Shown here in pieces: positions 1-64,000 of a DNA stretch of 64,000 nt. The translations under genes were made by a program, and so were the position numbers. A model generated the notes under the pieces. The model was not told where the DNA came from. It did not search any database and saw only the letters and a program-made list of their open reading frames with translations. Source of the DNA: Candidatus Kapaibacterium sp. (lineage in GTDB: Bacteria; Bacteroidota; Ignavibacteria; Kapaibacteriales; NICIL-2); the NCBI GenBank assembly GCA_026003475.1, contig BPHJ01000001.1, positions 1,239,189 to 1,303,188 on the forward strand, given 5' to 3'. Positions within the stretch are counted from its first letter, which is position 1, and the number at the start of each line of letters is the position of its first letter.

Positions 1-2
1 GC

Positions 3-527
3 CTTGCTAATCCGGACGGTCGCATCATTGACTCGGTGCATTACCTACCTTCATGGCATTTCTGGGGACTTCGCATCACGAAGGGACGCGCACTCGAAAA
101 ACTGCAGCCCTCGCTTCCATCGGATGATCCGCGGTCATGGTCAAGTTCGACCGACCCTCGCGGCGGCACGCCAGCAAAGCCCAACAGTATCCTTGCCTCG
201 GCGGAACGAGATACCCGACTGAGCGCTTCTCCCAATCCCTTCTCGCCAACCAGTACGGATGCACGGCTGCAGCAAACCACTATCACGTACCGTCTGCCCT
301 GGCAAAGCGCACGGATCACGCTTCGCATCTTCGATGCATCGGGAATTCCTATTCGAGAGCTTGCCAATGGTCAATACTCCGCCGCCGAGGGTGCCTTGCT
401 CTGGGATGGTCGGAACAACGCTGGGTTTGCCGTAGGTGCTGGCGCGTATGTCCTTCTCTTGGAAGCCAGTGATGCACTTTCCAGGGAAAGCATTCGTGAG
501 CAACTGGTGATCGTGATCGGCAACTAA
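3..527 (+). CDS. C-terminal part of a cell-surface protein (lamin-tail-like domain followed by FlgD/T9SS-like Ig C-terminal domain), truncated at window start
   Basis: Frame open to window edge; 'NPDGRIIDSVHYLPSWHFWGLRITKGRALEKLQPSLPSDDPRSWSSSTDPRGGTPAKPNS' matches the lamin-tail pattern (GRSLER...GGTPG.PNS); C-terminus 'SPNPFSPTSTD...ITLRIFDASGIPIRELANGQYSAAEGALLWDGRNNAGFAVGAGAYVLLLEA' is FlgD-Ig-like. Confidence 0.75.
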   Translation, partial: LANPDGRIIDSVHYLPSWHFWGLRITKGRALEKLQPSLPSDDPRSWSSSTDPRGGTPAKPNSILASAERDTRLSASPNPFSPTSTDARLQQTTITYRLPWQSARITLRIFDASGIPIRELANGQYSAAEGALLWDGRNNAGFAVGAGAYVLLLEASDALSRESIREQLVIVIGN

Positions 528-613
528 ATCGCTCCTTACGACCAGGAAAGAATCACAATCGCTTTCTCAAGCAACAGGCACTCTCTCAAGCAGCACTGTG
601 ACACAACCAAGCC

Positions 614-1231
614 TCAACGTGGAATATTGGCTTGCTGCTCGGAGCGCCACCGAATGAGCTGTTCCACATACTTGGCCAGGATGTCGAATTCAAGGTTGAC
701 AGAATCCCCCGAGCGGCGATACTGCAGCGTTGTCTGCTCCCACGTGTGCGGAATGATTGCAACCATAAACAGTTCCCCATCCGTTCGGGCAATGGTCAGA
801 CTGATGCCATCAAGCGCAATCGATCCAAGAGGAACGAGGTAGCGCTGAAACTCCGGCGGAGTCGTAACCCAGAGTTCCCGGCTTGTTCCCACAGGCTCCA
901 GCGATACAATCCGGCCGACTGTTTCGACGTGTCCCTGGACGATGTGTCCTCCCAATCGTTTTGTTGGCAGCAGCGCGCGCTCCAAATTCACCGGTTCGCC
1001 CTCACCGAGCATTCCCAGCGTTGTCTTCCGGAGCGTTTCCTCGACGGCAACTACCCGAAACCATCCCTGACCGCGCTCGACCACGGTTTGGCACACGCCC
1101 TGTACGGCAATGGAGTCGCCAATCGAAAGGTCCTCCATCACTACCTCTGCTTCGATGGTAAGCACCCGCCCACCATCCCGTATCTGGGACGAACGAAGAA
1201 TGCCGATTTCCTCAACCAAACCTGTGAACAT
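614..1231 (-). CDS. ribE: riboflavin synthase, alpha subunit
   Basis: MFTGLVEEIG start, duplicated lumazine-binding domain, 'GGHIVQGHVETVGRI'. Confidence 0.95.
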   Translation of the reverse strand: MFTGLVEEIGILRSSQIRDGGRVLTIEAEVVMEDLSIGDSIAVQGVCQTVVERGQGWFRVVAVEETLRKTTLGMLGEGEPVNLERALLPTKRLGGHIVQGHVETVGRIVSLEPVGTSRELWVTTPPEFQRYLVPLGSIALDGISLTIARTDGELFMVAIIPHTWEQTTLQYRRSGDSVNLEFDILAKYVEQLIRWRSEQQANIPR

Positions 1232-1286
1232 TGTTGACCTGTAATTTGGTGGCAGATGAGTGCTATTCTGCGAGCACGGTGAACCA

Positions 1287-4200
1287 ATGCCCTACATTCT
1301 GGCAAATAGCGCGGCTGGCGAGCTGGCACGGCAAATCGAACCCTACGTTGGCGCGGATGGACTCGACAGCCTTTCGTTCTTAGTGCATCATTGCTCGGTG
1401 CACCAGCCAGTATCGCTCCGGTACGTCGTTCCAACGGGACGGCGTGTCCGCTGGCTTCTGCGCGAAATTACTCGGCGTGTAGCAGAGCAAACAGGTCGTC
1501 CCCTGATTGGGTTTTCGATCCTCAACCTGGCACAGTTGGGTGCCCTGCTACACCAACAACTGTTTCCCGACGACAATGCATTGCCACTGTCGGACTCGTT
1601 GCGACTTGCCCTCTTCGAACAAGCCATTGCCGAACTTGCATCCGACCACCGGCTCCCCTTCTACGCTCCAAACGGCAAACCATCATGGGGAATCATCGAG
1701 CGGCTGGCAGAAGTCATCAGCGGTTTGCGCGATGATGGCATCACACCAGACGATCTACGACACGATTTGGACACAGCAACCGACCCTTACGCACTCGACC
1801 GCGCCCGACTGACGGATATTCTCTCCATCTACGAGCGATACCTGGAGCTCATCGCTGAGCGCTTCCGCGACGACACCGCCATCTTCGACCGCACAAGTGC
1901 TGGGCTGCGCAACTCCACCAGCACGATCGAGCAGCGACCAATCCTCATCGAAGGCTTCACCGAGTTCCGCGTTCCTGAACTGCGGCTGCTCGGCACGCTG
2001 GCAAGCACGGACATACCCACGTGCATCGTGTTGACCTATTCCCGCGTCAATGGTCCGCTCTTTGGCAATCTCGAAGAGACCTACTCCAGGCTCACCTCAC
2101 TTGGTTACCGCGTGCATACAGCCGATGACTCCGACACCGTACAACTATCACCGCTCAGCCAACGTCGGAGCGTCTACCTTCGTCGCTGGCTATTCAACAC
2201 CGAGCAAGAAATCCGTAATCCGGGGTTCGATGATGCTCTTGCCATTCTTGGATGCACCAATCGGGTGGAAGAAGTAACACTGATTGCCAAGTACGTCAAG
2301 CATTGCTTGCTTCATGGCGATTTCCGCCCGCACCAGATTTGCGTTGCAATGCGCGATCCGGAGTTGTATGCTGGGCTCTTTCGGGAACTATTCGCTGTTC
2401 ACGGCATACCGGCAAACATCAGTGACCGTTTTCAACTTGATCGTTCACCGGTTGCCGTCGCGGTGGTATCAGTGCTGGAGCTGCTTGTTCGGGGCTGGCG
2501 ACGGGAGGACATCCACCGAGTGCTCTCGAATCCGCTCATTCGGTGTTTGCGACCCGATGGATCGCGTCTTGATGCAGCAACGATCCGCAATGTTGCCGAG
2601 CGTTATCGAATTAGCGGTGGTCATCGGCAAGGCGGAATCTCCGGTTGGTTCCGCCGACTTGACGGCGCACTCGAAGCAGCACGCGCCTATGCCGAATCAC
2701 TACGCGAGCATCCCTACAGCGATCCACTCGACCTTCGACAAGCAGAGCAAGACGTTGCCCAACTGGAGCAAGCGCGGTCGGACTTGCAAATCCTTGCCAC
2801 AAAGCTTTCTGAGCCCGCTCCATCCATGACGCCAACGGCCTTCTGCACCTTTGTTCGTCGCACAATCCTTGATGACTTTGGTATCACCGATAGCATCGAG
2901 GAAGCAGCCGAGCGTTCATGGTCGCTGAGCAAATCATCCCCCGACGACATCACCTATGCCGAACTCCTCGAACAAGAAACACGCGCCTATGCTGCCCTTC
3001 TCGATGTGCTGGCAGAGATCGAACACGCCTGGTCGCTCCTGGACGATCAGCAGCGACGGTCACTCGAGGAGTACACCGAACTGTTCACGACCATGATTCG
3101 AGCAGCACGCTATCAGATTGCCGAAAAACCCTCCTACGGCGTCACTGTCACCTCCATCGAGCAAACACGGGGCATTCCCTACGATGTGTACATTCTTTGC
3201 GGGATGGTTGACGGTGAATTTCCTCGTGCGTACTCGACCGAGCATTTTCTCGGCAAAGAGCTTCCCGATAGCGAACAGCGCCATATCCGGGCCGAGCGAA
3301 TCCAGTTCTACGAAGCATTGACAAACAACCCAGCAGCACTCGAGCACGGGCGTTGGCACATGCTCATCACCTACCCTCGCCTTTCGACAAACGGTGAACC
3401 TTTGGTGCGCTCGTCGTTCATTGACAAGCTGCTCAAGGTGACAACTCTGGCTGAGCGGTGTTTCCTATCGCACACGCTCTGGGCACAGTGGAACCAGGAG
3501 CACATCCTCCCGCCAGGCATGGAATGGATCGCAGCCATCACCGCTCCGGAGGAAGCACTGCACTGGTCAACCACGGAACGGTGGGAACCGGTGGCAACCG
3601 TTGCGCTCGATCCAGTAGCAACAAAAGTCATTGCCCCAACAACCGAGCATCCCTTTTCTGCAGCAGAACTCGAACGCTACGCTCAATGCCCTTACCAGTA
3701 CTTTGCTCAACACATTCTGAGCCTCCGCCAGCCGCCCACCTATGAATTGGCGCTCAGCAGTTTGGAAAGTGGCACCCTCATCCACCGCATCCTTCACCGC
3801 TTCTATCGGACCATCCTCGAACAGGAAGGCATCGCTCATGAAGGCACCGACCTTCGCAGCGTACAACTGGATCCATCGCGCCGAGAAGAGTACGCCCGCA
3901 TTCTTGCCGCCGCAGCCACCGCCGAACTGGACCGTGTGCGGCACAGTCACCCCTTGTTTACTCTCGAGTGCGAACAGTTGCTCGGCACCGCCGAACAACC
4001 CGGCATCCTTACCGAATGGCTCGATCGCGAACTTGCCCGAATTGCCAATGGCTGGGACTATCGCGTATCACTTCTGGAGACTGCCTTTGGCATGCCTGGC
4101 TTGCGCACACAACCAGTCGAAGAACCCATAAACCTATCCCCAACGCTATCGGTGCGCGGTCGGATTGACCGCATCGAAATCGTCGAGCGGGGGGACCGCT

Positions 4201-4667
4201 TCCACGTAATGGTTGCCGACTACAAGCTCCGCTCAGCCGGTGCTACAAACCACGACATCGAACGCGGCGAGGCATTCCAAATGCCGCTATATCTTGTGGC
4301 TACCAAAGCGCTCTTCGAACGGCGCTATGGCATCGAACCGGTCCTTGATGGCGGCGCCTACTACATCATCCGTCCCAAGCAAGATGATCTCTCCTTGATC
4401 GCTATGCCTGCAGAGGCAAACGCAGTAGCAGCCCAGCGCGCAAAGAGACGATCCCAGGTACTCGGCAGCTACGACGAGCAGGCTGCACTCCTTCGATCAG
4501 CAATCGAGCATGCCGAACAGATTGTCTGGAACATTCGCGGCGGACTTTTCCCCGTAGCGCCACGCCACGACCACATTTGCTTGCAGTGTCCGTATGGTAG
4601 CGTCTGCCGCATTCGCCAGCTTCACGACGACGGCATCATCACCACCAACGCCGACGAGCCTGCCTGA
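1287..4667 (+). CDS. AddB-like PD-(D/E)XK exonuclease with Fe-S cysteine pattern
   Basis: 'RGRIDRIEIVERGDRFHVMVADYKL...QMPLYL' nuclease motifs; Cys pattern 'CPYQYF...' plus C-terminal 'CLQCPYGSVC' (CX2CX5C) as in AddB; ORF open from 1260. Confidence 0.85.
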   Translation: MPYILANSAAGELARQIEPYVGADGLDSLSFLVHHCSVHQPVSLRYVVPTGRRVRWLLREITRRVAEQTGRPLIGFSILNLAQLGALLHQQLFPDDNALPLSDSLRLALFEQAIAELASDHRLPFYAPNGKPSWGIIERLAEVISGLRDDGITPDDLRHDLDTATDPYALDRARLTDILSIYERYLELIAERFRDDTAIFDRTSAGLRNSTSTIEQRPILIEGFTEFRVPELRLLGTLASTDIPTCIVLTYSRVNGPLFGNLEETYSRLTSLGYRVHTADDSDTVQLSPLSQRRSVYLRRWLFNTEQEIRNPGFDDALAILGCTNRVEEVTLIAKYVKHCLLHGDFRPHQICVAMRDPELYAGLFRELFAVHGIPANISDRFQLDRSPVAVAVVSVLELLVRGWRREDIHRVLSNPLIRCLRPDGSRLDAATIRNVAERYRISGGHRQGGISGWFRRLDGALEAARAYAESLREHPYSDPLDLRQAEQDVAQLEQARSDLQILATKLSEPAPSMTPTAFCTFVRRTILDDFGITDSIEEAAERSWSLSKSSPDDITYAELLEQETRAYAALLDVLAEIEHAWSLLDDQQRRSLEEYTELFTTMIRAARYQIAEKPSYGVTVTSIEQTRGIPYDVYILCGMVDGEFPRAYSTEHFLGKELPDSEQRHIRAERIQFYEALTNNPAALEHGRWHMLITYPRLSTNGEPLVRSSFIDKLLKVTTLAERCFLSHTLWAQWNQEHILPPGMEWIAAITAPEEALHWSTTERWEPVATVALDPVATKVIAPTTEHPFSAAELERYAQCPYQYFAQHILSLRQPPTYELALSSLESGTLIHRILHRFYRTILEQEGIAHEGTDLRSVQLDPSRREEYARILAAAATAELDRVRHSHPLFTLECEQLLGTAEQPGILTEWLDRELARIANGWDYRVSLLETAFGMPGLRTQPVEEPINLSPTLSVRGRIDRIEIVERGDRFHVMVADYKLRSAGATNHDIERGEAFQMPLYLVATKALFERRYGIEPVLDGGAYYIIRPKQDDLSLIAMPAEANAVAAQRAKRRSQVLGSYDEQAALLRSAIEHAEQIVWNIRGGLFPVAPRHDHICLQCPYGSVCRIRQLHDDGIITTNADEPA

Positions 4668-4669
4668 CC

Positions 4670-4699
4670 TTGCCCAAGTTGGGCTGGGCTCTATTTTTG
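4670..4699 (+). promoter_or_regulatory. putative Bacteroidota-type promoter upstream of nuoJ (TTG-N19-TATTTTTG)
   Basis: TTG at 4670-4672, 19 nt spacer, TATTTTTG at 4692-4699, nuoJ ATG at 4732. Confidence 0.5.
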
Positions 4700-4731
4700 C
4701 ACTCGTTTCCCAATACCGACACCGAAGCTGT

Positions 4732-5241
4732 ATGCCATTGCATGTTGCGTTGTTTCTGCTATTCGGCATCGGAGCGATTGCGACCGCCATCGGCACTGTC
4801 ACCCGACGCAATCCCGTTGCAGCCGCTGTCAACCTCATCGCACATTTTTTCATGCTCGCGGGGTTGTACCTAACGCTGCAAGCGCAATTTTTAGCCGTGC
4901 TGCAGATCCTGGTCTATGCTGGCGCCATCATGGTCTTGGTTGTCTTTGTGATCATGCTCCTCAACTTAGGCAACGAGGAAGCACTGCGTGAACAGTTCAC
5001 CCTTCGAAAAGTGCTCGGTGTTGTATTGGCAGCAATCTTTCTGCTCCAGATTGGTGTGTTGGTCAATGCACGTCCAACCGGAGCACTCTACCAATCGCCA
5101 CAGGCTGCAGCGTTGGGCACCGCCGAAAGCATTGGGCGTGCATTGTTCACCCAGTACCTGTTCCCGTTCGAGGCGATCTCGCTCTTGTTGCTGGCAGCAC
5201 TGGTCGGTGCAATTATCCTGGCAAAACGGAAAGTCGAATAA
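4732..5241 (+). CDS. nuoJ: NADH-quinone oxidoreductase subunit J
   Basis: '[55 protein letters not shown]' is a hallmark NuoJ sequence. Confidence 0.93.
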
Positions 5242-5573
5242 TGACGGACGCTGTCTCGATGAACATACAGACAATCCCTCTCGATTGGTACCTTTTGGTT
5301 GCGGCGGTGCTCTTTACGATCGGTGTTGTTGGCGTTGTCACCCGCCGGAATGCGATCATCATCTTCATGGCCATCGAGATGATGCTCAACGCCGTCAACC
5401 TTGTCCTCATCAGCTTTGCGCAGTTTTTGGGTGATATCACCGGCCAGATCTTTGTGCTCTTCGTCATGGCGATTGCTGCCGGCGAAGCTGCCATTGGTCT
5501 GGCGATCGTCCTTGCGCTGTTCCGGAATAAGCGTACCGTGTACGTGGACGAAGTGAACGTCCTCAAGTGGTAG
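5241..5573 (+). CDS. nuoK: NADH-quinone oxidoreductase subunit K
   Basis: '[61 protein letters not shown]'. Confidence 0.95.
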
Positions 5574-7686
5574 TGCGGCGGATGCGGTCGAGAAAATAGT
5601 GCTGTGCGCTCAGCAATGGAGCGCCATCGGAGAGGTCGGGCCGAGTACGCTTGCCATCTGGTTGGAGGATGCGTGCTTTGACGGTATCACGCCAATACAC
5701 CTCGAACACCTGCGACAACTCGTCGGCGATAGTAGAATCGGGAACCTGGAAGAGAAGCTCGACACGACGGTAAAAATTGCGCGGCATCCAGTCGGCACTA
5801 CTCAGGAACACACGCCGCTCCGATTCGTGCTCGATGATGATCATCCGCGAGTGTTCTAAAAAGCGCCCCACAATGCTTCGCACTTCGATATTGTCGCTAA
5901 TGCCTTCGATCCCTGGCCGCAAGCAGCAAATGCCACGGACCACAAGTCGGATCTGGACACCGGCCATCGAAGCTCGATAGAGCATACGAATGATATCCGG
6001 ATCAACCAGTGCATTGAGCTTGGCACTTATCCGGCACCGCTTGCCGTTGGCACTTGCTTCGGTAACATCGTTGAGCAGTGAAAGCAAGTGTGTACCAAGA
6101 TGCTCCGGCGCAAGCACGACGGTTTCGGTCTGAACGTGCCGCGCATTGGCGGTGAGCACGTTGAAAAGCTGCGCTATATCCTGCCCCACCTGCGGACGTG
6201 CAGTGAAGTACCCAAAGTCGGTGTAGATGCGTGCGGTCGTTTGGTTATAGTTCCCCGTCCCAATGTGCACGTAGGTCCGCAGCGAACCCTCCTCGCGCCG
6301 AACGATCATCATCGCCTTTGCATGCACCTTCAGCCCGAGCACTCCATAGACGACATGCACGCCGGCCTGCTCCAGTTGGCGCGCCCAAACGATGTTGTTT
6401 TCCTCGTCGAACCGGGCTTTGAGTTCAACAACAGCGGTAACGCTTTTACCATTCATCGCAGCAGTCTTGAGTGCTTCAATCACCGGAGAATCCCCACCGG
6501 TGCGGTACAAAATGATTTTGATTGCGACAACGGCGGCATCCTCGGCTGCAGTACGGAGCAGTTTGACCACCGTGTTCGAGAACGAATCGAATGGGTGATG
6601 AACCAGCACATCCCGCGAGCGAAGCATCTGGAACACATGCGATGAATCGCCCTGGAATTCAGGCGGAATCCGAGTCGTAAACGGTGGATCCTTGAGATGG
6701 CGCAGATCAAGCTTGAGCAAGGTCAGGAAGTCGTGGAGATTCATCGGTCGGCGGTGTGCATAGACGTCGTCGGGCTCCAAACCGAGCGACCGCATCAGCA
6801 ACTGCCGTAATCCTGCTGGCATGGCAGCATCAACCTCCAGCCGCACTGCATCGGCTCCCCAGTTCCGAACGCGGGTTTGCTCGGCGATTTCCCGGAGCAA
6901 ATCTTCTGCTTCATCCTCGGCAATTTCGATTTCGGCATCGCGGGTGACGCGGAAGCAGTAGCTATCGCGAATTTCCCAGCCGCAGTAGAGCTGATCGGCA
7001 TTGGCTTGCACAACTTCTTCCAACAAGACGAATGCATATCCCTCGGTATCGGGCACGCGGAGCAGCCGCTGCAACACAGGGGGTAATTGCAGCACTCCCA
7101 CCGAACGCTCGCTTCGATCATCGCGAGAGCTAAGGTTGAAAGCAATGTTGATGCTCCGATTGAGCAATCGCGGGAATGGATGACCAGGATCGAGGATCAA
7201 CGGTGTCAGCACCGGGAACACATCACTCGTAAAGTACTGCCGGAAATGCTCCTGTTGCTGTCTGGTCAGCTCTCGATAGCGAACAATGCGAACGCCTTCG
7301 GCTGCGAGCGCGGGCAGAACATCCTCCAGTAGCGCCTGTTCGTGTCGTGCGTAGAGCGCGAGCAATCGTTCCCGGATGCGCCGTAATTGTTCGTGGGGCG
7401 AAAGTCGGTCGGGTGTGGGTTCGACAATGCCCGCTTCGATCTGCTCCTTGAGAGCAGCGACACGAATCATGAAGAATTCATCGAGATTGGAAGCAACAAT
7501 GCAGAGCAATTTGAGCCGCTCCATGAGCGGATGCGATGTATCGAGTGCTTCCTCGAGCACCTCTTCTTGGAAATCGAGTGCACTCAACTCTCGATTGATG
7601 TAGAGCGCTGGATCGTGGAGGTTCTGGCTGTCTTTTCTGCGACCGTTCTGCGTCAGACTGGGTGCAATTGTTTTGCTCCGTCTCAT
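5563..7686 (-). CDS. ppk1: polyphosphate kinase 1
   Basis: '[19 protein letters not shown]', '[22 protein letters not shown]', '[20 protein letters not shown]'. Confidence 0.96.
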
Positions 7687-9317
7687 GGATGCCGACCGTT
7701 TCGTGAAATCATGACGTTGTATTCGCGAACATACGCCGCAATTGCTTCGGCAAGCGCGCGCGCTATTCGTTTCTGGCCAGCTTTCGATGAAAGCAATCGC
7801 TCGTCGGTGGTGTTCGACAAAAATCCCATCTCGACCAAGACGCTCGGCATTGCTGCACCGACAAGCACCAGGAAGCCAGCGCTATGTACCCCGCGTGATG
7901 GGAGCGCGGCGCGCAAGCGAAGGGTGCTATCCACAAGCGATGCCAGCCGATGGCTGAGGGCAAGGAATCCCTGCTGCGCAACGTTTGCCAGTATCTGTTG
8001 CTCAACGCTCCCGTATCGCGTGCTGTCGTGTTCGAGCGAAATGGATGCATTCTCCCGGGCAGCAACAGCAGCCGCGGCATCGGTTCGCGCGGGACTGAGC
8101 ACATACACCTCGACCCCACGCGCTGGATGTGGTTTTGTTGGCGCAGCGTTGCAGTGGAGCGACACAAAAAGCTTACCACCAGCCCGATTGGCAATTTCAC
8201 CGCGGCGATGGAGCTCGACAAAGCTATCATTGCTGCGGGTAAGGACAACGCGGACACCAGGCAACAACGTCGAAAGCTCTCCAGCCAGCAGCCGAGCGAC
8301 CGCAAGCGATACCGTTTTTTCCAGTGTGCCACGAACACCAATCGTGCCCACATCCTGTCCGCCATGACCAGCATCAAGGACGATGCAATCAATCACCCAG
8401 CGAGAATCAACGGCTGCTGGCGCAATCTCGATAACTGCCGTTCTTGATGAGCGGAAATATGTGCGCACTGTCCGTTCTGCTGATACAAGGTGCAGTACCA
8501 ATCGCAGGTCGTTATCGCGCCGTTCGACGCTATAGCGGCGAAGCCGCACGGCCGATAGGGTACGAAACGTTGCTGGTGTTGCGCGCACATGGCGAAAGTC
8601 CACGGTGATTGTGCTTCCCTGTTTGTTGAGCGTGATATCCTCGGGTGCTACTGCAGCATCGAACGTGAGCACAATTGCGGTCGTATCGCCACAAAATGTT
8701 GGGGTCACACGAACCACACTGCGCTTCGGGGGATCGGTCGGAACAGGGAGTAGCGAGGCAAGCAGCGGCGATGCACTGATAATGCGGCTACTTTCGGTGC
8801 TGGACTGCTCTCCACCGAGCTTGTGTTTGCGAAGCCGTTCCAACGAGGGACGGCGGAGCAAGGGTGGCAATTGATACCGTGGTGGATAGGTTGGCGTCAC
8901 GGGTGGTGGATAATCCTCGCGCACACGCGTTGCTCGCAATTGCGATGCATCCCACCGAAGGATCCCGGCTTGTGCTAAATGTTGCATGCAATCATCGAGC
9001 GGAACAAGAATCTCTCCACGATACACGATCGAGGGACGAAGGCTTTGGACGATCTGCACAGTGCGACGGTGAGTAATCCTGACGAAGAACCCTGGTGCAC
9101 TCCATCGCATGGAATAGCGGGGACTCAACAGTTCGTCGGGTTTACGGAATTGCCCCAGCGACCGAGAGAGCGCTTGCAGTGAAACGTAGGTAACACCGTT
9201 TATTCGATGCACAGCAACACGATGCGATTTTCCGCTGGAGACGATCGTCAGTGCGGGCGCTGCTTGGAGCAAAGCACCAATAGCCAATACCATTGCTGTA
9301 GCGGCGACCACCTTCAT
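7683..9317 (-). CDS. N-acetylmuramoyl-L-alanine amidase (AMIN-like + Amidase_3)
   Basis: 'IVLDAGHGGQDVGTIGVRGTLEKTVSLAVARLLAGEL', 'FVSLHCNAAPT', 'VLVEMGFLSN'; N-terminal signal. Confidence 0.92.
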   Translation of the reverse strand: MKVVAATAMVLAIGALLQAAPALTIVSSGKSHRVAVHRINGVTYVSLQALSRSLGQFRKPDELLSPRYSMRWSAPGFFVRITHRRTVQIVQSLRPSIVYRGEILVPLDDCMQHLAQAGILRWDASQLRATRVREDYPPPVTPTYPPRYQLPPLLRRPSLERLRKHKLGGEQSSTESSRIISASPLLASLLPVPTDPPKRSVVRVTPTFCGDTTAIVLTFDAAVAPEDITLNKQGSTITVDFRHVRATPATFRTLSAVRLRRYSVERRDNDLRLVLHLVSAERTVRTYFRSSRTAVIEIAPAAVDSRWVIDCIVLDAGHGGQDVGTIGVRGTLEKTVSLAVARLLAGELSTLLPGVRVVLTRSNDSFVELHRRGEIANRAGGKLFVSLHCNAAPTKPHPARGVEVYVLSPARTDAAAAVAARENASISLEHDSTRYGSVEQQILANVAQQGFLALSHRLASLVDSTLRLRAALPSRGVHSAGFLVLVGAAMPSVLVEMGFLSNTTDERLLSSKAGQKRIARALAEAIAAYVREYNVMISRNGRHP

Positions 9318-10384
9318 ACGTCTTGCGGCGAAGGACGATCACGTTGTTCGATACCGACTAATCCTTGCACATCGGGTCGGGCGGCGCTGCCAAGTGTACC
9401 TGCCAGTTTGTAGTAGCGCTCAGCAGTCGGCCGCCAGTAGATGCGCCAACGCTCCATCAGTTGTTCAATGGGTATTCCACTTTCTGCAAGAATGATGCCA
9501 CCAGTGTGCCGTAATGAAAACGGGGTCAGACGCAAGGCATCCTGTTCGGTGCGAATTCCTGCAAGGATGAATCGGCGTTCGATTGCAACATGCATGGAAC
9601 GAATACTCAACCGTTTCCCCTTGCTTCGCTTGCTCAAGCTACGGAAGACTGGATCCGATGGTGCAGCATTGGGATACAGCGCAGTGTAGGCCTGGACAGC
9701 TTCCACGGCGATGGACGGCAAGAAGACGCGCTCGATCTTGAGCCGCTTCCCCTTCCCGCGAACACGGGCGTACCAGCGCTTCCCAATGCGCTCAATATCC
9801 CCAACGTCGAGATGATGCAGCTCAACTTCGGATAGTCCTGCACCGAGCATGAGCAAGATCATTGCTCGATCGCGACGGCTTTCTTCATCCTCCCCATTGA
9901 GTGTTGCCAAGAGCCGATCGAGCTGTTCCAGGGTGAGTGCTCGCCGGTGGTAGCGCATTGGACGCTTGCCACCGCTTACCTCTCGTGCTGGATTCTTCGA
10001 CAGGATGCCGCGCTCGACCAGAAACTGGCAGAACCGCCGCAGCGCGGTTAGGTACTGCGACATTGCCACTTCCGTCAGCCCGACACCTCCACTTCCACGG
10101 CGACGACGTTTGCGGTGAAGCAAATAGTCGCGGTAGCGTTCGACGTCCCTGGGCAAGAACCGAAATCGCCGATCAATCGAGGTGACATAGTACACAAACT
10201 CGCGCAAGCACCGCTTGTAGGTTCCAACCGATTGTGGGCTGTAGTCGCGCAGCGAGACAATGTAGCTGGCAACGTGCTCCGATATATCCGCAGGGGAGAG
10301 GCTGACTGGCTCGAAGACTTCCTCCGCACCAGGCACCAGGGGTAATTCTTTACGCGGCATCGTCCGAGACTGGCTGTTCGACAA
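9314..10384 (-). CDS. tyrosine recombinase/Xer-like protein with substituted active site
   Basis: SAM-like N-domain plus 'RDRAMILLMLGAGLSEVELHHLDVGDI...VRGKGKRLKIERV...LTPFSLRHTGGIILAESGIPIEQLMERW...AERYY'. Confidence 0.85.
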   Translation of the reverse strand: MSNSQSRTMPRKELPLVPGAEEVFEPVSLSPADISEHVASYIVSLRDYSPQSVGTYKRCLREFVYYVTSIDRRFRFLPRDVERYRDYLLHRKRRRRGSGGVGLTEVAMSQYLTALRRFCQFLVERGILSKNPAREVSGGKRPMRYHRRALTLEQLDRLLATLNGEDEESRRDRAMILLMLGAGLSEVELHHLDVGDIERIGKRWYARVRGKGKRLKIERVFLPSIAVEAVQAYTALYPNAAPSDPVFRSLSKRSKGKRLSIRSMHVAIERRFILAGIRTEQDALRLTPFSLRHTGGIILAESGIPIEQLMERWRIYWRPTAERYYKLAGTLGSAARPDVQGLVGIEQRDRPSPQDV

Positions 10385-11603
10385 TCTGTTGCTCGAGCGA
10401 CGACACCCACCGATTGAAATACATCATGAGAACTGCCGTAACTGGCACAGCACCAATGAGCCCAAGCAGTCCGAAGAAATGTCCGAACACAAACAGGGAA
10501 ACGATCAGCAGCACGGGATGCAAGCCAACACGCTTGCCGGTCACGCGCGGATCAATGACGTACGTGCCGATGAAGTGCAACAAGTTGATGATGATGGTGA
10601 CCAAAACGATGTCCAGAATCGGGTGTGGCGATTCAGCTAAGATGATCGCAACGATGGCAATGAGCAAGCTGGCAAGCAAACCAACATAGGGGATTGGATT
10701 GAGCAACCCACAAATGACACCCAGGAACACACCGTACGGAATTCCAGCAGCGACAAAACCACCAATGCCGAGGACGCCGACAAATGTAGCGGTGATAAGC
10801 TGGCCCGTGATGTAGGCGCGTATGATGCGGTTGATTTCGACAATATCACGGAGGAGCCGTGGAGAACGCCGGCTGAGGAGCTGAACAATGAGCGTTTTCA
10901 AGCGAGGCATATCCATCAGCAAGTAAAACGCCAGCAGGGGTACCAAGATGATATTGACCACCTGAGCAATAACACCAGCAGCACCTTCCAAAAAAACCAA
11001 CACCAGCGAGAACAGGTACTGGGAGAGATTCTCCAGCCGTGGCATCAAATAATCTTGCACCAACGATCGAATCTGGTCGCTTGGAATTCCCAGTGAGCGT
11101 AGCCAGCGATAGAACTGCCGACTTTCGAGAAATTGCTGAGATGCTGTAACCAACGAGGAAATGCTCTTGACCAGCTCCTGCAACTGGGACCAAACCACCG
11201 GCGCCAGAAATATCGCGATGACAGTCGTGATACCAATCAGCATGGCATTGACGACCAATGCTGATACCCACCGCCGTATTCCCCAGCGCTCGGCGCGTGT
11301 GACCAGTGGGTCGAGAACGTAGGCGATGAAAAACGCCAGCGCGAATGGGAGAAGGACGGTCCCCAAATCGGCAACAATCCACAGAGCAAAGAGTAGCGTG
11401 GCCCAGTTCGAGAGGCGTCGTGCCAGTGGAACCTGCGCGCGAAGCGGTACTAAAAACACCATCGCACTCCCATAGAGCAGTAGCGGCGTCAAGGGGCCTG
11501 CCAGCAGTCCTGCCGAATGGAAAAAGACCGCGATCAGGACCGCCGCAATCGCAATTCCGCCAAGGACCGTCGTCGTGCCGCGCACAAGGGTACCGTCGGA
11601 CAA
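10350..11603 (-). CDS. AI-2E family transporter (PerM/YhhT-like)
   Basis: Multi-TM; 'NIILVPLLAFYLLMDMPRLK', 'GYIxGQ-like' AYITGQLI region, 'LLNPIPYVGLLASLLIAIV', 'YVIDPRVTGKRVGLHPVLLIVSLFVFGHFFGLLGLIGAVP'. Confidence 0.9.
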   Translation of the reverse strand: MSDGTLVRGTTTVLGGIAIAAVLIAVFFHSAGLLAGPLTPLLLYGSAMVFLVPLRAQVPLARRLSNWATLLFALWIVADLGTVLLPFALAFFIAYVLDPLVTRAERWGIRRWVSALVVNAMLIGITTVIAIFLAPVVWSQLQELVKSISSLVTASQQFLESRQFYRWLRSLGIPSDQIRSLVQDYLMPRLENLSQYLFSLVLVFLEGAAGVIAQVVNIILVPLLAFYLLMDMPRLKTLIVQLLSRRSPRLLRDIVEINRIIRAYITGQLITATFVGVLGIGGFVAAGIPYGVFLGVICGLLNPIPYVGLLASLLIAIVAIILAESPHPILDIVLVTIIINLLHFIGTYVIDPRVTGKRVGLHPVLLIVSLFVFGHFFGLLGLIGAVPVTAVLMMYFNRWVSSLEQQIVEQPVSDDAA

Positions 11604-11609
11604 GATACC

Positions 11610-12053
11610 TTAGACTTCCGCATCCGCATTGGCCCGCTGGCAGTACCGATCGTAAGCATCCACCAGGAGGCGCGCAATCGTTTCGGGATAGTTCCCCTCG
11701 ATCTGGTGGCGGTGAATCATTACTGCCAGGGTACCATCAACAAAGAGTGCCATCGAGGGCGACGACGGTGGTTGCCCAGCAAGATATTTCTCGCGCGCAT
11801 ACTGGGTAGCTTCCGTATCCATACCAGCAAATACGGTCACCAGATGATCGGGCTTGACGCTGTGATGGAGCGACAATGCAACCGCTGGTCGAGCACTCCC
11901 AGCAGCACAGCCACAGACAGAGTTAATCACCAGCAAGGTTGTCCCGCTACGGGACAGCGCGCGGTCAACATCGTCTGGTGTGCGCAATTCTTCAAACCCC
12001 AGACGAACCAGCTCCTCGCGCATCGGGGCAACAAATAAAGGATCGTAACGCAT
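11610..12053 (-). CDS. BrxA/BrxB family bacilliredoxin
   Basis: 'NSVCGCAAGSARPAVALSL' CGC motif, 'VFAGMDTEATQYAREKYLAGQPPSSPSMALFVDG'. Confidence 0.93.
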   Translation of the reverse strand: MRYDPLFVAPMREELVRLGFEELRTPDDVDRALSRSGTTLLVINSVCGCAAGSARPAVALSLHHSVKPDHLVTVFAGMDTEATQYAREKYLAGQPPSSPSMALFVDGTLAVMIHRHQIEGNYPETIARLLVDAYDRYCQRANADAEV

Positions 12054-12085
12054 TGGATCACCGACAAGTGGTATGACTACCGCCG

Positions 12086-12093
12086 CAAAACTA
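12086..12093 (-). promoter_or_regulatory. putative -7 box TAGTTTTG upstream of bacilliredoxin
   Basis: CAAAACTA on + strand, 33 nt from ATG at 12053. Confidence 0.35.
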
Positions 12094-12154
12094 CGGCAGC
12101 TCGACTTCAGAGAAGCCGGTATATTCGCCAGTGTCCAACAGTTTCACGCACACG

Positions 12155-13015
12155 ATGCAGGTAATTACCGCCATCTCCGAGATGCAGCAATGGAGCCAAC
12201 AGCAGCGCCGGATGGGTAAAACCATTGGCGTTGTACCAACGATGGGCTACCTTCATGACGGACACTGTTCGCTGATTGAGCGTGCTGCCACCGAGTGTGA
12301 TGCCGTCGTCACGACGATCTTTGTCAACCCTCTCCAATTCGGTCAGGGTGAGGACTTCGAACGGTATCCCCGCGATATGGAGCGAGACACAACTATTGCA
12401 CGTGCTGCTGGGAGCAGCGTTGTTTTTGCACCAACCACCGCAGAGATGTATCCATCCGGTTTTGCAACAACAATTGACGTCGGCCCCATCGCCGAACGCT
12501 TCGAGGGCGCGTTCCGTCCTGGGCACTTCCGCGGTGTAGCAACCGTTGTGGCAAAGCTGTTCAACCTTACACAGCCCCACGTTGCGTACTTCGGGCAGAA
12601 AGACTACCAGCAGTGCCTGGTAATCTCCCAAATGGTACGCGACCTGAACATGGACATCACACTACGGATTCTTCCAACGGTCCGGGATCAGGACGGTCTT
12701 GCCATGAGTTCGCGGAACGTGTATCTGTCGGCGGAGCAACGGCGCACCGCATCCCTGCTCTACCGTGCGCTCCAAGCAGGCATAGACGCGATCGCTCGGG
12801 GCGAACGGCGACGGGAGCATATCAATAAGCGGATGCAGGAAATACTCGACCAGATACCCGATGCACGGATTGATTATGCTGCCGCCGCAACGGCGGAGCG
12901 ATTGGAAGAACCAGATGAATTCCCTCCTGGTGCAAGCGTCGTGCTCCTCCTGGCAGTTCGCATCGGTTCAACCCGGCTCATTGACAACATGCTTACAACA
13001 GTCCCCTACGACTGA
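12155..13015 (+). CDS. panC: pantoate--beta-alanine ligase
   Basis: 'IGVVPTMGYLHDGHCSLIERA', 'TTIFVNPLQFGQGEDFERYPRD', 'VAYFGQKDYQQC'; ORF open from 12131. Confidence 0.95.
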   Translation: MQVITAISEMQQWSQQQRRMGKTIGVVPTMGYLHDGHCSLIERAATECDAVVTTIFVNPLQFGQGEDFERYPRDMERDTTIARAAGSSVVFAPTTAEMYPSGFATTIDVGPIAERFEGAFRPGHFRGVATVVAKLFNLTQPHVAYFGQKDYQQCLVISQMVRDLNMDITLRILPTVRDQDGLAMSSRNVYLSAEQRRTASLLYRALQAGIDAIARGERRREHINKRMQEILDQIPDARIDYAAAATAERLEEPDEFPPGASVVLLLAVRIGSTRLIDNMLTTVPYD

Positions 13016-13419
13016 TCGAGCACATATACGATGCCGTTCTCTCTGCGAAGCGGCACACGCGACAAGGGTGCAGGCGGCGGACCGCTGACAACTTTCCCTT
13101 CCGCATCGAATACACCCCCATGGCACGGACAGAAAAATTGCTCGGCTGCTGGTTCGTAGCGCACTATGCAGTTGCCGTGTGTGCAGCGCAAGTCGAGGGC
13201 AAGAATGTCTTGGCCATGGGCACGCATCACGATCGGGCGTCGGTTGATTTCCATGTGGAGCAATCCACTGCTACGGAGCTCCGTTTCGGTGCACGCTGCG
13301 ACCTTTCGAAACTGGGCTCGCCGCAGCGGCTCTTGGCGAAGCAGTGCCGCCATCAACCAACCCAAACCAACGCCCCACCCCGCATGGAACACCACCTCCA
13401 ACCAGCCGCGGCGTGTCAT
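13006..13419 (-). CDS. Rieske [2Fe-2S] protein with Tat-like N-terminus
   Basis: 'CTHGNC...FFCPCHGGVFDAEGKVVSGPPPAPL'; N-terminal 'MTRRGWLEVVFHAGWGVGLGWLMAALL'. Confidence 0.9.
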   Translation of the reverse strand: MTRRGWLEVVFHAGWGVGLGWLMAALLRQEPLRRAQFRKVAACTETELRSSGLLHMEINRRPIVMRAHGQDILALDLRCTHGNCIVRYEPAAEQFFCPCHGGVFDAEGKVVSGPPPAPLSRVPLRRENGIVYVLDQS

Positions 13420-13832
13420 TTGTGAGCAGTCTGGTGATGCTGACATAACTCCAGCAACACGCCACCGGTGGATTTGGGGTGCAAGAATGCAATGAGCATA
13501 TCGTGTGCTCCCCGTGTCGGCGTTGCATTGATAAGTTGGATACCCTGTTGTGCCAGACGGTCGAGCTCGGCAGCAACGTCGTCACTCTCGAATGCAAGGT
13601 GGTGAATTCCATCGCCTCGCTGCTCAAGAAAGCGTGCAATTGGTGAGTCCGGCGATGTGGGCGCGACAAGCTCGATCCGAACACCACCGACAACGAACGA
13701 CGCCACTTCGACCCGTTGTTCGGGGACAACTTCGCGATGAATCGCCGCTGGTTGAAAAATCTGCTGATAGAGAGCAAGGCTCTTTTCGAGATCCGCGACA
13801 GCAATGCCGATATGGGAAAGTCGCTGAATCAT
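13416..13832 (-). CDS. mce: methylmalonyl-CoA epimerase (VOC superfamily)
   Basis: 'LSHIGIAVADLEKSLALYQQIF', 'DGIHHLAFESDDV', 'GGVLLELCQ'; ATGA overlaps with both neighbours. Confidence 0.88.
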   Translation of the reverse strand: MIQRLSHIGIAVADLEKSLALYQQIFQPAAIHREVVPEQRVEVASFVVGGVRIELVAPTSPDSPIARFLEQRGDGIHHLAFESDDVAAELDRLAQQGIQLINATPTRGAHDMLIAFLHPKSTGGVLLELCQHHQTAHK

Positions 13833-14594
13833 TCCGACTGCACAGGGATGTGTTTGCTCAAAAAGTAGTAGTGCTCCAATTGGCGGAGTTGGTCGGGGGT
13901 ATTGACTCCACAGAACTGCTGCCACTCCGGATGCATCCACGCATCAACTCGGTGCCCACGCTCACGCAAAACCGAAACTGCATCGGTCAGGTAGTATTCG
14001 CCTTGCGCATTCGATGCAGTGACGGACGTGAGCGCATCGAGCAGAGACTTTACTAGTAGCAGCATACGTTCCAGTGTTGATCTCGGTGATGGAACGTTGC
14101 TGAGGCAGCAGGTCCGCATCCTCGACGATTGCTTCGAATGTTCCGTCCGATGCGCGAAGAATTCGACCGTAACCTTGGGGATCAGGGACTATGGTTGAAA
14201 GAACGCTCAACGCAGCATCACTGCGATGGTGGTGGTCGAGGAATTCCCGCACCGTCTGGCTGCGAACCATGGGAACATCACCGTTAGCAATCAAGAGCGT
14301 GCCGTTCCACTCATCCAGCAGGGGTGCTACCTGTAGCACTGCATGTGCGGTACCGCGCTGTTGTGTCTGCACGGCGATTTCGATTCCCCGATAGTATTCG
14401 TTCACGTAGGCAATAACCTGTTCGCGTCCGAAGCCAACGACGACGATAATCCGATCCAAGGACAGTGACTGTAACGAGTCGAGCACGTACCCCAGCAGGG
14501 GCTTTCCCGCTAACGGAACTAATACTTTCGGCAGCGCTGGGTTGCCCATCCGCTTGCCCTTGCCTGCCGCCAAGACAACACCAACAGTCTCCAT
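13829..14594 (-). pseudogene. GlmU-type nucleotidyltransferase (uridylyltransferase domain only), interrupted by an apparent 1-nt frameshift near 14055-14067
   Basis: Frame A (13962-14594) gives 'VVLAAGKGKRMGNPALPKVLVPLAGKPLLGYVLDSL...QRGTAHAVLQ...GNGDVP-like IANGDVPM...ITEINTGTY'; frame B (13829-14119) continues 'LLLVKSLLDALTSVTASNAQGEYYLTDAVSVLRERGHRVDAW...FCGVNTPDQLRQLE'. Confidence 0.85.
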
Positions 14595-14968
14595 TACTCA
14601 AGCCACCGGTGGGCTTGGACGCTTGTGCTCAGTTCGATGATCGAGTTGCGCTCGTCGACCAAAACAACCGTCGGTTGATGGCGTCGTGCTTCGTCGTCGG
14701 TCATCTGGGCGTAGGTCAAGATGATGACTCGATCACCAACGTGCCCTTTGCGGGCTGCAGCACCATTGAGACAGACCATACCACTTCCCCGCTCGCCTGG
14801 GATGACGTACGTCTCGAACCGCTCGCCGTTGTTGATGTTGAGAACCGAAACCTGTTCGTAGGGCAGCATATCGGCTGCTTCCATCAACTGCTCGTCGAGC
14901 GTGAGACTGCCCTCGTAGTGGAGGTTTGCTTCGGTGATCGTTGCGCGATGAATTTTCGATTTGAACAT
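14594..14968 (-). CDS. panD: aspartate 1-decarboxylase
   Basis: '[73 protein letters not shown]'. Confidence 0.96.
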
Positions 14969-15008
14969 GATGCGTCGCATAGCACGTCTATTGGTCGAGT
15001 ACACACTG

Positions 15009-15016
15009 CAAAGTTA
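15009..15016 (-). promoter_or_regulatory. putative -7 box TAACTTTG upstream of panD
   Basis: CAAAGTTA on + strand, 41 nt from panD ATG at 14968. Confidence 0.3.
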
Positions 15017-15051
15017 CACGTGCGTAAACGACCACCCCCGCTGTTCTATTG

Positions 15052-15471
15052 CTACCGCCGCAGTGAACGCAGCCGATCGCTCGGATCAACCAGCGATGTT
15101 ATGCGAATACCGAAGTGCTTGTCAATAACAACGACTTCGCCTTCGGCAATTTTCCGACCGTTGACCAGAACATCTACCGGCTCACTGACGAGTTTATCGA
15201 ATTCGATGACCGATCCGCGCGACAAGCGAAGAATATCGCGGATCATCATCGTCGTTCGTCCCAGCTCGATCGAAAGGACAAGCTGCAAGTCGTAGAGCAG
15301 ATCAAGTTTCGGATTGAGCCCCTGCCCACCGTTGGAAGATTGGTCATCTCCTTGGGTATCGAGGTCGGAAAATGCTGGCTCGGCAACCTGGACTTTATCT
15401 TCCTCGTTGACGGCTTGCTGCTCTGGCATCGCCTTGAGCATGGCATCAATTTCATCTTGCGAGAGGGTCAT
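15052..15471 (-). CDS. fliN: flagellar motor switch protein FliN (FliY-like N-terminus)
   Basis: SpoA domain 'LQLVLSIELGRTTMMIRDILRLSRGSVIEFDKLVSEPVDVLVNGRKIAEGEVVVIDKHFGIRI'; N-terminus 'MTLSQDEIDAMLKAM'. Confidence 0.93.
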   Translation of the reverse strand: MTLSQDEIDAMLKAMPEQQAVNEEDKVQVAEPAFSDLDTQGDDQSSNGGQGLNPKLDLLYDLQLVLSIELGRTTMMIRDILRLSRGSVIEFDKLVSEPVDVLVNGRKIAEGEVVVIDKHFGIRITSLVDPSDRLRSLRR

Positions 15472-15492
15472 GGCGTTTCAACAGTAATGGTG

Positions 15493-16494
15493 TCACGTCG
15501 AATACACGAGAATGTCGTCGGTATCAAGGCTGCGTCGGATGCGAATTGCTTTGTGATCGCCGACCTTTCCTGGTCGTGCGGCAAAGCGTGGTTTGCCATC
15601 GAGTGTCACCAGCAGTTCGCCGGTAATCTCGGTATCAAGCTTGAGAACATCGCCAACCTTCAGATCGAGCAATTCACGCACAGAAATGGTCGCCTTACCC
15701 AGTTCGGCAACCAGCGTCAGCTCGACCACGCTCAGCAGTTGTTGCAGTACACGTACGCTTTCCTGCTCGCGGTCGCGGCGGCGGCCTGCGAGCCGAGCAC
15801 CGAGCGCTTCCCTGTTGAGCCGGGCAATGATTTCCTCCAGTGCGAACGTTGGGTAGCAGATATTCATCACGAATGCATTCAACCCGATGCTCACGTCGAA
15901 CGAAACAACCAGCACGATCTCCGATGCTGGAGCGATTTGCACAAAGTCTGGTTCGCTCTCAAAACGATTGTACCGGAGTGTGCAATCGGTAACAGACTTC
16001 CACGCTCCCGATAAATCAGACAGAATATGCTCGACGACTCCACGCAGAACCGCCTGTTCGATGGGCGTAATCGAGCGGGGCTTGCGAACCTGCTGCTCAG
16101 CAGATCCACCTAGGAGACGCTCGATCAATGACAGTGCAAGCGGCGGACCAATCTCGAGAACGCCAGAACCATCGGCTCCCTCGATGTCGAACACGTACAA
16201 GCAATTCGGATTGGTGACTGAGAGAATGTACTCCGAATAAAAAAGTTGATCAACCGACGTCACGTTGACGGTTGCAACTGTCTGGAGCTTAGAGACAAAG
16301 TAGTAGCTGAGTGTTTCGGCGAACGTTTCATGGATGTTTTGGATCGTGCGAAGCTGATTTTTCGAGATGCGATTGGGACGACGGAAATCGTAGCTTGCGA
16401 CGTCTTGCCGACTGAACGTATCCGAAGTCGTCGCATCCTGTTTTGCTGCCTGCAGCAGACTATCAATTTCATCCTGGCTGAGGTATTCCGGCAT
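15493..16494 (-). CDS. fliM: flagellar motor switch protein FliM
   Basis: 'LSQDEIDSLLQAAKQ', 'YDFRRPNRISKNQLRTIQNIHETFAE', C-terminal SpoA domain. Confidence 0.96.
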   Translation of the reverse strand: MPEYLSQDEIDSLLQAAKQDATTSDTFSRQDVASYDFRRPNRISKNQLRTIQNIHETFAETLSYYFVSKLQTVATVNVTSVDQLFYSEYILSVTNPNCLYVFDIEGADGSGVLEIGPPLALSLIERLLGGSAEQQVRKPRSITPIEQAVLRGVVEHILSDLSGAWKSVTDCTLRYNRFESEPDFVQIAPASEIVLVVSFDVSIGLNAFVMNICYPTFALEEIIARLNREALGARLAGRRRDREQESVRVLQQLLSVVELTLVAELGKATISVRELLDLKVGDVLKLDTEITGELLVTLDGKPRFAARPGKVGDHKAIRIRRSLDTDDILVYST

Positions 16495-16502
16495 AGCAGT
16501 CG

Positions 16503-17057
16503 CTACTGAATAACAAACTTGGGAAAGTACACGTTGCGAAGCTTGACGCCCTCGAGCGCATTGAAATAGGGCTTCAGATCGCTGCGCAAGATCGTCCGCA
16601 ATGAGTCGCGTAGCTTCAAGTCCTGGAGTTCCTCGAGAGTGTAACTCGACACACGCGCGATGATCCGATCCTGGATCGGGATCATGAGCTTTTCCTCGAC
16701 TTCTTTGGCTTTCTCTGCTGGAGAAACTTCAATCCCGACCGAGAGAACAACAATGTGAGATGCCGAACCACGTGGATTGATGTAGAGATCGGCTTTGGGT
16801 GTCACGATACCTTCCACTTTCTGGACAAGGATCGGACCGGTTTCTTCTTCATCGGTTGAGTCCTGAGACAGCTCGGTCGTATGTTGCGCCGCCGGTGAGG
16901 GATGGTCTGCTGATGGAGCAAATATCTTCAGCGCAGCAAGCACAATACCAGCTTGCACGACGATAATGCCCAAGATGATTCCGATGAGCACCGGTAAGCG
17001 AATACCCTTTTTGGGTGTCTCTTCCGGCGTTGGCACTTCGTGTTCGAGATCGGCCAT
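16503..17057 (-). CDS. fliL: flagellar basal body-associated protein FliL
   Basis: Single N-terminal TM, 'RIIARVSSYTLEELQDLKLRDSLRTILRSDLKPYFNALEGVKLRNVYFPKFVIQ'; adjacent to fliM. Confidence 0.88.
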   Translation of the reverse strand: MADLEHEVPTPEETPKKGIRLPVLIGIILGIIVVQAGIVLAALKIFAPSADHPSPAAQHTTELSQDSTDEEETGPILVQKVEGIVTPKADLYINPRGSASHIVVLSVGIEVSPAEKAKEVEEKLMIPIQDRIIARVSSYTLEELQDLKLRDSLRTILRSDLKPYFNALEGVKLRNVYFPKFVIQ

Positions 17058-17178
17058 GGCTATTCCTCCATGAAGCGTTTGTATTGCACAGCACGTAAAA
17101 AGCGTGCCAATTGCACCTGTATCGAATATCGGCGGTCGGGCGAAAAACTGTTGCATCAGCATGCACCAAGGCGCAGTG

Positions 17179-17186
17179 TAAATTTG
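17179..17186 (+). promoter_or_regulatory. putative -7 box TAAATTTG
   Basis: 28 nt upstream of ATG 17214. Confidence 0.3.
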
Positions 17187-17213
17187 TTGGCATCATAACC
17201 GCTTCTCCCACGG

Positions 17214-18842
17214 ATGCGAATTCCGACTACTTGGGCATTGTTCACCATCATCGCGACTGCACTGGCGGTCGCGGTGTATGCGCAATCAGACACAACAATT
17301 CTGAGCGGCAAGCAGCCGCCACAGAGCTTCTACCTTCACCCAGAGAGTGGAACTTCGCCGATGCTTCGTTCCCAAACAACCCGCAGTACAACCATCCCGG
17401 CGCGACTGCGTTTACTTGGAGTCCGAGTTCCGGTAGCAGGCGAGGCACCTGCGATAGAGCTACGCTTTGCTGTGCTCGATAGTAGCGGTAATGCAATCAT
17501 TGGAATCAGTGATACAACCTACCAACAATGGGAAACACACCTTGTCACTGCTGATGGCTATCAGTACCGGGACAGCGTTACTCCCACCTTGCGCAGCTCC
17601 GTCTGGATAACAGCTCGATTGCGAGTTGCTGTGGTTTTGGAACATTCGCTCATCAGTGCACCCTACCGACTACTCCTTGCACAAGCGCTCAATGCGTTCT
17701 GCACCGCTCTCGGCCCATACGACTCTCTTTCGATCATCGGAGCTGGGGTTCAACCGAAGCTGCTTGTACCGATGACCCTGCGGGATTCGCTTCCGGCTGA
17801 CCTGGCTCAGGTGGCACAGCAGCTCCCCTTCACCGGTGTCAATCGGCTCAGCTACGGGATATTGGCAGCACTCGAGGAGGCAGCGCCATCGGTAGTGATC
17901 GTGCTGACTGCATGCGATGACCATGCATCGCTCGACGTTGTGACACGCGACATTATCGAAAAAGCGATACGTGACAAAACCCGCGTCTATACCATCGCCA
18001 TCGGTGATAACATCGAGACAGGTCCGCTGGAGCTCATTGCTGCCCACACCGGTGGCGCATTCTACCGTTTCTACACAACGTACCCCGAGCAGCTCAGGTC
18101 TGCTGTTCACGAGATCATTCGCGGTGAGCAGGTAGCCAGCACAGCGGTATTCTCACTGCCGACGAGCGTGCAGGTAGTCACCAATGGCGGTTGCATCCTC
18201 ACCCTGCGCTGCAGGTACGCAGGAACGACGTTGAGTGATTCTCTTACGCTTCCACCATCGAGCGCACTCAACCCAACCAGACAAATCCTTGCTGTATTCT
18301 CCGAGCGCTCGAGCGCACTCGATCCAACCACGGCACCAATCATCGAAGCGCTTGCAGAGTTGCTCCGTTCGAACCCAGCACAGGCGATCGAGCTTGTCGG
18401 ACATTCTTTCAAGGAAGGGACGCCCACTCAGCAGGCAGCTCTCGCGGTTCGCCGTGCCCGCGCCGTAAAGGATGCCATCGTAGCGGCAGGTATTAGCGCC
18501 AAGCGCATACGCATTCGGGCAATGGGAGATCTCAAGCCGCTCTATCCGGCTGCCGAGACACCAACCGAACTGGCGTTCAATCGTCGTGTGGAGCTGCGCT
18601 GGCTTGATCCTTCGTTGCTGCCCTACGAATTGGTTGCAGGCTACACTTACAGCGAACAGGAAGCCCTTTCGATGGTGCAGGAGTGGGAACAACGCGGCTA
18701 TCGTGCCTACATCGAGGATGTACTCCTCCATGGACGAGCTGCGCTCCGAATCAAGCTCTGGGGCTATGCCACCCGGCAGGAAGCCATTGCTGCTGCCAAC
18801 GACATTGCCCGACGCTATCGGGCAGTCATCACGATCGAGTAA
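17214..18842 (+). CDS. secreted VWA-like + OmpA + SPOR domain protein
   Basis: Signal peptide; VWA-like 'VAVVLEHSLISAPYRLLLAQAL...VVIVLTACDDHASLD...TRVYTIAIGDNIETGPLELIAAHTGGAFY'; OmpA 'IELVGHSFKEG...RRARAVKDAIVAAGISAKRIRIRAMGD...FNRRVEL'; C-terminal SPOR-like repeat. Confidence 0.8.
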   Translation: MRIPTTWALFTIIATALAVAVYAQSDTTILSGKQPPQSFYLHPESGTSPMLRSQTTRSTTIPARLRLLGVRVPVAGEAPAIELRFAVLDSSGNAIIGISDTTYQQWETHLVTADGYQYRDSVTPTLRSSVWITARLRVAVVLEHSLISAPYRLLLAQALNAFCTALGPYDSLSIIGAGVQPKLLVPMTLRDSLPADLAQVAQQLPFTGVNRLSYGILAALEEAAPSVVIVLTACDDHASLDVVTRDIIEKAIRDKTRVYTIAIGDNIETGPLELIAAHTGGAFYRFYTTYPEQLRSAVHEIIRGEQVASTAVFSLPTSVQVVTNGGCILTLRCRYAGTTLSDSLTLPPSSALNPTRQILAVFSERSSALDPTTAPIIEALAELLRSNPAQAIELVGHSFKEGTPTQQAALAVRRARAVKDAIVAAGISAKRIRIRAMGDLKPLYPAAETPTELAFNRRVELRWLDPSLLPYELVAGYTYSEQEALSMVQEWEQRGYRAYIEDVLLHGRAALRIKLWGYATRQEAIAAANDIARRYRAVITIE

Positions 18843-18843
18843 G

Positions 18844-19578
18844 CTACGTTCGGTTGTGGTAACGCCGAATGGTGAACACTTCTGCAAGCGTCCGCATTGT
18901 ATCGCGAACTGCTCGCACGCGGCTCCGCTCGTCGTTGTACCACTCAACGCCGATTTGTTCGATGCGAAACCCCAACCGTGTTGCCAGATAGATCATCTCG
19001 ATGTCGAAGGCGAAGCCATCAATGATCGCACGGGAAAAAATTTCGATTGCAGCCGGAGCAGTACACCCTTTGAAGCCACACTGCGTGTCCTGATAGCCAC
19101 GTACTAAGACCAGTTGAACGAGCAGATTCCCCGCCACCCCAATCATCTCGCGATACCATGGCTGCCGCTTTCGGACCAACTTACGATCAACGCGGCGACT
19201 ACCGATGACAACATCAGCACCGCGTTCGAATGCAGCAAGCATTTTTCCCAGCTCTTCGATCGGTGTCGAAAGATCGGCATCAGTAAAAGCGCGATATTGA
19301 CCCTGCGCAAGAAGCATTCCCGTCCGGACCGCTGCACCTTTGCCCCTGTTCGCGGTCAAGCGGTACAGCACAACCGATGGAGCAAATGAGCTGACGATCT
19401 CAGCAGTACGATCCTGCGAGCCATCATCAACGACGATGAGCTCCCACGTGTACGGCTGAAGCCGCAGGAATGCCAATACCTTCTCCAGCGTACCGCCGAT
19501 GCGTTCCTCCTCGTTGTAAGCTGGGATGATCAGCGTCAGGTACGGCGTGCCGGCATTGGATGCTGAAAGTTGGGACAT
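18844..19578 (-). CDS. glycosyltransferase family 2 (dolichyl/polyprenyl-phosphate glycosyltransferase-like)
   Basis: 'LTLIIPAYNEEERIGGTLEKVLAFL...VVDDGSQDRTAEIV...NRGKGAAVRTGML...FTDADLSTPIEEL...QDTQCGFKG'. Confidence 0.92.
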   Translation of the reverse strand: MSQLSASNAGTPYLTLIIPAYNEEERIGGTLEKVLAFLRLQPYTWELIVVDDGSQDRTAEIVSSFAPSVVLYRLTANRGKGAAVRTGMLLAQGQYRAFTDADLSTPIEELGKMLAAFERGADVVIGSRRVDRKLVRKRQPWYREMIGVAGNLLVQLVLVRGYQDTQCGFKGCTAPAAIEIFSRAIIDGFAFDIEMIYLATRLGFRIEQIGVEWYNDERSRVRAVRDTMRTLAEVFTIRRYHNRT

Positions 19579-19581
19579 GCA

Positions 19582-22500
19582 TTAGGTGTTTTGATTCCGT
19601 TTGAGCAGTAGTTGAAGGTCCAGTCGGAGACGCTGCACATCTCGTTGCAGAAACTCATCGTTAGCCGATAGTGCCTGCATCATGAGTTGGTCGAGTTGAG
19701 TAAGCGCCTGGCTGTATTTCTGCTGCGCGATGAGCTCCCATACGGGCAGAAGCTTTCGCCGCACCGGAATGCGCGGATCACCATTCGAGACAGCAGCGTA
19801 CGAATCGAGAGCTCGTCCAGCATCGCTGATCCGACCAAGCATCGCATAGGCCTCCGCTTGGTATAGGTACGGTGCATACACGGTGCTCCGTGCACCGCTT
19901 TCGTAGTCAGCATAGCCGGGATTGTTGATCAGTTGTGTGGTACGCTCAAGCAAGCGCCGAGCAAAGTGCTGCGCTTTCTCGAGTCGTCCGCTGGCGAAAT
20001 AGAACTCCGCGATCGTCTGCAAATCAATGTAATTGATCGGGAATTGGTCTGGGGAGATAACCTGGTTCATGCGATCGAGCACAGCGGCAGCATGATCGGG
20101 ATTGGACTTCCGCTGGAGGAGATAGCCGGCGTACTCCATGAACAGACGACGGTAGCTATCGAGGTAGTTCCGTGTTGGCTCGTCGTAATAGACGCCGCTA
20201 TTGTTGAGGTTTCGGAACTTGAAGCCATAGTGCGGCTCGGTGTAGGCTACATCATCGGGGATGCTTGTCATTAGGCATTTCTCCACTGCCACCTCATCGA
20301 TCCCAACTCCGAAGGAAGTACTCAACTCCTGCGGTACCGGACAAACGCGGTAGGCCATTCCTTCGAGGCGAAGGTAGCGATCAAGTCCAACGAACACATC
20401 GCTGGCGCGTGGATAGCCAACCGTTGTGGAAAAGTAAATCGGTCGGGTAAAGCGACTGGTTTCGATGATGTTGCGCACTAACAGGTCCTGAACCCGGAAG
20501 AGGTATTCGGCTGATGGTTGCTCACGGGTGAGTTGTCCGGTAAAGACCCACTCCATCTTCTTGTTGTTGATGATCGCCGTATCGGACGTGAACTGCCGGA
20601 GAATCTCGGGTTCGACCGGAACGGTGACAGTTTCTGCTGGACCGAACCGATAACGGAGCGCCTCTTGGCTATTTTCATCGGCGCGGAGCATTGCGTCCGG
20701 GAATGAGATGGGCACTTTCTTTGCACCCCACGGCTCAAGGTTCTTGAGCTGGTCAATGTACCACAGCGTGTTGCCCAAGCTCAGGTTGACAACGCGAACA
20801 TCTCGCCGGATGCCCGCAACATCCTGCAAGTACCACAAGGGGAAAGTATCGTTATCCCCGTTGGTGAAGAGTATGGCATCCTTCTGGCAGCTCTGCAGGA
20901 TGTTGTACGAATAGTCGAAGGGCACGTAGTTTCCGGCGCGCGAGTGGATCGGCCACCCACCAATGGCCATGTTCACTGGCACCGCCAATAGCAGTGCGAC
21001 CGTACCGATTGCAGCAGCGGGGAGCTGTTTGAGCCGAGCTGCAAGTTGTTCGATAATCGCGTAGGTACCGATGCCAATCCAGATGCACCATACCATGAAC
21101 GACCCGGCATAGAAGTAATCGCGCTCGCGTGGTTGTGGCTCTTGCTGATTTTGCGCAATCGCCGCCAAGACTCCCATCATCAAAAACATCACTAAATACA
21201 CAAACCACATCGAGCGGTTAGCACGCAGGTGGTAGAAAAATCCGATCAACCCAACAATCAACGGCAGCGCAAAAAAGCGAACGGGGAAACGATCGCGGTA
21301 TCCGCTGGCGAAGTTCATCTCGTCAGCTTCTTTACTCGATACGAACGTCCACCCCGCATCTTGAACATCGCTGCTTCGGCCAACAAAATTCCAGAGGAAG
21401 TAACGGATGTACATGTGGTTGATTTGGTACTTCCAAAGGTAATTGATCTCACCGGCATAGTTCAGCCGCGTTAGCACCGGAATGGAGACTACCTGACCGT
21501 CTTTTGTTGTCACTGTTTTTGAGCTTGGACCGTACCATTTGCCGTATTTCTGATAGTTTCTCACCTTGGTATTGTCGTTGAAATCGTAGCGCCGTGGGAA
21601 CAGGAGCGGTGCCTCGCCATACTGTTCGCGTCCCAAATACGCAATCAGCGCACGAAACGTTTTGGGGCTGTTTTCATTCATTGGCGGATCGGCATTCGCG
21701 CGGAGCAGCACATGCGTGTAGGTGGTATACCCAAGCAGCATGAGCAGAAATCCCCCACACACCAACTGAACAACCGGCTTGGATCGCTTCGCACCGTAAT
21801 AGACACCATACCCGATGAGCCCAACAATCAGCACAGCCAGAATTCGCACCCACGTTTGGTTCTCGATGTAGTACTCTCGAAGCTCGTTTTTGAACGGCAA
21901 GTTCCCCGCAAGCAGCGTCGGCACCCACATCAAGATCACTTTGTAGACCAAAAAGAAGGCAACAAGACCTATCCCCGTTGCGATCAGAAAATTCCGCGTA
22001 CTCTGGGGATAGAGGCGGAAGTACACAAGGTACACAATCGAAAAGATCGCCAGGATCGAGAGCAAATGGACGCCCGTCGAAAGCCCGATCAGATAGGCAA
22101 TAACGAGCAAGTACCGTTCATGCCCAACTGAATCGGCTTCTTCATTCCATCGCATCATAGCATACACGATGATTTGCACCAGCAGCGAGGACATCGCATA
22201 CACTTCGGATTCGACACCGTTGAACCAGAACGTATCCGAAAAGTTGAGTGCAAGCGCTCCCACTAATGCTGCACCGCAAACAGCAAGAGCATCTCCGGTG
22301 CTTTCAATCCGTCGTCCACGGAAATGCTCGATCACTTTCACGATCGTCAAGTAGAGCAACCAGATCGTAAACGCCGATGCAAGAACCGACACAAAGTTGA
22401 TGCGGATTCCCGTGTCCCACGTCGGCTGACCATTGATGGGTAGTACTAAGTGCATCAATCGCGCAACGGCAAGAAAAAACGGTGCCCCTGGCGGATGCGG

Positions 22501-22647
22501 AACTTGTTGCCATGCTGTTGCTGCCGAGAATTCGCCGCAGTCCCAGAACGGCACCGTTGGCTGCACCGTCAGCGAATAGGTCATCAGTGAAACAACAAAG
22601 GCTACCAGTGCAAAAGCACGGTGAATCCATCGTGTGGTCTTGCTCAT
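19582..22647 (-). CDS. DUF2723 domain-containing multi-TM protein (putative protein O-glycosyltransferase) with C-terminal TPR-like region
   Basis: 'TYSLTVQPTVPFWDCGEFSAATAWQQVPHPPGAPFFLAVARL' is the DUF2723 signature; 'NGDNDTFPLWYLQDVAGIRRDVRVVNLSLGNTLWYIDQLK'. Confidence 0.9.
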   Translation of the reverse strand: MSKTTRWIHRAFALVAFVVSLMTYSLTVQPTVPFWDCGEFSAATAWQQVPHPPGAPFFLAVARLMHLVLPINGQPTWDTGIRINFVSVLASAFTIWLLYLTIVKVIEHFRGRRIESTGDALAVCGAALVGALALNFSDTFWFNGVESEVYAMSSLLVQIIVYAMMRWNEEADSVGHERYLLVIAYLIGLSTGVHLLSILAIFSIVYLVYFRLYPQSTRNFLIATGIGLVAFFLVYKVILMWVPTLLAGNLPFKNELREYYIENQTWVRILAVLIVGLIGYGVYYGAKRSKPVVQLVCGGFLLMLLGYTTYTHVLLRANADPPMNENSPKTFRALIAYLGREQYGEAPLLFPRRYDFNDNTKVRNYQKYGKWYGPSSKTVTTKDGQVVSIPVLTRLNYAGEINYLWKYQINHMYIRYFLWNFVGRSSDVQDAGWTFVSSKEADEMNFASGYRDRFPVRFFALPLIVGLIGFFYHLRANRSMWFVYLVMFLMMGVLAAIAQNQQEPQPRERDYFYAGSFMVWCIWIGIGTYAIIEQLAARLKQLPAAAIGTVALLLAVPVNMAIGGWPIHSRAGNYVPFDYSYNILQSCQKDAILFTNGDNDTFPLWYLQDVAGIRRDVRVVNLSLGNTLWYIDQLKNLEPWGAKKVPISFPDAMLRADENSQEALRYRFGPAETVTVPVEPEILRQFTSDTAIINNKKMEWVFTGQLTREQPSAEYLFRVQDLLVRNIIETSRFTRPIYFSTTVGYPRASDVFVGLDRYLRLEGMAYRVCPVPQELSTSFGVGIDEVAVEKCLMTSIPDDVAYTEPHYGFKFRNLNNSGVYYDEPTRNYLDSYRRLFMEYAGYLLQRKSNPDHAAAVLDRMNQVISPDQFPINYIDLQTIAEFYFASGRLEKAQHFARRLLERTTQLINNPGYADYESGARSTVYAPYLYQAEAYAMLGRISDAGRALDSYAAVSNGDPRIPVRRKLLPVWELIAQQKYSQALTQLDQLMMQALSANDEFLQRDVQRLRLDLQLLLKRNQNT

Positions 22648-22710
22648 CGAGTGATGCTCCGTACAGTTCGACGTTACGTAACCAAAATCAAAGCGGCGCA
22701 ATCTACAAAA

Positions 22711-23919
22711 TCACCGATGCGTGAATATCGCTTCATGAGCACGGTCGAGCACATCCAAAAGCTCAACCGTTAAGGCATCGCAGAGCGCATAACCAGCCGA
22801 CGTCAGGTGTATCCATCCCTGCTCGATCGTTGCCCAACCAGCATATGCCCACTGCTCGATGAGGCGGAGGACATCGCCGGCATGATCGCTCCCTACCCAC
22901 TCCACCACTGACTGTAGTTCGATTCCATCCGCACGCAGCCCTAAGAACACGTATTCGGTCCGTTGCTCCAGTTCTGATAGTTGTTCTTTCTGTGCAATGG
23001 GAAGTTCGCCGCGTTCGAGTGCCTCGACGTATCGGTGAATATTTCGCACATTGCTCCAGCGAACATTCTCCCAATGACTATGTGCCGATGGACCAAAACC
23101 AACGTACTCCCCGCGGTGCCAATAGAGGAGATTATGCCGACACTGCTTTCCTTCTCGGGCAAAATTTGAAACCTCGTACTGGCGAAATCCATGGTCTTCC
23201 AGAATTGCAACCGTCATTGCATAGAGCATGGCTTCTTGCTCATCGTTGAGGGGAATGATCTGTCCCCGTTGCCGACGAGTGTACAGTGGCGTTCCGGGCT
23301 CGTACACCAAGCTATACGCCGAAATGTGATCGGTACCCAGCCTGCACGCTCGCTCCAGATTGCGTTTATGCGTCTGGGGTTCTTGTCCAGGAAGTGCGTA
23401 CATGATGTCGAGGTTGATGTTGTCGAATCCTGCAGCACGGGCAGAATTGATCGCTTCCTCCGCCTCAGTGACGGTGTGAATCCGCTCGAGAAATCTCAAT
23501 TCGTGCTCGTCGAAGGACTGCACCCCAAAGCTGAGACGATTGACACCCAACTGGCGGTACAACCGGAGTTTGTCCATGGAAATCGTGCCTGGATTGGCTT
23601 CGATTGTCCATTCGACGTCCGACGCAAAACGGAACGTTTCGCTAAGCGCGCGGGCAATCTGCTCGACCTGAGCCGGAGTAAGCAGCGACGGCGTTCCACC
23701 TCCCCAGAAAACTGTTACCACCTCAGCATTAGCAGCACCGAATTCCGCACGTAGAGCGATCTCCCGGCAGAGTGCCTCCACATAGCGCTCCATTGCTTCG
23801 AGCGTAACAACCGAGTAAAAGTCGCAGTAGGCGCACTTATGCTGGCAGAATGGGACATGAACGTAGAGTCCGATCGGACGAGCTGTTCTCATCGCGGCAC
23901 CGTTCCGATTCGTTCCCAT
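22711..23919 (-). CDS. hemW: radical SAM family heme chaperone HemW
   Basis: 'GLYVHVPFCQHKCAYCDFYS', 'FWGGGTPSLL', 'NRLSFGVQSFD'. Confidence 0.93.
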   Translation of the reverse strand: MGTNRNGAAMRTARPIGLYVHVPFCQHKCAYCDFYSVVTLEAMERYVEALCREIALRAEFGAANAEVVTVFWGGGTPSLLTPAQVEQIARALSETFRFASDVEWTIEANPGTISMDKLRLYRQLGVNRLSFGVQSFDEHELRFLERIHTVTEAEEAINSARAAGFDNINLDIMYALPGQEPQTHKRNLERACRLGTDHISAYSLVYEPGTPLYTRRQRGQIIPLNDEQEAMLYAMTVAILEDHGFRQYEVSNFAREGKQCRHNLLYWHRGEYVGFGPSAHSHWENVRWSNVRNIHRYVEALERGELPIAQKEQLSELEQRTEYVFLGLRADGIELQSVVEWVGSDHAGDVLRLIEQWAYAGWATIEQGWIHLTSAGYALCDALTVELLDVLDRAHEAIFTHR

Positions 23920-24683
23920 CGAAATGTACCGAGTGCGGGACTTTTCGACCAGAGCACCAGCACCGGCGATCCGATGATATCAGCACTGCTGACAAATCCC
24001 CACCAGCGGGAATCAAAACTTCGCGCGCGATTGTCGCCGAGAACGTAGTAGTAGTCGGATTTGAACGTATAGTCGGTGCGTGATTCTCGATTGATCAACA
24101 CCAGCTTCCGCACAACGTCCACGGTGTTGCCTTCGCGTTCGATGAACGGACGCCAGTACTCAATCGTTCCTGCATCGAGTGGTATGGTCATGCCAGCCAT
24201 TGGTACAATCACTCTGCCTGTGTATGGTTGATCCGGTGCGGTATGTCGTCGCCGAGGCAAATGTAACCAGAGGCTGTCTCCCTCGACCCAGAGCGTATCG
24301 CCTGGTTCGCCGACGATGCGCTTGACAAAGTACTCCGGTTCGCTGGGATAGCGGGCGTGATACGCAAAACGGAACACGACGACGTCCCCACGCTGCGGAT
24401 GTTTCCACCACCAGCGCAGCGGTCTGGTCACGACAATATCGGTCAGCGGTATCACCGGTGGCAATCCGGGACCGTAGCGTAGCTTACTTACCAACACAAC
24501 GTCGCCAGCTACCAGGGTTGGTTCCATCGAACTGGTCGGAATAACGTAGATACCCACCACCACGGTGCGGATCACAACCGCAAACGCGATAGACAATCCG
24601 GCAAGTGCAAGCCATCGCAAAAGCTGCCTCCAGAGTGACTGATTTGTGCGCGATCGAGGCAACGCCGTTTCACGAATGCTCAT
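23889..24683 (-). CDS. lepB: signal peptidase I (copy 1)
   Basis: 'YVIPTSSMEPTLVAGDVVLVSK', 'EYFVKRIVGEPGDTL', 'YVLGDNRARSFDSRWWGFV'. Confidence 0.94.
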   Translation of the reverse strand: MSIRETALPRSRTNQSLWRQLLRWLALAGLSIAFAVVIRTVVVGIYVIPTSSMEPTLVAGDVVLVSKLRYGPGLPPVIPLTDIVVTRPLRWWWKHPQRGDVVVFRFAYHARYPSEPEYFVKRIVGEPGDTLWVEGDSLWLHLPRRRHTAPDQPYTGRVIVPMAGMTIPLDAGTIEYWRPFIEREGNTVDVVRKLVLINRESRTDYTFKSDYYYVLGDNRARSFDSRWWGFVSSADIIGSPVLVLWSKSPALGTFRWERIGTVPR

Positions 24684-25642
24684 CGAACAATGGTACCAAG
24701 CCGCGACCATCGAATTCGTGCCAGTCGCTTCCCAAGCGAGAGTGGGTTGCCGTTGAGGTCCGTCTTTTCCCACGACCAATACACAAACAGTGGCGTTCCT
24801 ACCACATCCTCTTTGGGAATGAATCCCCAATATCGGCTGTCGAGCGAATTGTTGCGGTTATCGCCCATGCCGAAGACGTAGTCCCGCTCGACGGTGTACG
24901 ATGTCGCCGGTTTGCCGTCAATGAACACCTGTCCCATCCGCAGATCGGCATCATGACCTTCGCGTTTGATGAAAATTTCCCACTCGATGAAGTTTGCAGC
25001 ACTCAGCCTAATCACATCTCCCTTTTTCGGGATACGGAGCGGACCATAATTGCTGCGAGTCCAGCCTTTTCCAGGTGGAAAAATGCGCGATGGATCGTCC
25101 GGGGTTGGGAGGAACTTTGCATGATCAGGGAACGGCGTGAATACTCCATTGACGTACACGCTGTCGTTGCGAATCAGGAGCGTATCGCCGGCGACGGCAA
25201 TGCAGCGTTTGAGATAGTACATGAACTCCTTGGCTTTGACCTCATCGCGATCACCAGGGTAGATGAACACAATCACATCACCGCGCTCCGGATCGCGCAA
25301 CGGTGGGAGCTTGTAGTAGGGCAGCGGAATGTTGAACAGTGGGATGATCTGGGGTGTCGAAGGGCCAAAGATGAATTTGTTGACGAACAAGTTTTCGCCA
25401 GCCAGGACGGTGTTCTCCATTGAACCAGTCGGCACTTCGAACGCAGCAATTGCTAATCCGTTCAAGATCACGACCACCGCAAACGCTCCTGCCAGAGAGC
25501 GGACCCATGCAACAACCTTTTGCGGGAAGCTCATTTGTTGGTAGCGGCGTTTTCGCTCGGCTTTCCGCGCTTTCCGCCATTGCCACAACTGCACAATGTA
25601 CTGCCAGGGATTTTTCATGCGTGAACCACTATGATTGGTCAT
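24680..25642 (-). CDS. lepB: signal peptidase I (copy 2)
   Basis: '[22 protein letters not shown]', '[15 protein letters not shown]', '[20 protein letters not shown]'. Confidence 0.94.
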
Positions 25643-27455
25643 CCAAACTCAGCACTGCTAAGAAGGCTTCCTGTGGCACTTCGACACGTCCGATCTGTTT
25701 CATTCGCTTTTTGCCTTCTTTCTGTTTTTCCAGCAGTTTGCGTTTGCGGGTAACATCGCCGCCGTAGCACTTGGCAAGGACATTCTTGCGCAATGGTGCG
25801 ATGCTATCGCGTGCGATAATCTTCGACCCAATGGCTGCCTGAATGACGACCTCGAACAAGTGGCGGGGGATGATCTTTTTGAGCTTCGAGCACAGTCGCC
25901 TGCCCCATTCGTAGGCTTTTTGCCGATGAACAATCGTCGAGAGCGCATCCACCGGATCACCGTTGAGCAAAATGTCGAGCTTGACTAAGTCGCCTGGTTT
26001 ATAATCGCTGTACTCGTAGTCGAGCGATGCATATCCACGCGAAATGCTCTTGAGTTTGTCATAGAAATCGAAGACCACCTCTGCCAACGGTAGCTCGACA
26101 GCCATATCAACACGTGTCTGGGTCAGGTAATGCTGCCCCAAGAGTGTCCCCCGCCGCTCAATGCAGAGCTGCATGATTGGTCCGATGTACTCGGTGGGTG
26201 TAATGATTTGTGCTCGGATGTAGGGTTCGAAGATCTCGGCGATCTTGACAGGCTCCGGCATTTGCGCAGGGTTTTCTACCCACAGCTCCGTTCCGTCGGT
26301 TCGGCGAACCAAGTAACGAACGTTGGGGACTGTTGTGACAATGGTTTGATTGAACTCACGCTCGAGCCGTTCTTGCACGATCTCCATGTGGAGCAAGCCC
26401 AGGAAGCCGCAGCGGAAGCCGAATCCAAGTGCTGCCGATGTTTCCGGCTCGAAGTGTATTGCAGCATCGTTGAGCGCGAGTTTTTCGAGCGCATCGCGGA
26501 GGTCTTCGAAGTCGTCGCTATCGGCTGGATAAATGCCGCTAAACACCATGGGTTTGACTTCGCGAAAGCCTGCGATTGGCTCTCTGCAAGGGCGCTGCGC
26601 ATGTGTGACCGTATCGCCGACTTTGGTATCCCGAACGCGCCGTATCGCAGCCGTGAAGTACCCCACATTGCCGGCACTGAGCACTCCGGTGCGGTGCTGT
26701 TCCATATAGAGCACACCGACTTCATCCACTTCATAGACTTGCCCTGTTGCCATGAAGAGCACCTTGTCTTTTTCACGGAGCGTCCCATCGAAGATCCGCA
26801 CATTGACCACAACACCTCGGTAGGGATCGTAGAGCGAATCGTAAATGAGCGCGCGCAATGGTGCATCTGGATCACCTGTCGGTGGCGGGATGCGATGAAC
26901 AACTGCTTCCAAAATATCCTCGATTCCAATACCGGCTTTCGCAGAGGCAAGCAGAATTTCCTCCTCCTTGCACCCGATCAAATCAATGATTTGTGCCTTG
27001 ACGTTCTCGATCATCGTCGAAGCGCTGGGCAGGTCAATTTTGTTGATGACGGGAATGATCTCCAGCCCAGCATCCACCGCTAAGTAGAGATTCGAGATCG
27101 TTTGCGCTTCGACACCTTGCGTAGCGTCAACCACCAAGAGCGCACCCTCACAGGCAGCAAGCGAACGCGATACTTCGTAGGAAAAATCCACATGACCGGG
27201 CGTGTCGATCAAGTTCAGCGTATAGGTCCTCCCGTCTCGAGCGGTATAGTCCATCTGGACAGCATGGAGCTTGATCGTGATGCCCCGTTCTTGCTCCAGC
27301 GGATTATCGTCGAGGATCTGATCGGTGACCATATCGCGGGCAGTAACTCTGCCGGTCCGTTCGAGCAAGCGATCGGCAAGCGTTGACTTCCCGTGGTCAA
27401 TGTGGGCAATGATGCAAAAGTTTCGGTAGCGCTCCATCGGAATCAGTGATGCCAT
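25629..27455 (-). CDS. lepA: elongation factor 4 (LepA)
   Basis: '[25 protein letters not shown]', '[20 protein letters not shown]', '[12 protein letters not shown]', '[29 protein letters not shown]'. Confidence 0.97.
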
Positions 27456-27473
27456 AGCATGCGTGTAGGAAAG

Positions 27474-27481
27474 CAAAAATA
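27474..27481 (-). promoter_or_regulatory. putative -7 box TATTTTTG for lepA operon
   Basis: CAAAAATA on + strand, 19 nt from lepA ATG (27455), divergent from the rplS box. Confidence 0.4.
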
Positions 27482-27491
27482 CTGTGAATAC

Positions 27492-27523
27492 TTTGGGCTA
27501 CGGGCAACAAAGACGTATTTTTG
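27492..27523 (+). promoter_or_regulatory. putative promoter TTTG-N20-TATTTTTG for rplS
   Basis: TTTG 27492-27495, TATTTTTG 27516-27523, ATG 27573. Confidence 0.55.
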
Positions 27524-27572
27524 CAAGCCAATGTTGGCCGTTCGCAGTACTGATCACGACATACGACCAGCC

Positions 27573-27941
27573 ATGAACAAGTTGCAGAAAGTTGAGCAAA
27601 TGCTCATCGAGCAAGCCACAGCGCTCCGTGGTGGCGAGCCATTACCCGACTTCGGCCCCGGCGATACCATTACGGTTTCGCTCCGTGTCATCGAGGGTGA
27701 TAAAGAACGCATCCAAAACTTTACCGGTGTCGTTATTGCCCGCCGCGGTTCGGGTCCGAACAAAACCTTCCGCGTGCGGAAAATTTCCAACGGTGTCGGC
27801 GTCGAACGGGTGTTTCCCCTCTACTCGCCATTTATCGAAAAAATCACAGTCGAACGGCGAGGGCATGTCCGCCGGGCAAAGCTCTTCTACCTGCGTGGAA
27901 TGTCCGAACGCAAGATTCGCCGCAAGCTGCACCAAGATTGA
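27573..27941 (+). CDS. rplS: 50S ribosomal protein L19
   Basis: '[67 protein letters not shown]'. Confidence 0.97.
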
Positions 27942-27969
27942 TTCTGCAGTCGGATATCAACAGCCGCGC

Positions 27970-28011
27970 AACGCTGGAAAGAGCTGCACCTTTCCAGCGT
28001 TTTTTCTTTTT
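27970..28011 (+). terminator. intrinsic terminator after rplS
   Basis: AACGCTGGAAAG-agctgcac-CTTTCCAGCGTT (12-bp perfect stem, 8-nt loop) followed by TTTTTCTTTTT. Confidence 0.92.
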
Positions 28012-28022
28012 GCCGAGCGCGA

Positions 28023-28030
28023 TATTTTTG
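28023..28030 (+). promoter_or_regulatory. putative -7 box TATTTTTG for recA
   Basis: 20 nt upstream of recA ATG 28051; T-rich sequence upstream. Confidence 0.4.
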
Positions 28031-28050
28031 CATCGAACACTTTCTGGAGC

Positions 28051-29106
28051 ATGATCATGCCACAAGCAAAAAACGGCGGCTCTTCGCCTGCTGCTACACC
28101 CTCCCCTGCCCCCGAGAAACTCAAACTTGCCCTTCAAGCGATTGAACAGATCGAACGCCAGCACGGGAAGGGCGCTATCTTACGCTTCACCGATGTAACC
28201 CCCATGCAGGTCGAAGCAATCTCAACGGGGTGTTTGTCCTTAGATGCAGCCATTGGTGTCGGTGGTTTTCCACGGGGACGCATTATTGAAATTTTCGGTC
28301 CCGAATCTTCGGGGAAAACGACCGTCTGCTTGCAGGTCGTTGCCGAAGCCCAGAAACGCGGTGGCATCGCAGCAATTGTGGATACCGAGCATGCACTCGA
28401 CATCAACTATGCTCAGCGGTTGGGGGTAAATCTCGACAGTTTGCTGGTTTCTCAACCGGAATTTGGTGAGCAAGCACTCGAAATCGTCGAAACACTCGTT
28501 CGCAGCGGAGCTGTTGACGTGGTCGTCATTGACTCGGTAGCCGCACTGACACCCCGCGTTGAGATTGAAGGAGAAATGGGCGAAGCACAGATGGGCTCCC
28601 AGGCACGGCTGATGAGCCAAGCCATGCGCAAGTTGCAAGCAGCTATCGGACGCTCGAATGCGGTGGTGATCTTCACCAACCAACTGCGACAGAAGATTGG
28701 CATCGTTTACGGCAATCCCGAGACAACCACCGGTGGAAATGCGCTCAAGTACTATGCATCTGTGCGTATTGACATCCGCCGCAAGGACGTCATCAAGGAT
28801 GGCAACGAAATCATCGGTAATCGCGTCCGCGCCAAAATCGTCAAGAACAAAGTGGCTCCTCCCTTCCGCGAATGCGAGTTCGACATTCTCTACAACGAAG
28901 GCATCTCCAAGATTGGCGACATGATTGACATCGGGCTCGAGCATGGTATCATCACCCGAAGCGGCTCATGGCTGGCGCTGGGTGGCGAACGTGTCCAAGG
29001 GCGCGATGCACTGCGGAAGCTGCTCCAAGATAATCCAGAGCTACTGGCAACGCTCGAGCGAGAGGTTCGCACCAAGCTCGGCTTACCTGTTGAATCCCCA
29101 TCCTAA
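28051..29106 (+). CDS. recA: recombinase RecA
   Basis: 'GAILRFTD', '[30 protein letters not shown]', '[13 protein letters not shown]'. Confidence 0.97.
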
Positions 29107-29114
29107 GTGCACAC

Positions 29115-29771
29115 ATGCCGGCGCGAGTCGTCCGCTGGTGGTATGCAAGGAGCAGCATCGGCGGAATGCAAATTGACGTTGAATCCGACGATGGCAAGCG
29201 CTGCATTTTCGATGTTGACACCACTACTGCCGAGCAGTTCCAGCTCAGTGTCGGACGAGAGCTTTCCGCCGATGAACTGGCCAGACTTGAACAGGTTCAC
29301 ACCGCGCTGGGGTTTATCCGACGCATGCAACGTTTCCTGGCGCACCGTCTGCGCTCCAGCGGTGAAGTCGCGCAACGTCTCCGCACACTGGGAGCGACAC
29401 ACGAGCACATAGCGCTTGCTCTCGACTTGCTCAGAGGCAATGGGGTCATCAATGACGAACGCTTTGCCTATGCATACGTTCGCGATTGCGTTCGGCTTGG
29501 CACACGGTCCGCGCAGGCGATCCGTCGGAAGTTGGTTGCCGCTGGTATCGCACCAGACCTTGCTGATCGCGCCCTTACTGCTGAGTATCCAGCAGATCTA
29601 GACATGCAACGCGCACGATCGCTGGCGCGCAAAATACTGCGGCATCTTCGCAATGCAACCCCTGAGCAACGTTACCGCAGGATTCGCGATCGGCTGGTGC
29701 GACAGGGTTTCCCACCCGAAACAGTCCGGAGCATTTTGCGTGAAATGATGGATTCTGCCGAGCACCCATGA
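29115..29771 (+). CDS. recX: regulatory protein RecX
   Basis: RecX helical repeats 'ALGFIRRMQRFLAHRLRSSGEVAQRL', 'GVINDERFAYAYVRD'; immediately downstream of recA. Confidence 0.9.
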   Translation: MPARVVRWWYARSSIGGMQIDVESDDGKRCIFDVDTTTAEQFQLSVGRELSADELARLEQVHTALGFIRRMQRFLAHRLRSSGEVAQRLRTLGATHEHIALALDLLRGNGVINDERFAYAYVRDCVRLGTRSAQAIRRKLVAAGIAPDLADRALTAEYPADLDMQRARSLARKILRHLRNATPEQRYRRIRDRLVRQGFPPETVRSILREMMDSAEHP

Positions 29772-30901
29772 TCGAAACACTTGTCATCTGTTCGATCGTC
29801 GTTTACGCTCTCCGAACCTTTGTGATGGTGTGGGGATCGTGGCGGGAGCGTCAGCTCGGCAAGCCATCTGCCAACGACACCGTACCGATGGTGAGTATCG
29901 TCATCCCCGCTCGGAATGAAGAGCAGCGGATCCGCCGCTGCCTTGAATCGCTGCTGAGGCTCGACTACCCCCGAGAGTGCCTCGAAATCATCGTCGTCAA
30001 CGATCGCTCCAGCGACCGAACAGCCGAGATTGTTGCATCCTACCAGGCGCAACTTCCCGTGCTGCGGCTTGTCACTATTGACGCATCCAACGAAGGGAAC
30101 CTACGCGGAAAAGCTGGCGCACTCGATGTCGGCATTGCCACCGCACGCGGAACGATCATACTCTTGACCGACGCCGACTGTGCTGTTCATCCACGCTGGG
30201 TACGCGCACACGTTGCTCAGTACCGCGATGGCATGGTCGCCATGGTCTGTGCGTACACCCTCATCGCCGGAACAGACGCCTTCGCCCGCTATCAAGCAGT
30301 CGAGTGGAATACCACACACACCATGGCAAGTGCTGGTGTCTTCTTCCGGCAATATTTGGGATGCTTCGGCAATAACATGTCCATCCGTCGTGATGTGTAC
30401 GATACCATCGGTGGCTACCGCGCAATTCCGTTTTCGGTCACCGAGGATTTAGCATTGTTACAGGCAGTTGGTAAGTATGGGCACACGATACGCTACCTCT
30501 GCTCTGCAGAATCGAGCGTTGAAACCGAGCCATGCCAAACGATTCGGGAATACATTCGCCAACATCAACGCTGGGTTCACGGCGGACGACAACTCGGATG
30601 GCGCGCGTACGTGTTTGTTGCAACAACGTCGCTCTACTGGCTGGGGATTATTGCCTCGCTCTCGGTGCACGCCTGGGGTTGGTTGCTTGCGATACTTGGC
30701 ATGCGCATTCTTGCTGATCTGGCACTCAACATACCACCGCTCCGTATCCTGGGGCGAGCGTGGCTCATTCCTGCGGTAGTACCGACAACGCTTGCATTTG
30801 GCGTACTGGAGGTATTGCTCCCACTATTGGCACTTTCGCGTTCGATCCGCTGGAAAGATCAGGTATTCGTTACAGTCCGCTCTTCTCATCGTCGGGGATA
30901 G
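29768..30901 (+). CDS. membrane glycosyltransferase family 2
   Basis: 'VSIVIPARNEEQRIRRCLESLLRLDYPRECLEIIVVNDRSSDRTAEI...TDADC...QHQRWVHGG', C-terminal TMs. Confidence 0.9.
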   Translation: MIETLVICSIVVYALRTFVMVWGSWRERQLGKPSANDTVPMVSIVIPARNEEQRIRRCLESLLRLDYPRECLEIIVVNDRSSDRTAEIVASYQAQLPVLRLVTIDASNEGNLRGKAGALDVGIATARGTIILLTDADCAVHPRWVRAHVAQYRDGMVAMVCAYTLIAGTDAFARYQAVEWNTTHTMASAGVFFRQYLGCFGNNMSIRRDVYDTIGGYRAIPFSVTEDLALLQAVGKYGHTIRYLCSAESSVETEPCQTIREYIRQHQRWVHGGRQLGWRAYVFVATTSLYWLGIIASLSVHAWGWLLAILGMRILADLALNIPPLRILGRAWLIPAVVPTTLAFGVLEVLLPLLALSRSIRWKDQVFVTVRSSHRRG

Positions 30902-30906
30902 CGCTG

Positions 30907-30914
30907 TAAGTTTG
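30907..30914 (+). promoter_or_regulatory. putative -7 box TAAGTTTG
   Basis: 31 nt upstream of MFS ATG 30945. Confidence 0.3.
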
Positions 30915-30944
30915 CGCCGTTTTGCGCAACTGCGGGTAACAGCA

Positions 30945-32189
30945 ATGACCGTTTCGACTGCATCATCACAGCCATTGACGCGGTATCACCTTTTGGTTTT
31001 CCTTGGCTGTTGGCTTGGGGGCATGTTCGACGGCATGGACTCAACACTGATGACCGTCGTGCTGCCGTCTGCAATTGGCGAGTTGACACACTCGACAGCA
31101 GCCAATACCATCGGGCACTATGGATCGCTGGTCGGTTCAGCGTTTCTCTTTGGGTGGATGCTCGGCGGTATTCTGATCGGGATGGTTGGAGACCGGTTGG
31201 GACGTGTTCGTTCGATGATCCTTTCGATCACGCTCTACGCAGTATTCACTGGCCTGGCAGGACTTTCACAGACCTGGTGGCAACTTGCAATTTGCCGGTT
31301 TCTGACTGGCCTCGGCATCGGTGGTGAGTTAGTAAGCATCACGACTTTCTTAGCGGAAGTTTGGCCCGAACGCTCACGCTCGATCGCAATTGGCATACTC
31401 ATCACCTCCTACCAAGCCGGTGTTCTTGTGGCTGGAGCTATCGTCAAGATGTTCCCCCACTGGCGAACCGTTTTTTTGATCGGTGCATTACCAGCGGTGC
31501 TGACGGTGTTTCTGCGTCTGACGCTGCGCGAAAGCGACCGATGGCTGGAAAGTAAGCAACAGAGCAGCGAGGACTACCGGCTTTTGCGGGAACTCTTCCG
31601 CCGGGAGCATCGCCGAAACGTTACCGTTGGTGCTGTTGCCTTCGGCGGTCTTCTGATTGGGTATTGGGCCTCACTGTCCTGGATACCGGCATGGATTCAG
31701 ACATTTTTTACGCCGCCGGCGGGTGCATCCGAACGCGCAATTGCAACGATGTGGCAGGGATTTGCTGCCGTGCTCGGTTGTTCCGCTGCTGGATGGATTT
31801 CCGATCGCATCGGGCGTGTGCCGACCATCGTCATCAGCTACACGGGATGCTTCATGGCATCGGCACTTTTGTTTTTGACCAACGATCGTTTTAGCGATCT
31901 GATCTATGCCGAATCTGCTTTGCTTGGTCTGTTCATCGGCTTAGCACAAGCGATTATGTACATCTACCTGCCGGAGCTTTTCCCAACACGGATTCGCGCC
32001 ACTGCCGTTGGATTTTGCCTCAATGCAGGGCGGCTTTCGACTGCCGTTGCAGTATTGTTTGTGGGGGTCATTGTGCGCATACTCGGAGGCTTTGCCGAAT
32101 CAGCGATTCTATTTGCTCTGGCATACTTGCTCGCGGTACTTGCAGCCTTTTGGGCAGTGGAAACCAAAGGAAAGCCGCTGCCTGCCTGA
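30945..32189 (+). CDS. MFS transporter
   Basis: 12-TM pattern; 'GWMLGGILIGMVGDRLGRVRSMILSI', 'FLTGLGIGGELVSITTFLAEVWPERSRSIAIG', 'LPELFPTRIRATAVGFCLNAGR'. Confidence 0.92.
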   Translation: MTVSTASSQPLTRYHLLVFLGCWLGGMFDGMDSTLMTVVLPSAIGELTHSTAANTIGHYGSLVGSAFLFGWMLGGILIGMVGDRLGRVRSMILSITLYAVFTGLAGLSQTWWQLAICRFLTGLGIGGELVSITTFLAEVWPERSRSIAIGILITSYQAGVLVAGAIVKMFPHWRTVFLIGALPAVLTVFLRLTLRESDRWLESKQQSSEDYRLLRELFRREHRRNVTVGAVAFGGLLIGYWASLSWIPAWIQTFFTPPAGASERAIATMWQGFAAVLGCSAAGWISDRIGRVPTIVISYTGCFMASALLFLTNDRFSDLIYAESALLGLFIGLAQAIMYIYLPELFPTRIRATAVGFCLNAGRLSTAVAVLFVGVIVRILGGFAESAILFALAYLLAVLAAFWAVETKGKPLPA

Positions 32190-32251
32190 AACGACCGACA
32201 GCGGCTCTGTCGTTGTTGCTCGGTGTGGGCTTACCGCCGCACGGTGAACAC

Positions 32252-33655
32252 TCAGAAATTCACCGACTCGCCATACGCCGTTGCTGCCGATTCCATGACA
32301 GCTTCGCTCAAGGTCGGATGTGCATGAATGGTCTTGATGAGTGTGTGTGCTGTCGCATCGAGTGAGCGTGCAACCCCGATTTCCGCAATGAGCTCGGTGA
32401 CATCCGGACCAATCATATGCGCTCCCAAGACTTCACCATACTTGGCATCAATAACCAGTTTGACGAAGCCTTCCGTTTTGCCGATCCCCCATGCTTTGCC
32501 GCTGGCAGTGAAGGGGAACTTGCCAATCTTGACCTGGTAGCCTGCTTCACGTGCCTTTTTCTCGGTCAGCCCAATGCTGGCAATCTGTGGCTGGCAGTAG
32601 GTGCACCCTGGTATGTTGCCGTAGTCGAGCGGATGGACATCCAAACCAGCAATGTTCTCAACGCAGAGAATTCCTTCTGCGGATGCTTTGTGCGCAAGCC
32701 AGGGTGGACCAGCAATATCGCCAATGGCATAGACGCCCTCAACGTTGGTACGCATGTACTGATCAACTTTAATCCAGCCGCGCTCAACCGTGACCCCAAC
32801 GGTCTCCAACCCCAAGTGTTCGATGTTCCCTTGAACTCCAACGGCATTGAGTGCGACGTCGGCACGGAGAGTTTGCTGTTTTCCGTCAGCGCTTTCGACG
32901 ACGACTTCGACCCCGTCGCCGACACTACGTGTACTGACTACTTTGGTTTTGGTCATGATGGTCATGCCCTGCTTTTTGAAGCTGCGTTCCAGCTCGCGGG
33001 CAATCTCCTCGTCTTCGTTCGGGACGAGCGTTGGCATCATCTCGACGATCGTGACCTTTGTGCCAAAGGCATTGTAGAAGTAGGCGAACTCCACACCAAT
33101 TGCTCCCGAACCAATGACCACCATCGTTGAGGGGATACTTGGGGAAAGCATTGCCTCGGTGCTTGTCCACACCCGCTTTCGGTCAACTTCGATTCCGGGA
33201 ATCACCCGCGTCCGCGCTCCGGTAGCAATGATGACATGCTTGGCGGTGATCCGGTCGGTGACATTTCCGTTGGAGTCCGTCACTTCAACCGTTCGCGCAT
33301 CGAGCAATTTGCCACTACCGGCAATGTGCTGCACCTTATACTTTTTGAACAAGAACGCCACGCCATTGTTCATCCGATCGGCAACAGCACGGCTACGAGC
33401 AATGACTTTGTCGAACTCTACCGCAACATTTTCGAGCTTGAATCCATAGTCGCCGGCGTGATCGAGGAACTGTTTGTACTCGGCACTTTTGAGGAGCGCC
33501 TTCGACGGAATGCACCCCCAGTTGAGACAGACGCCACCGAGCCGATCACGCTCGATGCAGATTGTCTTCATTCCCAACTGCGCTGCACGGATGGCTGCAA
33601 CATACCCACCCGGACCAGCACCAACGACAACGACATCAACGCTGTGTGAATTCAT
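32252..33655 (-). CDS. lpdA: dihydrolipoyl dehydrogenase
   Basis: 'GGVCLNWGCIPSKALL', 'VVIGSGAIGVEFAYFYNAFG', 'HAHPTLSEAVMESA'. Confidence 0.96.
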   Translation of the reverse strand: MNSHSVDVVVVGAGPGGYVAAIRAAQLGMKTICIERDRLGGVCLNWGCIPSKALLKSAEYKQFLDHAGDYGFKLENVAVEFDKVIARSRAVADRMNNGVAFLFKKYKVQHIAGSGKLLDARTVEVTDSNGNVTDRITAKHVIIATGARTRVIPGIEVDRKRVWTSTEAMLSPSIPSTMVVIGSGAIGVEFAYFYNAFGTKVTIVEMMPTLVPNEDEEIARELERSFKKQGMTIMTKTKVVSTRSVGDGVEVVVESADGKQQTLRADVALNAVGVQGNIEHLGLETVGVTVERGWIKVDQYMRTNVEGVYAIGDIAGPPWLAHKASAEGILCVENIAGLDVHPLDYGNIPGCTYCQPQIASIGLTEKKAREAGYQVKIGKFPFTASGKAWGIGKTEGFVKLVIDAKYGEVLGAHMIGPDVTELIAEIGVARSLDATAHTLIKTIHAHPTLSEAVMESAATAYGESVNF

Positions 33656-33685
33656 CGTGTTTGTACACAAATGTGAGACAATAGG

Positions 33686-34954
33686 TCAGTTGCTCTCGGC
33701 GGCCAGCTCGCGATGGAGCGCTTCGGTCACCAGCCGTGCTGCATCCTCGAACGTTTCGGCCAGGAGGAAATCCAGGTGGCTTGCTCGAAGGATCTCGAGC
33801 GCTTCCTTGGCGTTGGTCCCTTCCAAGCGAACGATGACCGGCACACGGACTTCCACTTGCTGGAGCGCTTGCACGATTCCATTGGCGACACGATCACAGC
33901 GGACAATGCCTCCAAAAATGTTGACCAGGACAGCACGCACATCCGGATCGCTCATCATGATCCGAAATCCATTTGCGATGCGTTCAACATTTGCACCACC
34001 GCCAACGTCGAGGAAATTCGCAGGCTTCCCTCCAGCAAGCTGGATAATATCCATCGTCGCCATTGCAAGCCCAGCGCCGTTGACCATGCATCCAACATTG
34101 CCATCAAGCTTGACGTAGCTTAGGTGGTACTTTGCAGCTTCACGCTCGAGCGGATCTTCTTCATCGGTGTCGACAAGATCGAGATAGTCTGGATGACGGA
34201 AGAGTGCGTTATCGTCAAAATTCACTTTCGCATCGAGTGCAACGAACCGATCGTCGCTGGTCAGGATCAGCGGATTGATTTCGAGCAGTGAGCAATCGAG
34301 CTCCTCGTAGGCGCGGTAGAGCTTTTCGACAAAGTCCATGAAACTCGCAAAAGCAGCACCCTGCAAACCGAGTCCGAAAGCCAACCGCCGCCGCAGGTAT
34401 GGTTGGCACCCCACGACGGGATCAATATGCACCTGAAGAATTTTTTCTGGACTTTCTTCAGCAACGCGCTCGATATCAACGCCGCCTTCGGTGCTCACCA
34501 TGATGACGTTCTGCGAGCGGCTCCGGTCGAGCAAGATCGAGCAGTAGTACTCCTTCTTGATTGCAGCACCTTCTTCGATGAGCAACCGGCGGACGATTTT
34601 GCCCTGCGGTCCAGTTTGGTGGGTAACGAGCTTGCCGCCAATCATCTGCCGAGCAGCAAGGTATGCCTTGTGGGCAATGTTACCGTATTCATCAGGCCGA
34701 ATCACGACGACACCGCGCAGCTCCTTCCCAAACAGCAGTCGGGGGGTATTAGTCGTCGGGTCGTAGATGATTCCTTTTCCTCGTCCGCCGGCATGGATTT
34801 GGGCTTTGACGACAATTGTGCTGATCCCGCGTGCTTCGAAGTGATGGTAGGCAACCACGCCAGCATCTTCTGCGCTGAATACAGGCTTGCCATCGAGCAC
34901 CGGAACATCGAATTGTCGTAACAGGTGCTTGGCTTGGTATTCGTGAATGTTCAT
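33686..34954 (-). CDS. sucC: succinate--CoA ligase (ADP-forming) subunit beta
   Basis: 'MNIHEYQAKHLLRQFDVPV', 'KAQIHAGGRGKG', 'VNIFGGIVRCDRVANGI'. Confidence 0.95.
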   Translation of the reverse strand: MNIHEYQAKHLLRQFDVPVLDGKPVFSAEDAGVVAYHHFEARGISTIVVKAQIHAGGRGKGIIYDPTTNTPRLLFGKELRGVVVIRPDEYGNIAHKAYLAARQMIGGKLVTHQTGPQGKIVRRLLIEEGAAIKKEYYCSILLDRSRSQNVIMVSTEGGVDIERVAEESPEKILQVHIDPVVGCQPYLRRRLAFGLGLQGAAFASFMDFVEKLYRAYEELDCSLLEINPLILTSDDRFVALDAKVNFDDNALFRHPDYLDLVDTDEEDPLEREAAKYHLSYVKLDGNVGCMVNGAGLAMATMDIIQLAGGKPANFLDVGGGANVERIANGFRIMMSDPDVRAVLVNIFGGIVRCDRVANGIVQALQQVEVRVPVIVRLEGTNAKEALEILRASHLDFLLAETFEDAARLVTEALHRELAAESN

Positions 34955-35048
34955 TGCATCTGCACAATGGTGTGACAATCACCCGAAAAAGCATTCGAGG
35001 CACCACTCAATGCCGAACTTTGCAGTTGAGCGGAGCAACAAACGGCTG

Positions 35049-35056
35049 CAAAACTA
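35049..35056 (-). promoter_or_regulatory. putative -7 box TAGTTTTG upstream of sucC
   Basis: CAAAACTA on + strand, embedded in a 14-mer shared with the bacilliredoxin upstream region. Confidence 0.25.
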
Positions 35057-35118
35057 CGGCATGTAACCGTGGCAGCATGCTCCACCTGCAATGTACCACC
35101 GTGCTAAAGCGACCGACC

Positions 35119-36054
35119 ATGCGCTATGTTCTCGTGTATGGCACTCTCACAGTCGGAGCAATTATTTGGCTCACCATTCGACCGTTGTGGAGCGGGCGTG
35201 ATGCATCGCTCGGTAGTGCGTCGCGGCCGATTCAACTAATGCTCACCCCATCCGTTGAGAACCAAAAAGTCACCACCAGTGCCGATTCACTTGTCAGCTT
35301 TCTCCATCGAGCAACCGGTCTCTACTTCACCGCAGCGGTTCCTTCCAGCTACATTGTTGTGGTCGAATCGTTCGGAAGCGGTGGCGTGGACATGGCAATT
35401 ACCAACACCTTCAGCTACGTGCTCGCTCACGAAAAGTACGGGGCCGAAGCTGCAATGATGGTCGTGCGACGGGGTGGCGAAACCCACTACCGCGGGCAAA
35501 TCATCACCCACGTCGAAAGTGGCATCTCCCGGCTGGAGGATCTCAATGGTAAACGTTTTGCATACGTGGATGCAGCATCCACTTCGGGCTACATTCTGCC
35601 GAAAGCTCTGCTCGAGAGCACGGGTATCAAACTTGGCCAGGTTCTCTTTGCCGGGCGTCACGATAACGTGGTGACAATGGTCTACCAACGCCAAGTTGAT
35701 GCAGGAGCGACGTACTATTCCCCACCGGACCCCCACACAGGCGAAGTGCTCGACGCACGGGCGCGCGTGCGCGCACAATACCCCGACGTTCTCGAGAAAG
35801 TGCGTATTCTTGCGCTCACCGAGCCGATCCCGAACGATCCGATCATCTTTCGGCGTGGATTTCCTGCCGAACTACGCGATACCATTGTCCGAGCGCTGAT
35901 GCAATTCCAGCGCACACCAACCGGCAGACAGATTCTCTACGATGCCTACAGCATCGAGGGCCTTGCCCCAGCAACCGATCGCGACTACGACCAGCTCCGT
36001 ACATTGATTCGTAATTTTGGCGGGGACCTCAAGGCTCTCCTCCAGCGGCGATAG
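35119..36054 (+). CDS. PhnD-like periplasmic substrate-binding protein (phosphate/phosphite/phosphonate family)
   Basis: 'VDMAITNTFSYVLAHEKYG', 'SRLEDLNGKRFAYVDAASTSGYILPKALLESTGI', 'PNDPIIFRRGFPAELRDTIVRALMQF'. Confidence 0.85.
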   Translation: MRYVLVYGTLTVGAIIWLTIRPLWSGRDASLGSASRPIQLMLTPSVENQKVTTSADSLVSFLHRATGLYFTAAVPSSYIVVVESFGSGGVDMAITNTFSYVLAHEKYGAEAAMMVVRRGGETHYRGQIITHVESGISRLEDLNGKRFAYVDAASTSGYILPKALLESTGIKLGQVLFAGRHDNVVTMVYQRQVDAGATYYSPPDPHTGEVLDARARVRAQYPDVLEKVRILALTEPIPNDPIIFRRGFPAELRDTIVRALMQFQRTPTGRQILYDAYSIEGLAPATDRDYDQLRTLIRNFGGDLKALLQRR

Positions 36055-36076
36055 TTTTCATCACCAGGAGTTGTGG

Positions 36077-36676
36077 ATGTATCACCTGACCCACTTGACC
36101 ATCTCCGAGCTGGAGCAGCTCCTGCGAGACAAGATGGATCCGGTCGAACTCAATAAGGTCGTTAGTGCCTACGAAATGGCAGAGAGCGTCCACGAGGGAC
36201 AAGTGCGCCGCGATGGATCACCGTACTTTTTTCACTGCTCTCGGGTGTGCAAGCTGCTCATCGAGGAACTCGGTATCACCGATCCCGACGTCCTCTGTGC
36301 TGCGCTCCTTCACGACGTTCTCGAGGATTCCGACGAAATCACCCGCGACATCATCGCCTACAACTTCGGTGAGTACTGCGCCTACATCGTCGAGACGCTC
36401 ACCAAAGACCTCCGCCGGCAAGAACTCGATCACGACGCTGTGGACCTGGAACACGTCGAGCGTCTCAAGCATGCCAGCGATGATTGTCTGATCATTCGCC
36501 TTGCCGCACGGTTGGACAACTTCCGCTGTCTGCAATTTGACCTCAAACGGAATCCTCTCCGCTACATCGCCGAAACGATGGAACGCTACATTCCACTGGC
36601 GGAAGCTCGCCAGAATCCTCACCTCCAGTACCTGGCTGCCGAGCTGCGTAAGGAGCAAAACAAGTTCTTGGGCTAA
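36077..36676 (+). CDS. HD domain protein (RelA/SpoT hydrolase-domain-like, stand-alone)
   Basis: 'HEGQVRRDGSPYFFHCSRVCKLL', 'CAALLHDVLEDSD', 'IIRLAARLDNFRCLQ'. Confidence 0.85.
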   Translation: MYHLTHLTISELEQLLRDKMDPVELNKVVSAYEMAESVHEGQVRRDGSPYFFHCSRVCKLLIEELGITDPDVLCAALLHDVLEDSDEITRDIIAYNFGEYCAYIVETLTKDLRRQELDHDAVDLEHVERLKHASDDCLIIRLAARLDNFRCLQFDLKRNPLRYIAETMERYIPLAEARQNPHLQYLAAELRKEQNKFLG

Positions 36677-36730
36677 TACGAACGCCAACCACTGGATAAT
36701 TTTGTGCCCTCTACTTGCCACTACGTTCGC

Positions 36731-37534
36731 ATGACAATAGCACCCATTTCGCTTGACCATCTCGAACATGTTGCCATCACTGCTGCTCGAGTAGCCGGCG
36801 CATTACTGCGAAATAATTTCGACCAAACAAAACAACTGCGCTACAAAGAAGGTGTCCACAACATTGTCACCGATTCCGACCTTGCTGCAGAGCAGCGCAT
36901 TCTCGGGACTATCCGGTCTGCATTCCCCACGCATGCGGTCCTTGCCGAAGAAGCTGGCTCGCAGAGCGCATCCTCTCCCTACCGCTGGATCGTTGACCCA
37001 CTCGATGGAACGGTCAACTTTGCCCATGGCGTACCGATTTTCTCGGTGAGCATCGCCGTCGAATTCGAAGGAGCCGTTGTCGTTGGAGTCGTCTATCATC
37101 CGATGCTCGATGAATTGTTCTCTGCGCGTCGTGGGCAGGGAGCATTCCTCAATGGCAAGCGGTTGGAAGTCTCCTCATGCGCAGAGCTTGCCGATGCGTT
37201 TTTGGTGACAGGCTTCCCGTACAACATTGCCTCCTTCCCGGAGTACAGCGAAGAACATTTTGCTGCGCTCGTTCGGCGGGGCATTCCTATTCGCAGGCTT
37301 GGATCGGCAGCGCTGGACTTAGCCTATGTTGCTGCAGGACGATTCGATGGTTTTTGGGAAGTAGGCTTACACCCGTGGGATATTGCCGCGGGCACGCTGC
37401 TCATCACGGAAGCGGGGGGAACCGTCAGCGCCTACGATGGCTCCCCACACACCCTCGATACCCGCACGATTGTAGCGTCAAACGGGAGAATTCATCGCCA
37501 ATTAGTCGAATTCTTGACCCAGCATCAGCGATGA
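36731..37534 (+). CDS. inositol monophosphatase family protein
   Basis: 'VTDSDLAAEQRI', 'EEAGSQ', 'RWIVDPLDGTVNFAHGVPIFSVSIAVE', 'LHPWDIAAGTLLITEAGG'. Confidence 0.95.
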   Translation: MTIAPISLDHLEHVAITAARVAGALLRNNFDQTKQLRYKEGVHNIVTDSDLAAEQRILGTIRSAFPTHAVLAEEAGSQSASSPYRWIVDPLDGTVNFAHGVPIFSVSIAVEFEGAVVVGVVYHPMLDELFSARRGQGAFLNGKRLEVSSCAELADAFLVTGFPYNIASFPEYSEEHFAALVRRGIPIRRLGSAALDLAYVAAGRFDGFWEVGLHPWDIAAGTLLITEAGGTVSAYDGSPHTLDTRTIVASNGRIHRQLVEFLTQHQR

Positions 37535-38376
37535 AATGCACCGTTGCGTACATGTCTGGAGCAGGAAACCTCTTCACCATCACCAATGCTGCGGAAGTAT
37601 CTCCCGAGAATGCAACGCGCCTTGCACCATTCCTCTGCGATGCCCGCGCAACGATCGGCCAGCGAACCGATGGCCTGCTCATCGTGGCACCGGACGAGCA
37701 GGGTATTACCGTGCACTTTTTCAACCCCGACGGGTCAACAGGCATGATGTGCGGTAATGGTGCCCGATGTGCTGTTCGGTTTGCGCTCGATAGTGACATT
37801 GTCCCACCCTCGCCGACGCTCCGTTTGAACATGGCAGGGACCAGCTACCGCGCACTACTCGACGGCGATCACATTACTGTCATTTTTCCACCGCCGCAGA
37901 CACTAACCGATCCGCTGACACTTACCGTCAGTGGTCACCCGCTCACCTGCGCTTACGTGGACGTTGGCTCCGACCACGTAGTCATCAGCCAGCACGAGCT
38001 GGAGCAGTGGTGCGCAGCCACGGGATCGCCCTGCGCCGTTACTGAAGTTGCTCCGCGCATTCGCTGGCATTCGGCTTTTCCACGTGGGTGCAACGTGAAT
38101 CTCTACCACGTTCACCCCGACGCTGTTGAGCTTACGACCTACGAACGCGGCGTCGAGGCAATAACCGGTGCATGTGGGACGGGAGCCTTGGCAACGGCAG
38201 TTGTGCTCTGGCGCCGCCGAGAGTACCCAGCACAGACTATCCCCATCCTGCCGCCAAGTGGACGAATGCTCCAGGTGCACATCCACACGGAGGGAAAGAC
38301 CATCGCAGCATTGGCGCTCGGCGGACCAGCAGAGTTTATTGCACACGCAACCGTCGAACTACCCCTTCAAGGATAA
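37531..38376 (+). CDS. dapF: diaminopimelate epimerase
   Basis: 'SGAGNLFTI', 'NPDGSTGMMCGNGARCAVRF', 'ERGVEAITGACGTGALATAV'. Confidence 0.94.
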   Translation: MKCTVAYMSGAGNLFTITNAAEVSPENATRLAPFLCDARATIGQRTDGLLIVAPDEQGITVHFFNPDGSTGMMCGNGARCAVRFALDSDIVPPSPTLRLNMAGTSYRALLDGDHITVIFPPPQTLTDPLTLTVSGHPLTCAYVDVGSDHVVISQHELEQWCAATGSPCAVTEVAPRIRWHSAFPRGCNVNLYHVHPDAVELTTYERGVEAITGACGTGALATAVVLWRRREYPAQTIPILPPSGRMLQVHIHTEGKTIAALALGGPAEFIAHATVELPLQG

Positions 38377-39552
38377 ATGGAACTGCAGCATTGGCTCACA
38401 GCTGCACGAGAACATTCCGAGCAGATCATCGCCTATCGTCGGCACTTGCACCAGCACCCCGAGCTATCGTTTGCCGAGCATCGAACGCACGATTTTATTT
38501 CGTCTGTGCTTCAGCGCGCAGGTATTACGCCGCACACGGTTGCACAAACTGGCGTCGTAGCGACAATCGGCACGGGTGAGCGGAGCGTTGCAATTCGCGC
38601 TGATATTGACGCACTTCCTATCACAGAACGCACCGGACTTCCCTTTGCGTCGGAATGCGATGGCGTCATGCACGCATGCGGTCATGATTGCCACACAGCA
38701 ATGTTGCTCGGCGCAGCGCTCATGCTCAAGCAACACGAGCACATGCTTCCTGGACGTGTGCTGTTGATCTTCCAGCCTGGTGAGGAAAAATCCCCTGGCG
38801 GTGCATCGCTTGTCATTGCTGATGGCGTGCTCGATCGGTATCACCCTGAGGCGATCTTTGGGCAGCATCTCTATCCGGACGCACCAACGGGCACTATCGA
38901 ACTAACCAGCGGTCCCATCATGGCAAGTGCTGACGAGCTGTATTGGACCTTGCACGGGAAAGGCTCGCACGCAGCCCAACCCCACAAAGGCTCTAACCCG
39001 ATACGCGCTGCAGCAGAACTGATCGTGCATTTGGAAGGCATTGTTCAACAACGGCGGGATCCACTCCATCCAGCAGTGCTTGCCGTTACTGCTATCGAAG
39101 GAGGAACAGCAACCAATGTCGTCCCCGATTGTGTCCGACTCAAAGGGACGCTCCGCAGCTTCGATGACCAGTGGCGACGGCAAATGTGGAACCGCATTGA
39201 GGCACACAGTAGAGTACTCGCAAGCCTTCACGACGTCGAATGCACGGTCGAAATCGTCACTGGCTATCCACCACTGGTCAACAACCCTGAGGCAACCAAC
39301 CATGCTCGCGCTGTAGCACAACAGCTCGTTGGCACTGACCATGTCCGAACCTTCGAACCGAAGATGTGGGCAGAAGACTTCGCCTTCTATGCTGAGCGCA
39401 TCCCGGCAGCATTCTGGATGCTCGGTTGCCGACCGCCGGAGCGCTCAACAATGCCTGGGCTCCACTCGCCGCTGTTCAATCCCGATGAAGATGCACTCCC
39501 GATTGGCGCAGCTATGCTGGCTGCTGTTGCGACTGCGTGGCTGGCACGTTAG
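38377..39552 (+). CDS. M20 family amidohydrolase
   Basis: 'RRHLHQHPELSFAEHRT', 'ADIDALPITERTGLPFAS', 'MHACGHDCHTAMLLGAA', 'HAAQPHKGSNPI'. Confidence 0.95.
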   Translation: MELQHWLTAAREHSEQIIAYRRHLHQHPELSFAEHRTHDFISSVLQRAGITPHTVAQTGVVATIGTGERSVAIRADIDALPITERTGLPFASECDGVMHACGHDCHTAMLLGAALMLKQHEHMLPGRVLLIFQPGEEKSPGGASLVIADGVLDRYHPEAIFGQHLYPDAPTGTIELTSGPIMASADELYWTLHGKGSHAAQPHKGSNPIRAAAELIVHLEGIVQQRRDPLHPAVLAVTAIEGGTATNVVPDCVRLKGTLRSFDDQWRRQMWNRIEAHSRVLASLHDVECTVEIVTGYPPLVNNPEATNHARAVAQQLVGTDHVRTFEPKMWAEDFAFYAERIPAAFWMLGCRPPERSTMPGLHSPLFNPDEDALPIGAAMLAAVATAWLAR

Positions 39553-40805
39553 CCATACTGTGGCTTCGGCGATCGAAGTGTCAGGACGGTAATTTCTGGC
39601 GGAATGCCGATACGAATCGGTGGGCCAACGGTTCCTAATCCTCGGTTGACGTAGAGGTACTGCTCACCGTCACGGTAGAGACCCGCCCACTGCTTATAGA
39701 CTACCTGCGCGACGCTCAGCTCAACACCCAAGAAATGGATACCCACCTGCCCACCATGGGTATGACCGCTGAGCATCAGATCAACGGGTGCTTTCCGGCG
39801 CACCTGCTTATCCCAAAATGTTGGATCGTGCGCCAGCAGAATCGTTGGTGCGCCAGGCTCAACTCCTACCAGCGCTGCAGGAAGGTCCGCGAAGTTTTGG
39901 CCCAGTCCAGTATTGTCGGTACCAAGCAGGTAGATAGTCTCCCCGCTGACCGTCAACGGGACGTTGGTGTTAACCAGCAGCTTGATACCCGAGTTGGAAA
40001 TCATCGAGCGCAAGAGCGAGTGATTCTGAGGTGAGCAGTAGTGATCATGGTTGCCAAGCGAAGCGAAAACACCCACATCAGCACGGAGGCGTACCAAGTC
40101 CCGCCGAATGAACTCGAGTTCTTTGGGATCGAAGTTGACAAAATCACCGGTAATGACGAGCACATCAGGCTTGAGCTGTTCGATCATCGCCCGCGCTCGA
40201 CGAAATGGATCGGGACTGCGCCACGAGCCAGCATGAATATCGCTGATCTGCACAATCCGAATCCCATCGAATGCCCGCGGCAGAGAGCGGAGGACAATTT
40301 CCTCTTCGTAGATGGTCAAGTCATCGGTATCGAAAAATCCCTTCCCGACAATCCCAAACGGAATCATGGCACCGCTCCACGCAAGAGTGCCCAGCGCTTG
40401 CCGCCGTCCAGAATTGATTGCCAGTGGCTGCTGCTGATTGCGTTGCGTTGGTTTGATCCATTCCAGCACGCGACCGACGATACGCTTGACCATTCGAAAC
40501 CCTCCAGCGATGATCACACCGAGTGCAATCGGAATTTTCGGCAAGTACCAGAGCGTCGAAGCGGCAAAAACCAGAAACATTCCTTCTTCCAGTCGGTTGA
40601 GGTTGGTAATGCTCGTGCGTTGGTACGAGACGTACGGGGAAAGCACCAAAAACACCAGCGCCACCACCCATGGAATGCGGTAGAGCCACCGATTCCAGCC
40701 ACGCTGACGCACAAAACGTTGCCACGCCGTCAGCACCACAACGTCTATGGCAAACAGCACAATTGCCGAGGTCAAAACAAACCAGAGCCAACGCTTGGGA
40801 TCCAT
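39549..40805 (-). CDS. membrane-anchored metallophosphoesterase (YkuE-like)
   Basis: N-terminal TMs; 'VQISDIHAGSW', 'VITGDFVNF', 'SLGNHDHY', 'LSGHTHGGQVG'. Confidence 0.93.
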   Translation of the reverse strand: MDPKRWLWFVLTSAIVLFAIDVVVLTAWQRFVRQRGWNRWLYRIPWVVALVFLVLSPYVSYQRTSITNLNRLEEGMFLVFAASTLWYLPKIPIALGVIIAGGFRMVKRIVGRVLEWIKPTQRNQQQPLAINSGRRQALGTLAWSGAMIPFGIVGKGFFDTDDLTIYEEEIVLRSLPRAFDGIRIVQISDIHAGSWRSPDPFRRARAMIEQLKPDVLVITGDFVNFDPKELEFIRRDLVRLRADVGVFASLGNHDHYCSPQNHSLLRSMISNSGIKLLVNTNVPLTVSGETIYLLGTDNTGLGQNFADLPAALVGVEPGAPTILLAHDPTFWDKQVRRKAPVDLMLSGHTHGGQVGIHFLGVELSVAQVVYKQWAGLYRDGEQYLYVNRGLGTVGPPIRIGIPPEITVLTLRSPKPQYG

Positions 40806-40859
40806 ACTGCCGACGACTGCACACGATCGGTTCTGCGCCGGTTACGACGCACAGCAGCG

Positions 40860-41756
40860 TTACTGCATTGTACCGCGCGGCACGACGAACACTGCCGAAC
40901 CCGATGCCAGAACTGCACGTGTTGCTCCATCGCGCACCTCGCCACGGACGTGATGCGCCCGGCGTTCGGAGCGCAAATACTCTGCGTGCAGTTGAATCCA
41001 CGAACCAATCCGCACAGGAGCCTGATAGCGGATCGTCAGTTCGGCTGTCGGTGCTTTGATCCCCATTCCACTGAGAACCTTACCCATGATCTCATCGAGC
41101 ACCAGTGCAACGAATCCCCCATGCATGATGCCAAGCGATCCGCTCGTATGCACAGGCACCTGGAGCCAAGAATCCGCCTGCAACGTTGCGGCATCGAAGA
41201 GCGCCGTTATCTGCAGACTACTGGGGTTGTCACGACCACAACCGGCACACATGTTACCAGCACGCGGGCAAATCAAGTGCAAATGCTCTGGTATCTGTCG
41301 CGGTGGAATCACAGACAGTGTTCCTTTCCAAACGATTGCATACCAGTCCCCCCACGGCGACAGCAGAGGCGCAAGCTCCGTCAGAACAGCAAGACTGAGC
41401 CGTCCCCATTGCTGGTGAGGTGCTCGATGGTAGAGCACGCCAGCATCGAAGACTAACTGTTCCGGATCAAACTGAACGCTTCGCCGTGGTGCGAAGTAGA
41501 GCCGCTCCCCATCAAACCGAGTGAACACATACGGCGTATCTTCGGGAAGGAGAAAATTCATTTCCGCCCCGCACGGGGAACAGTACGGGTAGTCGGGATG
41601 CAGTCCCGTCGTGTTGGGCTGTAAGTTGCCGAAGAAAATATCGCGGAATTGTTCATCGTCAACGGTGATGCCCTCGTGGAGCAATTCTCCGCGTGCGGTC
41701 AGCCGGTAGAAGTATGTTCGCATGGCAACAAATGCTCTCTTCATCAATTGCAACAA
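40860..41756 (-). CDS. UPF0598 (DUF4505)-hotdog thioesterase (PaaI-like) fusion protein
   Basis: N-term 'TYFYRLTARGELLHEG...FFGNLQPNTTGLHPDYPYCSPCGAEMNFLLPEDTPYVFT...LYHRAP'; C-term 'CAGCGRDNPSSL...LGIMHGGFVALVLDEIMGKVLSGMGIKAPTAELTIRYQAPVRIGSWIQLHAEYLRSERR'. Confidence 0.82.
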   Translation of the reverse strand: MLQLMKRAFVAMRTYFYRLTARGELLHEGITVDDEQFRDIFFGNLQPNTTGLHPDYPYCSPCGAEMNFLLPEDTPYVFTRFDGERLYFAPRRSVQFDPEQLVFDAGVLYHRAPHQQWGRLSLAVLTELAPLLSPWGDWYAIVWKGTLSVIPPRQIPEHLHLICPRAGNMCAGCGRDNPSSLQITALFDAATLQADSWLQVPVHTSGSLGIMHGGFVALVLDEIMGKVLSGMGIKAPTAELTIRYQAPVRIGSWIQLHAEYLRSERRAHHVRGEVRDGATRAVLASGSAVFVVPRGTMQ

Positions 41757-41836
41757 AATTGCATCGTGTTGCTACCGTTTGCGCGGTGCTTCTTTCGCCG
41801 TGTGCTTGTCAAGATCACCATCCATCGCTTACTCCA

Positions 41837-42580
41837 ATGAAGTCGGAATACACTGCTCACCTTACTCCGTGGGAGTATCGCGTCTTGGTTGAGAAAGCAA
41901 CCGATCCACCTGGCAGTGGCGTCTACACAGATCATTTCGAGGAAGGAACCTACCACTGCCGTGCATGTGGCGCAGCACTCTATCGCAGCAGCGCCAAGTT
42001 TCATTCCGGTTGTGGCTGGCCCGCCTTCGATCAGGAAATACCCGGGGCAGTCATTCGCAAACCGGATTTCTCCCACGGAATGGTTCGGACGGAAATTCTC
42101 TGTGCTCACTGTGGCGGGCATCTTGGGCACGTCTTCGAGGGAGAAGGATTCACACCCACCAATACACGCCACTGCGTCAATAGCAGTTCTTTGGTGTTCC
42201 ATCCTGCGGACAAACAGCAGCTTGTCGTGGGTGTACCCGATTTTCATCAGTACCAAGAACGCGCTGCACGACTACCAGGCGTGCTCTGGGTCGAATGTGG
42301 CTTCGCCGGCGACGGTACCCACTACTCTGAAGCCCTGCGTATCGAGTATCACCCACGCCAAACAACACCGCTGGCAATCCTTTCTGGGCTGCTTGGCACA
42401 AGCACCAAAAGCCCACGCGATCAAGACCAATGGTGCCTTTTTGTGCGGCCCGATACAAACACCGTTGACGAACTCCCTGCACCGATGCGCCGCGCACCGC
42501 TTGTCACCTACACACGTGCCCCAGAAGAGCATCAGTGGTTTCTCCGCAAAGCAGGTCTTCTCCAAGCGTCACCGCGATGA
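41837..42580 (+). CDS. msrB: peptide-methionine (R)-S-oxide reductase MsrB fused to a degenerate MsrA-like C-terminal domain
   Basis: MsrB: 'GVYTDHFEEGTYHCRACGAALYRSSAKFHSGCGWPAFDQ...CAHCGGHLGHVFEGEG...TNTRHCVNSSSLVF'; C-term 'ARLPGVLWVECGFAGDGTHYSEALRIEYHP' is MsrA-like; ORF open from 41693 so start uncertain. Confidence 0.88.
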   Translation: MKSEYTAHLTPWEYRVLVEKATDPPGSGVYTDHFEEGTYHCRACGAALYRSSAKFHSGCGWPAFDQEIPGAVIRKPDFSHGMVRTEILCAHCGGHLGHVFEGEGFTPTNTRHCVNSSSLVFHPADKQQLVVGVPDFHQYQERAARLPGVLWVECGFAGDGTHYSEALRIEYHPRQTTPLAILSGLLGTSTKSPRDQDQWCLFVRPDTNTVDELPAPMRRAPLVTYTRAPEEHQWFLRKAGLLQASPR

Positions 42581-42583
42581 GCG

Positions 42584-42614
42584 TTTGCATTTGGTCTTGT
42601 AAGGCGTATTTTTG
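42584..42614 (+). promoter_or_regulatory. putative promoter TTTG-N19-TATTTTTG for tRNA-Phe
   Basis: TTTG 42584-42587, TATTTTTG 42607-42614, tRNA starts 42638. Confidence 0.6.
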
Positions 42615-42637
42615 CGCCCGCTTTTTGGCATTGTGAT

Positions 42638-42710
<73 letters not shown>

Positions 42711-42807
42711 CTCTCCGCAGCGAATTCCTCCAGGTGCCGCAGCTGGTGCTGCGCTGCCCAGTCCTCTACGTTGGCTCTGGTGTTTCACAACCGACGACAC
42801 TACCGCA

Positions 42808-43365
42808 ATGGCTGCAGTTGAATCCGCAATGATCCCACTTGGAACGATCGCGCCTCCTTTTCGCTTGTTCGAACCTCTCACGGGTCAGTGGCGCTCTCTC
42901 GATGAACTTAGATCGAGAACAGCAACGGTGATTGTCTTCATGTGCAACCACTGCCCATATGTCCAGCACATACTACCTGCATTGCTCTCCGTAGCACGCG
43001 AGTACATCCAAAAAGGAATTTCGTTTGTTGGCATCAACCCCAACGACCCTGTTGCCTATCCCGAAGATAGCCCCGATGCAATGGCACAGCTTGCACGGGA
43101 GCTGAACTTTCCCTTCCCATACCTATTCGATGAAACGCAGGACGTCGCCCGAGCATACAGCGCGACCTGCACACCGGACCTATTCGTTTTCGATGGTGAA
43201 CATCGGCTTGTCTATCGTGGACAGTTCGACAGTTCACGCCCTTCGAACCAAATCCCACCAACGGGAGCGGACCTCCGCGCTGCGCTCGATGCACTCATCA
43301 GCAGAGAACCGATTCCTGCCCTACAGCGCCCCTCGATCGGATGCAGCATCAAGTGGCGCCAATAG
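42808..43365 (+). CDS. thioredoxin-fold (AhpC/redoxin) family protein
   Basis: 'IVFMCNHCPYVQHILPALLSVAREY', 'FPYLFDETQDVARAYSATCTPDLFVFDGEHRLVYRGQFDSSRPSN'. Confidence 0.93.
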   Translation: MAAVESAMIPLGTIAPPFRLFEPLTGQWRSLDELRSRTATVIVFMCNHCPYVQHILPALLSVAREYIQKGISFVGINPNDPVAYPEDSPDAMAQLARELNFPFPYLFDETQDVARAYSATCTPDLFVFDGEHRLVYRGQFDSSRPSNQIPPTGADLRAALDALISREPIPALQRPSIGCSIKWRQ

Positions 43366-45006
43366 CTACATTCGCTCCGGTGCACGAACACCGAGAAGGT
43401 GCAAACCATTGCGGAGTACCGTCTGCGTAGCGGCTGCCAATGCAAGCCGCGTCGAGCGAACATCATCGCGATCAGCACCAAGAATTCGGCACTCGTGGTA
43501 GAAGGTGTGGAAAGCCTCTGCGACAGAATGGAGGAAGTCAGCAACAATGGAGGGTGCCAGTTGCTCAGCAGCACGCTCAACGGTTGAGGGAAACTGCGCA
43601 AGCATCTTCACGAGAGCATGCTCTGCAGGATGGTCAAGGACCATGGCTCCGGTATTTTCCCACTCAATCCCGTGCTCCCGTGCATTGGCAAAGACCGAGC
43701 ATATCCGTGCGTGCGCATACTGCAGGTAGAACACCGGGTTTACCTCGCTCTGCTCACGCGCCAGGTTCAGGTCGAATACCAACTGCGTCTCCGCTGCACG
43801 CATCACAAAGAAGAACCGAACAACATCTGGGCCGACTTCATCAATGAGGTCATCGAGCGTGTATTGTTCCCCACTCCGCTTGGAGAGTTTGTAGGGCACA
43901 CCATCTTTCATGAACGTGACCATCTGGTGCAGCACCACCTTGATCGGTGATGTATCGTAGCCAAGTGCACGGACGGCGGCAAGAACTTCTTGGATTGTAG
44001 CGATATGGTCAGCACCGAAGACGTCCACGATCAAGTCATCGCCGCGTTCGAGCTTGATGCGGTGGTAGGCAATATCGGGCAACCGATAGGTGGGTTCACC
44101 GCTCGATTTGATGATGACGCGGTCTTGCTCCAAACCCAGCTTAGTCGTTGCGATCCACGTTGCGCCGTCGTGTTCGTAGACCAGCCCACGCGCGCGCAAG
44201 TCTTCCACGACGCGCGCAATATGTCCATCGGTATAGAGCGAGTGTTCGTTGAAGTACACATCATGCCGAACACCAAGCCGTTCGAGGGTTGACCGTATGG
44301 ATGCAAAGCACCATTGTTCTCCTTTGGTGCGACAGATGGCAAGGTTGGCGTCGGTTTCTTCCCGCAGACTGTCCCCATACTCAGCGATGAGTTCACGGGC
44401 AATGTCCAGGATGTACTCCCCGCGATAGCCATTGTCTTCATCGAAGGGATAGTCCGGCTCACCGAGCAGTTGCCGGTAGCGTGCATAGATCGAGCGCGCC
44501 AGGTTCTGCATCTGCCGTCCGGCATTGTTGAAGTAGTACTCGCGCGTGACGCGGTAACCAACCGCTTCGAGGAGTCGGGCAATGCTGTCGCCCAGGGCAA
44601 TATTCCGTCCATGACCGGGATGGAGCGGTCCGGTTGGATTAGCGCTCACGTACTCGACATTTGCACGCTTGCGCGCGTAGCGCTCGGTGTATCCGAAGCG
44701 TTCTCCCTGCGCCCGGATGCGCTCGAAAAGATCGGCATAGTAGGCAGGACCAAAGCGCAGATTGATAAAGCCTGGTCCGGCGATTTCGACGCTGCTGATA
44801 CGCGCAGGATCGTAGTCCATCGCAGCAACGATATCTTGAGCAACTGAGCGTGGTGATTTGCCCAGAGTCCGAGCAAGCTGCAGAGCAACTGTCGTTGCAG
44901 CATCTCCGTGGCTGGCATGGCGAGGAAGCTCGACGGTTACGTCGGCATTGAGGCCAAGGCGTTCGAGAGCAGTACCGAGAACGGTGCGTACGTAGTCGAA
45001 AAGCAT
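43366..45006 (-). CDS. argS: arginine--tRNA ligase
   Basis: 'VEYVSANPTGPLHPGHGRNIALGDSIARLLEAVGY', 'MVTFMKDGVPYKLSKRSGEQYTLDDLI', C-terminal DALR. Confidence 0.96.
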   Translation of the reverse strand: MLFDYVRTVLGTALERLGLNADVTVELPRHASHGDAATTVALQLARTLGKSPRSVAQDIVAAMDYDPARISSVEIAGPGFINLRFGPAYYADLFERIRAQGERFGYTERYARKRANVEYVSANPTGPLHPGHGRNIALGDSIARLLEAVGYRVTREYYFNNAGRQMQNLARSIYARYRQLLGEPDYPFDEDNGYRGEYILDIARELIAEYGDSLREETDANLAICRTKGEQWCFASIRSTLERLGVRHDVYFNEHSLYTDGHIARVVEDLRARGLVYEHDGATWIATTKLGLEQDRVIIKSSGEPTYRLPDIAYHRIKLERGDDLIVDVFGADHIATIQEVLAAVRALGYDTSPIKVVLHQMVTFMKDGVPYKLSKRSGEQYTLDDLIDEVGPDVVRFFFVMRAAETQLVFDLNLAREQSEVNPVFYLQYAHARICSVFANAREHGIEWENTGAMVLDHPAEHALVKMLAQFPSTVERAAEQLAPSIVADFLHSVAEAFHTFYHECRILGADRDDVRSTRLALAAATQTVLRNGLHLLGVRAPERM

Positions 45007-45019
45007 GGTCTGGTTGTCT

Positions 45020-45469
45020 TTACGGTTGACTTCGCTGGCGGATCAAGCGTCCGTCGCTGGAAAGATGATAGGCAATCCCATCGCCCCAGAGAGTCTCGAG
45101 TTTGTAGAAGGCACGCTGTTCGGGGCGCATCAAGTGGACGACAACATCGAAGTAATCGACAATCACCCACTGGCAGGCTTCCCAGCCTTCACTGCGTGGC
45201 GGTCGGAGGCCTGCAGCACTGGTGCAGTGTTCGATATGCTCTGCAATGGCGCGAATCTGTTGTTCGGATGAGCATGTCACGAGAACAAACCATTCCGCAG
45301 GCGAACCGTCAATAGCACCGATGTCAATGGCAAGGATATTCTCGCCTTTTTTTTCGTGAGCACAGTATGCACACAGTCGCGCAAGATCGCGGGCGGTGCG
45401 AATGCGCAGTCGCGCCATTGCAGCGCCTCGTAGGTTACTTGTCACGACACACTCGTCGAGCGATAACAC
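45020..45469 (-). CDS. rsfS: ribosomal silencing factor RsfS
   Basis: 'WFVLVTCSSEQQIRAIAEHIE', 'EGWEACQWVIVDYFDVVVHLMRPEQRAFYKLETLWGDG'. Confidence 0.93.
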   Translation of the reverse strand: MLSLDECVVTSNLRGAAMARLRIRTARDLARLCAYCAHEKKGENILAIDIGAIDGSPAEWFVLVTCSSEQQIRAIAEHIEHCTSAAGLRPPRSEGWEACQWVIVDYFDVVVHLMRPEQRAFYKLETLWGDGIAYHLSSDGRLIRQRSQP

Positions 45470-45476
45470 ATCATCA

Positions 45477-45902
45477 TTAGCGGAAAGGGCGCAGTTGTTG
45501 CCAATCGTAACCGATAATCACGCTGCAGTTGAGAACAAGATCGGAATCAATCTCCTGACGCACAGCAGTGGGTGCTAACCCAAGCGCATAGCAGACCCGT
45601 GCTGCCGCAAGGCTATCGCCATAGTGATCGAGCACCAGACTCTGTGGCTGTGGCGTGGGAGCGTTGGTCGCTTCGACCACATCGAATCCTCGGCGCCGCA
45701 AGTACTGCTGAACCTGGCGCGCAAGACCAGGAACGCCAGCACCATTGAGCACGCGAAGCTGGATGACACGTCCACTGCCGGGCTGACGCTCTGCCGAAAC
45801 GGGTGGCCGTATCACCATCCGCCATAGAAGCGACCCCAGAAGCAAAACCACCGCCACAACCAGAAAACTAATGCTACCAATGCGGATAACCCCACGCACC
45901 AT
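45477..45902 (-). CDS. stand-alone LytR C-terminal-domain membrane protein
   Basis: N-terminal TM; 'QLRVLNGAGVPGLARQVQQYLRRRGFDVVEATNA'. Confidence 0.8.
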   Translation of the reverse strand: MVRGVIRIGSISFLVVAVVLLLGSLLWRMVIRPPVSAERQPGSGRVIQLRVLNGAGVPGLARQVQQYLRRRGFDVVEATNAPTPQPQSLVLDHYGDSLAAARVCYALGLAPTAVRQEIDSDLVLNCSVIIGYDWQQLRPFR

Positions 45903-45910
45903 CGGATGGG

Positions 45911-46408
45911 CTACTTGTACTGACGCAAAAACTCGAGTCGCTCTTGAAGCCGAGCAATCGGCACCAAAAGTTTATCCTTGCCGAAGATGGCTTCTTCTTG
46001 AGAGTGGAAAACAATATCGTAATCCTTGCTCATGACGATTGCTTCTTCGGGACAGACTTCCTCGCAGAGCCCACAGTAGATGCATCGTAACATGTTGATT
46101 TCGAACTTGCTCGGATAGCGTTCTTTGTCTCGGTCAGTTTCCGCCGCTTGCACTTCGATCGCCAGCGCCGGACACACCCGCGAACACAAGCCACACGCCA
46201 CGCAGCGCTCCCCATCTTCTTCCAGAACCAGGACCGGTCGCCCACGGTAGCTTCCCAGCGGTTCCCATCGCTCTTCGGGGTACTGCCGCGTCAGCTTTGG
46301 CCTGAACATTGTCTTGAACGTCAATGCCAAGCCCTTGGCAATTTCAGGGAGATAGAGCTTCTCCCAGAAATTCATTCGTTGGGCACGCGTGTTGGTCGTT
46401 ACGTTCAT
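45911..46408 (-). CDS. nuoI: NADH-quinone oxidoreductase subunit I
   Basis: '[18 protein letters not shown]', '[18 protein letters not shown]'. Confidence 0.95.
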
Positions 46409-46427
46409 GGCTACATTCCGAGCACAG

Positions 46428-47474
46428 TTAGCGGACAAAAAAGACGATTGCACCAGTGATGATAATGTTGACCAAGCCCAGCGGGAGAAGTACACGCCAG
46501 CCAAGGTTCATCAATTGGTCGTAGCGAAAGCGCGGCAGCGTCCATCGAACCCAGATGAAGAAAAACAGCAGCACACTTACCTTCCCGAAAAATGTTGCCA
46601 GTTCGAGCAACACGCGGGGAAGAGTTCCCTCCTGCACGCCAAGTAGCTGTGGCACCAACGGCAGATCATACCCGCCCAAATAGAGCGTGGTCATCACAGC
46701 CGATGCGGTGAACATGTTGGCATACTCGGCAAGGTAGAAAAGCCCGAACTTCATCCCGGAGTATTCGGTATGGTAGCCGCCGACCAATTCTGGCTCAGCT
46801 TCGGGAAGGTCGAACGGTGCGCGGTTTGTTTCGGCGAATGATGCAACCAAAAAAATCACAAAGCCAAGCGGCTGGAACCAGATATTCCATCGGCCATTGG
46901 CTTGAGAGGCGATGATCTGATTCATATCCAGTGAGCCACTGAGCATCAACGCTGCCACCGCGGCTAAGCCCATTGCCAATTCGTAGGAAATCATCTGTGC
47001 CGATGATCGCAGCCCGCCCATGAGCGAGTACTTGTTGTTCGACGACCAGCCCGCCAGCGTGATGCCATAGACACCAATCGACGTGAGCGCTAAAATCAAG
47101 AGGAACCCGACGTTCACGTTCGGTGCAACTGCGATGAACAACTTCGTGCCATCCTCGAGCAAGAGGTAGCTTGCTGGGGTGATCACGCAAAGTATCGAAA
47201 GTGCAACTGCAATCGAAATGAGCGGTGCCAAGCGGTGAAAGGCTCGGTTGGCATTGTACGGGACGACGTCCTCTTTGGTGTAGAGCTTGAGCACATCGGC
47301 CAGTGGTTGCAACAGCCCAAACGGACCAACGCGATTCGGGCCAATGCGATACTGCATCCATGCCGAGATCCGCCGTTCTAAGTACACCAGCGCGGCAGCG
47401 ATGACGAGCGCGAAATTCAGCGCAATAGCACCTTTGATAAGCGTAACAACAAAAGACGACATAGCATCTTGCAC
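46428..47474 (-). CDS. nuoH: NADH-quinone oxidoreductase subunit H
   Basis: '[36 protein letters not shown]', '[40 protein letters not shown]'. Confidence 0.97.
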
Positions 47475-47478
47475 GCGA

Positions 47479-49233
47479 TTACTCCGACTGCGGTTTCATA
47501 AAGTGCGATTCGTACACAACGCCCAGTGGCTCCGGCTGTGCACCCAACCGAACTCCACGGAAATGATCAAGTACCGAATAATCCATTCCACCGAATGCTG
47601 GAACTGTCTGGCTCAATTCAGCAAACACATCAGCAGCAGTGCTATAGTGCCACGTCAGCCCAAGGGCAGTCGCAATGCCTGCAATCAACTGCCAATGCGG
47701 CCGGCACAACCGACGCTCGCCGTGCGTCCAGCGATCGTTAGGCGCACCGAACTTGTCCAGCCGACTTTGCTTCATTCCATTGATGCGGAGCGTCTCTTGA
47801 GTTTCCACCGCTGGTCGTAGGTGCTGAACCCAACCATCTATGTTGGTAAAGGTACCCTCAATTTCCGCATAGGTTGATGCTGGCAAGACCACGTGTGCGA
47901 ATGCTTCCAGCGGTGAATGGTTGGTCAACTGTGCAACGACCAGCGGAACCGTTGCGATAATCGCGTCCCAGCCGGTTGCTTGCTCTGCCAGTGGATCCGC
48001 GCCGAGGAAATACAGCACCGATGGTTTTCGCGATGCGACGTGCGCAGCGAGTTGATCCCAACTGACCCGTTTGATGCCGAGTGCTTCCAATCCTGTGCTG
48101 TTGGCATTGCGATCACTGCACCGAAGGAAACTATCCCCGAACGAAGGGTCATTGCGCTCAACAAAGACAAGCTCGAGAGTGTTGAGTGCGGTGGCAAGTT
48201 TCCGCGCCAAGTAGCCATCTTCGTTGGTGAGTGATCCCGAGAGGATCAGCATTCCTCCTTGATCGGCAAGGGCACGAGCAACGACCTCGAGTGCTTGTTC
48301 GATAGAAACGGACTGAAGTTGGCTCCCCTGCCGTAACCACGCACCACTGATGCGACCAGTATTGACCCAGCGGTACTGGTTCAGGCGTCCATCGTCGCAC
48401 ATCCAGTATTGATTGACGTGCGGGTTCGGACGTGGCTCCAGACGCAGAATCTCGTTATTGCGGACACCGATATTGATGTTGCATCCACGCGCACAGCCAG
48501 GACAGACGCTTGGGGTAAAGCTCATTTCCCAAACACGCGACCGAAAACGAAAGTCGGCACTGGTGAGCGCTCCCACTGGGCACAGCTCGATAACGTTCAT
48601 CGAATAGGGTGAATCGAACTGCGTACCTTCGAACAACTCAATGGTGACATGGTCGCCACGCTCGACAAACGTCAGCACCGGCTGCTGGGCAATCTCGTTT
48701 GCAAACCGAATGCAACGCGAGCAGAGGATGCAGCGTTCGCCATCGAACACGATACGGTCGCTCCAGTGGACTCGCTTGGGTTTGTGGACTTTCTCTTCAA
48801 CGAATCTGCTCTCGCCTCGCGAATGCTTGAAAGCGTATTCTTGAAGCTTACACTGACCGGCTTCATCGCAGATCGGGCAATCGAGGGGATGGTTGATGAG
48901 CAAAAACTCCATGACTGCATTCTGTGCTTCCGTGGTCTTGTCGCCAGTGGTATCAACGACCATACCTTCGGCGACTGGTGTTGCACAGGCAATTTGGAGC
49001 TTTGGCATCCACTGGACGACGGGATTGCCATTCTCGTCGAGTTCAAGCGTTCCATCAGCAGCTTTCTTGTACGAGCCAACGCGGACAAGGCACATGCGGC
49101 AATTCCCCGCCACACTCAGCGCAGGATGCCAGCAAAAGTGTGGGATAACGATGCCACTATCGAGCGCAGCCTCGATGATCGTTTTGCCGGGTTGCGCTTC
49201 GATTTTGTGACCGTCAATCGTGATGGTGGGCAT
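47479..49233 (-). CDS. nuoG: NADH-quinone oxidoreductase subunit G
   Basis: 'TIDGHKIEAQPGKTIIEAALDSGIVIPHFCWHPALSVAGNCRMCLV', 'LLINHPLDCPICDEAGQCKLQEYAF', 'CILCSRCIRF'. Confidence 0.95.
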   Translation of the reverse strand: MPTITIDGHKIEAQPGKTIIEAALDSGIVIPHFCWHPALSVAGNCRMCLVRVGSYKKAADGTLELDENGNPVVQWMPKLQIACATPVAEGMVVDTTGDKTTEAQNAVMEFLLINHPLDCPICDEAGQCKLQEYAFKHSRGESRFVEEKVHKPKRVHWSDRIVFDGERCILCSRCIRFANEIAQQPVLTFVERGDHVTIELFEGTQFDSPYSMNVIELCPVGALTSADFRFRSRVWEMSFTPSVCPGCARGCNINIGVRNNEILRLEPRPNPHVNQYWMCDDGRLNQYRWVNTGRISGAWLRQGSQLQSVSIEQALEVVARALADQGGMLILSGSLTNEDGYLARKLATALNTLELVFVERNDPSFGDSFLRCSDRNANSTGLEALGIKRVSWDQLAAHVASRKPSVLYFLGADPLAEQATGWDAIIATVPLVVAQLTNHSPLEAFAHVVLPASTYAEIEGTFTNIDGWVQHLRPAVETQETLRINGMKQSRLDKFGAPNDRWTHGERRLCRPHWQLIAGIATALGLTWHYSTAADVFAELSQTVPAFGGMDYSVLDHFRGVRLGAQPEPLGVVYESHFMKPQSE

Positions 49234-49243
49234 ACGCTGACAA

Positions 49244-49251
49244 CAAAAGTA
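49244..49251 (-). promoter_or_regulatory. putative -7 box TACTTTTG for nuoGHI operon
   Basis: CAAAAGTA on + strand immediately upstream of nuoG ATG 49233. Confidence 0.3.
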
Positions 49252-49329
49252 GTGCTCGCAACGAAATGCACTGTCCCTATTGCTTGTTCGGGCAGTGCTT
49301 TCTGCGAAAATAGCAGCGTGCCCCTCCTT

Positions 49330-49806
49330 CTATGGGTAGAACCGCATGCCGAGTCCCACATCAATGGCCGATCCGAAGCCAGGAGCAATGCCAATGAGTG
49401 GACCGAACTCAAGGAAGAACTCCAGCGGAACCCCGCGCGGAAGGACACTGACCCCGAACATACCCCGCACCCCGAGCCGCGTTTCGTCGCGGTCGTAGTA
49501 CTTGTAGCCGCGATCGCCCCACCAGCGCACTCCCTTGCCGAGCCCAACGGCAACACCAACGTCGCCATAGAGCAGAACAACCGAGCTGCGGAATGCATTG
49601 AAGTGCCACAGGTAATCCACCCCAATACGTGGCGCTCCAAAGTATGACCCACCCAGGCTTGCTGTCATTGCTTGATCGCGGCTAACCCAATGCTTGAGCG
49701 TTAGCCCCGTTGGGTCACCGAGAATAATCCCAAATCCAGTTGCGCCGCGCTGTGCAGATGCAATACCAGCGACGAAGCACATCAACAACAACCATCGAGC
49801 AATCAT
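49330..49806 (-). CDS. small outer-membrane beta-barrel-like hypothetical protein
   Basis: Signal peptide 'MIARWLLLMCFVAGIASAQ', alternating hydrophobic/Gly strands, terminal aromatic 'GLGMRFYP'. Confidence 0.65.
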   Translation of the reverse strand: MIARWLLLMCFVAGIASAQRGATGFGIILGDPTGLTLKHWVSRDQAMTASLGGSYFGAPRIGVDYLWHFNAFRSSVVLLYGDVGVAVGLGKGVRWWGDRGYKYYDRDETRLGVRGMFGVSVLPRGVPLEFFLEFGPLIGIAPGFGSAIDVGLGMRFYP

Positions 49807-50951
49807 CGCTCCTCCGAATGGTAGGTGAGAGATTCGAGCATACGTACGTAGCTGTCGTAGCGTTCAGTTTGAATATGTCCCGCTGCAACCGCTGCGCGTA
49901 CCGCACAGTCTGGTTCATGCGTATGCGTGCAGGGTAAGTATTTACACTGCGGATAGAAGGGATCGAAGTCGTGGAAATAAAACGCAAGCTCTTCGGGTGC
50001 AATCTGCGCCAATGCAAATTCACGCAATCCGGGAGTGTCAATGAGCTTTCCTCCACCAGGAAGATGGAAGAGCCTCGCATTTGTGGTCGTATGGCGTCCA
50101 CGCTGATACTTGCTCGAGATTTCTCGCACTGCTTGGATTGGCTGCCCAAAGCATGCATTCAAGATCGCTGATTTGCCCACTCCTGATGCTCCGACCAGCA
50201 CACTGGTGCAGCCGTGCATCAGCGCCATGAGCTCGCCAAGCCCTTCGCCGGTGATGGTGCTGGTGTAGCAGAGCCTCACTCCTAACCGCTCGTGATAGTA
50301 ACACAGAGCCGCTGCCAGCTCCGGTGGAACACCCAAATCAATTTTATTTATCACAATCACCGGCTCAACTTGCCCTTGCTCACAGGCTACCACGTGGCGA
50401 TCCAACAACCGGCGACTGAAGTACGGTTGGCGCACAGCATGTACCAGGAAAGCACGATCAACATTGGCAGCCAGTATGTCCACCTCGCGGCTCGAGGGTG
50501 ATAGGCGAAAGAGTCGGTTCTGTCGCTGGCGAACGTGAACAATGACACCTTTTCCCTCCTCCCCAGGGATTGTAGCGAAATCCACCCAGTCACCAACGGC
50601 CAGCAGTGATTCTTCGGGCGGATTGTCACTTGAAACTACCCCCCTGGCTGTGCACTGATGCGTAGCACGGAAAGGTTCATCGTTAGCTGCGTGGTAGGAG
50701 CTACTTTCCTCGACCAGCCACACTGCACTGGCGACGCCAACGATGCGCCCCTGGCAATCGGCTCGTTGGCGATGCTTTGTGGGATTTTTCTTCAGCTGTG
50801 TGGAACGAACCACGGACCGTTCCGGAAGGACTGTCCCTTCCTGGCGGACAGCGTCGTCGCGCAGGATCGCTTTGCGGTGGGGTTTGCGTCGAAAGTAAGG
50901 CATCGCGGCAATGAGGGCCGAAAATCCAAGGTCATACACCAAGCGCCACAA
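49803..50951 (-). CDS. rsgA: ribosome small subunit-dependent GTPase A
   Basis: Circularly permuted GTPase: 'VINKIDL', 'VLVGASGVGKSAILNACFG', 'GRHTTTNARLFHLPGGGKLIDTPGLREF', Zn 'CKYLPCTHTHEPDCAV'. Confidence 0.95.
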   Translation of the reverse strand: MWRLVYDLGFSALIAAMPYFRRKPHRKAILRDDAVRQEGTVLPERSVVRSTQLKKNPTKHRQRADCQGRIVGVASAVWLVEESSSYHAANDEPFRATHQCTARGVVSSDNPPEESLLAVGDWVDFATIPGEEGKGVIVHVRQRQNRLFRLSPSSREVDILAANVDRAFLVHAVRQPYFSRRLLDRHVVACEQGQVEPVIVINKIDLGVPPELAAALCYYHERLGVRLCYTSTITGEGLGELMALMHGCTSVLVGASGVGKSAILNACFGQPIQAVREISSKYQRGRHTTTNARLFHLPGGGKLIDTPGLREFALAQIAPEELAFYFHDFDPFYPQCKYLPCTHTHEPDCAVRAAVAAGHIQTERYDSYVRMLESLTYHSEER

Positions 50952-50990
50952 ATATCGTGGACTAGTGGGATAATTTCCCTGCTGGTTCGC

Positions 50991-50998
50991 TAAGTTTG
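50991..50998 (+). promoter_or_regulatory. putative -7 box TAAGTTTG for recJ
   Basis: 32 nt upstream of ATG 51030. Confidence 0.3.
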
Positions 50999-51029
50999 CA
51001 ACAGTTTATTGTTGACACACTATTGAACC

Positions 51030-52742
51030 TTGTCACATTACCGTTGGGTACTTCGTGCACAGCCGGATGAATCTGTTGTCTCGACGCTCTGCCAGCATTT
51101 AGCCATCCCACGACCAATCGCGCGGGTGCTTGCCTCGCGTGGGATGAGTAAACCAGCAGACGCCCAGCAGTACTTTGCCCCACGTCTGGAAGACCTGCAC
51201 GATCCATTTCTGATGACAGACATGGAGCGCGCGGTCGAGCGGATCGAACGGGCAATTGCGGGCAACGAGATGATCTGGATTCACGGCGATTACGACGTGG
51301 ACGGCACCGCATCCACGGCGATGCTCGTTGAGTTTTTGCGTTCGCTGGGTGCGAACGTCTGCTACTACATCCCCGACCGACTCAGTGAGGGATACGGGAT
51401 TTCGACACAAAGCATCAACGCTGCACTCGAGCACAGAGCACAACTGCTGATTACGGTGGACTGCGGTATCACCAGCAGCGAGGTCCTTACCTACGCACAG
51501 TCCCGCGGACTCGATGTGATTATTTGCGATCACCATGAACCCGGCGACTGCCTCCCACCAGCCTTTGCCATTTTAGACCCGTTGATTCCCGACTGTCCGT
51601 ACCCGTTCAAGCATCTGGCAGCCTGTGGCGTCACGTTCAAGCTCATTGAAGCAATCTGCATTCGCCGCGGCATGCACCAGCGTGCATTTGAGTATCTCGA
51701 CTATGTAGCAATTGCCTCTGCCGCAGACATCGTACCACTTGTCGGGGAAAATCGCATCCTGGTTGCGCATGGCCTACGCAAACTCAACACCGACCCCCGA
51801 CCAGGCTTCCGTGGACTTATTGACTGCGTCGGCGCCGATTACGGCAGTATCACCACATCGAGCATCGTCTATGGCATTGCACCACGCATCAACGCTGCCG
51901 GACGCCTCGGCGATGCTCGTCGCGCCGTCGAGATGATGCTGCAACCCAATCCCGTTCTGGCATTCCGCATCGCGCAATCGCTCGAGCATGACAATCGCAA
52001 GCGACGCTCGTTCGACGAAATCACCTTTGATCAAGCCCGGCAACAAGCTGAGCAAATCATGGCAACGCAGCAGCGGCGATCGTTGGTGCTCCATTCGCCG
52101 TCCTGGCATCCCGGTGTGATCGGCATCGTTGCATCCCGCCTGGTTGAACGTTTCCATGTGCCAACCATCCTTCTCACCTCGAGTGATGGAATCGCCAAGG
52201 GTTCGGCACGCAGCATCCGCAACTTCGATATCCATGCTGCACTCAAGCAATGCGAATCGCTGCTGATCGAGTTTGGTGGACACAAGTACGCCGCTGGATT
52301 GGCTCTGCACCCGGACAACATCCCACTCTTGGCAGAACAATTCGAGCGCATCGCACACCAGCAAATCACCGAGGATATGCTCCTGCCGGAGCTGACCATT
52401 GATGCACCAATGCAGCTTACCGAGTTGACTCCCAGCTTGCTGGAAATCCTGCCGCGCTTTGCTCCCTACGGTTTCAACAACAACAAACCACTCTTCCTGG
52501 CAACAGGCGTTCACTTAGTCGGCAATCTTCGCCCTAATGGTCGGAATCAATTTCGCTTCCGCACGCTCCAATCGAACTTCGCTATTGACGCCGTCGCCAC
52601 GTTCAGCAGCGACAAAGCTGCCGTCGTCCAACAAAGCCCCATGTTTTCGATGATCTTCAGCATCGAAGAAGAAGCCAGGGGTGTGCCACTCCTCCGTGTC
52701 CGCGATGTGCGTCCGGGTGATTCGCCTCCGAATCAAAACTGA
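51030..52742 (+). CDS. recJ: single-stranded-DNA-specific exonuclease RecJ
   Basis: 'IWIHGDYDVDGTASTAMLVEFL', 'LLITVDCGITSSEV', 'VIICDHHEPGD', 'IAPRINAAGRLGDARRAVEMM'. Confidence 0.96.
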   Translation: MSHYRWVLRAQPDESVVSTLCQHLAIPRPIARVLASRGMSKPADAQQYFAPRLEDLHDPFLMTDMERAVERIERAIAGNEMIWIHGDYDVDGTASTAMLVEFLRSLGANVCYYIPDRLSEGYGISTQSINAALEHRAQLLITVDCGITSSEVLTYAQSRGLDVIICDHHEPGDCLPPAFAILDPLIPDCPYPFKHLAACGVTFKLIEAICIRRGMHQRAFEYLDYVAIASAADIVPLVGENRILVAHGLRKLNTDPRPGFRGLIDCVGADYGSITTSSIVYGIAPRINAAGRLGDARRAVEMMLQPNPVLAFRIAQSLEHDNRKRRSFDEITFDQARQQAEQIMATQQRRSLVLHSPSWHPGVIGIVASRLVERFHVPTILLTSSDGIAKGSARSIRNFDIHAALKQCESLLIEFGGHKYAAGLALHPDNIPLLAEQFERIAHQQITEDMLLPELTIDAPMQLTELTPSLLEILPRFAPYGFNNNKPLFLATGVHLVGNLRPNGRNQFRFRTLQSNFAIDAVATFSSDKAAVVQQSPMFSMIFSIEEEARGVPLLRVRDVRPGDSPPNQN

Positions 52743-52781
52743 TCTCACCGTTGTCCCTGGCCACGTCCTGGAGCCTTTGCG

Positions 52782-55700
52782 ATGGCTCGACGTCTGACCC
52801 CAAGCGAATGTGCCGAACTACTCGAGGATCTCGAACAGCTTGCAGACGCAAAGCAAGCTCCATGGCTTGATCGCTGTAATTTGTTCAGTGAGGTCCTCCG
52901 CACCAGCTACCTGTATGCAACCGACGACGAGGTGCAACGCTTTGCGACCCTTGCCGCGCGCCAGCTCTACGTGCACCAAGCCCTCGGCGTTCCTGAGCAG
53001 CTTGCCCGTAGCCTTGAATACCATCGCAGGAAGATTCACCGCGCACTGCTTACCAAGACGGAGTATCCGCACGAGCAGCTTCGCGACGCAATCGAGGCAC
53101 TCCAATGCTGGATTGAATGGCACCGGAACAGAGCCGCACAACCGATAGCAGCGCAACCCCAGGTCCCCGACGAAACAGACACGTCCTTGCAACCATTGTC
53201 TGTCCGCATGGTTGTCAGCGATCGCCACACTGTCCACGACAGCAAAGGTGAAGCAATTCCGACCTTCAGCGGTGTCGTCGAGGCAACATCCGAGCGCATC
53301 ACGCTGCACCTGCATGACCGGTGGCGTGCAATGGGCAACCTCATTCGGTCGGGCACTGTGCTGCACATCATTGCTGGACGGTGGAGTGATACGAACACCC
53401 TCCACTGCGGTTCGCAAGCGCTGCTGGTGCTTGAACCTGATCTACTGCTCGATGTGACGACAGTGGCAGAATGCTTCACCGGAAACTTCAACTCGCATCT
53501 TTTAGCACTATTGCGATTGTTCGCGACCGAAACAACAAAAGGAGCTTCGGCCGTTGTTGGCACGGTTGTCAACGCCTGCTTCGATGAGCTGCTTTCCGAT
53601 CCCACGGTGAGCATCGGTGCTGCCATTGATCGTGCTCTCCGGATGCGATACCTGGATGTGCTGGCAGCCATCAACTCGCAGTCCTTGTCGATTTCATCTC
53701 TCCAGAGCGACATCGAGCCACACATCGCAACCATCCAATCAGTACTGCCCCACCTCGACAAAGGTCGTCTGACAACCGAGCCAACCTTTCTGGCACCTCA
53801 CTATGGAATCCAGGGTCGGCTCGATGTTCTCTCCGAAACTGAAGGAGACTGGCGCTCGGTTGTCGAACTCAAGTCCGGTTCAGCACCACCATCGAACCTT
53901 CTGCTTGCAGCCTCGAGCGGCAAGAGCTTCTCGATAGGGATGCGCCCGAACCACGCAATGCAAATTGCCGGATACAACCTACTCTTGGATGCTGCCTATC
54001 CCGGACGGACGGGCAGTAGCCAAATCCTCTACAGCGCAGCCCCGGATGCCCCGCTCCGGAATGCACCAAACGCGCATGATCTGAAGGCGGATTTCCTTGT
54101 GATGCGAAACCGAATCGTCGCCATGTACGTTGCATTGGCGCAGCGGTTGTTTGGTGACCTTGACCATCTGCTGCGTCTCGATACACACACGCTTCCTCCC
54201 TTCCACCAATCCGCTTTCGCTCAATGGAAGAGTGCAATGGGGTCGCTGACCGACCAAGAAGCGCTCTACATCCGAGCATTGATCAGCTTCGCATTTGCCG
54301 AGTGGATTGCCCAACTTGTCGGCAATCCCTGGCGACTCAGTGGGTATGCAACACTCTGGCGGCTGAGCATCCCCGAAAAAACAGAACAACTGCTCGCTCT
54401 GACCTACTTGCGGTATGATCCAGAGGGCAGCGATATCACGCGCGGATACCTTGCATTCACGTTCAGCGACCAGACGCCACGGACTACGCCCTTCCGTGCC
54501 GGTGATATTGCCGTGCTCTATCCACACACAGCACTTACCTCGGATGGTAGCATCCAAGGACAAGTGTTCAAGTGCTCGATCCGAGAGCTTGGCGACGTGA
54601 AAGTCGTGGTGAGCTTGCGCAACAAGCTCTTCGACAGAACGGTGTTTACCGATGACCAATGGTGGGCGCTCGATGCAGATATTCTCTCGACAAACATCGA
54701 CACCATGGTGCGCGCATGTGCGGAGTTCACCCTGCTGCCTCAACAGCGGCGACAACTGTTGTTGGGTCTGGTGCCGCCGCGAACCGAACCACGATCGGTG
54801 CAGCGCCCCGCTCGATTGACCGATGCACAATTTGCTGTGTACAGCGCAGCGATCGGAGCACGGGACTACTTCTTGCTGGAAGGCCCCCCAGGCACCGGTA
54901 AAACCAGCACGATGCTCCGTGCATTGGTTGAACATCTGCTTACCGATGAGCGCGAAACCCTTCTGTGTGCAGCGTTGACTAACCGCGCAGTGGACGAAAT
55001 CTGTTCAGCGCTCAAACATCTTGCAGGCGACGGGCTGCTCCTTCGCATGGGCAGCATCGAAAGCACCGAGCACCCAGCACTGGCTTTCGCTGGCGCTGCC
55101 CGCACGAGACCATTCGACGAACTCCAACAGCTCGTCGAACGGGCGCGGATCATTGTTGCGACGGTGCCATACCTGAACGCGAATCCTTCAGTGTTCACGC
55201 TCAAACGGTTTACAACTGCCATCATTGACGAGGCTGCACAACTTGTCGAGCCACAAGTGGTCGGTATTGTTTCGCGCGTGGAGCGCTTCATCATGATTGG
55301 TGACGCACACCAGCTCCCAGCGGTCGTACAGCAATCCGAGCGCAGTATGCGTGTTTCCCATCCCTTGCTGGACGCAATCGAGCTCCGCCGGCTGGACACA
55401 TCGTTGTTTGAGCGTCTGCTCCGCATCGCACAGCGGAATGGATGGCATCACGCATGGGGACGACTGACCGAACAAGCACGCATGCACCACATCATCGCCC
55501 AATTCCCGGGCACACGCTTCTACGGTAGGGAATTTGGTACGCTCCACGCTTGGCAACGGAATGACCCTGCGCTTCTTCCCCACGAACAGTTGCCCTCCTT
55601 CTTGCGTCATCGCTTGGTGTTTGTTGATACGTCACCCGAACTCCACCAGGGATACAACGTTGGCGAAGCTCGCCTGGTAGCAGCGTGCACGACTGCATTG

Positions 55701-56114
55701 GCGACAGTTCTTGACCCATTGCCGAGCAACACACTGGGGATCATCGCTCCATTCCGCAAACAGATTCGCACGATCATCGAGCAGCTCCCTGAAGCGCTCC
55801 GCGCGCAGGTGACCGTTGACACCGTCGAGCGATTCCAAGGATCCCAACGCGATCACATCATCATCTCCTGTGCCATCAATCAACCAAGCGATCTTCGGCT
55901 TATCGAATCCATCATTGAACTCGATGGGCGACCAGTTGATCGTAAACTCAACGTCGCGCTAACGCGTGCCCGGCACCAAGTCATTGTGGTTGGATGTCGC
56001 AGAATTCTCGAGCACAACACGATCTTTGCCGAGCTGATTGCTCACATCGAGCGCACAGGAATTGTCCTTTCCGCAAGCGAAGCGCTCGAAATGCTGGGTA
56101 ATTGTTCGGTTTAG
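52782..56114 (+). CDS. Dna2-like nuclease-helicase: Cas4-type PD-(D/E)XK nuclease + SF1 AAA helicase
   Basis: 'GIQGRLDVLSETEGDWRSVVELKSG...HAMQIAGYNLLLD' then 'FLLEGPPGTGKTSTMLRALVEHLL', 'AIIDEAAQLVEP', 'TVDTVERFQGSQRDHIIISCA', 'RKLNVALTRARHQVIVVG'. Confidence 0.9.
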   Translation: MARRLTPSECAELLEDLEQLADAKQAPWLDRCNLFSEVLRTSYLYATDDEVQRFATLAARQLYVHQALGVPEQLARSLEYHRRKIHRALLTKTEYPHEQLRDAIEALQCWIEWHRNRAAQPIAAQPQVPDETDTSLQPLSVRMVVSDRHTVHDSKGEAIPTFSGVVEATSERITLHLHDRWRAMGNLIRSGTVLHIIAGRWSDTNTLHCGSQALLVLEPDLLLDVTTVAECFTGNFNSHLLALLRLFATETTKGASAVVGTVVNACFDELLSDPTVSIGAAIDRALRMRYLDVLAAINSQSLSISSLQSDIEPHIATIQSVLPHLDKGRLTTEPTFLAPHYGIQGRLDVLSETEGDWRSVVELKSGSAPPSNLLLAASSGKSFSIGMRPNHAMQIAGYNLLLDAAYPGRTGSSQILYSAAPDAPLRNAPNAHDLKADFLVMRNRIVAMYVALAQRLFGDLDHLLRLDTHTLPPFHQSAFAQWKSAMGSLTDQEALYIRALISFAFAEWIAQLVGNPWRLSGYATLWRLSIPEKTEQLLALTYLRYDPEGSDITRGYLAFTFSDQTPRTTPFRAGDIAVLYPHTALTSDGSIQGQVFKCSIRELGDVKVVVSLRNKLFDRTVFTDDQWWALDADILSTNIDTMVRACAEFTLLPQQRRQLLLGLVPPRTEPRSVQRPARLTDAQFAVYSAAIGARDYFLLEGPPGTGKTSTMLRALVEHLLTDERETLLCAALTNRAVDEICSALKHLAGDGLLLRMGSIESTEHPALAFAGAARTRPFDELQQLVERARIIVATVPYLNANPSVFTLKRFTTAIIDEAAQLVEPQVVGIVSRVERFIMIGDAHQLPAVVQQSERSMRVSHPLLDAIELRRLDTSLFERLLRIAQRNGWHHAWGRLTEQARMHHIIAQFPGTRFYGREFGTLHAWQRNDPALLPHEQLPSFLRHRLVFVDTSPELHQGYNVGEARLVAACTTALATVLDPLPSNTLGIIAPFRKQIRTIIEQLPEALRAQVTVDTVERFQGSQRDHIIISCAINQPSDLRLIESIIELDGRPVDRKLNVALTRARHQVIVVGCRRILEHNTIFAELIAHIERTGIVLSASEALEMLGNCSV

Positions 56115-56136
56115 AATCCCTTCTTTGGAACATCGA

Positions 56137-56694
56137 ATGCGTATCATCGGCATTGATCCTGGGTCGCTGGTGTGTGGGTATGGCGTCGTCGAGCAGCGCG
56201 GCACCCGCCTTGAGCTGGTCGAGTACGGCGTCGTCGAGGCACAACGCCACAGCCCTGAACTTCCCCGACGCTTAGAACTGATCTACGACCGGCTGCATGC
56301 CGTCATCGAGCGGACCCGCCCGGAAATGGCAGCAATGGAGGCTCTCTTCCATGCACGAAATGTCCAGTCGCTCCTGAAGCTATCCCATGCACGCGGTGTA
56401 GCAATGCTGGTGCTGGCCCAACACAACTTGCCGATCGCAGAATACGCAGCACGTCTGGTCAAACGGAGCATTTCGGGCAAAGGAAATGCCTCGAAAGAGC
56501 AAGTCTCCTTCATGGTCAAATCCATGCTCGGCATTACCGAAACCCCAGAATTCTTCGATGCAACCGATGCGTTGGCAATCGCCATCACGCATGCACTCCG
56601 GAGTGGAACCTCTGGCAAAACATCCAACACCCGCAGAGCGACACGTTGGCAAGAATTCCTCCAGCAGAATCCCGACCGTATTGTCAAGCGTTGA
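56137..56694 (+). CDS. ruvC: crossover junction endodeoxyribonuclease RuvC
   Basis: 'MRIIGIDPGSLVCGYGVVE', 'MEALFHARNVQSLLKLSHARGVAMLVLAQ', 'DATDALAIAITHA'. Confidence 0.95.
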   Translation: MRIIGIDPGSLVCGYGVVEQRGTRLELVEYGVVEAQRHSPELPRRLELIYDRLHAVIERTRPEMAAMEALFHARNVQSLLKLSHARGVAMLVLAQHNLPIAEYAARLVKRSISGKGNASKEQVSFMVKSMLGITETPEFFDATDALAIAITHALRSGTSGKTSNTRRATRWQEFLQQNPDRIVKR

Positions 56695-56704
56695 TGGTGT
56701 GCGC

Positions 56705-59131
56705 TCAGAGTGTTCGCGTGTACTCTCGGGCCACCAGCGCTAATTCTTCCAGCCGCTGATCAACAGCGTGAAGGAACGTACCAGGAGGATACGTAAAGTC
56801 TGGCAGTATCGAACCCGCTTCCATCCCGGTCAGGATCGGAATTCCCTCAGTAAAGTGTCGGATAGCCCAGACGTGGAATGTGCCCTCACTGCAGGCACGG
56901 AGGATCGGCTCCGGGAGCATCAAGTCGGCGATATTTTGGTGAGGGATGATCACACCATGCATGCCATCGAGCCCCTGCTGCTGACAAATCTCGAAAAAGC
57001 CGATGATTTTTTCGTTGACCCCACCGACAGGCTGGACGTCGCCTTTTTGGTTGATGCTTCCGGTTACAGCAATTGCTTGTTTGATCGGCACCCGTGCCAG
57101 AGAGGAAAGAATCGCATACAGCTCCGCAAGCGAAGCGCTATCGCCTTCAATACCGCCGTAGTTCTGCTCGAAGCTGATGCTCGCCGAGAGTGCAAGTGGC
57201 CGGCGCTGACCGAAGTACTCCCGCAGCAAGCCTGGAATCGTCAGCACGCCTTTGCGGTAGATATTGCCGCCCAGCGAGGCTTCATGTTCGATGTCAATGA
57301 TGCCGGCATTTCCCGCTCCAGTGGACGCTGTAATGCGCGCGGGCTTGCCAAACGAAACCAGACCCGTCGAGTACACCGTTAGTCCGTTGATCTGCCCGAT
57401 GCGTTCGCCGTGGGTGTCGATCATTAGCACCCCATGGAGAATTTGGCTTTTGATCTTGACGTCCTGCAGCTCCGTCCGACGGCGACGCAACCGGAGCGCT
57501 TCCTCGACGCAGTCGCGATCGAAATACTTTTTCCGCTGCTGTCGCGCCACAAAGGATGCTTCGCGGATGACGTCGGATACATCACTGAAGTTGATCGTGA
57601 TTTTGTTTTTGTCCTCAGCACGTTCGACTGCCCATTCGATCAGCGCCGCAACACCCGAGGGGCGAGCATGGAGGACGTTTTCCTCCTCGCAGAGCCGGGC
57701 AACAAACCGTGCATAGTTCTGCAGCATTTTCTCGGAGCGATCGGTCTCGTAATCGAATTCGGCTGCTATCTTGAACATCTTGTTGAAGTCTTCTTCGATC
57801 GCCGAAAGCGCCAGATAGGTTTGGTAGTCGCCGAGCATGATAACCTTGACGTTGACATCAATCAACTCTGGCTTGAGCACGATCGTGCCACCCAAACCAT
57901 CGGGCGGTTGAATCTCGAGTTTGCCGTAGAGCAGTACGCGCTTGAGTGTCTGCCAGACGAGGGGATCATTCAACACATCGTTGGCATTGACAATCAAGTA
58001 CCCGCCATCGGCGCGGAGAACATCCCCTGCCTTGATCATCGTAAAGTCGCTATGCACCATACCGCTCCGATCGTAGCGCCGTTCGATGGTGCCAAATAGG
58101 TTCGTGTAGGTGGGGAACGTCTCGATGATGATCGGTGCAGAGAGTGTTTGCGAGTTATCCACGAGGATATTGACCGTGTACTCTTTGAGCTTATCGGCAA
58201 TAGTCTTGCCACCGGGCAGTTCTGCTTCTGGCGATGCAGCAAACTGGGGCGAAAACAGTTCTACGTTGGCGATGATGTCCTGCTCGCACTGGCTCAGGAA
58301 GTCTGTGACGCTCTCCCCGCGGAAGCGTTCACGCAATTCGTCGAATGCAGCCGAGACGATGATGCTGGCAGCTTTTCGTGCATGGTCGAGGAGCGCTTGT
58401 TCGAAGGCACGCTGCATTTCCAGTCCCTGATAGCTCATGGTGGCCAACTCCTCGCGCAGCCGCATGTAGGTCCGCACAAGACGTTCAGCGCGGCGCTCGC
58501 TGAGCTTGCCTTCGCTGACAAGTACGCCCAATTGGTCAATCGAAGTTGGCTTCCCCCGAATGACGGCAAACAGGTCGTAGTGGGTGCTCCCGTCAGGTTG
58601 ACTGAGCTGCCCTAAGGTGAATCCTTCGGGTGCAATGCGTTTGTTGAATTGCTCAATCAGTGCTGCTTCTTTGGATCGGAAGCGTTGGGAGATGGCATTT
58701 CGGCTCCGTTGGAAAGACTCCTCGCGGAAGAGTTCTGCGATCCGCTGACGCAAGAATGCTAATGTCTCCTGGAGAGCACGCGCAAACTGCCGAGCACGTC
58801 CGGCACGAAACCGAAGCAGCCGCGGCATTGTTGGGTCGGCGAAGTTGTGAACATAGGCAAAATCGTAGAACTCCCGGCGTTGTTGTGCGATCGGCTCGAG
58901 CACCTGTTTGATCGTCGTTAGTCGTCCCGTTCCGAGCAAGCTCATGACGAAAATGTTGAAGCCGCGAGATTCGATCGCTGCGCCAAGCTTGATTGCCTCG
59001 ATAGCTCGCTGCTGCCCGACAATTCCCCGCAGGGGAACTAGTTCCTTCGTGGTCCGAAACGTAAACATTCGCTCATCACACCGCCAGCGTAACTGATCCG
59101 GATCGAGGGGGCGAAGCTGGGTCTGTGCCAT
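56705..59131 (-). CDS. AAA_32 + Lon C-terminal (S16) protease family protein
   Basis: 'FRTTKELVPLRGIVGQQRAIEAIKLGAAIESRGFNIFV', 'DGGYLIVNANDVLNDPLVWQTLKRVLLYGKLEIQ', proteolytic 'EGDSASLAELYAILSSLA' and 'GGVNEKIIGFFEIC'; ORF open from 59233. Confidence 0.9.
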   Translation of the reverse strand: MAQTQLRPLDPDQLRWRCDERMFTFRTTKELVPLRGIVGQQRAIEAIKLGAAIESRGFNIFVMSLLGTGRLTTIKQVLEPIAQQRREFYDFAYVHNFADPTMPRLLRFRAGRARQFARALQETLAFLRQRIAELFREESFQRSRNAISQRFRSKEAALIEQFNKRIAPEGFTLGQLSQPDGSTHYDLFAVIRGKPTSIDQLGVLVSEGKLSERRAERLVRTYMRLREELATMSYQGLEMQRAFEQALLDHARKAASIIVSAAFDELRERFRGESVTDFLSQCEQDIIANVELFSPQFAASPEAELPGGKTIADKLKEYTVNILVDNSQTLSAPIIIETFPTYTNLFGTIERRYDRSGMVHSDFTMIKAGDVLRADGGYLIVNANDVLNDPLVWQTLKRVLLYGKLEIQPPDGLGGTIVLKPELIDVNVKVIMLGDYQTYLALSAIEEDFNKMFKIAAEFDYETDRSEKMLQNYARFVARLCEEENVLHARPSGVAALIEWAVERAEDKNKITINFSDVSDVIREASFVARQQRKKYFDRDCVEEALRLRRRRTELQDVKIKSQILHGVLMIDTHGERIGQINGLTVYSTGLVSFGKPARITASTGAGNAGIIDIEHEASLGGNIYRKGVLTIPGLLREYFGQRRPLALSASISFEQNYGGIEGDSASLAELYAILSSLARVPIKQAIAVTGSINQKGDVQPVGGVNEKIIGFFEICQQQGLDGMHGVIIPHQNIADLMLPEPILRACSEGTFHVWAIRHFTEGIPILTGMEAGSILPDFTYPPGTFLHAVDQRLEELALVAREYTRTL

Positions 59132-59293
59132 TGCTCGTCGTGGGTTGTTGAACCATCGGGGTAACAAAAATGCCATCCGAGGGATGGAACTTCTCCCACT
59201 AGCAGGGTGGTTTTCGCTTTCGACAACCATCACTACCGGACAGCATCATCGCGATGCATGCAACGACTGCTGCTGCGGAAGCACCTCATGGTG

Positions 59294-59301
59294 TAAATTT
59301 G
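59294..59301 (+). promoter_or_regulatory. putative -7 box TAAATTTG upstream of sigma factor
   Basis: 28 nt upstream of ATG 59329. Confidence 0.3.
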
Positions 59302-59328
59302 AGTAGCTCATTACAGAACGCCCCGCCA

Positions 59329-59943
59329 ATGACTCAGAGCGAACGACGGGCATTGTTCGAGCGCGAACTTGTGCCCCATCTGGCGGCTGTCCGTGCCTTT
59401 GCTCGGCGGCTGTGCCGTGACTCCGACGATGCCGACGATTTGGTGCAGGAAACGTACCTGAAAGCATTCCGTTTTTTGGATAGCTTTACCCCGGGAACAA
59501 ACGCCAAAGCTTGGCTGCTGACAATTCTCAAGAACACCTTCATCAACATGTACCGCAGTCAGCAACGAAGCGGGCCAACCATTTCGTACGAGGAAATCGA
59601 GGAATTCTACGAAGCGCTCCGCCCGGACGAAGTCCCCAGCAACGACGCGCTGGAACTGCAGTTCGACCGACTCCTCGACGACCAGGTACTGACAGCGCTT
59701 GATGCACTATCCGATGAGTACCGAACCGTAGTCATCCTCTGCGACATCGAAGATTTTTCCTACGAGGAAGCTGCCGAATTTCTCGGCTGTCCGGTTGGGA
59801 CGGTCCGGTCTCGGTTGCACCGTGCACGTGCCGCACTTGCAAAACGCTTACTTGACTATGCTCGCAGTCGTGGCTATGCAACCGACCAGGCACAGCAGCG
59901 CTTCAACATCGAGGCACCACCATTCAAGGGAGAGCAGCCATGA
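59329..59943 (+). CDS. ECF RNA polymerase sigma factor
   Basis: 'DADDLVQETYLKAFRFLDSFTPGTNAKAWLLTILKNTFINMYR', 'YEEAAEFLGCPVGTVRSRLHRARAAL'; ORF open from 59254. Confidence 0.94.
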   Translation: MTQSERRALFERELVPHLAAVRAFARRLCRDSDDADDLVQETYLKAFRFLDSFTPGTNAKAWLLTILKNTFINMYRSQQRSGPTISYEEIEEFYEALRPDEVPSNDALELQFDRLLDDQVLTALDALSDEYRTVVILCDIEDFSYEEAAEFLGCPVGTVRSRLHRARAALAKRLLDYARSRGYATDQAQQRFNIEAPPFKGEQP

Positions 59944-60713
59944 TCGAGCAAGACAAAGATTTTCTCATCGCCATTGCTGACGGCAGAGCATCTGCCCAGG
60001 AATACGAGCGGTACCGAAAGCTTTGCCAGGATGACCCACACCTCGAACAGTACGTTGCGCTACTCCGTGCGACACGGCAACGACTCCGACGCGCTGCACA
60101 AGCAAGTGAAGCATCCGACACAACTGACCTGCTCGCGCGTATTCGCGGAGCAGTAGAAACAGTAGAGCCGCTTCCCCGCCGAGCACCCGTGCAGTGGTGG
60201 TGGATTGCGGCAGCCGCTGCGGTCATTGCTCTTGTGTGGATCGTTGCCCCCTGGCGCTCGTCGGCTGTTGATTTCCGCGCTGAATCATTGGAGAACTTCC
60301 AGCGCATCATGAGCGGCAAGCTCAGCGTTGCAAAAGCAACATCGAACTTCAACGAACTTGTCGCCTTCTTCCGCGCGCAGGGCGTCGGCTACCAATTGGT
60401 GACAGTGCCGCTCCGAGCAGAATTAGTTGGCGGGGTTGTATCCGAACACAATGGCGTCAAACTCGCTCATTTTGTCTATCGCCGCGGCGACACGCTTATC
60501 TACATGTACCAAGCACCACAAGAACTCTTCAAACGCGGTATTTTAGCAGTGCCAGCCACGATCGAGCCCTATGCAGAGTCGGGCAAGTGGTACGCCGAAA
60601 ACATCGCCAATAACTCGTGGATGTTCTGGCGCGTACAATCAGTTTATTGCTCGGTCGTCGCAAGCGTCCCAAAGGAAGTGTTAGCAACCTATTTTGTCGA
60701 AGGTGTCTTATGA
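59940..60713 (+). CDS. putative transmembrane anti-sigma factor
   Basis: ATGA overlap with sigma gene; cytoplasmic N-terminus, one central TM 'WWWIAAAAAVIALVWIVAPW', extracytoplasmic C-domain. Confidence 0.75.
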   Translation: MIEQDKDFLIAIADGRASAQEYERYRKLCQDDPHLEQYVALLRATRQRLRRAAQASEASDTTDLLARIRGAVETVEPLPRRAPVQWWWIAAAAAVIALVWIVAPWRSSAVDFRAESLENFQRIMSGKLSVAKATSNFNELVAFFRAQGVGYQLVTVPLRAELVGGVVSEHNGVKLAHFVYRRGDTLIYMYQAPQELFKRGILAVPATIEPYAESGKWYAENIANNSWMFWRVQSVYCSVVASVPKEVLATYFVEGVL

Positions 60714-61339
60714 AAGCAGTCTTTGCCCTCAGCCTCGCGGTCGTCCTGAGCCTGATTGCGTGCAACAAAGCGCCAGATCAACTGCAGCAGTCTGCGCTTG
60801 CGAACGTCCAGCAATCGTTTTCCTCACAGGTAGCCCCACCAGCTCCCGCTGGACCAGCCGATTACATCGTAGATGCCATTGCTGTTGGCAAGCCCGCAGC
60901 AGGCAAACTCATTGACATTACGTGGAAAGATGCCAGCGGAAAAACCGTTCGTCTCTCCGATTACGCTCAAGGGAAAGTCGTATTCCTCAACTTCTGGGCA
61001 ACGTGGTGTCCGCCTTGCCGACGCGAAATTCCCGACATCATCGAGCTTTCGCGCGAAATGGCAAAGGACCTGGTTGTCGTTGGTATCTCGCTTGATGATG
61101 GCGCCGATGCCAAAACCAAGGTGACCAAGTTTGCAACCGACAAAGGCATCACCTACATCAACATCGTTCCCAGCGCTACGCTCAACACCAAGAGTATTGC
61201 CGAAGCGTACACCATCATCGCACCGATCAATGCCATTCCAACAACCCTGATTTTCGACCGCAACGGCAATCACAAGCAAACGATTATCGGCGCTAACACA
61301 AAGAGCTACTTCATGGAAGCGGTCAAGAAGGCGATGTAG
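60710..61339 (+). CDS. TlpA-family thioredoxin lipoprotein
   Basis: Lipobox 'LSLIAC'; 'VVFLNFWATWCPPCRREIPDIIELSREM', 'IAPINAIPTTLIFDRNG'. Confidence 0.93.
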   Translation: MKAVFALSLAVVLSLIACNKAPDQLQQSALANVQQSFSSQVAPPAPAGPADYIVDAIAVGKPAAGKLIDITWKDASGKTVRLSDYAQGKVVFLNFWATWCPPCRREIPDIIELSREMAKDLVVVGISLDDGADAKTKVTKFATDKGITYINIVPSATLNTKSIAEAYTIIAPINAIPTTLIFDRNGNHKQTIIGANTKSYFMEAVKKAM

Positions 61340-61373
61340 GACCGCGCCGGTTGAGGTTGATTCGGGGTTTCCA

Positions 61374-62675
61374 TCAGAGCGTTTCGATCAGCAGCGTTGA
61401 GCGCGCAACAGGTGGCTGGGAGCTGATTTCAATCGCATTACTAATCTGCTGAGCAACCGCAGCAAAGCGCTCAGCATCGGTCGCAGTAAGCGTTGCCAGT
61501 GGCTGTCCCCGCTCGATCCAATCGCCACGCTTGCAATGAAAGATGACTCCAGCCAAGGGGTCAACAGCATCGGATGCGCGATGTCTGCCAGCGCCAAGTT
61601 CGACGAGTGCTAATCCAATACGCCGGGTCGCAAAACCAACAACGTAGCCTTCCTCTGTGCTGCAGATCACCTGGCTTGCTGCCAAGCGGTAGCGCTCCAT
61701 GGATGCGGCCCAACTTCCTCCTTGCGCTGCGACGAGCTGGTGAAATCGCTCGTGAGCACGGCCACTATGCCAGACGTCCCGCGCAACTGCCTTCCCTTCC
61801 TCCAGTGATGATGCAACCCCGCTCAAGTGGAGCATTGCACCCGAGAGGTGCATCGTAAGCTCGGCGAGGTCGGCTGGACACTGATCCGGTTCTGCCAGCG
61901 CGCGTTCGGCTTCGAGCACTTCTACCCAATTACCCGCCGCAAAGCCGATGGGATCGTTCATGTCGGTAATCGCAACGTGCATGTCCAACCCGACACCGCG
62001 TCCCACATCGAGCAGCATTGCTGCAAGCGAATGTGCCTGCTCGAGCTGTTCCATGAATGCACCGCGGCCAACTTTGACGTCGAGCACCAACCCACGTGCA
62101 CCCTCGGCGATTTTTTTGCTCAAGATGGATGCAACAATCAAGCCCACCGATTCGACAGTTCCCGTCTCGTCGCGCAAGGCGTAGAGAATTCGATCTGCCG
62201 GTGCAAGCTGTTCGCTCTGCGCCAGCATGACAGCACCAATCGCTTTCAGTTGTGCACGAATACGCTCCTGATCGAGCTGCGTGCGGAATCCGACGATAGA
62301 TTCGAGCTTATCCACAGTGCCGCCGGTGTGTCCTAACCCACGACCGCTCATCATGGGCACCAGTGCACCAGCGCTTGCAGCAATTGGCGCTACCAGCAGC
62401 GAAAGTTTATCCCCCACACCACCAGTGGAATGTTTATCCACTGCATACCCAAGGTGCTGCCAGTCGTAGCGGACACCGCTTTGGGCCATTGCGGTTGTCA
62501 GTGCAATTGTCTCGTCCCGACTAAGCCCGCGGATGCAGGATGCCATCAGGAATGCAGCCGTTTGTCCTACGGTAATCGTACCCTCAACGACACCACGGAC
62601 GAACCACGAAATTTCGTCGGGGCTGAGTACACCTCCATCACGTTTTTTGCGAAGTATTTCTGCGGGAATCACCAT
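61374..62675 (-). CDS. thymidine/pyrimidine-nucleoside phosphorylase
   Basis: 'DKHSTGGVGDKLSLLVAPIAASAGALVPMMSGRGLGHTGGTVDKLESI', 'DVKVGRGAFM'. Confidence 0.94.
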   Translation of the reverse strand: MVIPAEILRKKRDGGVLSPDEISWFVRGVVEGTITVGQTAAFLMASCIRGLSRDETIALTTAMAQSGVRYDWQHLGYAVDKHSTGGVGDKLSLLVAPIAASAGALVPMMSGRGLGHTGGTVDKLESIVGFRTQLDQERIRAQLKAIGAVMLAQSEQLAPADRILYALRDETGTVESVGLIVASILSKKIAEGARGLVLDVKVGRGAFMEQLEQAHSLAAMLLDVGRGVGLDMHVAITDMNDPIGFAAGNWVEVLEAERALAEPDQCPADLAELTMHLSGAMLHLSGVASSLEEGKAVARDVWHSGRAHERFHQLVAAQGGSWAASMERYRLAASQVICSTEEGYVVGFATRRIGLALVELGAGRHRASDAVDPLAGVIFHCKRGDWIERGQPLATLTATDAERFAAVAQQISNAIEISSQPPVARSTLLIETL

Positions 62676-62687
62676 TGCAGAGCCAAG

Positions 62688-62695
62688 TATTTTTG
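62688..62695 (+). promoter_or_regulatory. putative -7 box TATTTTTG
   Basis: 19 nt upstream of RNA methyltransferase ATG 62715. Confidence 0.4.
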
Positions 62696-62714
62696 CACCA
62701 AACACACTGCAAAA

Positions 62715-63488
62715 ATGGAACTACCACTCCTGCCCAAATCGCGACAACGCTGGATTAGCCACCTGCACTCGAAGCGCCACCGCGATCGCGAGCGCTGCTT
62801 CCTTGCCGAAGGAATCCGCACATTGAGCGAATTGCTCGCTTCGACGTATCGGGCACGGTTTGCCGTCTGTACCGAGGAAACCGCTCGGGAGCATCGCACA
62901 ATCGTCGAAGGCTTCATCAAACGTGGTGTGCCCTGTTACGTCACCGATGGGCAAACCCTTGCACGACTGGCACAGACGACATCGCCACAAGGAATGCTTG
63001 CGGTGGTGGAGTATCCCGAACCCGAACCATCGAGCATCCCGGAGGGCTCCGTGGTCGCACTCGATGGGATCAACGATCCTGGCAATGCGGGAACGATTGT
63101 TCGAACTGCACTCTGGTTTGGATATGCCGCAGTAGTCTTCGGACAGGAGAGCGTGGATCGGTACCACCCCAAATTTGTGCGCGCAACGATGGGTGCGCTC
63201 TTCCACCTGCAGCTCATCGAAGCACCAATCGAGACTATCATGCAACAGGTATCGGCTTCACATCGCATCATTGGCACCTGTACAAGCAATGGAATACCAC
63301 TGGCAGCCTACACCGCACCATTGCAGCCGCACGTCCTGGTCATTGGCAGTGAAGCGCATGGATTATCGCCCTCGGTTCGATCGTTGGTGCATGATTGCGT
63401 CACGATCGAAGGGCAGGGTTCGTTCGATTCGCTCAATGCTGCAGTTGCAGCAGCGATTGTGATGTACCACCTCGCTTCGAAGGCATGA
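62715..63488 (+). CDS. TrmH/SpoU family RNA 2'-O-methyltransferase
   Basis: 'ALDGINDPGNAGTIVRTALWFGYAAVVFG', 'VIGSEAHGLSPSVRSLVHDCVTIEGQGSFDSLNAAVAAAIVMYHLA'. Confidence 0.94.
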   Translation: MELPLLPKSRQRWISHLHSKRHRDRERCFLAEGIRTLSELLASTYRARFAVCTEETAREHRTIVEGFIKRGVPCYVTDGQTLARLAQTTSPQGMLAVVEYPEPEPSSIPEGSVVALDGINDPGNAGTIVRTALWFGYAAVVFGQESVDRYHPKFVRATMGALFHLQLIEAPIETIMQQVSASHRIIGTCTSNGIPLAAYTAPLQPHVLVIGSEAHGLSPSVRSLVHDCVTIEGQGSFDSLNAAVAAAIVMYHLASKA

Positions 63489-64000
63489 GGATTGTTCTTG
63501 CAACTGCGAATCCATCGAAGGCAATGGAATTCGAGCAAATCCTTCGCCCGTTGCTTCCGGAGATCGAGATTCTTCCCGCCAGCCTATTCTTAGGCAACGA
63601 TTGGCATGTAGCGGAGACAGGAGCAACACTGGAAGAAAACGCATACCTAAAAGCAACGCATGTCTTCGAGCGCCTCTGGCATCCAACCATTGCCGATGAT
63701 ACGGGATTGGAGGTTGCTGCACTCGATGGTCTGCCAGGGGTACACACAGCGCGATTTGCCGGACCGAACGCAACCGCCGACGAGAATAATGCCCTCTTAC
63801 TGGAACGGCTTGGTGGTTGCATAGATCGCCGCGCTCGGTTCCGAACGGTGCTCTGCTATCGCGACAGGCTCCGCACAATCTTTGCCGAAGGCATCGTCCA
63901 GGGTACGATTGCTGAGCAGCCTCGCGGCATTCACGGCTTCGGCTATGATCCGCTGTTCATTCCCGATGGTTATGATCGTTCCTTCGCTGAGATGGACCCC
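63485..64000 (+). CDS. rdgB: XTP/dITP diphosphatase (RdgB/HAM1), truncated by window end
   Basis: ATG at 63485 overlapping previous TGA; 'MRIVLATANPSKAMEFEQIL...ETGATLEENAYLKA...IADDTGLEVAALDGLPGVHTARFAGPNATADENNALLLERL...GFGYDPLFIPDGYDRSFAEM'; not in ORF track because no stop is reached. Confidence 0.94.
   Translation, partial: MRIVLATANPSKAMEFEQILRPLLPEIEILPASLFLGNDWHVAETGATLEENAYLKATHVFERLWHPTIADDTGLEVAALDGLPGVHTARFAGPNATADENNALLLERLGGCIDRRARFRTVLCYRDRLRTIFAEGIVQGTIAEQPRGIHGFGYDPLFIPDGYDRSFAEMDP

Follow-up and report, generated by a model that had tools for sequence, protein, structure and literature searches.

What does the UPF0598 (DUF4505) domain do, and what can be learned from its fusion to a thioesterase-like hotdog domain in a Kapaibacteriales genome? 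Human C8orf82 is a single-domain protein, whereas in Kapabacteria a thioesterase-like protein has DUF4505 as its N-terminal half. No functional paper on UPF0598 or C8orf82 was found among the open papers searched, and a search of these papers for a fusion of UPF0598 with a hotdog, prompted by the initial annotation of this locus, found no description of one. A published study (PMC7066081) reported C8orf82 in the mitochondrial matrix. The mystery domain occurs also in human mitochondria, and the bacterial fusion offers a lead on its role.

Gene model and domain architecture

The window analysed here is the whole stretch of 64,000 nucleotides, taken from a 2.16-Mb single-contig genome. The initial annotation described an uninterrupted 298-aa ORF at 40860-41756 and gave no strand. 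The ORF is indeed uninterrupted on the minus strand (41756..40860, 298 aa when read from a TTG), and the plus strand of 40860-41756 contains two stops. The N-termini of related proteins lie just ahead of the R.YFY motif, so the ATG at 41723 is the likely start, not the upstream TTG. The resulting fusion gene (40860..41723, minus strand, stop included) encodes 287 aa and is defined by the ORF, the Pfam matches and an orthologue alignment (A2). Comparison with the orthologue of a congeneric genome (65% identity) gave dN of 0.30 and dS of 2.0, so the gene is real and under purifying selection. For this reason a 471-aa ORF on the plus strand (40041-41456), antisense to both the fusion gene and its metallophosphoesterase neighbour, was taken as spurious.

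The protein is composed of an N-terminal DUF4505/UPF0598 domain (residues ~1-139; 41307..41723), an inter-domain connector placed from alignment A2 (residues ~140-154; 41262..41306) and a C-terminal PaaI/THEM4-like hotdog domain (residues ~155-287; 40860..41261), all on the minus strand. The AlphaFold2 model of the full-length fusion, a check that the initial annotation had proposed, is confident (pLDDT 94.9, pTM 0.86), with a pLDDT of ~86-96 in the connector. The UPF0598 domain modelled in isolation has a pLDDT of 94.3.

Distribution and losses of the fusion

The fusion architecture is real and conserved across Kapaibacteriales. A DUF4505 match was detected in 33/61 genomes of the order, the whole-protein search likewise found 33, and the hotdog region is attached in every fusion copy except those truncated where a contig stops (in one copy it has decayed). 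An assembly error, raised earlier as a possible source of the fusion, was rejected because the architecture recurs in dozens of genomes. In the samples from the class (247 genomes) and the phylum (348 genomes) all matches are confined to Kapaibacteriales. The spread of DUF4505 in wider bacteria was judged from one strict pattern scan of genome contigs only, which resulted in 28 confirmed loci in bins named Kapaibacterium, Ignavibacteria, Chlorobiota, Bacteroidota or similar. Most named relatives of the fusion come from Candidatus Kapaibacterium and Ignavibacteria-type bins, and they place the host of the window in the Kapabacteria (Kapaibacteriales). The DUF4505-domain search of plasmids gave no match, and the fold search of BFVD gave no significant match.

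The fusion gene is absent from families f3 (0/10) and f7 (0/10). In two genomes congeneric with the window genome the interval from msrB to the metallophosphoesterase gene lacks it altogether, with synteny otherwise kept and both halves gone together. No stand-alone orthologues of either half were found in Kapabacteria genomes without the fusion (E<=0.001).

The hotdog half

The C-terminal half is a PaaI/4HBT-like hotdog with an HGG motif, as had been annotated. Pfam 4HBT (PF03061) matches aa 209-279 of 298 with an E-value of 4.9e-10 and 40 bits (cut-off 20.6). The family is matched by 23/25 aligned members; the two exceptions are a copy truncated where its contig stops and the copy with the decayed hotdog. 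Among solved structures, the hotdog profile matches 2ov9 and 2prx, and its best relatives include the entries of human THEM4 (E 1.2e-19) and THEM5 (E 2.4e-12). Foldseek searches with the AlphaFold2 model found 2ov9, THEM4, THEM5 and THEM2 (~1e-10 for 2ov9 and THEM4), including a complex with undecan-2-one-CoA. A central helix (202-219) lies between strands, as expected of a hotdog fold with its HGG motif (residues 201-203; 41115..41123, minus strand). In the alignment to 4gah, D210 (41094..41096, minus strand) and T226 (41046..41048, minus strand) align with the THEM4 segments 'MID' and 'VMT', making them equivalents of the active-site Asp and Thr of THEM4, which we take to be catalytic. Asp210 is present in 24/25 aligned members (a gap in one) and Thr226 in 23/25 (Ile in one, a gap in one). 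The fusion hotdog scores 18 bits against NCBIfam TIGR00369, below the cut-off of 36.6, and was not assigned to it.

The HGG, Asp and Thr positions are shared with THEM4. THEM4 and THEM5 (PDB 4ae8, 4gah, 4ae7) are human acyl-CoA thioesterases, but the N-terminal part of those proteins is unrelated to that of the fusion, and identity in structural alignments is 17-20%; for the fusion the activity is a predicted one. Homology strongly supports the prediction that the C-terminal half is an acyl-CoA thioesterase.

The supposed Cys-rich linker between the two domains did not hold up. Its CxxCG motif (C-A-G-C-G, residues 159-163; 41235..41249, minus strand) is an N-terminal extension of the hotdog unit. 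C159 and C162 are invariant (25/25 members), and the motif recurs in PDB 2prx and in ~10 of the 18 profile-matching stand-alone hotdogs from the class and phylum. These stand-alone PaaI-type proteins (2prx; L114-L118, L120-L122, L127, L128) share the CxxC, then N..G, then the hotdog, but are mostly ~155-175 aa long and have no DUF4505 domain. Because CxxCG is common to them, the partner that DUF4505 gained in the fusion was an entire hotdog unit, CxxCG included.

The UPF0598 half and its relationship to DUF1285

The identification of the N-terminal half as UPF0598, originally based on human C8orf82, was confirmed: Pfam DUF4505 (PF14956) matches aa 12-122 of 298 with an E-value of 1.1e-13 and 51.9 bits (cut-off 27.3). 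This profile of the C8orf82 family is common to all 25 aligned fusion members. The match spans profile positions 9-137 of 177 in the window protein and mostly ends at 148-152 in its relatives, leaving the last 25-40 positions unmatched. G12, D23, E54, N56, D62, G95, L97, Y98, H99, A101, R108 and G125 are invariant (25/25).

When the UPF0598 model was compared with the PDB, the sole significant matches were 2re3 (E 5.0e-6) and 2ra9 (E 3.5e-5), each with a probability of 1.00 and both belonging to DUF1285. Profile-profile comparison of DUF4505 with three DUF1285 proteins from other Kapabacteria gave a probability of 86% (E 5.2e-6, 22% identity, 116 columns), and the profile of those three proteins matches 2re3 with an E-value of 2.8e-23. 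Sequence-only searches of the PDB with DUF4505 profiles found no match, the link being visible by structure and profile-profile comparison only, and none of the 25 DUF4505 domains matches PF06938 (DUF1285). On these comparisons, DUF4505 is a sister family of DUF1285 and not a member of it. The fold and profile-profile matches support a UPF0598-DUF1285 superfamily, which a 2010 review mentioned as personal communications only (PMC2954204).

The fold and strand order of the UPF0598 half are shared with DUF1285 (PF06938/PF21028; 2re3, 2ra9), and by inspection of alignments A4 and A5 the E..(8)..D.P spacing of DUF1285 (E60/D68) lines up with E54/D62 of the fusion. The authors of the DUF1285 study (PMC2954208) suggested that a conserved cleft between the domains holds a nucleotide-based ligand, and pointed out Nudix neighbours; that ligand is itself a prediction. 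According to PMC2954208, no residue of the DUF1285 cleft is strictly conserved, in contrast to DUF4505 with its invariant E54, N56, D62, Y98, H99 and R108.

The separate DUF1285 proteins of Kapabacteria are encoded in three genomes (L098 1201-1707, L100 1225-1695 and L099 1237-1701, all on the minus strand). Two of these genomes lack the fusion and one (G014) has both. No Nudix gene was found among the four neighbours scanned (PaaA/PaaC-like, Rep, helicase, DUF817). A PaaA/PaaC-family gene (L103 3548-4534, minus strand) is found two genes 3' of one stand-alone DUF1285 gene.

A lineage with a decayed hotdog

The distances of the N- and C-terminal domains correlate (r 0.74 without the lineage L037), as would fit two domains that have evolved together since a single fusion. 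In L037 (family f5; fusion at L037 5472-6338; L037/L096, G043) all of the listed UPF0598 invariants and both cysteines are kept. Its hotdog has lost the HGG and the Thr, and the mean distance of this domain is 0.79 vs an ordinary 0.53 for its N-domain. UPF0598 is therefore probably more than an accessory of the hotdog, and L037 speaks for an independent function of this domain. Retention of UPF0598 in a lineage with no recognisable thioesterase site also weakens the simplest Rosetta-stone reading, by which the initial annotation had linked UPF0598 to acyl-CoA or acyl-thioester chemistry. Given one conserved fusion in one order, neighbours that lend no acyl-CoA support and the decayed L037 hotdog, this functional link is suggestive only.

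Proposed function and alternatives

The best explanation, put forward tentatively, is an acyl-CoA thioesterase with a ligand-binding regulatory domain of the DUF1285 fold. Homology and modelling show that the C-terminal half is a THEM4/PaaI-type hotdog carrying HGG, Asp210 and Thr226, and that the N-terminal half has the DUF1285 fold. The hotdogs would dimerise, as is usual for hotdogs, and the dimer would hydrolyse acyl-CoA, with Asp210 activating a water molecule and Thr226 helping to orient it. Less certainly, UPF0598 may use E54, N56, D62, Y98, H99 and R108 to bind a small molecule with a nucleotide moiety in a cleft like that proposed between the domains of DUF1285. The simplest candidates would be the substrate and free CoA, and this binding may regulate or direct the thioesterase. 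We infer this role of UPF0598 in the fusion, and regulation by a nucleotide-type ligand is the most economical guess. The explanation is favoured by the Pfam cut-offs passed by both domains, the conserved fusion lost as a unit, the confident model, the THEM4-type matches and conserved Asp and Thr of the hotdog, the DUF1285 matches of the N-domain and the correlated distances of the two domains. It is disfavoured by the mosaic of neighbours, the sub-cut-off TIGR00369 score and the predicted nature of the DUF1285 ligand itself, and L037, where UPF0598 was able to persist without a working thioesterase, also counts against it.

The order-wide natural fusion and the fold link to DUF1285 provide a concrete first hypothesis for UPF0598/C8orf82, namely a nucleotide- or CoA-type ligand and acyl-thioester chemistry. 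It is testable with a single purified protein, and L037, with its decayed hotdog, is a built-in control.

It is possible, if unlikely, that UPF0598 is an enzyme and the fusion bifunctional, one domain making or consuming what the other handles. The invariant charged and polar residues (25/25), which set DUF4505 apart from the DUF1285 cleft and are kept even in L037, would fit an active site, but the UPF0598 fold has no significant match to any known enzyme. Also unlikely is that UPF0598 serves chiefly as a structural or protein-interaction module setting the oligomeric state or the partner of the hotdog; the same residues exceed what a scaffold needs. Such a module would agree with the constant position of UPF0598 at the hotdog N-terminus in Kapaibacteriales and with the confidently predicted domain arrangement (pTM 0.86); it sits poorly with L037, which retains UPF0598 without a recognisable thioesterase site.

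A further reading, in which UPF0598 and DUF1285 would make up one superfamily of CoA/acyl-CoA-sensing domains and mitochondrial C8orf82 would work in trans with a THEM4-like thioesterase, mirroring the cis arrangement of the Kapabacterial protein, is doubtful. Improbable, too, is a chance joining of two individually useful domains with no functional coupling: there is one fusion in one order and several lineages lack the gene, but across divergence down to ~35-40% identity no re-split was seen and the gene was lost as a unit.

Gene neighbourhood

The context of the fusion is a mosaic, and its neighbours name no acyl-CoA pathway. In the window a metallophosphoesterase gene (YaeI/LpxG-like; 39549..40805, minus strand; identified by PF00149, NCBIfam and synteny) lies downstream of the fusion. 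Lineages f1 and f2 and f9 genus g11 share this order, and since the metallophosphoesterase gene is kept where the fusion was lost, the two are probably not one system. Many relatives have argS immediately 5' of the fusion. In the window, AhpC/TSA and MsrB genes stand between the fusion and argS (43366..45006, minus strand).

The codirectional upstream neighbour is argS in f2, dtd in f4, f8 and f10, and tsaD in f9 genus g11. The f2 order is rsfS-argS-fusion-metallophosphoesterase, with a convergent amidohydrolase/dapF/suhB block. In other lineages the fusion is next to murE, a large surface-type protein, pncB with a nicotinamidase-like gene, or a divergent msrB, the last arrangement being that of the window genus. 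In f5 a divergent redoxin gene is found at the fusion, with pncB and a nicotinamidase-like gene downstream; the L037 fusion adjoins pncB, the nicotinamidase-like gene, the redoxin and an aspartate dehydrogenase gene. Upstream neighbours are often tRNA-related (argS, dtd, tsaD) at L034, L038, L041, L057 and L058.

A role outside acyl-CoA metabolism, in the quality control of tRNA or translation, such as the clearing of wrongly formed aminoacyl esters or thioesters, would account for the lineage-varying argS, dtd and tsaD genes upstream, but is very improbable given that the pattern was spotted post hoc in few independent contexts, that the other lineages have the quite different neighbours listed above and that the hotdog carries no pointer to RNA.

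The MsrB ORF of the window (41693-42580, plus strand) has a C-terminal extension, and its match to the bifunctional MsrB/A model is only partial (aa 51-210 aligned with 5-170 of 293). The GTG listed as its start falls within the 5' end of the fusion, so the true start is probably downstream.
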